DNA of 50,135 nt from Bdellovibrionales bacterium (GTDB lineage Bacteria; Bdellovibrionota; Bdellovibrionia; Bdellovibrionales; UBA1609). The stretch covers positions 1 to 50,135 of the forward strand of contig JAKUPT010000001.1 in NCBI GenBank assembly GCA_022450595.1, in the 5' to 3' direction. Below are positions 1-50,135 of this stretch, piece by piece; the first letter of the stretch is position 1, and each line of letters begins with the position of its first letter. Under the pieces are notes generated by a model that saw only the letters and a list, made by a program, of their open reading frames with translations, was not told where the DNA came from and searched no databases. The position numbers were made by a program, and so were the translations under genes.

Positions 1-492
1 CAACTTGTTTCTCTTTTATTAATACAAAAATTTAAAAAACCCTGGCCGATTATCTGGGGAATACTGTTTTCTAAATTAGCCAATCACAATATGGCGGCCT
101 GGCTTGGTGGTTATGTCGTAGATTTTCTACCAGAGGCCTACAGAACTTGGATATTAGCAGCCATATTTATTATTTTCGCCTTTTGGATTTTAATTCCAGA
201 CAGTGACGAAGACTTAGAGGCAAAAAACAGTCATGGAGCTTTTATTACAACTTTTATTTTATTTTTTCTTGCAGAGATGGGGGACAAAACCCAACTGGCC
301 ACTGTGGCGCTCGGGGCACAATATCAGTCAGCACTTATGGTGACTTTAGGGAGCACAATGGGGATGTTGGCAGCGAATGTCCCAGCCGTTTTTATGGGGC
401 AAAAACTATTAAAGGTTTTACCTTTAAAATGGATTCGTTATTTTACAAGTTTTTTATTTTTGGTGTTTGCAGTTTATATAATCGTGGTTTGA
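1..492 (+). CDS. GDT1/TMEM165 (UPF0016) family cation transporter, 5' end outside window
   Basis: This is the C-terminal part of an inner-membrane GDT1/TMEM165-type protein, a family linked to manganese or calcium export. The reading frame is open from base 1, and its first residues (QLVSLLLIQKFKKPWPI) fit the sequence that normally follows the first E-x-G-D-K-T signature, so the true start lies upstream; the ATG at 91 is internal. The second signature EMGDKTQLATVALGA is present and is flanked by hydrophobic helices, with a last membrane helix before the stop at 490-492. It converges on the flagellin gene at 646. The family call is firm; the transported ion is inferred. Confidence 0.88.
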   Translation, partial: QLVSLLLIQKFKKPWPIIWGILFSKLANHNMAAWLGGYVVDFLPEAYRTWILAAIFIIFAFWILIPDSDEDLEAKNSHGAFITTFILFFLAEMGDKTQLATVALGAQYQSALMVTLGSTMGMLAANVPAVFMGQKLLKVLPLKWIRYFTSFLFLVFAVYIIVV

Positions 493-526
493 TAAAATAA
501 AAAAAGGGTTGCATAAAGCAACCCTT
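492..526 (-). terminator. Rho-independent terminator of the minus-strand flagellin
   Basis: GGGTTGC (506-512) pairs with GCAACCC (518-524) around a 5-base loop, and flanking A/T pairs extend the stem. Read on the minus strand the stem is followed by six T and a T-rich run (492-505). It lies about 120 bases past the flagellin stop at 646. Confidence 0.8.
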
Positions 527-577
527 ACTCGCAGGAAACGGAATTCAGTATCGTAACCGTAAATGTTTCGGTTAGCT

Positions 578-606
578 ACGCACGACGTCCATGTTGTGCG
601 TTTTTT
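578..606 (+). terminator. Rho-independent terminator for the GDT1-like gene
   Basis: ACGCACGAC (578-586) pairs with GTTGTGCGT (593-601), with one G-T pair, around a short loop; T601-606 forms the T run. It lies about 85 bases past the stop at 492. Its position beyond the opposing terminator at 492-526 makes the two convergent terminators interleaved. Confidence 0.65.
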
Positions 607-645
607 GGTGAGCTAGTAGTGAGAACCAAGGCTTTCAGTTATTTA

Positions 646-1491
646 TTAACCGAAAGATTGGTTCAGAAGTTGTAATGCTGCTTGCGAAGATTGGTTCGCT
701 TGAGCAAGTACAGAGACACCAGCACTTTGAAGTATATTATTTTTAGTCAGTTCAGCAGTTTCTTCAGCCACATCCACATCTCTAATACGAGAGTTGGCTG
801 CAGACATGTTTTCAATCGAAACAGCAATGTTACTGATGGTTGATTGTAATCTGTTTTGTATGGCACCAAAATCGGCTCTCATGGCTGAAACACTGACTAT
901 GGCTTGGTCTAAAGCTGTAAGTGAGTTTTGTGCACTAGCTTTATCGGCAACACTTGTTAGGTTTACACCTAGAGCTGCAGAGTTTGCATCGGCTTTAGAA
1001 GCATCAAACGATAGACGGTCAATATTTGGGTCATTTCTTGTACCCACTTGAAAGTCTAGGATTGAGCCTGTACCACTCAAGAGTTGTGTTCCGTTAAACT
1101 CAGCACTGTCTGCGATACGATCAATCTCTGATACCAGCTGATCATATTCCACATTTAGAAACTGTCGTTCAACAGGTCCGATAGTGTCTGAAGCGGCTTG
1201 CACAGACAGTTCTCTTAAACGAATTAAGATAGAACTGATCTCGTTAAGACCACCTTCGGCGACTTGCACAAGAGAGACACCATCAGAGGCGTTTCTTGAG
1301 GCTTGTTTTAAACCTCTTATTTGTGCTTTTAGGTTTTCACTGATGGCAAGACCTGCGGCATCGTCACCAGCGCGGTTGATTCTAAAGCCTGATGAGAGTC
1401 GTTCTAAGCTCTTATCTAAGGCTAGCTTTGTCCCACTCAAATTTCTTTGAGCATTTAGGGACGCAGTGTTTGTGTTGATACGTAACCCCAT
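646..1491 (-). CDS. Flagellin (divergent paralogue)
   Basis: Structural flagellar filament protein of 281 residues, exported by the flagellar type III system. The N-terminal D0/D1 signature is clear (MGLRINTNTASLNAQRNLS, then LERLSSGFRINRAGDDAAG), as is the C-terminal helix (SRIRDVDVAEETAELTK ... QANQSSQAALQLL). There is essentially no variable D2/D3 domain, so this is a short flagellin. The ATG at 1491 has a strong GGAGGAGG ribosome site. It is clearly less similar to the pair at 5454 and 8361 than those are to each other, so it probably has a distinct place in the filament; that role is inferred. A sigma-28-like promoter and a hairpin-rich leader precede it. Confidence 0.96.
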   Translation of the reverse strand: MGLRINTNTASLNAQRNLSGTKLALDKSLERLSSGFRINRAGDDAAGLAISENLKAQIRGLKQASRNASDGVSLVQVAEGGLNEISSILIRLRELSVQAASDTIGPVERQFLNVEYDQLVSEIDRIADSAEFNGTQLLSGTGSILDFQVGTRNDPNIDRLSFDASKADANSAALGVNLTSVADKASAQNSLTALDQAIVSVSAMRADFGAIQNRLQSTISNIAVSIENMSAANSRIRDVDVAEETAELTKNNILQSAGVSVLAQANQSSQAALQLLNQSFG

Positions 1492-1515
1492 TGTTTCCTC
1501 CTCCTTGAAGATATA

Positions 1516-1555
1516 AGAGTATCGATCCTTGATACTCTCCCAGATAAAATCTGGG
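1516..1555 (-). other. Two adjacent hairpins in the flagellin mRNA leader
   Basis: AGAGTATC (1516-1523) pairs perfectly with GATACTCT (1531-1538). The next base begins a second perfect stem, CCCAGAT (1539-1545) with ATCTGGG (1549-1555), around AAA. Both lie between the predicted start of transcription (near 1571) and the ribosome site (near 1500) of the minus-strand flagellin. They may stabilise the message or control translation; neither is followed by a T run, so they are not terminators. Confidence 0.6.
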
Positions 1556-1577
1556 TGTGGTTCTTGTTACAAATTGC

Positions 1578-1603
1578 TATTCGGTGTCTCACTTTGATGC
1601 TTA
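1578..1603 (-). promoter_or_regulatory. Sigma-28 (FliA)-type promoter of the 646-1491 flagellin
   Basis: On the minus strand the sequence reads TAAGCATC-N10-ACCGAATA, close to the FliA consensus TAAAGTTT-N11-GCCGATAA and to the other sites in this window. It would start transcription near 1571, about 80 bases before the ATG. Confidence 0.65.
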
Positions 1604-1653
1604 AGCTTTTTGTCTCATTTTTGGACTCAGGTCCTGTAAATTTCTTTGTCACT

Positions 1654-1669
1654 AGGGACGGACACTTAT
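1654..1669 (+). repeat. Copy of the dispersed GGGACGGACAC motif
   Basis: Reads AGGGACGGACACTTAT in the gap between the flagellin promoter and the metalloprotease gene. It is a member of the family clustered around the Y1 transposase at 7288. Confidence 0.6.
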
Positions 1670-1691
1670 TTTACAGCACTTTGATCTGGTT

Positions 1692-1707
1692 GAGGGACGG
1701 AGACTTA
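1692..1707 (+). repeat. Second, variant copy of the dispersed motif
   Basis: Reads GAGGGACGGAGACTTA, 38 bases after the copy at 1654 and in the same orientation. It differs by C to G in the GGAC/GGAG position, as does the copy at 7071. Confidence 0.55.
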
Positions 1708-1786
1708 TCTATATATATGTATTTATCTCTTTAATTTTGAGTGGTAAAAAGAATTCATATATCGGATAAATTGATTGGGAGGCCCA

Positions 1787-2791
1787 ATGAACACAAATCT
1801 ACAAGAACTAGATGCGGTTTTAAAACAATTAAACTCTACGACGATGGGGCGCAGAGCTTTTTTAGCAAGTGTTCCATTGTTATTGGCAGCTTGCGCTTCG
1901 ACTGACAAAACAAGATATAGAGAAGGTGACAATACCGGCCAAGCCAGTGCTCTGACCGTGAATGAAGAAAAAAATATGACTGCAGAAGTTTTGCCTGAAA
2001 TGAGAAAAGACTATCCTGCTTTAAAAGATACTAGAATGCAGAGTTATATAAATCGTTTGGGCAATAAAATTGTTACGACTAACGGCCTGAATGGTAAGCC
2101 TTATAACTATTCATTTACGGTTGTAGATGTCCCTAACGTGAACGCCTTTGCCTTGCCGGCTGGAACTATTTTTGTCACAGCTCCTTTGATTGCAATGGCT
2201 GAAACTGAGGCTGAGCTTGCTGGAGTTGTGGGGCATGAAGTGGGTCATGTGGTGGCTAGACACTCCGCAGAGAGAATGTTTAAAGCCCAAAAGGAACAAA
2301 GTAAATCTTGGATGTATGCCTTAGGCGGAGGATTGATTGGCGGAGTCCTTGGCTATGGTATAGGTAAAATTGCATGTAAACCAAAAGACAAAGCTTGCCT
2401 TGAAAAGGCCGCCAAACTTGGTGCTGCCACGGGTGCCGGTGGAGGGTTGTTGATTCAAAAGTATTATTTTATGGCAAACTCTCGTGAAGATGAAATGGAA
2501 GCAGACCGTATTGGTTTTAAAACTGCATATCGCGCAGGATTTGATAAAGACTATGTGGGGGCCTTTTACAACAAACTGCTTGAGATGGAAAAAAGGCATA
2601 AAAAAGGTCAAAAGACAAAACTCTTAAGTTCTGTTCAAGATGCCATGAGCACACATCCTCCAAGCACAGAGCGGGTGGTGCAAATGAAGCAAATGTCATC
2701 ACAAGCTAAGGCCAGACCAAGGGCTATAGTGTCTTCTGAAGAATTTAAAACTATAAAAACGTTAGCACAAAGACACACTAAGAGTTCTTAA
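1787..2791 (+). CDS. M48-family zinc metalloprotease, lipoprotein
   Basis: Membrane-anchored metalloprotease of 334 residues, probably acting in periplasmic or outer-membrane protein quality control (inferred from BepA/LoiP-type relatives). The export signal GRRAFLASVPLLLAACAS has a twin arginine and a lipobox ending at Cys36. The zinc site is HEVGH (residues 150-154), and the third-ligand region SREDEMEADRIGF follows after a glycine-rich hydrophobic stretch. ATG 1787 is preferred because GGGAGG lies just before it; a TTG at 1775 in frame would put the ribosome site inside the gene. Its 3' end overlaps the opposing GTPase gene by 14 bases. Confidence 0.9.
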   Translation: MNTNLQELDAVLKQLNSTTMGRRAFLASVPLLLAACASTDKTRYREGDNTGQASALTVNEEKNMTAEVLPEMRKDYPALKDTRMQSYINRLGNKIVTTNGLNGKPYNYSFTVVDVPNVNAFALPAGTIFVTAPLIAMAETEAELAGVVGHEVGHVVARHSAERMFKAQKEQSKSWMYALGGGLIGGVLGYGIGKIACKPKDKACLEKAAKLGAATGAGGGLLIQKYYFMANSREDEMEADRIGFKTAYRAGFDKDYVGAFYNKLLEMEKRHKKGQKTKLLSSVQDAMSTHPPSTERVVQMKQMSSQAKARPRAIVSSEEFKTIKTLAQRHTKSS

Positions 2792-3680
2792 AGAGATTGA
2801 TTAAATCTTCTACGGATTTAATTTTTTCAGATTGTTTTAAAATATTTTGTTCAAGCTGAAGTTTCAAAAGTGCTCTGGCTTCGGCTTGAAGTCTTGGGGC
2901 TGTTTTATGGAGCTTTTCTAAATCCAGGGACTGTTTTCTTTGAGTGAGTTCTTCAGCAAGTTCTAAGGCTCCGTCCCCGGTTGTGGCCGTGGTTTTTAAA
3001 ATTTTACTTTTTTTTAGTTCAGGATTGTAGGCCAGGCCTAGCTCTAAAGAGGCTTTGAGCTCGTTGATAAAACCTTCAGCACCTGGGCGATCTGATTTAT
3101 TAACTATATATAGGTCTGATATTTCTAAAAGCCCAGCTTTCATGGCTTGGATGGAGTCGCCACTTTCTGGAACAAGAACTACTGCAATTTCATCGGCCAC
3201 ATGAACAATGTCTAGCTCGGATTGTCCCACACCAACGGTTTCAATAATCGTTATATCAAATCCGTAGTTGTCTAAAGCTCGAAGCATTAAGTAAGCGGAC
3301 GCGCACAAACCACCTAGACTTCCTCGGCTGCCTAATGAGCGGATAAATACACCCTTGTCTTGGTAGTGTTGTAAATACCGAATGCGATCACCCAGTATAG
3401 CGCCTTTACTAAAAGGACTACTTGGATCAATAGCAATTACAGCAACAGTAAGATTGTTCTTTCGAAACTCAGTAATAAGTTGATTGATAAGCGTGGATTT
3501 ACCAGCTCCAGGAGGGCCAGTAATTCCAATTCTATAACTATGATGTGGTGGGTGGCTTAAACTTTTATGAGTTAAAAGTTTGGGCCCATGTCGATCAAGC
3601 TGAGTTAAGAGTTGAGATAGGCCTGCAATTTCTTTGTTTTGAGTCTTTTTAATGAGTTTGCGTATTTTGTCATCCGACAC
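2778..3680 (-). CDS. meaB: MeaB/ArgK-type P-loop GTPase (methylmalonyl-CoA mutase chaperone family)
   Basis: G3E-family GTPase of 300 residues that in known cases protects and reloads the B12-dependent methylmalonyl-CoA mutase. The P-loop GPPGAGKS is at residues 55-62, then the family motifs AIDPSSPFSKGAILGDR, ETVGVGQSE (147-155) and the base-recognition motif NKSD (194-197). The start is the GTG at 3680, which has GGGAGG on the minus strand five bases upstream. No mutase gene lies in the window, so the client enzyme is not visible here. It converges on and overlaps the metalloprotease gene. Confidence 0.92.
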   Translation of the reverse strand: MSDDKIRKLIKKTQNKEIAGLSQLLTQLDRHGPKLLTHKSLSHPPHHSYRIGITGPPGAGKSTLINQLITEFRKNNLTVAVIAIDPSSPFSKGAILGDRIRYLQHYQDKGVFIRSLGSRGSLGGLCASAYLMLRALDNYGFDITIIETVGVGQSELDIVHVADEIAVVLVPESGDSIQAMKAGLLEISDLYIVNKSDRPGAEGFINELKASLELGLAYNPELKKSKILKTTATTGDGALELAEELTQRKQSLDLEKLHKTAPRLQAEARALLKLQLEQNILKQSEKIKSVEDLINLFKNS

Positions 3681-3829
3681 AGGGCCTCCCTTTTTGGGTA
3701 ACTGTTTGAAAATAATAAGGTTTTTAGGAATTTAAGTCACGTTGTCATAATTTTAGACAGGTGATGTTATAGGCTTGAAAAGTCTCTTAAATAAACTCAG
3801 TAAAATCAATAAGTTACAAGGTGGCATGC

Positions 3830-3845
3830 TGGCACAATATTCGCC
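3830..3845 (+). promoter_or_regulatory. Candidate sigma-54 promoter of the gene at 3870
   Basis: TGGCAC-AATAT-TCGCC keeps the GG and GC dinucleotides of a -24/-12 element at the proper spacing, with C for T in the -12 box. The layout down to the ATG (TTATAGTGTTGTAGGGAGAG) closely parallels the better match at 12326, including the distance to the ribosome site. Confidence 0.5.
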
Positions 3846-3869
3846 TTATAGTGTTGTAGGGAGAGTGTT

Positions 3870-5045
3870 ATGACAAAGCAAAAATGGATATTACTAACAT
3901 TATGTATAGGCATATTATGGGGGACGGACACCTTATTTCAAAGCCTATGGAGTGAGAACACATCAAATGTGACTCAATCAGAAGACAACAAACTTGAGTT
4001 TGAAAAAACTAACTTCAATAAAGTTAAACCTAAAAAGCAGTTTACTGGGAAAACTCAATTGCAGCAAAAGCCTGTAAAAGTGGTCTCTACAGATAAGGGG
4101 TTGAAAGCTTTAGAAGCCGTGAAGTCTCCGTCACCAAAAAAGAAGGGTGATAACCTAGAGGACTTGGCTAAAAAGTATGATAAAAAGTTAGCTCAGAAAA
4201 AGAAAGTGCCTGAAAAGAAGGCTGCAGAAGATAATAGCGATGAGAAAACTAACACTAATAATAATAGAAACTCGTATGCTAATTCGAATAATAGATCCAA
4301 TAATGATTTTTTTACGAATGATGAAAGAACATCATCAGCAAACACTGGGGAGTTTTCTGTCATCACTCCTAATGCTAAAGAAAACCAAGCAAATAACTTA
4401 GGTGGTGGTGCAGCTTTTACTGCCAATAGTGATATGACAATTCGTCAGTGGTCACAGGCTTTAACAAACAACCCTTCTGATTCAGAGATCAATGACTTTA
4501 TCACTGCCATCAGACAAGGAAATGTAGATCAAGATGAAGCTTATCAATTAGTAGAAACTCTACTGCGATCTGAATCAGAAGATGATCATTCAAACGCAAT
4601 TAAAGTTGTAATGGCCATCAAGTCTCCAAAAAGCTTTATACTACTTACTGATGTTGTATCTGGTGGGTTTTCAGAGTCCGTTAACTCTGCAGCTTATAGT
4701 GGACTACTTAATTATAGATCATACGATGATTTAGCTATAATTGAGGAAGTATTAAAAAAAGAGAACTTATCTTTAGGAACTATTTACTTTAGTGCAGACA
4801 CCATATTACAACTTTCACAACAAACAGTTCCCACTTATGGTGATGAAGAGCAAAGAACAGTGACTATGTTAGATGCCTATATGGATAGATTTTTATTATT
4901 ATCAGACCTATTAAAAGAGACTTCAGTAGATGTAGCTGATGAAAGAGTTCTGGGTCAGGTAAACCAGACAGTAGCCTTTATTGGTGGGCCGGAAGCGGTT
5001 GCTGATGGTTCTGTTGCAAAGCCTAACTACAGGGCTTTGTTTTAG
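3870..5045 (+). CDS. Unknown membrane-anchored protein with basic linker and helical C-terminal domain
   Basis: A 391-residue protein of no recognised family. Residues about 5-20 form a single hydrophobic segment (signal anchor or uncleaved signal). Residues 40-180 are low-complexity, rich in Lys, Asn and Ser, and probably unstructured. From about residue 185 to the end lies a helical region with regular short helices (for example SDSEINDFITAIRQGNVDQ), reminiscent of armadillo/HEAT folds, so a protein-binding role is possible. Translation starts at ATG 3870 behind AGGGAGA. A sigma-54-like promoter and the adjacent flagellin suggest flagellar-regulon membership; this is inference. Codons 17-23 coincide with a copy of the dispersed GGGGACGGACACC motif. 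Confidence 0.8.
   Translation: MTKQKWILLTLCIGILWGTDTLFQSLWSENTSNVTQSEDNKLEFEKTNFNKVKPKKQFTGKTQLQQKPVKVVSTDKGLKALEAVKSPSPKKKGDNLEDLAKKYDKKLAQKKKVPEKKAAEDNSDEKTNTNNNRNSYANSNNRSNNDFFTNDERTSSANTGEFSVITPNAKENQANNLGGGAAFTANSDMTIRQWSQALTNNPSDSEINDFITAIRQGNVDQDEAYQLVETLLRSESEDDHSNAIKVVMAIKSPKSFILLTDVVSGGFSESVNSAAYSGLLNYRSYDDLAIIEEVLKKENLSLGTIYFSADTILQLSQQTVPTYGDEEQRTVTMLDAYMDRFLLLSDLLKETSVDVADERVLGQVNQTVAFIGGPEAVADGSVAKPNYRALF
3920..3938 (+). repeat. Dispersed motif copy inside a coding sequence
   Basis: GGGGACGGACACCTTATTT, the fullest copy of the motif in the window. It is read in frame as residues W17-G-T-D-T-L-F23, just at the outer end of the hydrophobic segment of the protein at 3870. Confidence 0.6.
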
Positions 5046-5081
5046 TCGAGTCTTATAGACTGTTCTTAGTCTGTAATTTAT

Positions 5082-5115
5082 TAGTCTAGCAGTCCTGCTA
5101 GACTAGATGTCTTTT
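5082..5115 (+). terminator. Hairpin terminator after the 3870 gene
   Basis: TAGTCTAGCAG (5082-5092) is perfectly complementary to CTGCTAGACTA (5095-5105), giving at least a 10-bp stem. GATGTC and then five T follow, so it is a plausible though slightly displaced Rho-independent terminator. A smaller stem, AGACT with AGTCT, lies just before it at about 5057-5072. Confidence 0.55.
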
Positions 5116-5242
5116 TAATTCCTCTATTTTATAAAGTATCAAAGGCTAGCCCAGAGCCATTTTTTCCTATCAAAACGTATGTATTTACAGGTTAAAGGTC
5201 CAGAAAACACAAGACCATTGTCGCGAAAACCACGACTTGACT

Positions 5243-5268
5243 TAAGGCTTCTCTAGACTCGCCGAATG
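5243..5268 (+). promoter_or_regulatory. Sigma-28-type promoter of the 5454 flagellin
   Basis: TAAGGCTT-N10-GCCGAATG. The -10 element matches the FliA consensus at GCCGA. Transcription would start near 5275, leaving a leader of roughly 180 bases. Confidence 0.7.
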
Positions 5269-5453
5269 AGTGGGTGTCTGAAGCAAAAATGCTAGACGAG
5301 ACTTCCAGCTAAGAGGTTAGGGTAGGAGGTTTAAGGTCTAGTCTTAAGGCTTTAGTCAGAAGAAAAAACTAAAACAAAAATCGAGCTTTTAGTTAGAGTT
5401 TATAGGTTAGGACTCTGGCTAAATAAAAGGCTCAAAACAAAAGGGGAACTAAT
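5269..5453 (+). other. Long untranslated leader of the 5454 flagellin
   Basis: No ORF with a ribosome site is visible between the promoter and the ATG. The stretch is purine-rich near the gene and holds several CTAG-containing short repeats (GCTAGAC, GTCTAG) that continue from the upstream hairpin. The ribosome site is AAAGGGG before 5454. The length resembles that of the leader of the sister flagellin (about 180 bases). Confidence 0.45.
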
Positions 5454-6287
5454 ATGTCATTAACAATATCAACAAACGTAGCTGCGATTTCTGCTCAAAA
5501 AACTATGTCTAGCACTCAGCGTGATTTAAATAAAAGTTACGCGCAGTTAGCATCCGGATCTCGAATCACGAAAGCTGCTGATGATGCTGCTGGTTTATCA
5601 ATCAGTGAAAAATTAAAATCAAACATTAGAGGTTATGAGCAAGCAAAAAGAAACGCTAACGATGGTATTTCAATGGTACAAGTGGCTGAGGGTTCACTTG
5701 GTGAAGTATCAAACATTCTGACTCGTATGAGAGAGCTAGGTGTACAAGCCGCTTCTGATACAGTTGGATCAAAAGAAAGACAATTTATAGATAAAGAAGT
5801 TCAACAGCTTAAAAATGAAATTGAACGTATTGCACAAAGTTCTAGATATGGTGATACAAAACTATTAGATGGAACAGGTGGAGATTATTCATTCCAAGTT
5901 GATGTTAATAACAACGACTTCGTAGATAGAATTAGCTTTGATGCCAGTGAGCAAGAAGTAACTCTATCTGCACTAGGAATTGATGGCTTTGATTTCTCTT
6001 CAAAAGATGGAGCTCGTGAAGCTCTAGAAACATTAGAAGGAGCACAAACACAAGTAAACGGACACAGAGCAACATTGGGTGCGTTACAAAACAGACTTGT
6101 GTCAACAACAGAAAACTTAAGTGTAGCAATTGAGAACTTTTCAGCTGCAAACTCTCGTGTGAGAGATACAGATGTAGCTCAAGCAAGTGCAGATTTGGCT
6201 AAAAACAACATTCTTATGAATGCATCGGTAGGAGTTTTAGCCTCAGCCAACCAAGCTCCTGGTCAAGCACTTAGACTGATTGGATAA
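5454..6287 (+). CDS. Flagellin
   Basis: Filament protein of 277 residues with an intact N-terminal domain (MSLTISTNVAAISAQKTMSS, then LASGSRITKAADDAAGLSIS) and C-terminal domain (SRVRDTDVAQASADLAKNN ... LRLIG). It lacks a surface-exposed variable domain. By eye it is about 85% identical to the flagellin at 8361, while synonymous codons differ widely, so the duplication is not recent. A sigma-28-type promoter precedes it and a strong terminator follows. The many Ser/Thr residues in the central part are possible targets for the glycosyltransferases encoded at 13954 and 15300 (inferred). Confidence 0.97.
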   Translation: MSLTISTNVAAISAQKTMSSTQRDLNKSYAQLASGSRITKAADDAAGLSISEKLKSNIRGYEQAKRNANDGISMVQVAEGSLGEVSNILTRMRELGVQAASDTVGSKERQFIDKEVQQLKNEIERIAQSSRYGDTKLLDGTGGDYSFQVDVNNNDFVDRISFDASEQEVTLSALGIDGFDFSSKDGAREALETLEGAQTQVNGHRATLGALQNRLVSTTENLSVAIENFSAANSRVRDTDVAQASADLAKNNILMNASVGVLASANQAPGQALRLIG

Positions 6288-6311
6288 TTTGTTAACGTTT
6301 AGTTAACCCTT

Positions 6312-6324
6312 GGTACCTAACCTA
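6312..6324 (+). repeat. 13-bp repeat shared by the 3' flanks of both flagellins (copy 1)
   Basis: GGTACCTAACCTA occurs here, 24 bases after the flagellin stop, and again at 9233-9245 after the second flagellin. In both places a stable hairpin follows, which shows that the duplication included the 3' flank. Confidence 0.65.
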
Positions 6325-6338
6325 TACGCAAAATACCA

Positions 6339-6368
6339 CCCCCTAAGTTTTTTCTTAGGGGGTTTTTT
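6339..6368 (+). terminator. Rho-independent terminator of the 5454 flagellin
   Basis: CCCCCTAAG (6339-6347) pairs perfectly with CTTAGGGGG (6354-6362), followed by six T (6363-6368). The T run touches the stop codon of the opposing gene at 6367. Confidence 0.9.
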
Positions 6369-6930
6369 ATATTTGTCTTTTTTCAAACTTTAAGGACTTA
6401 TCTGAGCAATGAAGTAAATATTCAGTGATATTATCTTCATTATCATCAATATAAATACTTGTACCTGCAGAGTAATGTAAAGACTTATAAAAGCAGCCGG
6501 TTCTTTTTTCTATTAGAGCTTCTAAGTCTTCATTCATTAGAAGGGTCAGATTTTGGTATATTCCCACTCTAAGGCCGTCACTAAAACACATGATGTCTTC
6601 GATATCTCCATATTGTTCAAAATGTTTCAAGTTAAATGAGCTGTGTTCAGGTTTGACAGATTCATAAAGATCTAATTGTTCCCCACTGGGAAGTGTACAT
6701 CTATTTTTATTTTCAGTTGGCATGTAAGTTAGAGTACGTCCAATCAGATTGAAGCGATTATTTATGCATTGAATACTTTTAATACCGGAGTGTTCTCCAA
6801 AAACATTATCAATGTTTATAACGTCACTCTTAAGTATCCGCCCCTCAGGGAACCATTGCCCATTGTAGTTACAATCAGCGAAAAGTGGTTGAGATATTAA
6901 AAGTATTAATGTCATTAAATATAAGTTCAT
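6367..6930 (-). CDS. Secreted protein with six cysteines, unknown family
   Basis: A 187-residue exported protein. The signal peptide MNLYLMTLILLISQPLFA is typical and cleavage would fall before Asp19. The mature part has six cysteines (20, 55, 78, 115, 146, 175), an even number consistent with three disulfides in the periplasm or outside. ATG 6930 is chosen because GGGAGG lies seven bases upstream on the minus strand and the signal peptide starts there; a longer frame from 6969 would bury the signal. It sits between two flagellin paralogues next to the Y1 transposase, in AT-rich DNA, which suggests acquired material. No family was recognised. Confidence 0.75.
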   Translation of the reverse strand: MNLYLMTLILLISQPLFADCNYNGQWFPEGRILKSDVINIDNVFGEHSGIKSIQCINNRFNLIGRTLTYMPTENKNRCTLPSGEQLDLYESVKPEHSSFNLKHFEQYGDIEDIMCFSDGLRVGIYQNLTLLMNEDLEALIEKRTGCFYKSLHYSAGTSIYIDDNEDNITEYLLHCSDKSLKFEKRQI

Positions 6931-7287
6931 TTGTTTACCTCCCATATTAGGTAAAGCCATTATTGACATAAAAATAAGTTTCTGGGGGTATTAGATGTAA
7001 AAAATGTAAATATTTTTATTAAAAAAAATAAAAGTTATATACTATTTTCAAAAATAGAACCTGTTTTAAAAGGGACGGAGCTTTTCTTAAATTAAATTAT
7101 AGACTTATCTAAACTGAGCTAAGTTTTCCTGTTTTTTTTTATTAAATTTAATGAATTCAAAATAAGAGACGAAAAATTGATTAAAAAATTTAATTTTACA
7201 CTTTTAATAAAGAATATTTAAATTTATATCAATTTTTAGACGCAGTAGTGCCTTAAAATTTAAAAAAATTATTTTTATTTTAAATAT
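6931..7287. other. AT-rich gap with one dispersed-motif copy
   Basis: About 357 bases with long A and T runs. The 6930 gene must be promoted from its left part (minus strand). The only distinctive item is the motif copy at 7071-7085. No terminator with a clear stem and no small ORF with a ribosome site was found. Confidence 0.5.
7071..7085 (+). repeat. Dispersed motif copy close to the Y1 transposase gene
   Basis: AGGGACGGAGCTTTT, about 200 bases beyond the stop of the transposase at 7288. It has the GGAG variant seen also at 1692. Confidence 0.55.
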
Positions 7288-8034
7288 TTATGAACTATTG
7301 AGTTTGTTTTTAAGTAGGATATTTTTAATCATTTTTTTTCTTTTATGTTTCCATAAAGTCGATCCGATAAAGTCATATGTCTCAAAAAAAGTATGGTCAT
7401 TATTATTCTCATTTAAATACTGACAGAACATTTCTCGATAAATTCGTTGGCATTCTCGGAGAGTTTTTCCTAACTTCAAATACCAATCAGGATAAGTAAG
7501 ATTTTTAGTCCACTTATTTTTTACGCCATACGCATAAAACATATAACTTGAATATTTATGATACTTTAATTGTTTGAGCGTTAGCTTTCCGGCTCGAACA
7601 GGATTGGCCTCTATATACATATGAACTCTTATTAAAGAGTCGTCATTTTCAATATAAGGAGTTTTAGGCCTTTCATTAGCCACCTTACCAGATCTATTTG
7701 ATATTTTATTAAATTGATATCCAAACTTTGAGTGAGATATACGCATATAATTAGAAAGATTCTCAGAGCTGTCTTTATAAAATAGACCCATATGAGCGTG
7801 ATTATCCATAATAGAGTAGGCATTTATTGATACTTTTTTATTAATTTTTTTATGTTGTAAGGCTTCAACAGAGCAATTCAGGTATAAATCTTTAAATTTA
7901 TCATTATCCAATAAAAAATCATTGTTATGGCACTTCCAATATTTATGAACACTGCCAGATTTATCCATTAATTGTAAACGTCTTGGTATTCTCATGAACA
8001 TATATATGTGCAAAGTATGTTCATCATCTATCAC
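7288..8034 (-). CDS. REP-associated-type Y1 (IS200-like HUH) transposase
   Basis: Single-strand DNA endonuclease of the Y1/RAYT family, 248 residues from the GTG at 8034. The metal-binding HUH motif is N78-H-A-H81 in SIMDNHAHMGLFY. The family-typical segment MYIEANPVRAGKL follows at about 139-151, and residues 12-50 align with the usual N-terminus (MFMRIPRRLQLM ... NNDFLLDNDKF). A catalytic tyrosine is expected in the helix around SKFGYQFN; Y106 is the candidate, but the usual position cannot be assigned surely. No ribosome site precedes the GTG, and ATG 8001 or 7995 may be the real start. The gene looks intact, has no IS ends of its own, and is very AT-rich. Such enzymes act on dispersed REP sequences, here probably the GGGACGGACAC family. 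Confidence 0.85.
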   Translation of the reverse strand: MIDDEHTLHIYMFMRIPRRLQLMDKSGSVHKYWKCHNNDFLLDNDKFKDLYLNCSVEALQHKKINKKVSINAYSIMDNHAHMGLFYKDSSENLSNYMRISHSKFGYQFNKISNRSGKVANERPKTPYIENDDSLIRVHMYIEANPVRAGKLTLKQLKYHKYSSYMFYAYGVKNKWTKNLTYPDWYLKLGKTLRECQRIYREMFCQYLNENNNDHTFFETYDFIGSTLWKHKRKKMIKNILLKNKLNSS

Positions 8035-8122
8035 TAGTTTAATTTTTAAATGACATTCTTATTTCGAAAGTAGATTCGAATATTGTTTTTATAAAACCAA
8101 AGTCTAGTTTTGCTAGATGATG

Positions 8123-8139
8123 GTCTAGTTTCACTAGAC
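8123..8139 (+). promoter_or_regulatory. CTAG-rich inverted repeat next to the second flagellin promoter
   Basis: GTCTAGT (8123-8129) is the perfect complement of ACTAGAC (8133-8139), and it ends six bases before the -35 element at 8145. The surrounding 50 bases hold five CTAG tetranucleotides. It could be an operator, or the terminator-like counterpart of the CTAG hairpin at 5082. Confidence 0.4.
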
Positions 8140-8144
8140 TAGAC

Positions 8145-8171
8145 TAAAGAACACCCAGACCTGGCCGAAAG
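8145..8171 (+). promoter_or_regulatory. Sigma-28-type promoter of the 8361 flagellin
   Basis: TAAAGAAC-N11-GCCGAAAG matches the FliA consensus in the first five -35 bases, in the spacer length and in GCCGA. The predicted start near 8178 leaves a leader of about 180 bases. Confidence 0.8.
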
Positions 8172-8360
8172 GGTTAATGTAGCAAGGATGAAAGTCTGGG
8201 TTTGTTAAGAGTGACTGCTTAATTTATCTATTAAAAGGACTTAAGTCTGAACTACACCAACATGTTCAACCGCACGAAAGTGCTGTTTGGTGGGGGATTA
8301 GGTAGGTGTCCGTCCCCCACTAAACTTCAAGCATCTAGTGCACAAATTAAGGAGAGAGAT
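8172..8360 (+). other. Structured leader of the 8361 flagellin, including a motif-derived hairpin
   Basis: The leader contains a GCAC-GAAA-GTGC tetraloop hairpin (8272-8283) and a perfect 8-bp stem, GTGGGGGA (8290-8297) with TCCCCCAC (8313-8320). The right arm of the second stem belongs to an inverted copy of the dispersed motif at 8305-8319. The ribosome site GGAGAGAG (8351-8358) lies outside both hairpins. Confidence 0.5.
8305..8319 (-). repeat. Inverted copy of the dispersed motif in the flagellin leader
   Basis: Reads GGTGTCCGTCCCCCA on the plus strand, that is TGGGGGACGGACACC on the minus strand, identical in its core to the copy at 3920. Confidence 0.65.
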
Positions 8361-9194
8361 ATGTCTCTTACGATTTCTACAAACGTTGCATCGATAAGTG
8401 CACAAAAAACAATGTCACAAACACAAAGAAGCCTGAATAAAAGTTATTCTCAATTATCATCAGGTTCACGAATTACAAAAGCCGCAGATGACGCTGCTGG
8501 TTTGTCTATAAGTGAAAACTTAAAGTCTACAATTCGTGGTTATGAACAAGCCAAACGAAACGCGAACGACGGTATTTCAATGGTTCAAGTAGCAGAAGGT
8601 GGCTTAAGTGAAGTAAGTAATATTTTAACACGCTTAAGAGAACTTGGTGTTCAAGCCTCTTCTGATACAGTCGGACAAAAAGAGCGTGAATTTATTGATA
8701 AAGAAGTTCAACAAATGAAAAACGAAATCCAAAGGATTGCAGAAAGCTCTCGCTTTGGTAATACAAAACTATTAGATGGAAGTGGTGAAACTTTTGATTT
8801 CCAAGTAGATATTAATAACGATGATTTTGTTGATAGAATCAGTTTTGATGCCAGTGCACAAGACGTAACTCTATCAGCTCTTGAAATTGAAGGTTTTGAC
8901 TTTTCATCAAAAGATGGTGCTCGCGAAGCCTTAGAAACTTTAGAAGATGCGCAAACTGAGGTGAATGGTCACAGAGCAACACTTGGTGCTTTACAAAATA
9001 GATTGATTTCTACGACTGAAAACTTGAGTGTTGCTGTAGAAAACTTTTCATCTGCAAACTCTCGTATTAGAGATACGGATGTAGCTGCCGCAAGTGCTGA
9101 TCTTGCTAAGAACAACATTCTTATGAATGCCTCTGTAGGAGTATTAGCACAAGCCAACCAACAGCCTCAATCAGCCCTTAGATTAATTGGTTAA
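8361..9194 (+). CDS. Flagellin
   Basis: Filament protein of 277 residues, the close paralogue of the flagellin at 5454 (same length, same N-terminal MSLTISTNVASISAQKTMS, same C-terminal LRLIG end, conserved core KAADDAAGLSISENLKS). The frame is open back to 8262, but the ATG at 8361 follows GGAGAGAG directly and aligns with the start of the sister protein, so the extra upstream residues are leader. A canonical sigma-28-type promoter stands at 8145. Having two near-identical filament proteins and one divergent one suggests an ordered, multi-flagellin filament as in sheathed-flagellum predators (inferred). Confidence 0.97.
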   Translation: MSLTISTNVASISAQKTMSQTQRSLNKSYSQLSSGSRITKAADDAAGLSISENLKSTIRGYEQAKRNANDGISMVQVAEGGLSEVSNILTRLRELGVQASSDTVGQKEREFIDKEVQQMKNEIQRIAESSRFGNTKLLDGSGETFDFQVDINNDDFVDRISFDASAQDVTLSALEIEGFDFSSKDGAREALETLEDAQTEVNGHRATLGALQNRLISTTENLSVAVENFSSANSRIRDTDVAAASADLAKNNILMNASVGVLAQANQQPQSALRLIG

Positions 9195-9232
9195 TTTTTT
9201 AAAAAAGGATTGGGTGTTCTCCTATCCAGTCC

Positions 9233-9269
9233 GGTACCTAACCTACCCTTGGAGAGTTTTCTCCAAGGG
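9233..9269 (+). terminator. 13-bp flank repeat (copy 2) followed by a hairpin
   Basis: GGTACCTAACCTA (9233-9245) repeats the sequence at 6312. It abuts a perfect 9-bp stem, CCCTTGGAG (9246-9254) with CTCCAAGGG (9261-9269). Unlike the hairpin after the first flagellin there is no T run, so termination here would be weak and some readthrough into flaG is possible. Confidence 0.5.
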
Positions 9270-9300
9270 GTACTATGGTTAGTTCTAAAGTCCTGATTTT

Positions 9301-9327
9301 TAAGTTTTCTTTTCAATTCGCCGAATA
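9301..9327 (+). promoter_or_regulatory. Sigma-28-type promoter immediately before flaG
   Basis: TAAGTTTT-N11-GCCGAATA, one of the best FliA matches in the window. The -10 element ends only seven bases before the ATG at 9335, so a transcript started here would have almost no leader. Confidence 0.75.
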
Positions 9328-9334
9328 ACTAAAC

Positions 9335-9706
9335 ATGAATATAAAAACTTTCTCAACTCCAATAAGCTCAACTCAAAAAACCACTGAGTCTGACAAAATA
9401 AAAGATCTAAAAACTCAAGCTAGTGCAGATCGTGATGGGGACGGACGCCGTGAACAACAAGAGGAGTCTCCACAAAAAGAGAGTTTTTCAGAGGAAGAGC
9501 TAGAAGAGTTAGTTAAAAAAATAAAAAAAACACCCGGGTTCGATCAACACAGTCTAACTGTAAAAGTAAATTCGGATACCGTAATGCCAGTTATTTATGT
9601 CGAAGATGCTGACGGGAATGTCATTCACAGGATGACAGCCAAAGATGCTTGGTCTATGGAGCAAAAAAGAGATAGCACCGGAAAGCTTTTAAACAAATCG
9701 GCGTAA
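9335..9706 (+). CDS. flaG: FlaG-family flagellar protein with an EF-hand-like loop
   Basis: A 123-residue FlaG-like protein, a family that affects filament length and usually lies between flagellin and fliD, as here. The C-terminal half (SLTVKVNSDTVMPVIYVED, then GNVIHRMTAKDAW) fits the FlaG fold; the N-terminus is charged and probably flexible. Residues 32-43 (DRDGDGRREQQE) have acidic residues at positions 1, 3, 5, 9 and 12 and Gly at 6, the pattern of a calcium-binding EF-hand loop, although the usual hydrophobic residue at position 8 is Arg. There is no ribosome site before ATG 9335, and the sigma-28-like promoter places the transcript start almost at the ATG. Confidence 0.8.
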   Translation: MNIKTFSTPISSTQKTTESDKIKDLKTQASADRDGDGRREQQEESPQKESFSEEELEELVKKIKKTPGFDQHSLTVKVNSDTVMPVIYVEDADGNVIHRMTAKDAWSMEQKRDSTGKLLNKSA

Positions 9707-9710
9707 ATAA

Positions 9711-9724
9711 AAGTGTCCGTCCCT
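9711..9724 (-). repeat. Inverted copy of the dispersed motif after flaG
   Basis: AAGTGTCCGTCCCT on the plus strand, that is AGGGACGGACACTT on the minus strand, starting four bases after the flaG stop. Confidence 0.6.
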
Positions 9725-9897
9725 GATGAAAGGCTGGTGGGGTTGTCAGGTTGTTGACGGTTTAAAAAGCTGTAATGGCCTTATTTTTAAGTTCTGTAGT
9801 CAAACTCTCCAATCGTCTAAAGACATATTATTGACTCACAGTTTCAAAAATAATCTGAGATAATTTTATATAGAGAAATAAAAGTCAGGAGGACTTT

Positions 9898-11283
9898 TTG
9901 GCTGGTATATCGTTTGGAGGAATGGCATCAGGACTGCCACCAAACATTGTAGATCAACTTATGCAAGCTGAGCGAATTCCGCTCCGTAATATGGAAAACA
10001 AAAAAGCGGATTCCGAAGCTAAGTTGAAATTAGTAAGTGAGCTTGAGACCAAACTCAAAGCCATTACTGGTACTATTGGTGAATTAGCTTCATCTAAAGG
10101 CTTCTCAGATATCAAAGTAACTTCAGGAGATCCAAACATAGTCACTGGTGTAGCCGACCCGAATAAATATATAGCTGGTAACTGGAATGTAGAAGTCATG
10201 GAGTTACCGCAAAAGGCAGCGGCTTTAACTAATGGGTTCCCTGACAGAGACAAGTCACAACTAGGAACTGGTTACTTTAAATTTGAAACCGCTGATGGGC
10301 AAAAAGAAGTTTATATTAAAGGCGAAAACAGCACACTTGATGAAGTTGCCAACACCATTAACAGCGCTGGTGTTGGTGTAAAAGCCACCGTCATTAATGA
10401 TAGAAAAAACCCCGATGAACCTTATCGTTTAATGATCTCCGGTCAAGGCGTAGGTGATGAAAGTTCAATTAAATATCCAACACTTTATTTTCTTGATGGC
10501 GACCAAGACGTGTATTTTCACGAACAAAAACAAGCAAAAAATGGAACTGTAAAAATTGATGGCTTTGAGTTTCAAGTTGCCGACACGGTAATTGAAGACC
10601 TTATCCCTGGTGTTTCGCTAGATCTTAAGCAAGCAAGTCCAGGAAAAACCGTAAACATCACTGTAAAAGAAGACCAAGAAGTGGTCGCTGGTAAAGTTAA
10701 AGGCTTTGTCGATGCAATAAACGAAGTTTTTAGTTTTATTCAATCACAAAATCGAATGAACGAAAACACTGACACAAGTAGAACACTCGGTGGTGATAGC
10801 CTACTACGTTCTGTTGAAAATCGACTGCGTCGATTAATACAAAACCCCGTCTACGGTGTTGATTCAAATCTCAACCGCTTAAATCAACTAGGAATTCAAT
10901 TCAGTCGTAACGGTACACTTGAGTACAAGGAAGATAGTTTTAACACCGCTCTAAAGTCTAACCCCGACGGTGTTCAAAAGTTTTTCGCCGGAGACGGATT
11001 TACAACAGGTTTTATACCGCAGCTTAAAAACACATTAAAAGTTATGACCGACTTAAACTTTGGACCTGTTACCAACAGAAAAAAAGGTCTACAAAATAAA
11101 ATTGACCAAATAGATCGAAGAATAGAAAGCACAGAAAGACGTCTAGATAAAAAGGAACAAAGTCTTAAAAGAAAATTCGCAAACTTAGAAACCACAATGT
11201 CTAAGCTTAAACAACAACAGGGTCAACTAGCAGCCATCGGTGGAGGTGGCGGAGGCGGCGGTGGTATCGCCAGCCTAATTTAA
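9898..11283 (+). CDS. fliD: Flagellar filament capping protein FliD
   Basis: Hook-associated protein 2, the cap under which flagellin folds into the filament tip; 461 residues. The N-terminus AGISFGGMASGLPPNIVDQLM is the classic FliD start, and the C-terminus has a long coiled coil (GLQNKIDQIDRRIESTERRL) before a nine-glycine run and the end ASLI. The TTG at 9898 is the start: AGGAGGA lies at 9887-9893 and it aligns with the family start. The glycine run close to the C-terminus is unusual. It is followed by fliS and the fliT-like gene and probably shares their transcript up to the terminator at 12237. Confidence 0.95.
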   Translation: MAGISFGGMASGLPPNIVDQLMQAERIPLRNMENKKADSEAKLKLVSELETKLKAITGTIGELASSKGFSDIKVTSGDPNIVTGVADPNKYIAGNWNVEVMELPQKAAALTNGFPDRDKSQLGTGYFKFETADGQKEVYIKGENSTLDEVANTINSAGVGVKATVINDRKNPDEPYRLMISGQGVGDESSIKYPTLYFLDGDQDVYFHEQKQAKNGTVKIDGFEFQVADTVIEDLIPGVSLDLKQASPGKTVNITVKEDQEVVAGKVKGFVDAINEVFSFIQSQNRMNENTDTSRTLGGDSLLRSVENRLRRLIQNPVYGVDSNLNRLNQLGIQFSRNGTLEYKEDSFNTALKSNPDGVQKFFAGDGFTTGFIPQLKNTLKVMTDLNFGPVTNRKKGLQNKIDQIDRRIESTERRLDKKEQSLKRKFANLETTMSKLKQQQGQLAAIGGGGGGGGGIASLI

Positions 11284-11317
11284 AACAGGACTAAATTAAA
11301 AAGAGAATGATGTCGAT

Positions 11318-11356
11318 ATGAAAAAAAATGATAAAAAAGTTGAGGTTAAAAAATGA
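11318..11356 (+). CDS. Possible 12-residue leader peptide overlapping the fliS start
   Basis: ATG 11318 opens a 12-codon frame (MKKNDKKVEVKK) whose TGA overlaps the fliS ATG as ATGA. Half of the residues are Lys. Only a weak purine stretch precedes it, so translation is uncertain; if made, it would couple fliS to ribosome flow. Confidence 0.3.
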   Translation: MKKNDKKVEVKK

Positions 11357-11766
11357 GGAATCCATATCAGCAGTATAAAAAAACATCCATTGAGAGTGCG
11401 AGTAGAGAAAAAATATTATTACTCATGTATGAAGGAGCCATTCGTTTTGTAAAACTTGCCATCAATGCCATGGAAAAAAACAACATTGCTGATAAGGGAA
11501 CGTACATTGGTCGAGCCTATGATGTTATTATGGAGCTTAACAACACTCTTGATCATGAAGTTGGTGGAGAGCTGGCTCAAAATCTAGAGTCTTTATACAT
11601 TTTTATGACCGATAACTTAACTAAGGCTAATATCAACAACGATAAAAAAAGCTTAGAAGACGTTTTAAAGATTTTATTGACCTTACACGAGGGCTGGAAG
11701 CAAGCCGTTGAAAAATACAAAAATGAAGAAACTAATAAACAATTTAAAGATGTGGAAAATAAGTAA
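11353..11766 (+). CDS. fliS: Flagellin export chaperone FliS
   Basis: Cytoplasmic chaperone of 137 residues that binds the flagellin C-terminal helix and keeps it unpolymerised before export. The N-terminus NPYQQYKKTSIESASREKI and the segment LLMYEGAIRFVKLAINAME are characteristic, and the helical bundle continues to about residue 125. The ATG at 11353 follows a GAGG stretch and overlaps the stop of a tiny upstream frame. It lies between fliD and the fliT-like gene, the standard order. Confidence 0.95.
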   Translation: MRNPYQQYKKTSIESASREKILLLMYEGAIRFVKLAINAMEKNNIADKGTYIGRAYDVIMELNNTLDHEVGGELAQNLESLYIFMTDNLTKANINNDKKSLEDVLKILLTLHEGWKQAVEKYKNEETNKQFKDVENK

Positions 11767-11780
11767 TCAAGGAGGGTGTG

Positions 11781-12209
11781 ATGAATTTTCTAGTGGAGTT
11801 GCTAGACGAAAAAAATGAATACTTGAACAAGTTTTATGAGCTGAATGAAAAAGAAATCATAAATATTGAAGATGACAATTATGAAAACCTAGAAAATTTC
11901 TACACTACTAGAGAGTGTCTGCTGCAGATGATAGGTATTATTGATAAACGCATAGATGGAATGCAAAGCGGCGTGGTCAGTGCTGAAAGTCTAACAGAGG
12001 CTGAAAAAATTAGAATTAAAAATTGCTTAGATAAAAAAAATAAAATTGTTCAAGCGATTTTAAATCAAGACCTTATGATTTTGTCAAAAATTGAAGTAGA
12101 AAAATCAAATATTATAAAAGACCTAAAGCAATCAAAGTTTTCAAAAAAAGCAATTGGTTCATATAAGTCCAACACACAAAAGCCTAACAAGGTGGATGAA
12201 AAGTACTAA
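11781..12209 (+). CDS. FliT/FlgN-like flagellar chaperone
   Basis: A 142-residue, almost wholly helical protein directly after fliS. Position, size and heptad-rich sequence (for example NFLVELLDEKNEYLNKFYEL) fit the FliT/FlgN class, which chaperones FliD or the hook-associated proteins. Sequence identity to FliT itself is too low to assert the symbol. The ATG at 11781 sits five bases after GGAGG; a GTG at 11778 is also in frame but too close to the ribosome site. The segment SKKAIGSYKSN near the end is common to such chaperones. A strong terminator follows. Confidence 0.75.
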   Translation: MNFLVELLDEKNEYLNKFYELNEKEIINIEDDNYENLENFYTTRECLLQMIGIIDKRIDGMQSGVVSAESLTEAEKIRIKNCLDKKNKIVQAILNQDLMILSKIEVEKSNIIKDLKQSKFSKKAIGSYKSNTQKPNKVDEKY

Positions 12210-12236
12210 ACTTTTCAACACACCCTTTGTCTAAAC

Positions 12237-12297
12237 AATGACATGAATTTGACTGGATCAAAATATGTTAAAGTCAAAATCATGTCATTTTTTTATT
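12237..12297 (+). terminator. Terminator of the fliD-fliS-fliT block
   Basis: A 17-base arm (12237-12253) is complementary to 12273-12289 with a single mismatch, around a 19-base loop, and seven T follow from 12288. It separates the chaperone block from the sigma-54-type operon. Confidence 0.8.
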
Positions 12298-12325
12298 TAA
12301 ACACTGATTTAAACTGAATATGTCT

Positions 12326-12341
12326 TGGCACTAACTTTGCT
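12326..12341 (+). promoter_or_regulatory. Sigma-54 promoter of the glycosyltransferase operon
   Basis: TGGCAC-TAACT-TTGCT is an essentially perfect -24/-12 element. Transcription would start near 12352, just before the ribosome site GGGAGG (12358-12363) of the TPR gene. Confidence 0.85.
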
Positions 12342-12368
12342 CATTTAGAGTTTGTTAGGGAGGACAGG

Positions 12369-13400
12369 ATGTCAGGACCAATATCAAGCAAGGAAGCTTA
12401 CACACCAGAATTTCAACAAGTAGATCAATTTGATGAAGTTCAAAAAGTATATACACATGAAAACTCAGAGAAAGCCATACGTGAGTTTGAATCTGAGAGA
12501 GTCGAGGAGCAGTACAACGATCATCTCATCTCTAATGCTAAAATCTTAATGGACCACAAAGACCATAGATTGGCCATTAATCTGCTTCAAATTAAAATTC
12601 AAAATGAGCCCGATAATATTTTAGCCATTCAGTTAATGGGGCACTGTTTTTTAAAACTATCCGAGTATGAACTGGCAAGAAAATGCTTTTCATCAATATT
12701 AAATGAATCAACAGAGTTTAAAACTATATTTGGACTCGCCGAATCTTATTATGGCATTGGTGATGATACCAACGCTCAACACTATTATTTAATTGCATCA
12801 CAAAAAATAATTGAAGACACCGATGAGGTTTTTATTCTTTATAAAAATCTAGGTAATATCTATGTTCGTCAAAAAAACTACGATCTTGCCGAGTCTTATT
12901 ATATGAAGGCCCTTTCAATGGAACCAAGCTCTGATACCATTTATGTGAACTTAGGTACTTTAGAAGTTCAAAAAGCAAACTATGAAAAAGCGCTTGAGTA
13001 TTTAAGAAATGCAGTAAAACTAAACTCTAAAAACGACAGAGCATGGGTTGGACTTGCTATAATTCACCGTGAGTATGGGGATATGGAATTGTCTTGGGGC
13101 AACCTAATGACAGCAATGGATATTAACCCCGCTAATGACATTGCTATTAAATTAGTCATTGATTGGGGTCTTAAGCAGGGCTTTTATTCTGAAGTTTGTG
13201 AAAAAGTGGAAAGCTATTTAGAATACAGGGATCAAGACATAGAGGTCAGCTTTTTATACGCTCAAATTTTAACTCAATTAAAAAGATATCCTCATGCTTT
13301 AGTTGAGCTGGAAAGGGTGCTGGCACATGATCCAAATCATTTAGGAGCTATTGATTTATATAGTGATTTAAAAAAAACCATAAAGGCTATTTGTGAATGA
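12369..13400 (+). CDS. TPR-repeat protein, first gene of the flagellar glycosylation operon
   Basis: A 343-residue soluble protein with about seven tandem TPR helix pairs from residue 55 onward (for example NLGNIYVRQKNYDLAESYY and NLGTLEVQKANYEKALEYL). It has no signal peptide, so it acts in the cytoplasm. TPR scaffolds of this kind often stand beside or are fused to glycosyltransferases, which follow here, so it may present flagellin or assemble the modifying enzymes; that is inference. The ATG at 12369 has GGAGGA upstream. The next gene overlaps by four bases (ATGA). Confidence 0.85.
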   Translation: MSGPISSKEAYTPEFQQVDQFDEVQKVYTHENSEKAIREFESERVEEQYNDHLISNAKILMDHKDHRLAINLLQIKIQNEPDNILAIQLMGHCFLKLSEYELARKCFSSILNESTEFKTIFGLAESYYGIGDDTNAQHYYLIASQKIIEDTDEVFILYKNLGNIYVRQKNYDLAESYYMKALSMEPSSDTIYVNLGTLEVQKANYEKALEYLRNAVKLNSKNDRAWVGLAIIHREYGDMELSWGNLMTAMDINPANDIAIKLVIDWGLKQGFYSEVCEKVESYLEYRDQDIEVSFLYAQILTQLKRYPHALVELERVLAHDPNHLGAIDLYSDLKKTIKAICE

Positions 13401-13957
13401 AATGGGTAAATACCAAGAATCAAAAAAATAAAATACTTCAATATGATGAAAAGTACTTATCTTCTTACTACGACCCAATTAAAGAGTCCATTAAGTGGAT
13501 TCATAGCCTAAATAAGTATGTTCTCAAAAAAGATCACATTCTTGTATTAGGCTGTGGAAGTGGTTATCATATTGATCAACTTGACCGTTTAGGGCTTTTC
13601 AAATCCATTCATGTTTTATGTCTTTCAAGCAAGCAAAAGCAATTGATTGAGGAAAGCTTTCAATATTCTGAATCCGTGGTTTTACATTCTTCCAAAGAGC
13701 TATCAACTCAGCTACATGAAAGCTTGAATTTTAAAAGCTTTGGACTTTGTGAAATCTCAACCGATAAAGTATTAGATCTACAATTATATAATAAATTGAA
13801 GGCCGAACTCACTCAAAGAAACACACAATTTATTATTAATAATAAAGATTTTAAACTCCAGTCAGAGCCAGAAGATAATGAATTGTTAAGTGTAAAACAC
13901 GTATCATATATAAAAAACCCGACCGTTGATAAAATAATGCAGGAGCTAGTTAAGTGA
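13397..13957 (+). CDS. Small Rossmann/SAM-methyltransferase-like protein
   Basis: A 186-residue protein with a glycine-rich loop HILVLGCGSGYHIDQL (about 46-61), which looks like motif I of class I SAM-dependent methyltransferases, followed by an alternating strand-helix pattern. The usual acidic residue at the end of the second strand is replaced (VLCLSSKQ), so catalytic activity is uncertain and it may be a degenerate fold. It is translationally coupled on both sides by four-base overlaps. In this operon a role in flagellin or glycan modification is likely but not shown. Confidence 0.65.
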   Translation: MKWVNTKNQKNKILQYDEKYLSSYYDPIKESIKWIHSLNKYVLKKDHILVLGCGSGYHIDQLDRLGLFKSIHVLCLSSKQKQLIEESFQYSESVVLHSSKELSTQLHESLNFKSFGLCEISTDKVLDLQLYNKLKAELTQRNTQFIINNKDFKLQSEPEDNELLSVKHVSYIKNPTVDKIMQELVK

Positions 13958-15174
13958 TATCTTTTCCAATGAATCAAAAGGTTTTATTTGTTCATTTATT
14001 ACGTTTAGGTGATGTGTTGATGCTGTTGCCCTCCATTATGAGGTTTCGTAAATCCTATCCTAAGGCTGAGATTCACTTGCTTCTAAATGACAACTGCTCA
14101 ATCTTATCGTCTATTATAGAAAGATACGTTGATAAGATTCATTATTTTCAAAGAGACTTAATTCAACAAGAAATTGTAGATCCCAACGCCAATCTGTTCT
14201 CTCCCTATTATCAAATTGAAAGCTTTATTAAACAATTAAATAACGAAAGCTTTGATTATGTAGTTAATTTCACTCAAAATTATCTCTCTGCCTATATTTG
14301 CTCTCTAATCGATGCAGAACAAAAAGAAGGAATGATCTATGAGGACGCAGAGATTGTTATAAAAGGTGAGGCCTTTAAAAATATCAATAAGCAAGAAAAT
14401 GACTCTAATATAGAAAAGTCACACTTTATTGATGCCTTTTTTCAGGCTCTAAACTTGAACTCTCCTAATGTTGAAAATTGGAAGTTTTTAGGTCTAAACT
14501 CTCAAATTCAAAAACCTTATATATTATTTCAAACTCATACAAATGAAGAAATTAAAACTTTATCTTCAATTCAGTGGGTGAATCTTTTTGAAAATATGAA
14601 GCCTTTTTTACATGATTTTGAAATTAGAGTTTTATGTGCTCCCAATGAGGAAGAAAAAACTCAGTCTATGTTGTCTCTACTAGATCATGAGATTCAAGAC
14701 TCTCTGTATATACATCCTTGTAGTTTTTCAAAAGCACTTGAGCTTATAGAAGATGCTAGTCTTTTAGTCACTGTAGATACGTCGATCAAGCATTTGTCAA
14801 ATTTCACAAGCACTCGAGTCTTAGAGTTAAGCCTTGGTAGTAGTGATATTAATCGAACAGGGATATATAAAGAGGGGGCTTTTATATTCCAACCCACTGT
14901 CAGTTGTCTACCATGCTCTCACTCAAAAGGCTGCACAAAGAATGAACACCTATGTGCAAACTCCATCAACTTAGATTCATTTGCAACTTTGATTTTTTCC
15001 TTAGCTAAAGACCCCTTGTCGATTCAACAGGTTTTCCCAGAACTTGAGCTGAATGGAAACCTGTATAGTGTTTTTAACACTGACTGCAAATTTAATATAA
15101 AAAATATTTTAGAACATAATAATAAAATAAATGACCAATCAGATATCGGAGACACTCATGAGTCAAACACCTAA
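13954..15174 (+). CDS. GT9 (heptosyltransferase-like) glycosyltransferase
   Basis: A 406-residue GT-B glycosyltransferase. The N-terminal signature KVLFVHLLRLGDVLMLLPS followed by FRKSYPKAEIHLL is that of the ADP-heptose:LPS heptosyltransferase family (GT9). The C-terminal domain contains LLVTVDTSIKHLSN, where this family places the donor-binding Asp/Thr, and a four-cysteine stretch beginning CLPCSHSKGC. The GTG at 13954 overlaps the preceding stop as GTGA; an ATG at 13969 is a possible alternative. Because it sits in a sigma-54-type operon behind fliD-fliS, its acceptor is more likely flagellin than LPS (inferred). Confidence 0.85.
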   Translation: MISFPMNQKVLFVHLLRLGDVLMLLPSIMRFRKSYPKAEIHLLLNDNCSILSSIIERYVDKIHYFQRDLIQQEIVDPNANLFSPYYQIESFIKQLNNESFDYVVNFTQNYLSAYICSLIDAEQKEGMIYEDAEIVIKGEAFKNINKQENDSNIEKSHFIDAFFQALNLNSPNVENWKFLGLNSQIQKPYILFQTHTNEEIKTLSSIQWVNLFENMKPFLHDFEIRVLCAPNEEEKTQSMLSLLDHEIQDSLYIHPCSFSKALELIEDASLLVTVDTSIKHLSNFTSTRVLELSLGSSDINRTGIYKEGAFIFQPTVSCLPCSHSKGCTKNEHLCANSINLDSFATLIFSLAKDPLSIQQVFPELELNGNLYSVFNTDCKFNIKNILEHNNKINDQSDIGDTHESNT

Positions 15175-15328
15175 TCAGTTAGAAGTTTCGCTTAAAAAGC
15201 TACAAAAGGCCTCACAAGAAATAATTAAAACAAAGGGCTATAACACAGAATCTGAAAAAATAAATATTTTGATCGAGTTAATTAAGGAGCAAGGACAGCA
15301 TGAAAATTCTCATCCTACAAACCGCTAG
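15158..15328 (+). CDS. Small helical protein between the two glycosyltransferases
   Basis: A 56-residue protein (starts MSQTPNQLEVSLKKLQKAS) that overlaps the upstream glycosyltransferase by 17 bases and the downstream one by 29. ATG 15158 has CGGAG six bases upstream; an in-frame ATG at 15131 lies deeper in the previous gene without such a site. The sequence is charged and predicted helical with no signal or membrane segment. The tight packing suggests translational coupling and a structural or regulatory partner for the enzymes; function unknown. Confidence 0.6.
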   Translation: MSQTPNQLEVSLKKLQKASQEIIKTKGYNTESEKINILIELIKEQGQHENSHPTNR

Positions 15329-16772
15329 ATTTGGAGATATTTTACAGACATTTCCAGTTATAAATTCTTTAAAACGAAGTAAAGAAAATATTGAAATCCA
15401 CTATTTAGCCCGTGAAAGGTTTTCGTCAATTTTGGATTTAAATTCAAATATAGATAAGGTTCATATTTTAGATTCAAAGTCGATTTTAGAGCCAATCATA
15501 ATGTCACCATTTGAAGAGGGTTATGATGATGGCACTGATAAAGCTTTAGAGGCTTTACAGACCACATTAGATCAGCTAACTGAAGAAAACTTTGACCATA
15601 TTTACAATTTGAGTTTTTCTCCTATGACAAGTTATTTCACTCACTATCTTTGTCAGAATAGTACTAACACTCAAAGCTTTGGTTACACTCGTCACCAAGA
15701 TGGATTTTTAGATTTTTCAGAGGACGTAAGTGCTTATTTTTATGCCCAAGTGGGTGTTGGTGGGCAAAACAGAGTTCATCTCACAGACCTGTACGCCACT
15801 ATGCTTGGTTTAGACTATACAGAACAAGACTGGCAACTGCCTTTACAAAAAGATGTTGAGTTGACGGATTTTAATCTTCCCAACAATTACATCGCTGTTC
15901 ATATCTCTGCCAGTCAAGAGCAAAAAACTCTCAATGCAAAACAGTGGACAGAAATTCTTAAGGCCAACAGTCAGCTTCCAAAGTTTGTACTTTTAGGCAC
16001 AAAAGAGGAAAGTCCTCTTGCAGAAGAAATTGCCAAACAGGCGGATGTGATAAATTTAGCAGGGCGAACTGATTTAAAACAGCTTACAGAAATAATCAGA
16101 CAAGCAAAAGGCTTTATTGGCTCTGACAGCTTGCCAATGAACATATGTTCTTTTACTCATACCAAGTGTTATAATATTAGCTTTAATTCGGTAAGGTTTT
16201 GGGAAACAGGGCCTTTATCAAAGCATTCCTACATTCGTTGTTTTAACACCTCTAAAGATGTAGATCTGGATCTGATTCAAAAAGACCTTTCTGCCATATT
16301 TAACAATGCACAACTTCCAGATAAACTTTTTTATTATAACGGCAATGAACTGACTCAAAGATACACCTCAAAGGCTAATAATTACGACTTTAGTTGGGAA
16401 CTGATAAAAGCCATATATATGGAAGAAAAATTCCCTATAATAGATGACATGAATCTTTACGCATTTGCTGAAAAAATTGGAAGTTTAATACATATCATTG
16501 TTGAAAACTTAAATTTTGCCAAGCAATCACAAATGAATGATTCGCACTTAAATATAATCACTGAATGTGAAACCTTACTGCACAAAATAGGGGTGGCTTG
16601 TCGCCCATTTAGGCCTTTAATAAATTGGATATATACAGAAAAAATTAAAATTCCGCCAGGGGATGTGGATCAGATTTTAGAAAGAACACTGTCCACTTAC
16701 AATCAGGCGGCTCAGGTTATGAAAATTTACTTAGGAGAAAAAATACATGAACCAGTTGATCTTGTCGAATAA
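15300..16772 (+). CDS. GT9 (heptosyltransferase-like) glycosyltransferase with C-terminal extension
   Basis: A 490-residue GT-B enzyme, the second of the operon. The N-terminus MKILILQTARFGDILQTFP is the GT9 signature; the second domain contains YIAVHISASQEQKTL and GFIGSDSLPMNICSF, matching nucleotide-sugar-binding elements. About 130 residues beyond the normal end of the GT9 fold form a helical extension not seen in the first enzyme. The ATG at 15300 is preceded by AAGGA. The gene overlaps the next by 26 bases. Two different GT9 enzymes in one flagellar operon suggest a glycan of at least two sugars or two distinct sites (inferred). Confidence 0.85.
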   Translation: MKILILQTARFGDILQTFPVINSLKRSKENIEIHYLARERFSSILDLNSNIDKVHILDSKSILEPIIMSPFEEGYDDGTDKALEALQTTLDQLTEENFDHIYNLSFSPMTSYFTHYLCQNSTNTQSFGYTRHQDGFLDFSEDVSAYFYAQVGVGGQNRVHLTDLYATMLGLDYTEQDWQLPLQKDVELTDFNLPNNYIAVHISASQEQKTLNAKQWTEILKANSQLPKFVLLGTKEESPLAEEIAKQADVINLAGRTDLKQLTEIIRQAKGFIGSDSLPMNICSFTHTKCYNISFNSVRFWETGPLSKHSYIRCFNTSKDVDLDLIQKDLSAIFNNAQLPDKLFYYNGNELTQRYTSKANNYDFSWELIKAIYMEEKFPIIDDMNLYAFAEKIGSLIHIIVENLNFAKQSQMNDSHLNIITECETLLHKIGVACRPFRPLINWIYTEKIKIPPGDVDQILERTLSTYNQAAQVMKIYLGEKIHEPVDLVE

Positions 16773-17346
16773 AGAAATCGCCAGCAAATTTTCAGACTGT
16801 AACACACTCTCTGATGTGATTAAAAAGGTCGAAAAAAATGGATGGGACAATGGAAATGTCATTTGTGGCATTACATTAAATGGAATAAAGCTGACCGAAG
16901 AGGACGAAAACAAGTTTCAAGCCTCCTCTGTGCAAGAGATTGATCAAATTGAGTTTCAATTGAACAATATATCTTCAGTTGTTGAATCGACTATCTCATC
17001 AATTCTTGAGTGGTTCCCGTCAGGAATTGAGGGAACACTTATGACGGCAGAGCTTTTGCGCTCAGGCGATGAGCTTAAAGCTTTTGAAGTTTTCACTCAA
17101 GTGGTGGAAAGCTGCTGTTGGGTAAGTGACTCATTGAACTTATTAAAATCAATGTGTGCAGAAAAAATTAAAGCTCAAAGCATGACTCAAACATGGGATC
17201 AGTCTGAAATCGTACTAAAACAAAATATTGAAGCATTAATCACTTCAATCACGACTAAAGACTATCAGTTGACCGCTGACTTACTGGAATATGAACTAAC
17301 AAAATCCCTTGAAGACTGGTCTCATATCTTAAAACAGCTGATTTAA
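16747..17346 (+). CDS. Unknown two-domain protein ending the glycosylation operon
   Basis: A 199-residue cytoplasmic protein without recognised family. The first 75 residues (ending in EEDENKFQASSVQEIDQIEF) show alternating strands and a helix, suggesting a beta-grasp-like domain. The rest is helical with a double cysteine (ESCCWVSD). It begins inside the end of the glycosyltransferase gene, so it is coupled to it, and it ends about 60 bases before the kinase gene. The context suggests flagellar assembly or regulation of modification. Confidence 0.7.
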   Translation: MNQLILSNKEIASKFSDCNTLSDVIKKVEKNGWDNGNVICGITLNGIKLTEEDENKFQASSVQEIDQIEFQLNNISSVVESTISSILEWFPSGIEGTLMTAELLRSGDELKAFEVFTQVVESCCWVSDSLNLLKSMCAEKIKAQSMTQTWDQSEIVLKQNIEALITSITTKDYQLTADLLEYELTKSLEDWSHILKQLI

Positions 17347-17355
17347 GACCGAATT
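17330..17355 (+). promoter_or_regulatory. Candidate sigma-28-type promoter of the kinase gene
   Basis: TAAAACAG-N10-ACCGAATT spans the 3' end of the preceding gene. The -10 and spacing equal those of the minus-strand flagellin promoter. Start near 17362 would give a 45-base leader. Confidence 0.5.
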
Positions 17356-17407
17356 CAGGCAAAAATTATTTTATTTTCAATAAATAAAATAGTGTTAAGA
17401 TATAAAC

Positions 17408-19396
17408 GTGGACAGCTCAGTATTTGTAATTAAAAGTATTTCAAGCTTTTCTGATAGATTGTGTGATCTGTTAGATGAGCTGTCTTATTCCTACGACTAC
17501 AACTATTTTAAAGACTTCAAGTACACCGATGTAAAAGAAAATATTAAAGTTGTGATTTTTTTCTATGACATACGTTTTGACATGGAAAAAGAGATCTCAA
17601 GGCTAAAAATCCTCTATAGAGACATTGTGTTTATTTGTGTCAGTTTAAATACCCCCTCGATTGATGACCAAACATTTCTGGTCAATGATTTGGGTGTTTA
17701 CTCAATGGTGCCAAAAGAGCAAATGACTGAAAAGGTGCCGGGAATACTCAAGCAAGCCTTGGCAGATATTGAAAGCTTTGAAAGTCAGTCAGCATTTAGA
17801 ACCAAACTATTAAAGCAAAATTCAGAACTCCAAGACTTAACAGACAATTTAGAAAAAATTGTCACCTTAAGAACTTCAGATTTGTCAGAACTAAAGCAAA
17901 AAACAGAAAAGCAAATTCAAAAGACCCGAAAAATTAATAAATTTGTGAATGACCTAACACACGTACAAGATGTGGAAGACCTTATGGCCACTATCCGCAT
18001 GGAGCTAAAGTCATTTCACCGATTGCATTTGCCCATGTTAAACTATGCCGACATTAACAACAAAAATAAGATTGTAAGCTTTCAAGGCCAACAAGTTTTG
18101 CACACAGACTGTCAGTATTTGTTGTCTTCGGATAAAAACATTCGAGTCGATCAAATAGATGACCAGCAGTTTTTGGCCAATTTGTTCAAACGGCCCTTTG
18201 GTAAAGTGATTGCGATACCTATTTACTTGCATTTGCAAAACTCCATTGGAGTTATACCTACGCTTTACTTTGAGCAGGACTTTAATGATGAAGAAGTGAA
18301 TGAGTTTTTAAGCTATATGACGGACAGAATTCAGCCCATCGCCACCACTTTGGAGCGCGTACTTTTAGAGAATGAAATGACTCAAGCGGCTTATTTGTGG
18401 GAGAAGACCTTTGATGGCATTAAAAGCCCTATTTCTATTGTAGATGTTGATTATAATGTTTTAAGAAGCAACAGCTACTTTGCCGAGCAGTTTGAAGCCA
18501 GTAAGTGTTATGAGATTTTTGCCAGTCAAAACCGTGTTTGTGACAACTGTCATATGTACCAAGCCATACAAACATCTACGCAAAAAGACAGTCAGGTGAA
18601 TATTTTAAATAAAACCTACAAGTTAAACAGTTACCCCATTGTTTTTGACAATAAGGACCATGCCACTACAACTGTGAATCACTATCAAGACATCACTCAA
18701 AAGCTAGAAGTACAAAGTAGTATTGTACAAGGTGAAAAAATGGCCGCCATTGGGCATTTGGCCTCTCATATCACTCATGAACTTAACAACCCGTTGACCG
18801 GCATTGCCTCCTTGGCTCAATACTTAATTGCAGAGCAAAAAGACAATCAAACTCTAGTTAATGATTTAAAAGAAATAGAAAGCGCTAGTCTTCGTTCTCA
18901 AAAAATCATTAAAAACCTATTGGAGTTTTCAAATGACACTTCAGATACAAAAACTCATCAGTCTTTAAACGCTATGGTAGAAAAAACTCTCCCGCTTTTA
19001 AAAACAGCCATGGGTCCTTACAAAAAAAGCATTCATTTAGAAGCCCAACAAGACACTATCAATGTTGAGCCGCAGTTGTTTCAGCAAGTGGTGTTTAATA
19101 TTATCAATAATTCTTGTCAGGCGATGGGTAAAAAAGGTGATATCAGCATACATAGCTACAATAAAAACGACTCGGTTTGTCTTTCAATTAAAGACTCAGG
19201 CCCTGGTATTGCCCCTGAGATACAGTCACAAATTTTTGATGCATTTTTCACAACCAAGCAAAAAGGCAAGGGCACAGGGCTTGGGTTGAGCATGTGCCAA
19301 AAAATCATTCATTCATACAATGGAAGTATTCAATTAGAAAGTGAACTAGGGGACGGAGCTAACTTTACCATTTGTTTGCCCGTGGTTAAGGAGTAA
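17408..19396 (+). CDS. Cytoplasmic hybrid-like sensor histidine kinase with GAF/PAS region
   Basis: A 662-residue soluble sensor kinase. Residues 1-125 have a receiver-like pattern but lack a clear phospho-acceptor site, so this looks like a degenerate receiver. A coiled coil (about 130-190) leads to a GAF-like region (190-320) and a PAS-like domain (330-435) containing CDNCHMYQA, a C-x-x-C pair that could sense redox or bind a metal. The kinase core has the H-box GHLASHITHELNN with His457, N-box FNIINNSCQAM, DSGPGI and GKGTGLGLS. The GTG start at 17408 has only a weak ribosome site. The receiver gene follows after one base. Its place after the flagellar genes suggests an FlgS-like or chemotaxis-linked role (inferred). 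Confidence 0.88.
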   Translation: MDSSVFVIKSISSFSDRLCDLLDELSYSYDYNYFKDFKYTDVKENIKVVIFFYDIRFDMEKEISRLKILYRDIVFICVSLNTPSIDDQTFLVNDLGVYSMVPKEQMTEKVPGILKQALADIESFESQSAFRTKLLKQNSELQDLTDNLEKIVTLRTSDLSELKQKTEKQIQKTRKINKFVNDLTHVQDVEDLMATIRMELKSFHRLHLPMLNYADINNKNKIVSFQGQQVLHTDCQYLLSSDKNIRVDQIDDQQFLANLFKRPFGKVIAIPIYLHLQNSIGVIPTLYFEQDFNDEEVNEFLSYMTDRIQPIATTLERVLLENEMTQAAYLWEKTFDGIKSPISIVDVDYNVLRSNSYFAEQFEASKCYEIFASQNRVCDNCHMYQAIQTSTQKDSQVNILNKTYKLNSYPIVFDNKDHATTTVNHYQDITQKLEVQSSIVQGEKMAAIGHLASHITHELNNPLTGIASLAQYLIAEQKDNQTLVNDLKEIESASLRSQKIIKNLLEFSNDTSDTKTHQSLNAMVEKTLPLLKTAMGPYKKSIHLEAQQDTINVEPQLFQQVVFNIINNSCQAMGKKGDISIHSYNKNDSVCLSIKDSGPGIAPEIQSQIFDAFFTTKQKGKGTGLGLSMCQKIIHSYNGSIQLESELGDGANFTICLPVVKE

Positions 19397-19397
19397 G

Positions 19398-19784
19398 GTG
19401 TTGAAGGTTTTAATTGTTGATGACGAACCAATAATTTTAAGATCATTACAAAGAGTTTTTAAGTCTAAGTCTTATGAGGTTAAAACCGCTCTTAATGGTA
19501 AAGATGGGTTAGAGTTGTGGCAACAGTGGCAACCTGATTTAGTTATTTTAGATGTTTTAATGCCTGGGCTTACTGGACCTGAAATGATCAAAGAAATGGG
19601 GTCTAAAAATGAGTCGGTGATTGTCTTGATGTCGGCTTATTCTGGTCAATATCGTCTCGAAGCGGGGCAGACTGATGATATAGATTTGTTTATTGCAAAG
19701 CCTTTTGATAATATTTTTGAGATAGTGGAAAAAATTGAGGTTGTAGTCAATGAACAGCGAAAACATTATCAAAAAGAAAGTTAA
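19398..19784 (+). CDS. Single-domain response regulator
   Basis: A 128-residue stand-alone receiver domain, CheY-like in size. Phosphorylation would be at Asp52 in LVILDVLMPG, with the acidic pair D8-D9, the conserved Ser79 and Lys101 in FIAKPF. There is no output domain. The GTG at 19398 lies behind AAGGAG; TTG 19401 is possible. It starts one base after the kinase stop, so the two form a two-component pair. It overlaps the PilZ-like gene by 35 bases, so output may act through that protein or by binding a motor or kinase target (inferred). Confidence 0.92.
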   Translation: MLKVLIVDDEPIILRSLQRVFKSKSYEVKTALNGKDGLELWQQWQPDLVILDVLMPGLTGPEMIKEMGSKNESVIVLMSAYSGQYRLEAGQTDDIDLFIAKPFDNIFEIVEKIEVVVNEQRKHYQKES

Positions 19785-20106
19785 ACCTTACCCAATTGAA
19801 TGTGTATTAACAGGAAAAGCCCAACCCATTAAAGCTAAAATTGTTAAACTCACTGAAATTGGTTTTTTGGTCAATGTGGGACGAGAATTTTTTCGCACAC
19901 TTGAAGCTTTGAGCGTAGACTTTGTGTTGCCGGTTTCAAAAGATGCCATCTCAACAGAGGTAAAGGTTATAACCACCTACGACAACTACAAAGAGCCCAA
20001 TGGCACTTCATCAAGACTTGTAGAAATGCAATTCACCCACCTGCCAGACAATCAAAGCCGCTCTATTTACAATTTTTTAGTAGCCATTAAGCAAATTAAG
20101 AGCTAA
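19750..20106 (+). CDS. PilZ-domain-like protein
   Basis: A 118-residue protein resembling a stand-alone PilZ domain, the cyclic-di-GMP receptor that often tunes flagellar motors. The segment AKIVKLTEIGFLVNVGREF resembles the PilZ core D/N-x-S-x-x-G, and a second part ends in EMQFTHLPDNQSRSI. The usual N-terminal R-x-x-x-R ligand motif is not visible (it starts with IIKKKVKPY), so nucleotide binding is uncertain. The ATG follows GAGG and overlaps the receiver gene, suggesting a kinase-receiver-PilZ unit. Confidence 0.65.
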   Translation: MNSENIIKKKVKPYPIECVLTGKAQPIKAKIVKLTEIGFLVNVGREFFRTLEALSVDFVLPVSKDAISTEVKVITTYDNYKEPNGTSSRLVEMQFTHLPDNQSRSIYNFLVAIKQIKS

Positions 20107-20116
20107 ACCCATCTTT

Positions 20117-20677
20117 ATGCGAATTATAGCCGGAGAATTTAAAGGGCGACCCTTGAAAAGCTTTAAAGCTGATCATATTCGTCCCACCACAGACAGAGTT
20201 AAAGAGAGTATATTTAACAGCTTATCTGCAGATTTTGACACCCCCAGAGTGTTAGATCTGTTTGCAGGCACCGGCAATTTGAGCATTGAATGCATTTCAC
20301 GAGGCGCCCGCCATGTGGATATGGTTGAACAAAGTAGAAAATCTTTACAAATTATTAAGCAAAATCTTAAACTCTTTAACATAAATGATAAAGTTCGTGT
20401 CTTCCCTGAGGATGTGCTGAAGTATATAAAAAACTATGAGGGTGAAGGATACGATATCGTGTTGATAGATCCACCGTTTACAAAAAAAATGGCCCATGAA
20501 GTGATGCAAAGGTTTAGTGAAAACACTCAACTTGTTCACTTAGACACACTCATAGTGATTGAATCCAGTAAGCACGAACAAATCGAAGATCAATATGGCA
20601 ACATCAGCTTAAAAAAACGCAAAGATTTTGGCGACAAAGCGGTGTCTTTTTTTCAAGTGGACGATAGCAATGATTAA
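20117..20677 (+). CDS. rsmD: 16S rRNA (guanine966-N2)-methyltransferase RsmD
   Basis: Methylates G966 of 16S rRNA; 186 residues, normal length. The N-terminus MRIIAGEFKGRPLK and HIRPTTDRVKESIFNSL are diagnostic. The SAM-binding loop is LDLFAGTGNLSIE and the catalytic motif is DPPF in DIVLIDPPFTKK. It overlaps coaD by eight bases, the usual rsmD-coaD pairing. Confidence 0.95.
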   Translation: MRIIAGEFKGRPLKSFKADHIRPTTDRVKESIFNSLSADFDTPRVLDLFAGTGNLSIECISRGARHVDMVEQSRKSLQIIKQNLKLFNINDKVRVFPEDVLKYIKNYEGEGYDIVLIDPPFTKKMAHEVMQRFSENTQLVHLDTLIVIESSKHEQIEDQYGNISLKKRKDFGDKAVSFFQVDDSND

Positions 20678-21149
20678 AGTGATTTACCCAGGAAGTTTTG
20701 ATCCCATTACAAACGGTCATGTGGACATCATTCAAAGGCTTCACCCTGTATTTGATGAGGTTGTGGTGTTGGTTGCCGACTCATTAAATAAAAAATATAT
20801 GTTTAGTTCAAAAGAAAGATTTGAGCTTTGCCAAAAGTCTTTAGAGCATCTGCCGGGTGTAAAAGTAGATGTTTACGATGGTTTGACTGTAGATTATGCC
20901 AAAAACATTGGTGCAAAAGCCATAGTCCGAGGCATTCGAGCTGTGTCAGACTTTGAGCATGAGTCGGCCATTGCAAATATCAATAAATCCATGGCTCCCG
21001 ATATAGAAACCTTTATCGTGCTGGCAAAACCGGAATTAAGTTATGTGGCATCTAGACTTGTAAAAGAGATTGCGGTTAATGGTGGAAAATTAACCGGTCT
21101 TGTGCCAACAATAGTAGAACAAGCTTTAAAACAAAAAATAAATAAGTAA
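20670..21149 (+). CDS. coaD: Phosphopantetheine adenylyltransferase CoaD
   Basis: Transfers AMP from ATP to 4'-phosphopantetheine in coenzyme A synthesis; 159 residues. The T/HxGH nucleotidyltransferase signature is in YPGSFDPITNGHVDII. The regions DYAKNIGAKAIVRGIRAVSDF and ASRLVKEIAVNGG are typical. The frame is open from 20628, but ATG 20670 is the family start and overlaps the rsmD end. Confidence 0.96.
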   Translation: MIKVIYPGSFDPITNGHVDIIQRLHPVFDEVVVLVADSLNKKYMFSSKERFELCQKSLEHLPGVKVDVYDGLTVDYAKNIGAKAIVRGIRAVSDFEHESAIANINKSMAPDIETFIVLAKPELSYVASRLVKEIAVNGGKLTGLVPTIVEQALKQKINK

Positions 21150-21160
21150 AGGATCAAGCT

Positions 21161-22357
21161 ATGCTATCGGAAAAAGCAAAAAGTTTAAAACCCTCTCCGA
21201 CTTTACAGTTGGCGGCCAAAGCCAAAGAACTTAAGGCAGAAGGTCACGATGTGATTTCTTTGTCAGTTGGGGAGCCTGACTGGGATACCTTTGAATCCAT
21301 AAAAAAAGCAGGTGTGCAAGCTCTTGAAAAGGGCCAAACTAAATACACTCCCTCAAATGGAATTCCAGAGCTTAGACAAGCCATTGCTGATCAATTTAAA
21401 AAAGATGTGGGACTCGACTATGCTCCCGATCAGGTCACTGTGAGCTCTGGGGCTAAGTTTATTATTTTCTCTGCTCTTCAAATGATCTGTGATCCGGGCA
21501 ATGAAGTGGTGATCGCCGCACCTTATTGGGTGAGCTATCCCACAATGGTAGAACTAGCAGGAGGCATGCCTCGTGTGGTGATTTGTGACAAAACCAGCAA
21601 CTTTAAACTCACACCAGAGCTACTTAAAGAGTCTATTAGTAAAAAAACCAAGTGTGTGATTTTAAACTCACCATCTAACCCTGTGGGTAACATGTATTCC
21701 CTAGAGGAGCTTAAGGCTTTGGGTGAAGTTTTAAAAGAGCACCCAAACATAGTTGTGTTATCTGATGATATTTATAACCGCTTAGTGTTTAACGAGAAAG
21801 GCTTGGCACCTAACTTATTGGAAGCCTGCCCTGAACTAAAAGACCGCACCATTGTGGTGAATGGTCCGTCTAAAACATACTCAATGACCGGCTGGCGTCT
21901 TGGTTGGGCTTTGGGGCCTAAAGAGATCATCTCGGCAATGACCAAATACCAAAGCCAATCAGTGAGCTGTGCTGCGGGCTTTACTCAAGTAGCTGTTGCC
22001 CATGCAATTAAAAACAGTGACGAAGAGCTTAAACAAGCGCTAGTTAAATTAAAACAGCGCCGTGATTTTGTTTACAACAAACTCTCAGAAGTTGAAGGCA
22101 TTGAAGTCAATGCACCTGAAGGGGCTTTTTACATTTGGCCAGATGTGCGTTCTTTTTTCGGTAAATCTTATGAGGGCAATAAAATTAAATCTTCAAAAGA
22201 CTTCTCGGCCTTTTTGTTAGAAGACCAAATGGTGGTGGCTGTTCCTGGTATTGAGTTTGGTTTAGATGGTTATTTAAGAATCAGCTATGCCCTTTCTGAA
22301 GACCGCATGAGCCAAGCCATCGATAGAATTAAAGCCTTTATTGCAAAATTAAATTAA
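21161..22357 (+). CDS. Class I PLP-dependent aminotransferase (aspartate aminotransferase type)
   Basis: A 398-residue fold-type I aminotransferase, most like the 1b subgroup of aspartate aminotransferases. Visible elements are SVGEPDWDTFESIKKAG, KYTPSNGIPELRQAIA, the NSPSNPVGNMYS motif, DDIYNRLVF, and the PLP lysine in GPSKTYSMTGWRLGW. The C-terminal substrate arginine is in GYLRISYAL. Substrate specificity cannot be read from sequence alone. The ATG at 21161 has AAAGGA upstream, 11 bases after coaD. Confidence 0.93.
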   Translation: MLSEKAKSLKPSPTLQLAAKAKELKAEGHDVISLSVGEPDWDTFESIKKAGVQALEKGQTKYTPSNGIPELRQAIADQFKKDVGLDYAPDQVTVSSGAKFIIFSALQMICDPGNEVVIAAPYWVSYPTMVELAGGMPRVVICDKTSNFKLTPELLKESISKKTKCVILNSPSNPVGNMYSLEELKALGEVLKEHPNIVVLSDDIYNRLVFNEKGLAPNLLEACPELKDRTIVVNGPSKTYSMTGWRLGWALGPKEIISAMTKYQSQSVSCAAGFTQVAVAHAIKNSDEELKQALVKLKQRRDFVYNKLSEVEGIEVNAPEGAFYIWPDVRSFFGKSYEGNKIKSSKDFSAFLLEDQMVVAVPGIEFGLDGYLRISYALSEDRMSQAIDRIKAFIAKLN

Positions 22358-22367
22358 GTCCTTTTAG

Positions 22368-22402
22368 GGGATTGTTGTCCATAGACATAAAACAACAATC
22401 CC
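22368..22402 (+). terminator. Perfect 10-bp inverted repeat after the aminotransferase
   Basis: GGGATTGTTG (22368-22377) pairs with CAACAATCCC (22393-22402) around a 15-base loop. A T-rich stretch (TTTGTTTTGTTTG) begins only about 12 bases later, so it may act as a terminator of unusual form. Confidence 0.45.
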
Positions 22403-22517
22403 AAGCCTCGACCTTTGTTTTGTTTGTTTTTGTCTTGCTCTTACTTTTTAATGATTTAGCATGGATCTGATGCGCTTATAGTGTTAAAATTAATAAGTAA
22501 CGGTAAGAGGTAGGGCT

Positions 22518-23639
22518 TTGAACACAGTTTTTTTAATTCTTATAATTACTAACATTCTTTTGTTTATTGGTGTTTTGGTGGTTTATCTAAAATTTACCAA
22601 GCCACCGCAAGAGGACCCACGCTTAAGTAAAGGCCTTCAGCTTTTACAAAGCAAAATCTCCATCCTTGAAGATTTGTCTGACCGAACAGATGTACAGATC
22701 AAGCAACTCATGACTTTATTGGATCAAAAGATCAAACAGGTGCAACAAAAAATTCACGACAGCGAACTTCAAATGCAAAAAATTGAACAGTCGATGCTGA
22801 AAAGCATGGAAGTGGCCGAGATCTTTCAAGATAAAATCCCTCACGAAGAGATCATTGAAAGGCAAAACTCAGTCAAATACATTCAAGCCGCCCAACTGGC
22901 CTATCAAGGCCACAGTGTGGATGAAATTGTTGAAATTGTGGATCTGCCCAAGGGTGAGGTGGAGTTTATCGTTAAGGTCAACAAAGACGAGTTGATGTTT
23001 GATGTGGAAAACTTGCCAGACTGGGCCAAGAAGTCTTTAGATTCCTTCAATCAAGGTGGTGGCAGTTCTGAGTTTATTATTGAAAACTTTAAAAGCCACG
23101 CCAATGATATTAATCAGTTTGAAGTGCCAAACCCCAATTTAGACAATTTGCAAAAGCTAGGTAATGACTTTAAAGCCGCCTGTGAAAAGCACGACCAAGA
23201 AGTGGCAGACTACGAACTTAAAAAACAACAGCCCAGCGAAATTGCAAAAGTCGCCCAAAAGGTAAAAAGCAATATTGTTGAGACCGCAAGTGACTGGATT
23301 GAAGACTCTAAAAATTTAATCAATGAGCGTCTTGAAAAAAATGAACGCCTTGAAAAACAAGACAGCCTTGAAAAGAAAAATACACTTTCAGGCTACGACT
23401 TTGAAACTAAAGAAAAAATGCCTTTAGATGAAAACCGAGCCAACTTTAAACTCAAAGATGTGTTTTCACAAACCGAGAAGGCTTTGGCAAAACCCAACAA
23501 CCTGTCAGGCTCTTCAACGAAGATTGTGTCTTCACAGACTGATAGCTCTCAAAAAACGAAATTTGATATCAAGCCCCTTGATATGAAACCTTTATCTCAT
23601 CAGGATGAAAAGCGTGAAGGTCCAGAAACTGAGGCTTAA
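22518..23639 (+). CDS. DUF2802-like membrane-anchored coiled-coil protein
   Basis: A 373-residue protein with one N-terminal membrane helix (FLILIITNILLFIGVLVVYL), a coiled coil (about 45-105), and a small helix-turn-helix-like segment around residues 120-155 (AAQLAYQGHSVDEIVEIVDL). That segment matches the DUF2802 proteins commonly found near flagellar genes. The remaining C-terminal half is charged and low-complexity. It starts with TTG 22518 behind GAGGTAGGG. The next small gene overlaps its end by 35 bases. Function is unknown; a flagellar or cell-envelope role is suggested by family context only. Confidence 0.7.
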   Translation: MNTVFLILIITNILLFIGVLVVYLKFTKPPQEDPRLSKGLQLLQSKISILEDLSDRTDVQIKQLMTLLDQKIKQVQQKIHDSELQMQKIEQSMLKSMEVAEIFQDKIPHEEIIERQNSVKYIQAAQLAYQGHSVDEIVEIVDLPKGEVEFIVKVNKDELMFDVENLPDWAKKSLDSFNQGGGSSEFIIENFKSHANDINQFEVPNPNLDNLQKLGNDFKAACEKHDQEVADYELKKQQPSEIAKVAQKVKSNIVETASDWIEDSKNLINERLEKNERLEKQDSLEKKNTLSGYDFETKEKMPLDENRANFKLKDVFSQTEKALAKPNNLSGSSTKIVSSQTDSSQKTKFDIKPLDMKPLSHQDEKREGPETEA

Positions 23640-23847
23640 TCAAATCATTCAGGCTCAGGTGGTCGAAATTCAAAGACACCAGTCCTTAATTGTGAGCCTT
23701 TCAGGAAGTTTGTTTCGAGTGACCAACACCACAGGCAAGAGCTTTCAATTGCAGGAAAAAGTGAATTTAAAGGTGATTCAGGTCAAACCACTGGCCTTCC
23801 AGTTGATCAACCAGCCTAAAAGCTTTGGAATTTCCTATACGGTGTGA
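23605..23847 (+). CDS. Small beta-rich protein (FliK/OB-like), unknown
   Basis: An 80-residue protein overlapping the DUF2802-like gene by 35 bases. Its sequence has short strands separated by turns (AQVVEIQRHQSLIVSLSG, then LQEKVNLKVIQVKPLAFQL). The pattern recalls the small beta-barrel segment at the start of large FliK-like proteins. No signal peptide. The ATG at 23605 lies in the upstream gene with a weak AGG site; GTG 23614 is an alternative. The distant FliK resemblance is a weak suggestion. Confidence 0.5.
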   Translation: MKSVKVQKLRLNQIIQAQVVEIQRHQSLIVSLSGSLFRVTNTTGKSFQLQEKVNLKVIQVKPLAFQLINQPKSFGISYTV

Positions 23848-23848
23848 A

Positions 23849-24340
23849 TTACTTAGCGCTTTCTTTAATAAAGCGAGACATATAGTAACGAACTAAATAA
23901 TCCAGTTGGATCTCTTTAGAGTTAAACACCCAATTGACTTGCCCAAATGCGCCCCATTGAGCGGTCAGTAGGTCTTGGTGCACGTTTTGGTGGGCACTCT
24001 CGCCAGGTAAGAAGCTTGCGGCTGAGTGATTAAAGGTTATCGCTATTTGCCCTGGAGCTTTGGCTGAGAACACAAGCTTATAGCCATTACGAAATAACAT
24101 GAAATCGGCCACAGTCTTTGAAATGGCGTAAATTTTAATATGACCAATAGTGGTGGTTTTAAGTTGATTAAAGGCAGAGGCGGACTCAATAAAGATCTGT
24201 TTTAAGTCTTTTAAAAACTCAATGGTTTCTTCACGAAGAATTTTATCTGGATCAAAGCCTGAGGAAACATCAACGATTCCTGACTCTTCCATCTTTTGTT
24301 CTTCTTGAACAAGCTCTTTTATCCAATCGAGTTTATCCAC
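23849..24340 (-). CDS. Conserved-type cytoplasmic protein, unknown
   Basis: About 163 residues, no signal peptide or membrane segment. A helical N-terminal third leads to a mixed strand region (TTTIGHIKIYAISKTVADF, then YKLVFSAKAPGQIAITF). No family recognised. The GTG at 24340 is preferred because AAGGGAAAGGA precedes it; an in-frame ATG at 24370 has no ribosome site. It converges on the 23605 gene and is divergent from pal. Confidence 0.65.
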   Translation of the reverse strand: MDKLDWIKELVQEEQKMEESGIVDVSSGFDPDKILREETIEFLKDLKQIFIESASAFNQLKTTTIGHIKIYAISKTVADFMLFRNGYKLVFSAKAPGQIAITFNHSAASFLPGESAHQNVHQDLLTAQWGAFGQVNWVFNSKEIQLDYLVRYYMSRFIKESAK

Positions 24341-24548
24341 AAGTTTGTCCTTTCCCTTAACCCTCAACATCGTGTGCTGGACGCACTACATCAATATCAT
24401 TTCTTTTAGCCGGAAAATTGTCAAGACTTTGGGACTAACTAAAGTAAAAATTAAACTCTACCGCAGAGCATTGTTGATTAAAAAACTGTAACTATTACTG
24501 CACAATGTTTTAGAAAGACAATTTCACCATCTAAGAAGGGGTATTTTT

Positions 24549-25058
24549 ATGAAAAAATTAGTCTTGGCTCTTATGTGCACATCTGCACTAGTATTTAACA
24601 TCGCATGTAGTTCATCACAAAAAAAAGAGGGCCAGGTTGGCGTTGGTGATGTAGATGCGGACGGCAGCGTTGTGGCAAAAGACATGAAGTTTGATCCACA
24701 AGGTAGTGACAGTGGAAACATCTCAGGTCTTTACACTGTTTACTTTGGTTATGATGCGTCTTCTTTAGATGCTCAAACTAAAAACAAGTTAAAAGAAAAC
24801 GCTGAGTGGATTAAAGAAAACAAAGACATTACCATTCAAATTGAAGGTCATGCCGATAAGCGTGGTTCTGTTGAGTACAACTTAGCTCTTGGTGAGAGAC
24901 GTACAAAGTCTGTTAAGAACTACCTTGTAAGCCTTGGTGTTGCTGCCGACAGAATGACAATCATCAGCTATGGTAAAGAAAAGCTTCTTTCTTATGGTGA
25001 TTCAGAGTCTGATCACTCTAAAAACCGTCGCGCTAACTTTGTACCATTACCTAATTAA
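24549..25058 (+). CDS. pal: Peptidoglycan-associated lipoprotein Pal
   Basis: Outer-membrane lipoprotein of 169 residues that links the outer membrane to peptidoglycan as part of the Tol-Pal system. The signal MKKLVLALMCTSALVFNIAC ends in the lipidated Cys20. The OmpA-C domain (about 60-168) includes the peptidoglycan-binding signature EGHADKRGSVEYNLALGERR and ends with SKNRRANF. ATG 24549 follows AAGAAGGGG. Two further envelope lipoprotein genes follow immediately; tolQRAB are not in the window. Confidence 0.94.
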   Translation: MKKLVLALMCTSALVFNIACSSSQKKEGQVGVGDVDADGSVVAKDMKFDPQGSDSGNISGLYTVYFGYDASSLDAQTKNKLKENAEWIKENKDITIQIEGHADKRGSVEYNLALGERRTKSVKNYLVSLGVAADRMTIISYGKEKLLSYGDSESDHSKNRRANFVPLPN

Positions 25059-25061
25059 TTA

Positions 25062-25373
25062 ATGATGAAACGTTTCTGGAGTTGGACACTAACACTAAGT
25101 TTATTTTTAGTAGGCTGTGTTGGGCCAGCTCCTATACGTGATTACAATTTGGCAAATACAGCCATTAAGGCGGCCAAAAAATCAGGCGCTGCCAATTACG
25201 CTCCCGCGGCCCTTACTTCTGCAACAAATCACTTTCAAGAAGCCGAAGAAAAATATAAAATAAGAGAGTACGAAGAGGCTAAAAAACTTTTTAAAGCCGC
25301 TCGTTTATATGCTGAAAAAGCAGAAAATCAAACTCGTGTGAAAAAGTTTAAAACGGGAGAGACCTTTCCATGA
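25062..25373 (+). CDS. Small helical lipoprotein (DUF4398-like)
   Basis: A 103-residue protein with a lipoprotein signal (LTLSLFLVGC, Cys19) and two to three helices rich in Ala, Lys and Glu (NTAIKAAKKSGAANYAPAAL), resembling the DUF4398 family and half-TPR proteins. It starts three bases after the pal stop, and its end overlaps the cpoB-like gene by four bases. It therefore probably belongs to the Tol-Pal associated set at the outer membrane. Confidence 0.75.
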   Translation: MMKRFWSWTLTLSLFLVGCVGPAPIRDYNLANTAIKAAKKSGAANYAPAALTSATNHFQEAEEKYKIREYEEAKKLFKAARLYAEKAENQTRVKKFKTGETFP

Positions 25374-26026
25374 CAAAAAATCTATTGTTTATTTTAAGTT
25401 GTTCACTGTTTCTTAGTGCCTGTGTGGTCACTCGAAGTGACTTAAGAACCTCTGAAGAGCGCCAGGCCATTCAAGATCAACTGCAAAAGCAACAAGTGAC
25501 CACTGAAGAGCGCTTGTCTGAGATGGAAACTACCATCAGAAATCTTGTAGGCGACATTGAAGAGCTTAAAAATGCCAAAACTTTAATGAACCAAGCCGAT
25601 GAAATGGGCGAAAAGAAGATTCAAGAGTCTTTTAATATCGTTCAAGACCGCATGAACACGTTTAAAGAAGCCTTAGTCTCTCAAGAGAAGCTGATTAAAG
25701 ATTTAGCCACTAAAATTGATGAGCTGGATAAGCGCTTAAAAAAAAAGACTAAATTAAGGGCTGAAAAAGTTCCAAAGGGCAACTACGCCAGTGGCGAGTA
25801 CTGGTTGGCCAAAAAAGAGTGGAAAAAAGCAGCTAAAGGCTATCAAGAGTACCGCGAGCTCAACCCTAATGGCCGCAGATACATCGATGCCACTTTTAAA
25901 ATTGGCGTTTGTTTTGAAAACTTAGGTCTTACAAAAGAGGCCAAAGCCTTTTACCAAGAAGTTGTTTCAAAAGCCCCCGGTTCAGACCTTGCCAAACGAG
26001 CTAGTAAACAGTTAAAAGCTCTTTAA
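25370..26026 (+). CDS. CpoB/YbgF-like lipoprotein with coiled coil and TPR
   Basis: A 218-residue periplasmic protein. The signal NLLFILSCSLFLSAC gives a lipidated Cys18. A long coiled coil (about 30-120) is followed by TPR-like helices (YWLAKKEWKKAAKGYQEY and GVCFENLGLTKEAKAFYQEV). This architecture and the place after pal match CpoB, which coordinates outer-membrane constriction and peptidoglycan synthesis at division. Classic CpoB is not usually lipidated, so lipidation is a variation seen here. Confidence 0.78.
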   Translation: MTKNLLFILSCSLFLSACVVTRSDLRTSEERQAIQDQLQKQQVTTEERLSEMETTIRNLVGDIEELKNAKTLMNQADEMGEKKIQESFNIVQDRMNTFKEALVSQEKLIKDLATKIDELDKRLKKKTKLRAEKVPKGNYASGEYWLAKKEWKKAAKGYQEYRELNPNGRRYIDATFKIGVCFENLGLTKEAKAFYQEVVSKAPGSDLAKRASKQLKAL

Positions 26027-27078
26027 TGAGTTTAATTTTATCTATTGAAACCAGTTGTGATGACACCTCTGTGGCTCTAGTGAAAGACCACGGTCAGGTG
26101 ATAGGGCTTATGACCGCCAACCAAGATGACGTTCATAAAAGCTTTGGTGGAGTGGTGCCTGAAATTGCAGGAAGAAGCCACTCGGTCACATTGTTGCCAC
26201 TGATCGACAAACTTCTCACCACACATAAAGTGGATTGGAGTGAGGTCACAGGCATTGCTGTGACCAACAGGCCAGGCCTTGTGGGTTCACTCATGGTAGG
26301 TGTTGTGACCGCAAAAACTCTAGCCCTTTCTAAAAACATTCCCTTTATCGGAGTGAACCACTTAGAGGGCCATCTGGTGGCGCCGTTTTTAATGGACGAC
26401 AGCTACAAGCCCCCTGCAGATCTAAAACCTCCTTATGTGGCTCTCGCCGTATCCGGCGGTCACACTCAGCTTTACTGTGTGAAAAACATCGGTGAGTATG
26501 AGCTTATGGGTTATACGGTGGACGATGCTGCCGGGGAGGCTTTCGACAAGTTTGCCAAAATGTTAAGACTTGGCTTTCCAGGCGGTGTTTATGTCGACAA
26601 GCTTGCGCAAAAAGGCGATAGCAAAGCTTATACGTTTCCACGCTCTATGATTAAAAAAGGTTTAAACTTTAGCTTTTCAGGCCTTAAAGCGGCCGCACAA
26701 AGACAAATAGAACAAATGCCTCAAGACCAGCTTGAAGCCCAAAAGGCCAACTTGTGTGCTAGCTACCAACAGGCCATTGTGGATGTGTTGATTGCAAAAC
26801 TAAACACAGCTGTGGAACTAGCAAATGTCAAGCGGGCTGTGATCACAGGGGGTGTGAGTGCCAACTCTCAACTAAGACTCCAAGCTGAAGAGTGGGCACA
26901 AAAAAACAATATCACTCTTGCGATTCCACCCATTAGATACTGCACCGACAACGCCGCTATGATTGGCTACCTTGGGCTTCAAAAACTAGAGGCCAACATC
27001 ACAAGTGACCAAAGCTTGTCGCCTAGCCCTAACATTTACCCCGATGATTTTAAAAACTTTGAAGGTGTCACCCCGTAA
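26026..27078 (+). CDS. tsaD: tRNA N6-adenosine threonylcarbamoyltransferase TsaD
   Basis: Catalytic subunit for t6A37 modification of ANN-decoding tRNAs; 350 residues. Signatures: LSIETSCDDTSVALV, the metal-binding histidines in VNHLEGHLVAPFL, the nucleotide loop AVSGGHTQLY, and GGVSANSQLR. The ATG overlaps the preceding stop by one base, and the stop is followed directly by rsmA, so it is in a continuous operon. Confidence 0.96.
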   Translation: MSLILSIETSCDDTSVALVKDHGQVIGLMTANQDDVHKSFGGVVPEIAGRSHSVTLLPLIDKLLTTHKVDWSEVTGIAVTNRPGLVGSLMVGVVTAKTLALSKNIPFIGVNHLEGHLVAPFLMDDSYKPPADLKPPYVALAVSGGHTQLYCVKNIGEYELMGYTVDDAAGEAFDKFAKMLRLGFPGGVYVDKLAQKGDSKAYTFPRSMIKKGLNFSFSGLKAAAQRQIEQMPQDQLEAQKANLCASYQQAIVDVLIAKLNTAVELANVKRAVITGGVSANSQLRLQAEEWAQKNNITLAIPPIRYCTDNAAMIGYLGLQKLEANITSDQSLSPSPNIYPDDFKNFEGVTP

Positions 27079-27890
27079 TGCAGCCTTCAGCTCTTAAGCA
27101 ACGACTTATTGATATGGGCATTGAGCCAAAGCGCTCGTTGGGGCAAAACTTTTTGACCAACCAACATGTGATTGAAAAAATCATCACTAAGGCTGAAGCC
27201 CATTTAAAAAACCAACTTATAGAAATCGGCCCAGGCCCTGGCTCATTAACCGATTATTTAAAAAAACTCACCCCCCAGTTTACACTGCTCGAGCTGGATC
27301 GAAAGATCGCCCAGTATTGGAGGGATCAGGGGTTAAAAGTTTTAGAACAAGATGCTTTAAAAGCTGACTGGCAAGAGCTCACCCATGAGGGACCGACTTT
27401 ACTTGTGAGTAATTTGCCCTATCAGATCAGCAGCTCTCTTGTGGTGGAACTTAGTACGACGAGCCATCAGGTTGAGGCTATGATTTTAATGTTTCAAAAA
27501 GAAGTGGCCGAGCGAATTGTGGCCGCTCCAAACCAAAAAACCTACGGACTTTTAAGTGTTGTGGCCCAACTGACTTGGGACATTCAAAAATTGGCCGATG
27601 CGGGCCCAGGCTCGTTTTTCCCGCCCCCCAAAGTTGCAAGCCGTGTGCTGAGCTTTCAAAAAAAGCAAGAGCCACTTAGTAAAGAGTTTTTAAACTTTGT
27701 AAAAGCATGCTTTCAACAGCGAAGAAAGCAGGTGTTAAAGGTTTTAATTCATCAAAAACAAAACAGTGTAAAAGACACACAAATCTTCGACTGGCTTGAG
27801 AGCAAAGGCTATGGTAAAACTTTACGTGCCGAAAATATTTCAGCAGATGATTACGTAGAACTGTATAGGTTGTTAAAAAATGTCCATTAA
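27078..27890 (+). CDS. rsmA: 16S rRNA dimethyladenosine transferase RsmA (KsgA)
   Basis: Dimethylates two adjacent adenosines near the 3' end of 16S rRNA; 270 residues. Diagnostic elements are PKRSLGQNFLTNQHVIEKI, the SAM loop LIEIGPGPGSLTDYL, the catalytic NLPYQISSSLVVEL and the C-terminal ACFQQRRKQVLKVL. It overlaps smpB by 11 bases. Confidence 0.96.
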   Translation: MQPSALKQRLIDMGIEPKRSLGQNFLTNQHVIEKIITKAEAHLKNQLIEIGPGPGSLTDYLKKLTPQFTLLELDRKIAQYWRDQGLKVLEQDALKADWQELTHEGPTLLVSNLPYQISSSLVVELSTTSHQVEAMILMFQKEVAERIVAAPNQKTYGLLSVVAQLTWDIQKLADAGPGSFFPPPKVASRVLSFQKKQEPLSKEFLNFVKACFQQRRKQVLKVLIHQKQNSVKDTQIFDWLESKGYGKTLRAENISADDYVELYRLLKNVH

Positions 27891-28335
27891 AGTGATCTCA
27901 CAAAATAAAAAAGCCAGGTTTGACTACGAAGTCATTGAAACCTTCGAAGCCGGCCTTTCACTTATGGGAAGTGAGGTGAAGTCTTTGCGCAATGGACAAG
28001 TAAACCTTAAAGACTCCTACATTGCCTTTAAAGGCGATGAGGCCTACCTACAAAAAGCCCACATCAGCGAGTACAAGTACAGTAGCTATAATAACCACGC
28101 CCCAGAGCGTATGCGAAAGCTTTTGTTAAACCGTATAGAGCTGAATAAAATTATGGGGGCCCTGAAAGAAAAGGGCTACTCTTGTGTGCCGTTAAAAATT
28201 TACTTTAAACGCGGAAAAGTAAAGCTTGAAATTGCCTTGGCGCGCGGTAAAAAGCACTACGACAAAAGACAAACCATTAAGAAGCGTGCTGCTGATCGGG
28301 ACTTGGCTCAGAAGCTAAAGCGGGAGAAGCCTTAG
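27880..28335 (+). CDS. smpB: tmRNA-binding protein SmpB
   Basis: Partner of tmRNA in rescue of stalled ribosomes; 151 residues. Typical segments are KKARFDYEVIETFEAGLSLM, GSEVKSLRNGQVNLKDSY and the lysine-rich tail HYDKRQTIKKRAADRDLAQ. No tmRNA (ssrA) was recognised in the window. Its last 59 bases overlap the opposing HAMP-like gene, a long convergent overlap. Confidence 0.97.
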   Translation: MSIKVISQNKKARFDYEVIETFEAGLSLMGSEVKSLRNGQVNLKDSYIAFKGDEAYLQKAHISEYKYSSYNNHAPERMRKLLLNRIELNKIMGALKEKGYSCVPLKIYFKRGKVKLEIALARGKKHYDKRQTIKKRAADRDLAQKLKREKP

Positions 28336-28951
28336 CATCAACACCTAACTGATGTGTTTTGGTGTCAATTAAGCTTTTAATGGTCAAATAAGACTGCTTA
28401 TCTAAATGACTCAAATCAATGTTTTTTAAAAGCTCCAACTCATGTTTTGCCTGAGCTTGAAATGACAAAAAGAAGTAATTGTAAAGCTCCACAAAGTTTT
28501 GAAACTCATCATCATCACGCACTTTTATAGTTTTTTGATCCCAAAGCCCACGGCTTAAATACTGCAAGTGATGAGACATCAGTTTAATGGGTGCTACAAT
28601 TTTTGAGGTCATCTTTAAAGAGATAAAAGTAAAAAACGTCACAATCCCAATAACACTTCCCACCAGTAAAACTCGCATCCAAGCCAGCTCCATTTTTAAG
28701 TGCTCAATCAAGTTGGGAGCGTAGTCGTAGGCCAGCTTATAAAAGATCTCATAGTTTTGATGTAAAAAATAATAAATCGGAAGGGCCGACACACAGATAC
28801 TCACGACTGCGGCCGCAATCACCAATGTGGAGTATTTAATTTGAAAATCCTTATCAATAAAAGAAGAGCTTCTTTTTTGATAACTCGACGGCCTAATTGG
28901 TGTGTTCTTTGGATGCAGTATCATAGTTCTTATTGTATTCGGCATTGTCAT
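28277..28951 (-). CDS. HAMP-like membrane protein without output domain
   Basis: A 224-residue inner-membrane protein. Two membrane helices (about 41-62 and 94-114) flank a short periplasmic part, and a HAMP-like linker follows (KIVAPIKLMSHHLQYLSRG, then DDDEFQNFVELYNYFF). There is no kinase, cyclase or methyl-accepting domain; the tail is a short helix and a low-complexity end. It could modulate another receptor or be a stripped-down sensor. The start is uncertain: ATG 28951 has no clear ribosome site, and other ATGs lie at 28945 and 28924. The end lies inside smpB on the other strand. Confidence 0.65.
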   Translation of the reverse strand: MTMPNTIRTMILHPKNTPIRPSSYQKRSSSFIDKDFQIKYSTLVIAAAVVSICVSALPIYYFLHQNYEIFYKLAYDYAPNLIEHLKMELAWMRVLLVGSVIGIVTFFTFISLKMTSKIVAPIKLMSHHLQYLSRGLWDQKTIKVRDDDEFQNFVELYNYFFLSFQAQAKHELELLKNIDLSHLDKQSYLTIKSLIDTKTHQLGVDAKASPALASEPSPDQQHAS

Positions 28952-29017
28952 TATCTGAAAGCTCTTCTATCATTAACAGTGAAAGACTCATCAAATGTCA
29001 GAAGGAATTTTTTGCCT

Positions 29018-29713
29018 ATGGAACTACGTCTAGCAATAATAGCAGTGTTTTTACTACTTACATCCTGCTCACTATTTCATAAACCACACCCCCATCAACA
29101 AAAAAGCCCTGAAGCCTTAAAGGAAGTCTCACTAAAGGAAGATCAAAAAAAACTAAGCGAACTCCGAAAAGACATTCCAAAAGCTGTACAAAAACAAAAC
29201 GACGAACTGCAAGTGATCTTGCAACTCATGCAACAAGACAAAGCCGACCCCAATAAAGTCCGAAGCAGATTTCAAAGTCTTCAAAGAAAAAAGCGCGACG
29301 CCTTCAGAAAGTCTCAACGCCAGCAACGAGAGCAGTTCAACAAAACCCAAAGATCAGAACGAGAAGACTTTTTAAAACGCATCAAAAATGCAAGAGATGA
29401 CTTTAACGACTCAGACCCAGACAAAGAAGAACGAAAAGAGTTTTACAACGAACAAGACGAAAAACGAAAAGAGTTCTTCGCCACCCAAAAAGACGAAACC
29501 AAAGCCTTCTACGAACAACAACGAGAAGAAAGCAAAATGTTCTACCAAGAAAACCGCGACACCGACAAAATGTTCAACGACGAACTACAAATGATGCGAA
29601 AACGCATCTACGACCGCGAAAAGCAAATCCGAGAGCTCAAAAAAGAGGGCGCCACTGACCAGCAGCTCAAATGGATGAAAAAGCCTGGGCAAAAGATTGA
29701 GGCGGGTGGGTAA
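29018..29713 (+). CDS. Lipoprotein built of tandem 11-residue (hendecad) repeats
   Basis: A 231-residue lipoprotein with signal MELRLAIIAVFLLLTSC (lipidated Cys17). From residue 85 phenylalanines recur at 85, 96, 107, 118, 129, 142, 153, 164, 175 and 186: eight intervals of exactly 11 and one of 13. Each unit is strongly charged, for example NKTQRSEREDF, YNEQDEKRKEF and YEQQREESKMF. Such spacing is typical of a long straight helix or right-handed coiled coil. The frame is open from 28841, but only ATG 29018 gives an export signal, with AGAAGGA upstream. It may form a periplasmic rod or spacer on peptidoglycan; no family was recognised. Confidence 0.75.
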   Translation: MELRLAIIAVFLLLTSCSLFHKPHPHQQKSPEALKEVSLKEDQKKLSELRKDIPKAVQKQNDELQVILQLMQQDKADPNKVRSRFQSLQRKKRDAFRKSQRQQREQFNKTQRSEREDFLKRIKNARDDFNDSDPDKEERKEFYNEQDEKRKEFFATQKDETKAFYEQQREESKMFYQENRDTDKMFNDELQMMRKRIYDREKQIRELKKEGATDQQLKWMKKPGQKIEAGG

Positions 29714-29744
29714 CTATCTATGTTCTAAGCACTTCTAATGCTAG

Positions 29745-29769
29745 GACCAAGGGCCTTATTTCATAAGAA
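29745..29769 (+). repeat. 25-bp direct repeat flanking the toxin operon (left copy)
   Basis: Begins GACCAAGGGCC and continues CTTATTTCATAAGAA. The same 25 bases with a single change recur at 38811-38835. The CTTAT-TTC-ATAAG core is an inverted repeat. The two copies lie on either side of the 30179-38736 operon. Confidence 0.75.
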
Positions 29770-30061
29770 CAAAAAAGCCCGGACAAGATATCATGGCTCA
29801 TGGGGATTAAATTTCAATATGTGGGTAATGACAATTTTCAGAAATCGTCTGTTTTTTTGACACCTTTATTGCTTTTCAGGGAGTAAGGTTAGTCCCCCGG
29901 TATAAATAAAATCAAATTCTATAAACAAAATATTTATAATACGAATCAAAATTCGAGTTTCGGATCTCATCTCAAAATATACGTAATTTCAAGTATTTGG
30001 CATTACTCTTGTATACTCATTTGTTTGAGTCATTAAATAAAATTGTAAAAAATTTACATGC

Positions 30062-30082
30062 TGTATTCAGTATGCATACAGA
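30062..30082. promoter_or_regulatory. Palindromic element upstream of the 30179 operon
   Basis: Contains CAGTATGCATACAG, a near-perfect palindrome centred on TGCA. A 21-base stretch here matches 49539-49559 with one difference. It ends 96 bases before the ATG at 30179, suitable for an operator. Confidence 0.5.
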
Positions 30083-30178
30083 CAGTAAAAAATATTAGAA
30101 ACAATAGAACTTTATAAATATGTCGATTAAAAGGGTCGGTAAAGAAAGTCAAACGTACTACTTAAGATAAGGTTTAAG

Positions 30179-31525
30179 ATGAAAAAGATCATAGTTTTTA
30201 TATTGTTTTATTCAAGTTTAGCCTCAGGGAGTGATATACCTAGCCCATTGAAGCCGATCGCTTTTAAAAAACCCAAGCTGGATAACACTGTTACTAGAGT
30301 ACAGAGGCTTTTACCTACACCGGATCAGCCAGTTTTTGAAAAAAATAACGAAAATGTAGATACATATTTAAAAAGAATGTTTAACTTAAAAAGTTTGTCC
30401 CCTGATGAAGAGAGATTTTTTAATACTGCATTCAAAAATCATACTAATGCACTGGCTTATATAAACAACTTATCAAGTGAATCATTTTTTCTAGAGTCTG
30501 AAAAGTTAAGTGATTACATAGAAACTCAAATAAATTGTAATGTACTTAAAAAAGATAAAATAACAGAAATTAAAGACAGTCTGCTAGTGAGTCTTTGCTT
30601 GTATCCACAATATGTTGATGAGTATTTAAAAAGTTTTAAGATGCTAAAAAGCGATAATAATAATTTAATTGATCACGATGGAGACCTGAGTTTTTTAGAT
30701 ATAGAGGTTGGTAATTGGCGAAGACAGATGTTTGTCATTAATAATGAGAGCGCGAATCAGGTCATATTTAAGCATTTAATGTTAAAATCAGCTTTAAAAT
30801 CAATGTTAGATGATATGTCCTTATACTTTGAGAACTATTTGAGTAAGGGGAGTGTATCAACATATTTATACACACTTCCAAGGCTTCGAGCTGCATTAAG
30901 ATATGAAAACAAGCTTTTATCTTTATACGAATATTACAATCAGATTATCTGCAGATCTAATAAAAATAATGGATGTTCAATTTATAAGCAGTTGATTGCC
31001 TCAACTTTAGAGTGGGAGTTGAATAAGCATTATGAAGAGGTAAGCAATATTGACCATATTTATTCAAATCTTAAAACAGTTAGTAATGATAAAGCAACAA
31101 TTCAAAAATTTGAGAAAATTTTTGATGTATCAAGATCATTTTACGAATTACATCATGGAAATGTTTATTCGCCCTGCTTTATTGAGCTTATTTCAAACAG
31201 ATTGGGAATAGATAAAACATCGCAAGCAGATTGTAGTAAAATCTCTTCATTTAAAACAAAATATAGTGAGTTAACTAACTCAGCAGGCTTTTTAAAGGAA
31301 GACTTGGTCAATGCATACAACTCTATGTATATTTTTGAAAACTTAAATATTACATATAGCCTTTTAAAAGATAATTACTTTTACTCTGGTCGAATGCAAG
31401 TATCGCAAAATAGTGATCTGCTTAATGACCCTAAATATCAGAGCTTTTCAAATAAAGTTTTAGAACAAATTAAAAAAATAACTGGATATTTAAATAAAGT
31501 AACTAACAAGGAGTATTTACGTTGA
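30179..31525 (+). CDS. Exported protein of unknown family, operon gene 1
   Basis: A 448-residue protein with signal peptide MKKIIVFILFYSSLASG. The mature part is helical, AT-rich in codon use, and has seven cysteines spread widely (for example QINCNV, VSLCLY, IICRSN, GCSIY). No domain was recognised. ATG 30179 has AAGG nine bases upstream. The TTG start of the next gene overlaps its stop by four bases. As first gene of the toxin-immunity operon it may help export, folding or surface display of the toxin-like protein; that is inference from synteny alone. Confidence 0.8.
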   Translation: MKKIIVFILFYSSLASGSDIPSPLKPIAFKKPKLDNTVTRVQRLLPTPDQPVFEKNNENVDTYLKRMFNLKSLSPDEERFFNTAFKNHTNALAYINNLSSESFFLESEKLSDYIETQINCNVLKKDKITEIKDSLLVSLCLYPQYVDEYLKSFKMLKSDNNNLIDHDGDLSFLDIEVGNWRRQMFVINNESANQVIFKHLMLKSALKSMLDDMSLYFENYLSKGSVSTYLYTLPRLRAALRYENKLLSLYEYYNQIICRSNKNNGCSIYKQLIASTLEWELNKHYEEVSNIDHIYSNLKTVSNDKATIQKFEKIFDVSRSFYELHHGNVYSPCFIELISNRLGIDKTSQADCSKISSFKTKYSELTNSAGFLKEDLVNAYNSMYIFENLNITYSLLKDNYFYSGRMQVSQNSDLLNDPKYQSFSNKVLEQIKKITGYLNKVTNKEYLR

Positions 31526-32526
31526 AAAAATATTTTATTCTAATTCTATTTTTATTTGGATGTAGTGATAAAGGTATCAAAACGCCACTTGTTGACCAAT
31601 CTCCAAAAGAGAAAGTGCCAGAAATAGAAATAACAGAGAGTATAATTAAGACCGAGGTAGATCAATTAACTCTTAGAACAACTGAAGTTTGTAGTGACAC
31701 TTATTGTGATATTTACGCGATTATATCAATTGGCAATAATAAACAAGGGTACAAACTTAAAGCGCTGGAACCAACAAAAGATCAAATACAAGACTTTACA
31801 GAGGTTAATATAAAAGAAGATGAAATATTAACGATCCTTAACAAGAAAGATGCAGATAAAAAAAATGAGTTTAACGTAAATTTAAATAACTTAGCGAATC
31901 GCTTAAAGTTAAGAACATATTTAGATTTAGATAAGTGTCGAAGTGTTAATGTTTATAAGGATCTAGTAGAATATGCTACAAATAAGGCTCCATTTATAAA
32001 TCTTCATTTCCCATCAGCTTTTGAAAGAGATAAAGATGTTTATTTTACCAATAATGAAAGAATTGTTTTAAATTTTAATTTAAAACAAAAAACTTTTAAC
32101 AAGATTTCCTTATTTCAATCGGCAGAAAGAGCGTTCTCTTCATTTAGCTTATTATATAAAGATAATAATTCTCCAGACATTATTTGGTTACCTAATAATC
32201 TAGATGATCAACAAAAATTAAATTTTGGGAAAACACTGGTTAGATTTGCTGCAGATTGTAGTAACAGCTATGAAGAAATGAATAAACCCTATAGTTCTAA
32301 TCGTTTTTATCATGCAGAAGATGACATTGAACCTTCACGAGACTTGGAGAGTTTTATTTCAAGTCATGAATTATCATATGATGTATCATATTTTTCTTTT
32401 GTCACTAAGCGCTCAAGCTATAGTAGCGAGCAGTCCAAAATAATAATTTCGTCTTATCAAGAATACAAAGAATACTTTGATCATATAGATGATCAGCTAA
32501 AGGAGAAAATCAATGAAGTATATTAA
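31522..32526 (+). CDS. Lipoprotein of unknown family, operon gene 2
   Basis: A 334-residue lipoprotein: MKKYFILILFLFGC puts the lipidated cysteine at 14. The N-terminal mature part is acidic; further on are a small beta-rich segment (EVCSDTYCDIYAIISIG) and helical parts with no recognised fold. It starts with TTG at 31522, supported by AAGGAG eight bases upstream and the TTGA overlap with gene 1. It overlaps gene 3 by 14 bases, so translation is coupled across the operon. Location is an outer or inner membrane leaflet on the periplasmic side. Confidence 0.8.
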   Translation: MKKYFILILFLFGCSDKGIKTPLVDQSPKEKVPEIEITESIIKTEVDQLTLRTTEVCSDTYCDIYAIISIGNNKQGYKLKALEPTKDQIQDFTEVNIKEDEILTILNKKDADKKNEFNVNLNNLANRLKLRTYLDLDKCRSVNVYKDLVEYATNKAPFINLHFPSAFERDKDVYFTNNERIVLNFNLKQKTFNKISLFQSAERAFSSFSLLYKDNNSPDIIWLPNNLDDQQKLNFGKTLVRFAADCSNSYEEMNKPYSSNRFYHAEDDIEPSRDLESFISSHELSYDVSYFSFVTKRSSYSSEQSKIIISSYQEYKEYFDHIDDQLKEKINEVY

Positions 32527-34237
32527 TATTATAATTTTTAGTCTAATAGCCTCTAAGGCTATGGCAGAAGTTTCCATTGAGACAAATTTAAAAGCCAGTG
32601 CCTTAGTTAAATATAGTAAAAAAACTTGGTATAAAAATAGCACTAAGTGTTATCCTTTTGGTGCGCCTGGAGACAAAACAGATTTTTTAAAGCAAGTTAC
32701 GGTTGAGTCAGATAGCGCTAATAAATTTTATAAAAATAGTTCTAATATTCAATATGATGTTTTCAGTAATTCAGTATTTAAGGTTCATGCAAGCAAGCTG
32801 AAGCTTTCTTATAGAAAAAAAGAATTAGGAGATAAAAGTTCAGTAAGCTTAAAAATGACTCAATTTCTTTATCCTACTCATCAAACACAACTCGATAACA
32901 GTGGGTGTTTAAGAACTGATGGTCTTGCACGTGCTCTAAATCCATCAGTAGAGGGTGTGATTAAAGTACGTTATAAGGTTCCCAATAATGTATGGCTTAT
33001 AAAAGTTAATTATACTGAATTTTCTGATATTTTTTCTATTAATCATTTAAGTAAATTTAAAAATACCTTTAATCAATCATATGAATTAAAACAAAATGAA
33101 AAATATATTTGGGTTAGGCCTAATACTGTAATCACCCAAGAAATAAGAATTCCAAAACAAAGTAAATTAACGGGGGATATTGGAACAGCAAAAATAACAT
33201 TTGAAAATATGCAATCAAATGATAAAAATGTAATTGATAAAATAAATAATAATGATCACAACTATAAAGACTCTGTTGAGCTTGATGAATACGTTGATTC
33301 CATTTCAAGTTTTGTGAATAACCCAGAATTATTAACGCATTACCTAAATAATATTAGCTTAAATAAAAGTATCACCTTAGCTGATAAATTTTTTAAAATT
33401 GCTAATATGAACTTGGGAAGTAGTGAAAATGCTCACTTAAAAAAAACACTATCTGCAATACTTTCATTTGAAATTTCAAAGAATATTTTAAAAAACTTTG
33501 AAAAATACTGTACAGAAATTGAAGTATATAATCCTGATCACATGCAAAGAATTAAAGCTAATGGATTAATTGCCGCATATTTCTGGCTGAATAGAGCTTT
33601 GATTAGAATTGAAAACTTTGACTTATTGGGTGTTAAAAACTTTTTAAGTAAGTTACAACAACTTTCAAATGAAAATAAAACCTATTATGATGTTATGGCT
33701 GATGATAAGTTAAGATTAAAACTTAAAAAAGCCTATGAACTATTAGTTAATACAACTAATGCAGATACCACGCCATTTTCAGCTGCATTGTTTGATTTAG
33801 AATTAATCTTAAGTAATTTTGGTTCTTTTACAAATGTTAGCACCTCTGAAGATAAGCTATTTACTGCAATGAATAGATTGGCAGATATTGAAGACAGTTT
33901 TTGGGTAGCATTTGATAAAGATTTAAGAGCTTTTAATAAAGCAGAAAAGATTATTATAAATGTTCAAAGATCATCTTCTATACTTAATGAAATTCATCAT
34001 GAAAATTTAAAAGTATTAGATTTATTAAAGAATAAAACACATCTATTGGATGTTGTTAATAATGAATCTACAGATTCTTTTATTAGTTATGTTACTGATC
34101 TATTAGTTCATCAGGTAAACATCTTTGAGGAAGATGTAGATGTTGATTATTTCGATTCAATTAGAGATCCGTATCAATTAGACAACGGCATAAAACCATT
34201 ATCTGAAAAAATTCAATCATGCCTATTAGGAGTTTAA
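32513..34237 (+). CDS. Exported protein of unknown family, operon gene 3
   Basis: A 574-residue protein with signal peptide MKYINIIIFSLIASKAMA. Residues about 20-240 are rich in strands (for example VKVRYKVPNNVWLIKVNYTEF-like alternation; read IKVRYKVPNNVWLIKVNY), while the rest is helical. Few cysteines. No family recognised. The ATG is supported by AAGGAG upstream inside the end of gene 2. Codon use is AT-rich like its neighbours. The two-part layout would suit a periplasmic adaptor or surface protein, but nothing in the sequence proves it. Confidence 0.78.
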   Translation: MKYINIIIFSLIASKAMAEVSIETNLKASALVKYSKKTWYKNSTKCYPFGAPGDKTDFLKQVTVESDSANKFYKNSSNIQYDVFSNSVFKVHASKLKLSYRKKELGDKSSVSLKMTQFLYPTHQTQLDNSGCLRTDGLARALNPSVEGVIKVRYKVPNNVWLIKVNYTEFSDIFSINHLSKFKNTFNQSYELKQNEKYIWVRPNTVITQEIRIPKQSKLTGDIGTAKITFENMQSNDKNVIDKINNNDHNYKDSVELDEYVDSISSFVNNPELLTHYLNNISLNKSITLADKFFKIANMNLGSSENAHLKKTLSAILSFEISKNILKNFEKYCTEIEVYNPDHMQRIKANGLIAAYFWLNRALIRIENFDLLGVKNFLSKLQQLSNENKTYYDVMADDKLRLKLKKAYELLVNTTNADTTPFSAALFDLELILSNFGSFTNVSTSEDKLFTAMNRLADIEDSFWVAFDKDLRAFNKAEKIIINVQRSSSILNEIHHENLKVLDLLKNKTHLLDVVNNESTDSFISYVTDLLVHQVNIFEEDVDVDYFDSIRDPYQLDNGIKPLSEKIQSCLLGV

Positions 34238-34239
34238 AA

Positions 34240-35961
34240 ATGAAACAATTAATTTTAGTAATAGCTATTTTAAATTCACAAATAACCTATGCTAACCAAA
34301 GTCCTTGGGATGAAGCCAATAAAGTTATTGAACAAACCAAAATGGCAGCTAAAAAAGATGCACATACATTAGTTGAAGTTGATGTCTTAACAGCTATAGA
34401 GAAGGTATTATTAGAACTTCCATATATGAGTGATTTTAATAAAGAATACTATTATTTAATATCTTCAAATGAAGAATTAAAAAATTCCTTCTCTAATATT
34501 GCTCAGAAAGACGCTAATCAGATATCTCAGGACCAAAAAAAAGTAATAGAGGTTTACAATAATTATAAATCAGCAGTTCGCAAGAGATTTAAAAAATCTT
34601 ATAAGTCATCAGATATGAGCTTTGAATTAATTAGACTTTCTAATATGTTATACAGTGCTTCTAATGAGCTTGAAAGAAAATGTACTTATGGGCGAGCTTT
34701 ATCTAATCATGATTACAAATCTATAAAAATTGAAGTTCCTAAACTCGAATATCAGTTAATGATAAAATATTCTACAGGCCTTGATGGAGATGGCAATCCA
34801 TCTAATCTTGGTTACGACTATCAAATTCAAACAGCTGCAGAATCTGATGCTTTAAAAAATGCTAAAAATATAAACAACACTTTATTAACGGCTAATGGTT
34901 TAATTGTTACTACTGCATACAGTACTAATACAGCTACCGCATTAAATGCTGCTTTGGTTAATGGCGCAGGAGCTATAATGCCTTATGCTTTAGCCATTTC
35001 TGCAGCCGCAGCCATTGCTACTACAATTGCTGCTAATAAAGAGCAAGCCAGACTTGAAACAGAAGTTTCAGATGCTCAAAGACATATGTTTTATAACACT
35101 GCAGATAGTTCAGATGTAATTAAATACTACAAAGAAAGTTGTAAATCTGTTGTAAATTCATTTCATTCAGTTGCAGATACAATTAGACTTTTAATTAATG
35201 ACAAACAAAAACGCACTGAGCTTTTAAATGATGCAAGCAAGACAAGAGATGAGCGCGCGGTTTGGCAAGAAGAGTCTACTATAAATAACGACTACCAAGA
35301 TGAACTTGTTTTAAACAAGTATTTTCTAAGTAATAAGTGTTATATGAAAAATTCTTCAGATTATGATCAACAAAGAGAAAAAGGTAATTCATTTTGTTAC
35401 TTTAGTAATCAAAAAAATGGTTTTAACAATGGTCATAAAGAATTCGATTTTGATAAAAATAAAGTAGATACTAAGATTGAAGAGTTAGAGTCAAAAATTA
35501 AAAAATTCGGTGAAAAGTATCCTGTTGAAAAAACAACTGAATATTTAAATCATCAATTAATTGAGATATTCTCACCAAGGTTAGCGATTATTGAAGAAGG
35601 TTTTAATAAAATTGGCTTTGAGTTAGTTGATAAACAACAGTCCCGTGCTTATCAAAAACTGGTTCAAATATTAACTTATTATCGAAAATACAAATTAAGT
35701 GAAGATGTTGTATTTCAAGATTTAAATCGTCAATTAGATGTTTATAAATCTATAGAAAATATTAGAAGCGATTTAGACAAAATTGTTGCACTTAGCATTA
35801 GTGAAATCTTTTCTGACATTGGTCGGTCTGAATTAAAAGATCATTATAATCAACTTGTTAAAGACTTTGAACCAATAAAAGATAAGTATATGCATTTAAG
35901 AGCCGTTAATTATTTAGATTACTCGATTCAAAGTTTAGAATCTTATATTTCATCATTGTAA
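34240..35961 (+). CDS. Exported protein with central hydrophobic segment, operon gene 4
   Basis: A 573-residue protein with signal peptide MKQLILVIAILNSQITYA. Residues about 225-265 include an Ala-rich hydrophobic stretch (MPYALAISAAAAIATTIAAN), long enough to cross or insert in a membrane, set between helical domains. This recalls pore-forming or membrane-tethered exported proteins, but no family was recognised. The start ATG 34240 follows TAGGAG; an upstream in-frame ATG at 34219 would spoil the signal peptide. It begins two bases after gene 3. Confidence 0.78.
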   Translation: MKQLILVIAILNSQITYANQSPWDEANKVIEQTKMAAKKDAHTLVEVDVLTAIEKVLLELPYMSDFNKEYYYLISSNEELKNSFSNIAQKDANQISQDQKKVIEVYNNYKSAVRKRFKKSYKSSDMSFELIRLSNMLYSASNELERKCTYGRALSNHDYKSIKIEVPKLEYQLMIKYSTGLDGDGNPSNLGYDYQIQTAAESDALKNAKNINNTLLTANGLIVTTAYSTNTATALNAALVNGAGAIMPYALAISAAAAIATTIAANKEQARLETEVSDAQRHMFYNTADSSDVIKYYKESCKSVVNSFHSVADTIRLLINDKQKRTELLNDASKTRDERAVWQEESTINNDYQDELVLNKYFLSNKCYMKNSSDYDQQREKGNSFCYFSNQKNGFNNGHKEFDFDKNKVDTKIEELESKIKKFGEKYPVEKTTEYLNHQLIEIFSPRLAIIEEGFNKIGFELVDKQQSRAYQKLVQILTYYRKYKLSEDVVFQDLNRQLDVYKSIENIRSDLDKIVALSISEIFSDIGRSELKDHYNQLVKDFEPIKDKYMHLRAVNYLDYSIQSLESYISSL

Positions 35962-35980
35962 GAGCATAGATGGAGACTTT

Positions 35981-38308
35981 ATGAAATCAACTTTTGTTTT
36001 AATTGGATTTATTTTATTTAATATCTCATTAAATGCTTCAACCAGTGAAGGTGATATAAGAACCAAAAAGGTTTTTATAGACAATAAACAATTTGGTCAA
36101 ATTACTGAGATTAGAACACGTGCTGATAATCATGATTTTTTAACTAAAGAGTTTGATATTAAAGTGAATAGTCCTGATGCAAGCTCAGCATTTAAACGTG
36201 TTGATTATGCATTTTATAAAGGTGTATCCTCACAAATAGATTCTTCAAATTCTATAAATCCAACTCAGTGGATTTCTCTGAGTTTTGGCAGTAAAAGTCA
36301 TCACACTATAAATCAAGCTGTCGACTTAGTGTTACCCGGGGCGATCCATAGTGGTTTTAGTCAATATGAAAGCTATCAAAGGTCACAAGCACTTTCCGAG
36401 GCAATGGCTCAGAACTATCAAAAAGGCTTAGATAACTTAGTAAGTGCTCATAAAGATTATGTTCTTGAGAGGGAGAAATATAATTCTGATCAGATGAAGC
36501 TTAAAAATGGTCATACTTCCATAGTGGCTGGCCACTATACCTCATTAGTTCCAGCTCAGGATTTAGATTTTGAAACTATTCAGCAAAAAATTAAACTTGT
36601 TAACAGTTCAAATGATCTAAAAAGTAAGTTTAAATATAATTATTCTATTCAAGCTTTTAACGCTGCTGAAGCTGAAGTTATCAATAGTCTAGAAACTAAT
36701 GATTATAGCACATTAAAAAAATATGCGAATGAACTGTCAAATTTAGAGGCGGAGTCTGTTAAAACAATTGGAAAAGACCGAATTGATCAACTATTAAGTA
36801 AGTTTACTAACGGTGAAATATTACAAGTTTCAAAAATAAGAGACGATATTGAGCCAAGTTTTTTAGATGGAGCTCAGTTTTTAACTCATAAAGACTCAAA
36901 TAGCAGATCTGGTACTATTCGAAGACTGGCCAATGATTATCAAGTCAGTTGGATGGAAACCGATGCACTTACTACTCTTTCTCAAGAGCAAAAGAGTGCC
37001 TTTGCTTTGGGCTCCAGTTATTTGTTTGCAGCCGACTTTTATTATAATGATTTACACTACTCACAAGGTGACAGCCTATTAGAACTAAGCCAAAGCTTAT
37101 TAGACTTCTCTCGCGGCTTTAAAGAAGGCGTGTCTGAAAGCCTAGAAAGCTTAATAAACAGCATTCCTGAAACTTATGATTTTTTAAAATCAGCCTCTAG
37201 CCTTGCCTACAATGATCCAGAATTATTTTTAGAAAAATCTTATCAGGCTCTATTGAGTGTTCCTAAGGTAGCTGATGCCATTTTAACAACCATGACGACT
37301 GCCTACGATAAACTTGTGTATGGATCTGCTGAGGACAAAGGAGAAGTGATAGGAGGAGTGGCTCTCGATATTGTTGCAGCCATTTCTACAGGTGGCGTTT
37401 TAAAGGTAGTAAAAACAGCCGCTCAAGGCTCAAAAGCTTTCAAAGCCTTATCAAAAGCCTCAAATAACTTTAAAACTGTTATTAAAAGCTCTCCAGGTTT
37501 AACTAGAGCTGTTAAAGAGAGTGTTTCAAAGTTTACAAGCCATCAAATATTTAAAGCCCCAGCTAGTGTAAGAACCTTCATCAGAAAGACGGCTGCGAAA
37601 AATCCAATAGATGCCGTTAAAATTACTTCAGCTCTTAACTCATTAAAAAATATTGATAAATTACCTATTAAATTAAAAGATAAATTTTATTATTTTGCCA
37701 CACACTACGGTAATAATTTTGATGTTGAAACCGGTTCTGTATTCACATCAGCCATTAAAAATGGTTTTACTTCAAAACAGGCATTGTCTGATTTTGCTGA
37801 TGTTGTTTCTAGAATCACTGGACCCAGGTTATCCAGAAAATTAAAAATTAATCAGTATATAAATGGTAAGGTTGTTAGATATAGTTCTATTAATCCTGGA
37901 CCACTTCATCATTTAATGGAACATGGAAAATATGTTGCTAAATCATTTCGAGGAAGTAGTTATTTTAAATTAAGGCTAAATGCACCACTTAAAATATACC
38001 GAGTTTATAGTGACAATGATAAAAAACTATCGCGTTATTGGAGTCGCGAAAAACCAACAGGACCTAATCAAGCAGTTATTGATTCCGCATTAAGTCCTAC
38101 ATGGAAAAATAATAATAAAGCAACTAAATGGGTAGAAATAACATTGCCTGCAGGTGAAGAGATATATGAGGGTATTGTTTCTCCTGTAATTATAAAATCC
38201 AAAACTAAAAATATAAATATAGGTGAGCTTTTAGGAGGCGGAAGTCAAATTTATGTTGATTTTAAGTTACCTTTAGATTGGATTACAGATGGAGGTGAGT
38301 TCTTATGA
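35981..38308 (+). CDS. Exported polymorphic-toxin-like protein, operon gene 5
   Basis: A 775-residue protein with signal peptide FVLIGFILFNISLNA. The first 440 residues are an unrecognised delivery part. Residues about 451-480 (KGEVIGGVALDIVAAISTGG) look like the hydrophobic pre-toxin segment common in polymorphic toxins. The last ~105 residues (LKIYRVYSDN, RYWSREKPTGPNQAVIDSAL, IYEGIVSP, LLGGGSQIYVD) match, from memory of such proteins, a tip domain seen in contact-dependent and RHS-type toxins. The arrangement Arg674, Ser688 and Glu730 or Gln756 recalls the R-S-E pattern of ADP-ribosyltransferases; catalysis is therefore a hypothesis. The immunity-like gene overlaps its stop. Confidence 0.75.
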   Translation: MKSTFVLIGFILFNISLNASTSEGDIRTKKVFIDNKQFGQITEIRTRADNHDFLTKEFDIKVNSPDASSAFKRVDYAFYKGVSSQIDSSNSINPTQWISLSFGSKSHHTINQAVDLVLPGAIHSGFSQYESYQRSQALSEAMAQNYQKGLDNLVSAHKDYVLEREKYNSDQMKLKNGHTSIVAGHYTSLVPAQDLDFETIQQKIKLVNSSNDLKSKFKYNYSIQAFNAAEAEVINSLETNDYSTLKKYANELSNLEAESVKTIGKDRIDQLLSKFTNGEILQVSKIRDDIEPSFLDGAQFLTHKDSNSRSGTIRRLANDYQVSWMETDALTTLSQEQKSAFALGSSYLFAADFYYNDLHYSQGDSLLELSQSLLDFSRGFKEGVSESLESLINSIPETYDFLKSASSLAYNDPELFLEKSYQALLSVPKVADAILTTMTTAYDKLVYGSAEDKGEVIGGVALDIVAAISTGGVLKVVKTAAQGSKAFKALSKASNNFKTVIKSSPGLTRAVKESVSKFTSHQIFKAPASVRTFIRKTAAKNPIDAVKITSALNSLKNIDKLPIKLKDKFYYFATHYGNNFDVETGSVFTSAIKNGFTSKQALSDFADVVSRITGPRLSRKLKINQYINGKVVRYSSINPGPLHHLMEHGKYVAKSFRGSSYFKLRLNAPLKIYRVYSDNDKKLSRYWSREKPTGPNQAVIDSALSPTWKNNNKATKWVEITLPAGEEIYEGIVSPVIIKSKTKNINIGELLGGGSQIYVDFKLPLDWITDGGEFL

Positions 38309-38736
38309 CGGAAACAGAGTTTATTGAAAAATTTATTTATGATTATATAAATATGAATACAACTGAACTTGCAGAAAAGTATATTGATAAAATACCCAAA
38401 AATATATCAATTAAAACTACTGTTAATTATATTTTACATAATAATTTACAAGATAGGTTTATTGATAAAGAGTTTAGAGGTGATTTTAGTGATCGTCAAA
38501 ATGTAACTTATTTAATGAAAAATAGCTTATTAGGATATCAAACTTTTTTTAGTGAACGGGGTTTTAAGCATGTTGTTGAGAATTATTTAACACTTAAAAA
38601 TGCTTTATTTTCATTAATGGACTCTAGGTTTAATGAGCTTATGCATGCCGCACCAGACTCTAAAATCAATGGAAACTATGAGCTACCAAAGCTTGTACAG
38701 TTTATTGTTGATCTCTACAGTAAGCCTGATAAATAG
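38305..38736 (+). CDS. Candidate immunity protein to the toxin-like protein
   Basis: A 143-residue soluble protein with no signal peptide or membrane segment, mostly helical. Its ATG overlaps the stop of the toxin-like gene as ATGA, ensuring coupled synthesis. Small size, cytoplasmic location and extreme AT-richness are typical of immunity genes placed directly after polymorphic toxins. No immunity family was recognised. If the assignment holds, the toxin must act in the cytoplasm, because the protector is not exported. Confidence 0.6.
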   Translation: MTETEFIEKFIYDYINMNTTELAEKYIDKIPKNISIKTTVNYILHNNLQDRFIDKEFRGDFSDRQNVTYLMKNSLLGYQTFFSERGFKHVVENYLTLKNALFSLMDSRFNELMHAAPDSKINGNYELPKLVQFIVDLYSKPDK

Positions 38737-38810
38737 TTTCTAGACCAAATGACTTTAATGAAAAGGTGCATGATTTAATCACTTTTCTAAGTCCTATACC
38801 TGTGGCCTAA

Positions 38811-38835
38811 GACCAAGGCCCTTATTTCATAAGAA
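38811..38835 (+). repeat. 25-bp direct repeat flanking the toxin operon (right copy)
   Basis: Identical to 29745-29769 except for one base (GGCCC for GGGCC). It lies 75 bases after the immunity-like gene and 104 bases before the next gene. Confidence 0.75.
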
Positions 38836-38938
38836 TAATGTATTTCTAAATACTTAGATGAGATTATAGGTGTGTATAATTTTTATAAAATTATTCAAAA
38901 AATCTCATTTTGAAACAAAAATAGGTTATAAATAACTT

Positions 38939-40114
38939 ATGAAAAAGTTAACAATTTTCGTATCATTTTTACTAAGTAGTTTATTAGCGAATGCTAATGT
39001 TTGTAATGATTTTTCTAAAAATATTTTTGACTCTGAATATACTGAATATCATTTTGCAAAAATTTGTAAGAAAACATCAGCAACCACATTTAATGATTAT
39101 AAAATTGAAAAAGCTAATAATTATAGACTACAAAAAATTGCTAAAAAATTAAATGGAGAAGCCGTATTACAACAGGCTATATTGAGACCTGAGGACTGCG
39201 AAAATAAAACTAATCAATTGTCAAACCTAACAGACCTCACCGATTTTCGTTCTCAAAAAGTAACAATCTTTAATCAGGACCACGAGAGTTCTGTATATAA
39301 AGATGGAAACTACTTTAATACTACGGGCTTATTTCAAATTTTTGACTCACAAACGGTTTGTGATAACGGCAAACCATGCAATTATTTGTCTAATGGAACT
39401 TTGATTAATGTGGATTCAGTTCAAGGAATGCGCGACCATATAGAGCAAGAGCTTGGCAAGCGTCTTAAGTCGAATGGAGTTGTCACTGTTCCAATGCATT
39501 CATTATATTCTGATGATGGAAAGTGCAGAAAATTTCCATTAAAAGATATGGAGATTAGATTCTCTAATTGTCCAAATGGAAGTTGTAGTCATCAAAATAT
39601 TAAGTTTTCTGATGTGTTGTGCTCAACATCTGATTGTGTTGATCAGATATTATATCCTGAAAAAGACCTTTGTGTGCTAATACCAAAAAATCAACCAAGA
39701 AATATAACTCCAGTCAATTACTCTACTAAAGGAATTGAAGAGGATGGAGTTACTTATGTAGCAGGGTACTCTCCTTATATGGTAAAAGATTATCTAAAAC
39801 CTAAAATGAGGAACGATATTGGATATTTTGATAGAATAATTTCAGAAACTAGATTTTTAAAAAGAGATAAGGAAAACAAAGACCTATTTATGCATCGAGC
39901 TAATACTTGGACCTCATCTTCAGGTAAAGGTGTTTATTATGTATATGATGGTGAAATTAGATATTCAGGAATGCATATACAAGGTCAAGGTGTTGAAAAT
40001 AGTAATGGTAAATATGAATCAAATACTGAAATTTTTAATCCAAAACCATCTGAAGCAAATAGAGCCATTGATATTGGACGCGCATTTAAAAGCTTAAAAA
40101 AACAATCAAATTAG
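38939..40114 (+). CDS. Secreted cysteine-containing protein, unknown
   Basis: A 391-residue protein with signal peptide KLTIFVSFLLSSLLANA. About a dozen cysteines occur, several in close groups (CNDF, RFSNCPNGSC, CSTSDC), so it is probably disulfide-bonded outside the cytoplasm. The C-terminal part (SSGKGVYYVYDGEIRYSG) is strand-rich. No family recognised. The ribosome site is weak (AGG 15 bases upstream). It follows the right-hand direct repeat and shares the AT-rich composition of the island. Confidence 0.78.
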   Translation: MKKLTIFVSFLLSSLLANANVCNDFSKNIFDSEYTEYHFAKICKKTSATTFNDYKIEKANNYRLQKIAKKLNGEAVLQQAILRPEDCENKTNQLSNLTDLTDFRSQKVTIFNQDHESSVYKDGNYFNTTGLFQIFDSQTVCDNGKPCNYLSNGTLINVDSVQGMRDHIEQELGKRLKSNGVVTVPMHSLYSDDGKCRKFPLKDMEIRFSNCPNGSCSHQNIKFSDVLCSTSDCVDQILYPEKDLCVLIPKNQPRNITPVNYSTKGIEEDGVTYVAGYSPYMVKDYLKPKMRNDIGYFDRIISETRFLKRDKENKDLFMHRANTWTSSSGKGVYYVYDGEIRYSGMHIQGQGVENSNGKYESNTEIFNPKPSEANRAIDIGRAFKSLKKQSN

Positions 40115-40151
40115 GTGATAGTGACTCATTTTGAGACTTATACCAAAGTCT

Positions 40152-40179
40152 TAAAGTAATACACAATTAACGCCGATAA
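40152..40179 (+). promoter_or_regulatory. Sigma-28-type promoter before the cysteine-rich secreted protein
   Basis: TAAAGTAA-N12-GCCGATAA has the exact FliA -10 consensus and five consensus -35 bases, with a spacer one base longer than usual. Start near 40186 leaves about 36 bases before the ATG, including the ribosome site AAAGAGG. Confidence 0.65.
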
Positions 40180-40221
40180 ATACTCTATAAGTAATATAAA
40201 AACATCAAAGAGGTTTATATT

Positions 40222-42561
40222 ATGTTGAGTTTAATCTTTATGTTAATCCTAACTCCTCAAGAGAGTGTTTTCGGAAGCAATGAATGTGTAGCAACCTGTA
40301 GGAGCGGTATCGAATCAAGGGCAAATCATGAGTGTGCAGCCGAGTTAAATAAATATTCATCATCAGCTTTTCAGCGACCATTTAGAAGCTTATCAGAGTT
40401 TGAAGCTCAGATAGTAGCTGATGATTTAAATAGGTCTTCTGATAAATGTACTGCAAATAATAACTATGTTTCTCCTCAAAACGCTTTTTTAGAAAGGCTA
40501 TTAAAAGAATGTGTTGCTACAACTTGTAATATTCAAGAGTCTGCTGGTCGATCGGAATTGTCTGTATTAGACGATGAAAAAGATCAAGGTGGTCAAGAGG
40601 TTGTTTGTAGTGACACTCCTATTCTAAAAAATAATAACTGTGTGGTTAAATGTACAGATGGAAATTTCCAGTATGTAGACAGGAATAGATGTGGTGGAAA
40701 CGGTGGTGGAAACCAGACAGCACAAGATCCAAAACCAATGTGCACCGTCAATGGCGTCACCATTGCAGGTGTTGAAGCCACCAGTGATGATTGTAAAGAG
40801 TATCAGTCAGGCTACGATTACGTATCCAACTCCGGCAATCAGTATGCTACAAATAAAAGCATTAACGAATACTCACAAAACATTCAGCAGTGTAGCACTC
40901 AAAAAGACAACGCCACTCTTTGTTGTGGTGATCCCTACTCCTGCATAGGAGGAGGCGAGCCTGGCTCAAACAAAGGAGCCTCAATACTTGGTGGTCTTCT
41001 TCAAGGTGGTAATAAAATGATCGCGGGTGGTGGAGCCTCTATCACAGCCGCTTGTGAGACCTTAAAAAATATTGGCCGTACTGCAACAGCTATTAACGTG
41101 GCTATGACTCAGACCTGCTCTGAGTACGCTAAAAAGTGTGATCAGTCTTGTAAGAATTTATTAGAGCCACTGAACAACATGAACGATTTTTACTCCAAAG
41201 AAACAAGTTGTCTTTTATATAAAAAAGCCGGCCATTCCAACAGTGGTGTGATTTTACGTCTGCTTGGCGATCAAGCCGGTCGTAACTATATCGACAACTG
41301 CTCAATGAAAACTAGAATCTCGCGTTCGTACCAAGAAGTACAAAGCTTGTCAGCAGGTTGTAACTCAGCCAAACAAAATATCACAAAAATTGCCAACGAC
41401 GCTATTGGTACTCAAACCATTTCAGAGTTTGCAAACAAGTGTAAAGATGTTTCATCAAACGAAAACCAATTCGCCCAAGACCCAAGCGCACCATTTAACG
41501 GAGACTGTACAAACCCAGCTCACTCCTCGAACCCTATCTGTGTGCAGTGTCGACTTGACCCAAGTGCTCAGCAGTGTGTGGGGATCAATTTAGGCAACAC
41601 TCCCACGCAAGCCAACAACAGTAATAGCGGCCTTGTTGAAGAAGAGTCTGACAATGATGATTTAATGGGCTTTAACAGCCTTGGTACTTCAAGTGCCTCT
41701 GATGACAACCCTGGTGTGGGAGATCCACAAGCCATTGCCCCTAACGGCAATCAAGGCTTAGCCTCAAGTGGTGCCGGCGGTGGCGGAGGCGGTGGCCTTG
41801 GCCAAGATAACATTCAAGCTTTAGGAACAGACCCGGCCTCTCAAGGCGGAGGTGCTGGTGAGGGCTATAACACCAACATTTTAGGTAATGCCTCAGGTGG
41901 CGGTGGTTACACCACAAGCTCTATGGGCTACGGCAGTGGCGGTGGCTACAACCCACGCATTACAACCGATGTGTATGAAAACACACCTCCTACAGGAATT
42001 ATTAAAGACGGCTTTGACTTAAAAGAGTACTTACCTGGTGGTAAAGCTTATAAGAAAAAATCACGACTGCCAGCAGGATACATTCAATTGCCTGACGGGG
42101 AAGTGATAGGTCCAAAGCATGGAAACATCTTTCAGATGATGCATGAGCGGTATGCCTACTATGAGTCTTTAGGTAAGTTTTGGCCCGCTAATTACAGTAA
42201 GGAAAAAATTGAGTGTATTAAAAAGTCAGGGATTTTAAACAACCCACCGTATTCAAATCAGTGGACGGGCGACAACCTTCATAAGCCCACACCAATCCCT
42301 AATCCACCACAGTGTCGTCACTTTGCCGACCATGACCCGAACAAGCCTGATCCAACGCAGATTTACTTAAAAGCTGAAACCAAAAAAGAGATGACCTCTA
42401 GAACGCCTCAAAGCTTGGTGGCAAGTTATAAAAACAAAAGTTTACATGAGATCTATCACACTCTGACGAAGAGAAAAGACAGCCTGACAAAGGCTCAGTA
42501 CAGCGCGCTTTATAAGCTCTATAAAGACAAGTACTCGGAGTACAACAAAACTAAAAAATAG
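40222..42561 (+). CDS. Large cysteine- and glycine-rich secreted protein, possibly chimeric
   Basis: A 779-residue protein with a short signal peptide (LSLIFMLILTPQESVFG). Residues 20-155 carry paired cysteines (CVATCRSG, CVVKCTDG), then a Gly/Asn linker (CGGNGGGNQ) near residue 160. Residues 170-460 have many further cysteines (ATLCCGDPYSC, CDQSCKNL), followed by a Gly-rich region containing a run of Gly after SGAG and repeated GGG units to about 590, and a basic C-terminal domain. Base composition rises from AT-rich to nearly balanced around codon 160. ATG 40222 follows AAAGAGG. A sigma-28-type promoter stands before it. Function unknown; an extracellular, disulfide-stabilised structural or adhesive role is plausible. 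Confidence 0.78.
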   Translation: MLSLIFMLILTPQESVFGSNECVATCRSGIESRANHECAAELNKYSSSAFQRPFRSLSEFEAQIVADDLNRSSDKCTANNNYVSPQNAFLERLLKECVATTCNIQESAGRSELSVLDDEKDQGGQEVVCSDTPILKNNNCVVKCTDGNFQYVDRNRCGGNGGGNQTAQDPKPMCTVNGVTIAGVEATSDDCKEYQSGYDYVSNSGNQYATNKSINEYSQNIQQCSTQKDNATLCCGDPYSCIGGGEPGSNKGASILGGLLQGGNKMIAGGGASITAACETLKNIGRTATAINVAMTQTCSEYAKKCDQSCKNLLEPLNNMNDFYSKETSCLLYKKAGHSNSGVILRLLGDQAGRNYIDNCSMKTRISRSYQEVQSLSAGCNSAKQNITKIANDAIGTQTISEFANKCKDVSSNENQFAQDPSAPFNGDCTNPAHSSNPICVQCRLDPSAQQCVGINLGNTPTQANNSNSGLVEEESDNDDLMGFNSLGTSSASDDNPGVGDPQAIAPNGNQGLASSGAGGGGGGGLGQDNIQALGTDPASQGGGAGEGYNTNILGNASGGGGYTTSSMGYGSGGGYNPRITTDVYENTPPTGIIKDGFDLKEYLPGGKAYKKKSRLPAGYIQLPDGEVIGPKHGNIFQMMHERYAYYESLGKFWPANYSKEKIECIKKSGILNNPPYSNQWTGDNLHKPTPIPNPPQCRHFADHDPNKPDPTQIYLKAETKKEMTSRTPQSLVASYKNKSLHEIYHTLTKRKDSLTKAQYSALYKLYKDKYSEYNKTKK

Positions 42562-42564
42562 TTT

Positions 42565-42577
42565 GGTGACGGACATA
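42565..42577 (+). repeat. Degenerate copy of the dispersed motif
   Basis: GGTGACGGACATA, four bases after the stop of the 40222 gene, differs from the core at two or three positions. Weak on its own. Confidence 0.3.
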
Positions 42578-42611
42578 AGAATTTAAAAAGACTTAAATAA
42601 AAAATTAAACA

Positions 42612-43799
42612 TTAAGGAAAGCGAAACTTCACCGCCACCGGATAGTGGTCTGAAAAGCCCGCGCGGCTCTCATCAGTGGTGTGAAAGTTTGAGCGCAGTG
42701 GAATGTAGTGCTCCGTGGGGTGAAAGTTGCCATTGCGGTCTTTGTAGTACCAAGTTCTTGAGTTCATCTCAGTTCCTACAATACGGAAGCTGTCAGGCAC
42801 TACAGCGAGGCTTTCAGGGCTTCTGAGGTTTTTACTAATAAAGATGCGGTCGAGTTGATTAAATATTCCCCCTCGTTTGTACCAGAAGGTTCCAATGGGC
42901 ATTTTAAAGCGCATGGGGTTTCCTACATCAAAAGAGTGGCTTTGAACGTCGACAAGGTAGTTCTTCCAAAGTGGGTTGTGCATAACATGATAAAACGGAT
43001 GAGGGGAGTCGGCATCAATGGTGTTGAAGTCTCCCATAGCAATCACGTAGTAGTTCGAGCTTCCAATGGTGTTGGTTTGCTCATCGATGTGATTTCTTAA
43101 AATTTGAGAAGCGTTATATCTAAAAATAGAGCCTTTGCTTTGACTCGGCCAGTGGTTCACATACACACCAATGACCTTTTTGTTGTTTCCAAACTTAGGC
43201 TTAAAATGCACTCTTAAAATATTACGAGTTTTAACATTAAGCCCGAACTCAGCTTCTAAAATGTCAGAGATGTTGATCTCTTCATGCTCTATGTACTCAA
43301 GCTTGTCCTCATTAAACATAAGCCCCACATCAATCCCTCGACGGTCAGGGCTATTGGTAATGACAAGTCTTTCGTAGCCCAGCTCTTTTTGCAAAAGCCC
43401 TAAAGCTTTGCCGTTTTCAATCTCTTGCACGGCCATCAAATCAGGCAGGCTTCCTTGCAAACGCACCACTCGGGCCAGCTGGCGGACTTTCATTTCAAGC
43501 TTTTCTTGTGTCCAGTTGGTGGTTTGGCACTCTTTTCTGTAATACTCATTGGAAAGCTCTTGGCACTTGATGTATTTGCCAGGGTAGTTCAGTGGAAGCC
43601 AGGTCCAATCACTTTTGCCCTCATCGTGTTCGGCATCAAATAGGTTGTAAAGGTTGTAAGACAGAACTTTAAACTCATTGTTAGCCACCTCAAGTTCCAT
43701 AGTGGCGGGTGTTTGTGAGCTTTGGCCTTGGAAGTCGGCCAAAAGTGGCAGTGATGCAAATAGATAGATTAGTGCAATAACGAACAGCTTAGAACTCAT
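42612..43799 (-). CDS. Exported endonuclease/exonuclease/phosphatase (EEP) family protein
   Basis: A 395-residue protein with signal peptide FVIALIYLFASLPLLA. The DNase I-like fold is shown by LSYNLYNLFDAEHDE, the catalytic MAVQEIENGKAL, VYVNHWPSQSKG, AMGDFNTIDADS and the terminal GFSDHYPVAVKF. These are the metal and catalytic residues of extracellular nucleases and phosphodiesterases in this family. Substrate (DNA, lipid or other) cannot be read from sequence. In a predator it could degrade released nucleic acid (inferred). It converges on the 40222 gene. Confidence 0.9.
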   Translation of the reverse strand: MSSKLFVIALIYLFASLPLLADFQGQSSQTPATMELEVANNEFKVLSYNLYNLFDAEHDEGKSDWTWLPLNYPGKYIKCQELSNEYYRKECQTTNWTQEKLEMKVRQLARVVRLQGSLPDLMAVQEIENGKALGLLQKELGYERLVITNSPDRRGIDVGLMFNEDKLEYIEHEEINISDILEAEFGLNVKTRNILRVHFKPKFGNNKKVIGVYVNHWPSQSKGSIFRYNASQILRNHIDEQTNTIGSSNYYVIAMGDFNTIDADSPHPFYHVMHNPLWKNYLVDVQSHSFDVGNPMRFKMPIGTFWYKRGGIFNQLDRIFISKNLRSPESLAVVPDSFRIVGTEMNSRTWYYKDRNGNFHPTEHYIPLRSNFHTTDESRAGFSDHYPVAVKFRFP

Positions 43800-43978
43800 A
43801 ATCCCCAGACCCCCTGTTTATGAGTGAAATGAATGTATATAGAGGGCAAGCGAAAGAGAACAGTTTCCAGCCTTTGCCTTCTGGATATTGGTCTAGCATG
43901 GCCGTGTAAAATTTTCTATTTTAATAATCGGATGGCTTAAAAATTGAGCAGTTTTGTAAAGCCCTGTGGCAAATTGGC

Positions 43979-44839
43979 TTATTTTTTTGGCTTTTTTCTT
44001 GCCGAGGAGGCCTTCTTTCTTGTAGAAGCTGCCGCTGCAGTTTTGGGCTTAAGCTTTAAGGGCTCCTTTGGCGGAGAAAAAATTCTTTGGGCATCAGAGG
44101 GCTTAAGCACTCGAAACTCACCTGGCTTGAGCTTTCCAAGTTTAAGGTTGCCAATGGCCACCCTTTGAAGCTTGATCACATCACAGTTGATCTTTTCAAA
44201 CATTTTACGAACCTGGCGGTTTTTACCCTCAGCAATCATAATTTTAAACCACTGATACTTAGTGCCCTTGCCGCCTTTAAACATACGCTTGCTATCAAGC
44301 GGCTCCACTCGGTGAGCTTTCACGCGCCCGCCAATAATGCTCACACCACTTTCAAGCTTTTTCACCTTTTCTAGCGAAGGCGTTCCCTTTACTTTAACGT
44401 GATAGGTTTTTATAACATCCGAGCTAGGGTGAATCACCTTCTGTGCCCAGTCGCCATCGTTGGTCAAAAGCAAAAGCCCCTCAGAGTCCCAGTCCAAACG
44501 GCCCACGGGGAAAATACGCATTTTCAGTTGTGGAAAGTAATCGGCCACACTTTTTCGCCCCTCGGGGTCACTCATACTGGTGATCACCTGAGTGGGTTTG
44601 TTAAATAAAATATAAAATTTTTGAATGTTGGCTTTAATAATACGGTTTTTAACACGCACGATGTCTTTTTCAGGATCGACCTGAACACCAAGCTCGGAGA
44701 TGGGCTTGTTGTTGATTTTCACATAGCCGTCTTTAATCAGCTCATCGGCCTTACGGCGACTGGCCACACCGGAGTCGGCTAAAAATTTATTTAAACGTAC
44801 AAGTTTAGATTCAGTTTTATCAGCAGTTTTCTTTTTCAT
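43979..44839 (-). CDS. rluB: RluB/RsuA-family pseudouridine synthase
   Basis: A 286-residue enzyme that makes a pseudouridine in rRNA. An S4 RNA-binding domain (RLNKFLADSGVASRRKADEL) is followed by the catalytic domain with PVGRLDWDSEGLLLLTNDG, catalytic Asp116, and EGKNRQVRKMFEKI. The C-terminal 40 residues are a Lys/Ala/Pro-rich tail (AAAASTRKKASSARKKPKK) as seen in some RluB. RluB rather than RsuA or RluE is the likeliest by length. It starts 32 bases after the upstream gene on the same strand. Confidence 0.88.
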   Translation of the reverse strand: MKKKTADKTESKLVRLNKFLADSGVASRRKADELIKDGYVKINNKPISELGVQVDPEKDIVRVKNRIIKANIQKFYILFNKPTQVITSMSDPEGRKSVADYFPQLKMRIFPVGRLDWDSEGLLLLTNDGDWAQKVIHPSSDVIKTYHVKVKGTPSLEKVKKLESGVSIIGGRVKAHRVEPLDSKRMFKGGKGTKYQWFKIMIAEGKNRQVRKMFEKINCDVIKLQRVAIGNLKLGKLKPGEFRVLKPSDAQRIFSPPKEPLKLKPKTAAAASTRKKASSARKKPKK

Positions 44840-44871
44840 GATTGAACTCTTTGTTTGGCGCCTGGCACCTT

Positions 44872-45819
44872 TTAGAGCTCGGGGGCTTTCCCGGCTCCAG
44901 AGTGAGTCAATATGGCATACTCTAGGTTAGTAATCAAAAGACTAAGAAGTTTATCCCCAGGAAACACCTGATCTCGAATATTTTTTGCAGACTCTAGAGT
45001 ATTTTTTCCATAGGCAATAGAGCCTGGCTGGCCTGAGCCCACAAACTCGATGGTCTTCTCTAGCCTTGAAACCGTCTCTTTGTACATAGGGTCCGAGCTC
45101 ATATTAATATAATGATACTCACGCTTTTTAAGGGCCGAGCAAAGATCCGGCACCTGATCAAGTCTTGGGCTTTGAAATTCATGATACTTCTGGTGCATAT
45201 AACCGCGGGTGAAAAACCCTGTCCACTGTGTTTTCGTGAATAAAAAGTAGGCTCTTACATGCTCTGACAAAGCCACCCGGTGCAAGTGCTTGTGGGAGAG
45301 TTCTAACTGCTCATTGTAAAAAAGGTCCGTCACCGGAAGGAGAGGAGAAAGCTCTCCGTTTTTAATAATAAAGTGCGAGCTGTACTCTTGCACTCTGAGC
45401 TCTCCGGTTTCAAAAAGTTGAAGCACAAGTAAGTTGTCATTAAATTCGATCAATTTAATTTTAGCTTTTGAGTTTTTTTGTAAGTGCTTTTCAAGACAGG
45501 TGTAAAAGTCTTTTTGTTTTTCAAGGCTTACGATTTGAAAATTATAAGTTTGCTTCAAATGAAGCAGGTCATCTTCCAGGGAAAGTTCAGGGTGAAGCCG
45601 TTCAAACAAACTTTGAATTTCATCAATTAATAGCGCTTTATTCTCTTGCCAGAAAAAGTCGTTTAAAACCGTCATAAAAAAGCGCTCAACCAAGGCTTTA
45701 GTAAACTCTTGCTCTTTTAAGCACTCGTGGTGCAGGTAGTTTTGAAAACAAAGGATGGACTTTCTGTGGGACAGACCATTTTGTAGAATAAAGTTTTTTA
45801 CTTGAGACACAGACGCCAT
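44872..45819 (-). CDS. Unknown cytoplasmic protein
   Basis: A 315-residue protein without signal peptide or membrane helix, helical in the first third (SHRKSILCFQNYLHHECL) and mixed afterwards (KIKLIEFNDNLLVLQLFETG). No motif or family recognised. ATG 45819 lies in a divergent 153-base region with the coiled-coil gene at 45973. It is probably cotranscribed with rluB. Confidence 0.7.
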   Translation of the reverse strand: MASVSQVKNFILQNGLSHRKSILCFQNYLHHECLKEQEFTKALVERFFMTVLNDFFWQENKALLIDEIQSLFERLHPELSLEDDLLHLKQTYNFQIVSLEKQKDFYTCLEKHLQKNSKAKIKLIEFNDNLLVLQLFETGELRVQEYSSHFIIKNGELSPLLPVTDLFYNEQLELSHKHLHRVALSEHVRAYFLFTKTQWTGFFTRGYMHQKYHEFQSPRLDQVPDLCSALKKREYHYINMSSDPMYKETVSRLEKTIEFVGSGQPGSIAYGKNTLESAKNIRDQVFPGDKLLSLLITNLEYAILTHSGAGKAPEL

Positions 45820-45972
45820 GTGTAAACCATAAATTTATTATAGACCTCAGTCCAGCGAAAAGTAGAATACAAACTATATGGAGGCTGACTTGTGCGCCGT
45901 TCTATGGCTATAAGCCTGTAATTTTACAATAAAACAGCCTGCAAGCTCAAACTCCTAACAAAAGAGGAACTT

Positions 45973-46494
45973 ATGTCTAGAGAGTTAAATCAAAATCTTT
46001 TTAATAAAACAGAGAATACAACTTCGACCCATTCAAAGCCCACATCCAGGCCAGCGGCAGCAGAGATTGCTCCTATCGACAAAACCGATCTTCAAATCAT
46101 CGCAGCCCAAATGGACGCTTTGAAAAAAAAGGTGCACGAAGTAGATAGCCGAACTGTGACTCTTGCCAGTCGCATGGACGAGCTTTACAAAGCCACTAAA
46201 TTAAAATTTGATAAAACCCAAAACCACTTTCTAAGAATGGAAGAGGTGGTGAAAAGAAAAATCCTAGAAATGACTGAAACCTTAGGAAAGCTTTCGGGCA
46301 AAATGACCGCCCAACAGTTTAGCGAATCCAAAGTCACCGAACTTGTAGATCGTCACACTCAAATGATTCAAAAGTTTGATATTAAAATGGCCAAGCTTCA
46401 AAAAGTTATTAACGAGCAAGAGATGCAACTGCATAACTCCAGAGCTGCTCTTCAAGAGGCCCGAAAAGAGATCGAGCGCCTTAAAAGATTATAA
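45973..46494 (+). CDS. Coiled-coil protein, unknown
   Basis: A 173-residue soluble protein. The first 35 residues are Thr/Ser/Pro-rich and unstructured. Residues 40-173 are a nearly continuous coiled coil (LQIIAAQMDALKKKVHEVD, then QKVINEQEMQLHNSRAAL). ATG 45973 follows AAGAGGA. It ends with a six-base overlap with the opposing gene. A structural or cytoskeletal function is possible but not shown. Confidence 0.75.
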   Translation: MSRELNQNLFNKTENTTSTHSKPTSRPAAAEIAPIDKTDLQIIAAQMDALKKKVHEVDSRTVTLASRMDELYKATKLKFDKTQNHFLRMEEVVKRKILEMTETLGKLSGKMTAQQFSESKVTELVDRHTQMIQKFDIKMAKLQKVINEQEMQLHNSRAALQEARKEIERLKRL

Positions 46495-47430
46495 GCTTTT
46501 ACTTTCAGTGATCTCGAGCTCTTTTGCCTCAGAGTCGTAGCGGCCATTGTAGTAAACCACTTGTTGGTCGCTTAAAATACTTAACACTTTTAAAAACAAA
46601 TTCATTGTTCCTAAAGTCACCGGCTGTTGGTTGGAGTTCATAAACACAAAATTGTAACCGGTGTTTAAGTGCTCTTCAATCAGCTTTAAATAAGGGCGTG
46701 GAAGCATAAGCACCACTTCTAAAGTGTGCACATTAAAGCCGTAGTGAGAAATAAGTTTACTGAAAACTAAAGGGTATTGTTTTAAAAGTTCAAAACTTTC
46801 ATAAGTAACAAGCTCGGTTTTGGTTAAAAACTCACGGTTTTCTCGGTAGTCTATATAGTCTTGTTTGGTAGAGTGGGGCGTTTTAAAGTGATGGTGATAG
46901 GCATGATAAATCGCACTTTTAATTTCAATGCGCATATCTCGTTGGCTTGAAAACTTAGATTCACTTGTGCTGATCGCTTTTAAACTTCGTGCTCCCATCT
47001 CTTGCAAGCGCGGGCGAATTAGAGAGTTATAAAGTAAGCGCCCTCCAAGCAGTCGGTGTTTTGTACTTATAATTTTTCCGTCTAAAACTTTTTGAGGCAC
47101 CACCCAAATAAGAGGCTTTTCAATGGTGGCCGCAAATCTCAAGGTTTCAAGGTTGGTTTGGTTTAATGTAAGCACACTGACTTGTGAGCTGTTTAAAAAG
47201 CCCTCAGGTTTTTTAACCACAACGTCGGACAAAATAAGCTTTTTACGCCCATACTCTTTAATATGTTGGTTTTGCTGCTCTCGGCTGTTGCTTCGGCTTA
47301 AGTTCCAAACCAATGACAGGCTTGAGGCCTTGGTGAAGAGTTTTTCACATCGACTTTGAGAATAACCCAGTGTTGGCCAAGCCAGTGCCAAAACTGTTAA
47401 AAACAGCCCCAATAAGTGTACGAATTTCAT
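46489..47430 (-). CDS. Exported protein of unknown family
   Basis: A 313-residue protein with signal peptide FVHLLGLFLTVLALAWPTLGYSQ cut into a mature part beginning near SRCEKLFTK. The rest is mixed helix and strand (FVFMNSNQQPVTLGTMNLF), with a histidine cluster AYHHHF. No family recognised. It follows dsbD on the same strand by 67 bases and may share its transcript. Confidence 0.7.
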   Translation of the reverse strand: MKFVHLLGLFLTVLALAWPTLGYSQSRCEKLFTKASSLSLVWNLSRSNSREQQNQHIKEYGRKKLILSDVVVKKPEGFLNSSQVSVLTLNQTNLETLRFAATIEKPLIWVVPQKVLDGKIISTKHRLLGGRLLYNSLIRPRLQEMGARSLKAISTSESKFSSQRDMRIEIKSAIYHAYHHHFKTPHSTKQDYIDYRENREFLTKTELVTYESFELLKQYPLVFSKLISHYGFNVHTLEVVLMLPRPYLKLIEEHLNTGYNFVFMNSNQQPVTLGTMNLFLKVLSILSDQQVVYYNGRYDSEAKELEITESKSL

Positions 47431-47497
47431 ACTTAACCACCCATAAATTGCATCTGCATGAGTTTTTAAAACATAGCAATTGGGGTGCCAGTTTGAT

Positions 47498-49051
47498 TTA
47501 AGGCTCGGATTTTACAAGGGGTTTTATCCGCTCCATAAACTCCTCGGCCTCTTCAAAACCGGTCAAAGTAGAGCCGGGCACATATTCGCCTTGATCATTG
47601 TAAAAGGCCACATGAGGGAGCCCTATAATATCGTACTGCTCTTGCAGCTTTTTAAACTCCTCGGTTTGGTAAGTGGCATCGAACTTTAATTTTACAAAAT
47701 TCTGATCCATAAAAGCTTTCACTTCTGGGTCAGAAAAGGTTTTGTTTTCAAGTTCAAAACAGGCCGCACACCACTCAGCCCAAAAGTCTACAAGCACGGC
47801 TTTATTCTCAGCCTTTGCCTGGGCTATGGCCTCTTTGCTGTAAGTTTGCCAGCCATCTTTTAACTCATACTGAATTTTTTGATTGTTGCCGGTGAGCTGT
47901 TTTAAAACCGGATAGGCGTAATAAAGTGCAAAGCCAATCATAATCACACCAAAAAGGTACTTCACCTTCACCATCCAGCCACCGGCTTTTGGAAGCTTAT
48001 TAAGTAACTGTGAGCTCAAACCTAAAACTATAAATAGCTGCCCCAGGCCTAAGGCAAAAACAAACAGCAGCCAAAAGCCAAACATTAAATTTTGAGTTTG
48101 CGCCACGTAAGTTAAAATCCCCACAAGCACCGGGCCCACACAAGGGCTTGCAACCAGTCCTGCCACAAGCCCTGCAATCAGTGCTCCTAAAAAGCCTTGA
48201 GTGCCTTGCATGGTTTGCAGTTTAGTTTGTAGCTTTGTTGGTAGTTGAATCTCAAACAGTCCAAACAGACTAAGCCCCATAATTAAAAACGTAAGGGCAA
48301 TCACTGCCACGGCCACAGGGTGAGTGAGCAGCGAGCCAAACAGGCTTCCTGTTGAGGCGGCAAATAGCCCCAGGGCGGAGTAGGTGAGTGCAATCCCCAA
48401 CACGTACACAAGGCTTGTTAAAAACTGGGACAGCTTGGTGCGCCCTTCGTTTTTGTTACCCAGTATGGCCAAGGTGATCGGAATCATTGGGAACACACAC
48501 GGGGTAAAGCTTGTAAGAATGCCTGCAAAAAACACTAAAAGAAAAATCATAAAAAGATTTTGGTTTTCAAAATCAATCATGGAGCCACTAGAGCCTGATC
48601 TTGATTCCTGCATAGGAAGCTGCACCGGCGCCTCCACAAATACCGATTTAGGCAGTAGGCAGTAGTCATCAGTACAAGCCTGATATATGACTTCAAACTT
48701 TAAGCTTTCAAGTTTTGAATTGATTTTTTGAGGAAGCTCGATCACAGCAAAGGCCTGAGTCTCACCCTTAAAGCCCACTTTTTCTAGTTTTGTAAACTTA
48801 TCTTGAAACTCAAAACTGTTGGCCACACTCAAGGTGCCAATGAGCATGTTTTTAGGTTCAACCGCTTTAATTTTTAACTTGTCCACATAGCCTATGTGTT
48901 TGTCCGCTAAGTTTAAATTTAAATTCAGCTGAGTGTTTTCCCCAGGACTGAGTAGAGTCTTTTCCAGCTGTGCTGACACAGAAAGCGGGTTTTTATTAAT
49001 GATTTTAGCACCCAGCAATCCAAAGCAAAATAACACCAGTATGTACTTCAT
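47498..49051 (-). CDS. dsbD: Thiol:disulfide interchange protein DsbD
   Basis: Transfers electrons from cytoplasmic thioredoxin across the inner membrane to periplasmic reductants; 517 residues. All three domains are present: an N-terminal periplasmic domain with the cysteine pair in YQACTDDYCLLPK, a membrane domain of about eight helices with the redox cysteines in FTPCVFPMIP and ASPCVGPVLVG, and a C-terminal thioredoxin domain with WAEWCAACFELE and the cis-proline in IIGLPHVAFY. Start ATG 49051 has AGAGGA upstream. It suits a window rich in cysteine-containing secreted proteins. Confidence 0.95.
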   Translation of the reverse strand: MKYILVLFCFGLLGAKIINKNPLSVSAQLEKTLLSPGENTQLNLNLNLADKHIGYVDKLKIKAVEPKNMLIGTLSVANSFEFQDKFTKLEKVGFKGETQAFAVIELPQKINSKLESLKFEVIYQACTDDYCLLPKSVFVEAPVQLPMQESRSGSSGSMIDFENQNLFMIFLLVFFAGILTSFTPCVFPMIPITLAILGNKNEGRTKLSQFLTSLVYVLGIALTYSALGLFAASTGSLFGSLLTHPVAVAVIALTFLIMGLSLFGLFEIQLPTKLQTKLQTMQGTQGFLGALIAGLVAGLVASPCVGPVLVGILTYVAQTQNLMFGFWLLFVFALGLGQLFIVLGLSSQLLNKLPKAGGWMVKVKYLFGVIMIGFALYYAYPVLKQLTGNNQKIQYELKDGWQTYSKEAIAQAKAENKAVLVDFWAEWCAACFELENKTFSDPEVKAFMDQNFVKLKFDATYQTEEFKKLQEQYDIIGLPHVAFYNDQGEYVPGSTLTGFEEAEEFMERIKPLVKSEP

Positions 49052-49293
49052 TTGATTCCTCTCAGACTCCAGCTTAAAGGCCTACAATATCTATCGGAGC
49101 ATGCTGTGACAAGCTCAAACGCATACCCACTATAGTATCTAAAAATCATTAATGAAATATATAAGTTAGGTTATATTATTACAAATTTGTAATAAAGTGA
49201 TTTGGAATAAAGGCACAATTAAATGGTATTTAAGGTTTATGCCCTGATCTTTAAAATGAATAAGACAAATCAAAATTATAAAGCCTTAACGAA

Positions 49294-49422
49294 TTAATTT
49301 ACTGCTAAGATATCTTCAAACTCTTCTTTGATCTCTTCAAGTAGCTCTAATAGCTCCGCTGTAATAAAGCTTAAAAAACCAGAGTCTTCATTTTCTACAG
49401 AATTAGTGTTGTTTTCATTCAT
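49294..49422 (-). CDS. Small acidic 42-residue protein
   Basis: ATG 49422 opens a 42-codon frame (starts MNENNTNSVENEDSG) with a strong AAAGGAGA ribosome site nine bases upstream on the minus strand. The second half is one amphipathic, very acidic helix (LLELLEEIKEEFEDIL). No signal peptide. The palindromic element at 49539 lies about 117 bases upstream, as it does before the 30179 operon. Such a small acidic helix could be an antitoxin-like or regulatory partner; function unknown. Confidence 0.6.
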   Translation of the reverse strand: MNENNTNSVENEDSGFLSFITAELLELLEEIKEEFEDILAVN

Positions 49423-49538
49423 TGTTGTCGTCTCCTTTAATTATTAAAGATTAACAGGTTTGAGCTATAAAAAAACCTATAAGTTATTACAAGGTTGAAT
49501 CATTCAAATATTCTTAGAACGAATATAAACTAAATATA

Positions 49539-49559
49539 TGTATTCTGTATGCATACAGA
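49539..49559. promoter_or_regulatory. Palindromic element, second copy
   Basis: Contains CTGTATGCATACAG, a perfect 14-base palindrome (49546-49559), in a stretch of 21 bases that matches 30062-30082 with one change. It is upstream of the 42-residue ORF on the minus strand. Confidence 0.55.
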
Positions 49560-49707
49560 TTGCTTATAAACTAGTGCTTGTTCCTAAAAATGAATTGCAC
49601 TAAAATTTAGTAATGAAAAAAGTGGCCTTTTAAGGATTCACTAAAACCACATATTGGTCATTGCTTTATTTAACACTTTAAGCTTTTTCTTGATGTAAAC
49701 AGAATTT

Positions 49708-50079
49708 TTAATTAGTTGCGGCTCTTAAGTCTGGAATCATAGTTTTATGAGTCCCAACTGAGAAAAGCGAAGAGTCTTTTTTAATTACGAAAAGGGTATC
49801 TTCTGTATAGTAAATTTTATCTACAAAGGTTGAAAAATGATTTTTAAAACTAGTAGAATTTTTAAGGTCTAATGAGATATTACCCCAAATAACAACAGAA
49901 TTGTTTGATTTAAATGCAATAAAGAGATCATCTAATCCAATAACACTTTCGATTCCTGAGTTTAAATCGACAGAGCTTGAGTCGCCGCCATAAGAACCAT
50001 CGCCCCAAGTGACTATAGTGCCATCATTTTTAAGAGCAGCAAAGGCGCGTGGTGTTTTAGTAATATATAGCGAGAGAAC
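49708..50079 (-). pseudogene. RCC1-like repeat protein, C-terminal fragment without a start
   Basis: On the minus strand a frame of about 123 codons closes at 49708. It contains RAFAALKNDGTIVTWGDG followed by SYGGDSSSV and a second weaker unit FIAFKSNNSVVIWGN, which are RCC1-like beta-propeller repeats known from bacterial surface proteins. An in-frame TGA at 50080-50082 and the absence of any ATG, GTG or TTG near its front mean it cannot start on its own. In the next frame upstream the sequence reads like a signal peptide (CLIVLLVSLQGASS), so a frameshift may have split an exported protein. The window ends before this can be resolved. Confidence 0.55.
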
Positions 50080-50135
50080 TCAAAACTCGAAGCCCCTTGT
50101 AGAGAGACGAGAAGTACTATCAAACAAAGTGACGG

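Follow-up and report, generated by a model that had tools for sequence, protein, structure and literature searches.

A short terminal word and its local satellites around a divergent Y1/HuH transposase gene of a Bdellovibrionales bacterium

Introduction

TIRtrons (TIRYT) are described as Y1 transposase genes flanked by inverted terminal repeats (TIRs) that are unrelated to GTAG-tagged REPs. Many TIRs share the sequence GGGGWSAS and form modest repeat families, with single, dimeric or grouped members, and the text of the source also presents TIRs without this core (Di Nocera, De Gregorio and Rocco, 2013, PMC3733652). The GGGGWSAS core is therefore not strictly defining. Passages of a later study tentatively equate TIRYT with TnpA-Y1 subclass 2.1 (Bertels group 1), which they describe as REP-free, no REP-like sequences having been found near its genes; there the guide loop is also reported to contact GTAG in E. 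coli TnpA-REP (Quentin et al., 2018, PMC6006769).

The stretch of DNA analysed here (the window) comprises 50,135 nucleotides from a Bdellovibrionales bacterium, whose genome (G000) spans 3.06 Mb in 156 contigs. A first-pass annotation had proposed that a short motif clustered around a Y1 (RAYT-type) transposase gene belongs to that enzyme, possibly as an atypical REP substrate. A local excess of the motif, together with control-level counts in relatives lacking a close homologue, bears out the first part. The second is replaced by another assignment, as the motif is a bare word with neither a general hairpin nor a GTAG tag, corresponding instead to the terminal word of a TIRtron accompanied by satellites.

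Comparison with described systems

As in a TIRtron, inverted words flank the window gene, at 7072 (+) and 8306 (−). The window word GGGACGGA nevertheless has G for A inside GGGGWSAS, the inverted ends measure only 8–11 nt, and published TIRs form repeat families without a gene-centred cloud being described in the text (PMC3733652). The same G for A sets GGGACGGAC apart from the core, whereas words of distant homologues, GGGGTCAG and GGGGACAG, conform to it. Shared with subclass 2.1, as characterised in the text of PMC6006769, are a length of ~238 aa, a C-terminal extension, the NHxH and YIExNP motifs and occurrence in delta/epsilon/beta lineages; the class 2 signature Y---NP appears in the window enzyme as YIEANP. 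Differences lie in the window loop VANERPKT, which lacks the conserved W[EQ] or FQ, and in the presence of a word family here, compared with the absence of REP-like sequences stated in that text (PMC6006769). The enzyme of the window is a diverged relative whose word varies on the published core.

With IS200/IS605 elements (IS608, ISDra2) the locus has in common a HuH/Y1 single-strand transposase and, in the related genome G007, a small hairpin after the left word. In contrast to those elements, YIEANP replaces Y---Q, inverted words stand at both ends, a high-identity multicopy IS is absent, and tnpB does not lie beside the window gene. A literature text search for the motif returned primer sequences and unrelated matches only, and one for GGGGTCAGA with transposase gave nothing relevant. 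Neither the text of PMC3733652 nor that of PMC6006769 describes a local word cloud, the scope of the comparison being literature outside subscription.

The transposase

The gene at 7288..8034 (−) encodes a Y1/HuH transposase of 248 aa if read from its GTG, homology beginning at the Met at 7995 and not at the GTG. Sequence motifs place the HuH motif at N65-H66-A-H68 and the catalytic tyrosine at Y127 in YIEANP; N65-H66-x-H68 and Y127 are invariant across 28 aligned sequences. The guide loop reads SGKVANERPKT, the usual form being SGTLWEGRYKS. Profile comparison matches the protein to 4er8 in the PDB (E. coli TnpA-REP) with an E value of 2e-7, and an AlphaFold model (pLDDT 89.9) finds its best PDB fold match in the same structure, IS200/ISDra2 structures also being among the top matches. 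HuH motif, tyrosine, profile and fold agree with the first-pass identification of a RAYT-like Y1/HuH transposase.

A second window-type transposase, 42% identical to the first, is encoded on contig C93 (L064:9966-10673); it reaches Pfam PF01797, which the window protein does not. Its gene directly follows fliA and precedes a sigma factor gene, in a flhB-flhA-flhF-fleN-fliA cluster, and both window-type transposase genes of G000 lie in flagellar regions.

The fold match to 4er8 and a match to NCBIfam REP_Tyr_transpos could point to a canonical REP-RAYT pair whose REP is exceptionally short. The two systems do share the HuH/Y1 fold, a single-copy-like gene and a cognate short repeat (PMC8266576). 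The REP_Tyr_transpos match, however, amounts to 43 bits, under the 80-bit cut-off (all distant homologues tested likewise fall below 80 bits), and the window enzyme fails several canonical features of REP-associated transposases. REPs are GTAG-tagged hairpins of 20–40 nt found genome-wide (PMC8266576), whereas the word here is bare, local and 8–11 nt long, with no GTAG/GTGG tag and no general stem; G000 moreover possesses, separately, a REPIN-like system of dispersed copies served by another Y1 gene. A canonical pair is consequently regarded as highly improbable. A CGTC-tagged REP (8–9 bp stem, 4–5 nt loop) was also considered and rejected: the reverse complement of the motif contains CGTC, but no such stem is present.

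The separate system centres on a third, different Y1 transposase gene (5433-6020; G000 C125:5272-6138, L065), flanked by inward GGTACGGACTACC words. GGTACGGACTACC has 36 exact copies dispersed genome-wide, compared with 4 for the reversed control at one mismatch; many are paired in inverted orientation at a distance of 34 or 53 bp, as in REPINs, and none lies in the window. Local and genome-wide modes can therefore be compared within one host.

Copies of the motif in the window and the genome

The reversed motif served as control for the genome-wide counts, and dinucleotide shuffles for the window. The exact motif GGGACGGACAC occurs 8 times in the genome and its reversed control not at all; four of the eight copies fall in the opening 10 kb of the window, no more than 6.5 kb from the transposase gene (clustering P = 2.8e-8). 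The tailed form GGGACGGASNNTT is found 13 times genome-wide (control 0), and 10 copies with up to two mismatches are present in the window, a number that no shuffle reached (2.65 ± 1.66). The motif is accordingly far more frequent than expected. With one mismatch allowed the genome-wide excess disappears (32 against 29 reversed), so the signal resides in the exact core. This loss is the one point in favour of chance or base composition, an explanation rendered practically negligible by the exact-core counts (8 vs 0, 13 vs 0), by P values of 3e-8 for clustering and 1e-13 against relatives, and by replication of the pattern in independent genomes. A wider pattern, GKGACGGASNY (72 vs 40 in the control, genome-wide), exposes a second cluster, around the second transposase gene on contig C93.

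Positions given by the first-pass annotation were confirmed to within 1–2 bases. A satellite GGGACGGACAC with the tail TTATTTT lies at 1655..1665 (+), intergenic between the genes for flagellin and an M48-type peptidase, followed 39 bp away, in the same orientation, by GGGACGGAGAC (one mismatch, tail TTATC) at 1694..1704 (+). Another GGGACGGACAC, with the tail CTTATTT, occupies 3921..3931 (+) inside the ORF 3870-5045, where it is read in frame as GTDTLF; orthologues of this ORF are too distant in their N-terminal part for an insertion comparison. A fourth satellite, GGGACGGACAC with the tail TTTTATTT at 9713..9723 (−), stands immediately beyond the flaG stop codon. Of the copies originally listed as good, that at 7072 has just the 8-nt core in common with the motif (GGGACGGAGCT, with 3 mismatches). 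The supposedly common tail, in CTTATT-like form, is found at 1655, 1694, 3921 and 9713 (as CTTTTATT), but not at 7072 or 8306.

A weaker satellite, GGGACGGACGC (one mismatch), at 9438..9448 (+) within flaG encodes DGDGRR and may have arisen by chance. Weak core copies missing from the first list occur at 2967 (−), 4124 (−) and 19350 (+); the first of these, GGGACGGAGCC at 2967..2977 (−), encodes TGDGA within a MeaB/ArgK-like GTPase gene and likely consists of ordinary codons. Separately, CTAGA-rich inverted repeats are located upstream of both flagellin genes, at 5060-5360 and 8100-8145 of the window.

Scarcity in relatives without the enzyme

Across a comparison set of 197 related genomes, GKGACGGASNYTT reaches 6.9 per Mb in the genome of the window. 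In the 190 that lack a close homologue its density is 0.77 per Mb, the level of the reversed control (0.85 per Mb); the abundance in relatives lacking the transposase on which the first-pass annotation had staked its proposal is therefore that of the control. The tailed form is about nine times denser here than in those 190 relatives (P 1e-13). Six genomes with a close homologue have only 1.4 per Mb, because they use other word variants. GGGGACGGAS occurs 52 times in G158 and 2, 2, 7 and 7 times in four genomes of its family, and the syntenic counterparts of the G158 region in two family mates, with the same neighbours and no enzyme, contain 0 words in 50.6 kb.

These counts also bear on the idea that the host uses the word for regulation, flagellar gene control for instance, or for chromosome architecture, with the enzyme as a bystander. 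Such a role would suit the position of both window-type genes in flagellar clusters and that of two words (1655, 1694 region) between divergent genes (1492-1775). It is nonetheless very improbable, given the lack of excess in relatives without a close homologue, the occurrence of G158 words around unrelated genes (kinase, galU, cytochrome), and word variants that follow the enzyme and not the neighbouring genes.

The word as terminus of an element

Two words face the window gene from either side. The left (5′ side) terminal word, GGGACGGACAC at 8306..8316 (−), lies 272 bp from the GTG start, in agreement with the position of the inward left word of homologues, and the right (3′ side) terminal word, GGGACGGAGCT at 7072..7082 (+), about 210 bp past the stop. 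Between these inward words, 7072..8316 (−) would constitute a TIRtron-type element of 1245 bp, a delimitation suggested by paralogue boundaries in G007 that coincide with the word. G007 harbours the transposase gene nine times, as copies or fragments, and BLAST alignments between the paralogous loci end at GTGACGGAG on the left side, often followed by a small hairpin, GTCCG..CGGAC; on the right, the inverted word encloses the alignable part, giving elements of 1.06–1.15 kb. From these boundaries the word can be understood as the 8–11 nt terminal word of a TIRtron (TIRYT). Two G007 loci, L121 and L122, hold decayed transposase gene fragments, which suggests a turnover of copies.

The arrangement extends to other loci. 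Words within 500 bp of the gene face inward in 35 of 36 cases from 20 related loci (L132 excluded), and family words form an inward pair around 49 of 75 genes and an outward pair around one, random anchors giving 1%; the 75 loci are genes with full flanks, partly chosen by mutual homology and not independent of one another. For the C93 transposase copy, a right-end word was not found within 650 bp. That the motif marks the ends of a small Y1/HuH element, its other copies being satellites, is well supported.

Word families and the guide loop

Overrepresented k-mers were counted de novo around homologues, without the motif as input, and yielded G[GT]GACGGAC in the window genome, GTGACGGAG in G007, GGGACGGAGC in G048, GGACGGAG in G158, GTGACAGAC in G017 and GACAGACTT in G166. 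Core variants were returned as well, namely GGGGACGGAG (33 in 20 kb of G158) and AAGACAGACTT. The comparison of motif use among genomes with related transposases, as envisaged at first pass, thereby shows the same core variants recurring around homologues. In more distant phyla, GGGGTCAGA or GGGGACAGA words appear in many of 80 separate loci, GGGGTCAGAC being an example of the word of distant homologues.

Enzymes whose loop lacks W go with ACGGA in 13 cases and ACAGA in 1, while those with a W/F loop go with TCAGA in 24, ACAGA in 7 and ACGGA in 1; most of the distant homologues keep W in the guide loop. A change of word from TCAGA/ACAGA to ACGGA thus seems to accompany a change of loop from LWEGRYKS to VANERPKT. 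As the covariation lies mostly between clades, few independent events stand behind this link, which is an association between clades and not proof.

Density and form of the satellites

With words defined by the termini alone, 54 loci contain 86 satellites within 10 kb, compared with 4 for the reversed word, at densities of 0.167/kb between 0.7 and 5 kb and 0.076/kb between 5 and 10 kb. Three or more satellites occur at 11 of the 54 loci and at none in the control. Satellites are not obligatory, since they are missing from 35 of the 54 loci despite the terminal words there. In the window subfamily the density falls from 0.49 per kb (1–2 kb) through 0.44 (2–4 kb) and 0.30 (4–7 kb) to 0.10 (7–10 kb), the reversed word giving 0.02–0.12; in G158, 29 of 52 genome-wide copies are within about 9 kb of one transposase gene.

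The satellites take the form of singles, tandem arrays, inverted pairs (L150, L180, L210, L212) and hairpin-enclosed words (L201). Tandem arrays of 9–12 nt words in other phyla are exemplified by AAAGGGGTC in L179:4204-4290 and TATCAGACAAAG in L196:7958-8062. Hairpins around words are weak in the window genome (p 0.02 and 0.08), absent in G158, G048 and G166, and clear only in Pseudoalteromonas L201; the pairing of inverted copies considered at first pass is not general among satellites. A uniform inward orientation of satellites, suspected from the window, was rejected, 31 of 50 being inward when pooled without L132, as at random.

Origin of the satellites

The satellites could be remnants of decayed or internally deleted whole elements, that is, solo ends or MITE- or REPIN-like derivatives. 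The decayed transposase fragments of G007 and the close inverted pairs in other phyla are of the kind that such decay would leave. Conservation, however, is confined to a unit of 10–12 nt, flanks beyond it being at background (~0 bits), the window holds no further transposase remnant, and length-neutral words within coding sequence leave no space for a lost element, which makes this origin improbable.

The coding words are best seen in G158. According to crude gene calls (longest ORFs), 24 of 32 words there lie inside predicted genes, read in frame as xSVP, APSP or LRP and mostly opposite the gene strand (20 vs 4). Several leave the length of the protein unchanged when compared with orthologues: GalU has KSVP for KSIP/KVVP (4–5 of 9 nt differing), SSVP lies in a CxxCH repeat, a further word is read as GGRS, and for an NSVP word the orthologue is one base off the word. 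Simple insertion does not explain such words. A multihaem cytochrome gene of the same genome (L132:13205-15481), on the other hand, carries seven words, three of them in one 24-aa in-frame insertion missing from both orthologues. Only 16 of 37 word-orthologue comparisons are ungapped, against 85% at random positions, so that words favour gapped sites; this control led to the strict view of an in-place origin for every word being abandoned. Taken together, the ungapped words, the insertion and the preference for gapped sites suggest a mixed origin.

The same ungapped words (KSVP in GalU, SSVP, GGRS, and NSVP at one base's distance) would be expected if the motif had the identity given above and its satellites arose by point mutation, with selection retaining them, for instance as decoys or targets from which element or host would benefit. 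This is rather unlikely. It fits poorly with the preference for indel-prone sites and with the insertion shared by three words, the tandem arrays and inverted pairs seen among other phyla would be hard to reach by this route, and no benefit is known.

Proposed mechanism and implications

The reading preferred here, with a probability of roughly 60%, is that of a TIRtron-type terminal word with satellites, which the enzyme would recognise and nick and which would build up locally. Most likely the guide-recognition loop of the enzyme reads the word in single-stranded form; a nick beside the word by Tyr127 would be followed by strand transfer, probably while the replication fork leaves this region single-stranded. 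Were the enzyme to act mainly near its own gene, cognate words would accumulate there singly, in close direct repeats and now and then in short insertions, and their piling up around the gene would find its cause in this proximity. Direct recognition of the word, its cleavage and the making of satellites by the enzyme are conjectural.

A further, distinctly unlikely proposal is that certain enzymes in this Y1/HuH branch themselves write their 8–11 nt word near their gene, partly by length-neutral replacement in place. If true, a cloud would grow around each enzyme gene, sometimes in frame as SVP, APSP or LRP, and sequence would spread in a manner unlike the transposition of hairpins or insertion sequences.

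The phenomenon itself is real and replicated, a variant of the TIRYT kind whose interest lies in its local cloud of words. It touches on two open questions, namely how REP-like repeats spread and what the substrates are of the large, supposedly repeat-free subclass 2.1. Since each enzyme now has a concrete candidate substrate word, its specificity of recognition becomes testable, as does the spread of words at the local scale.
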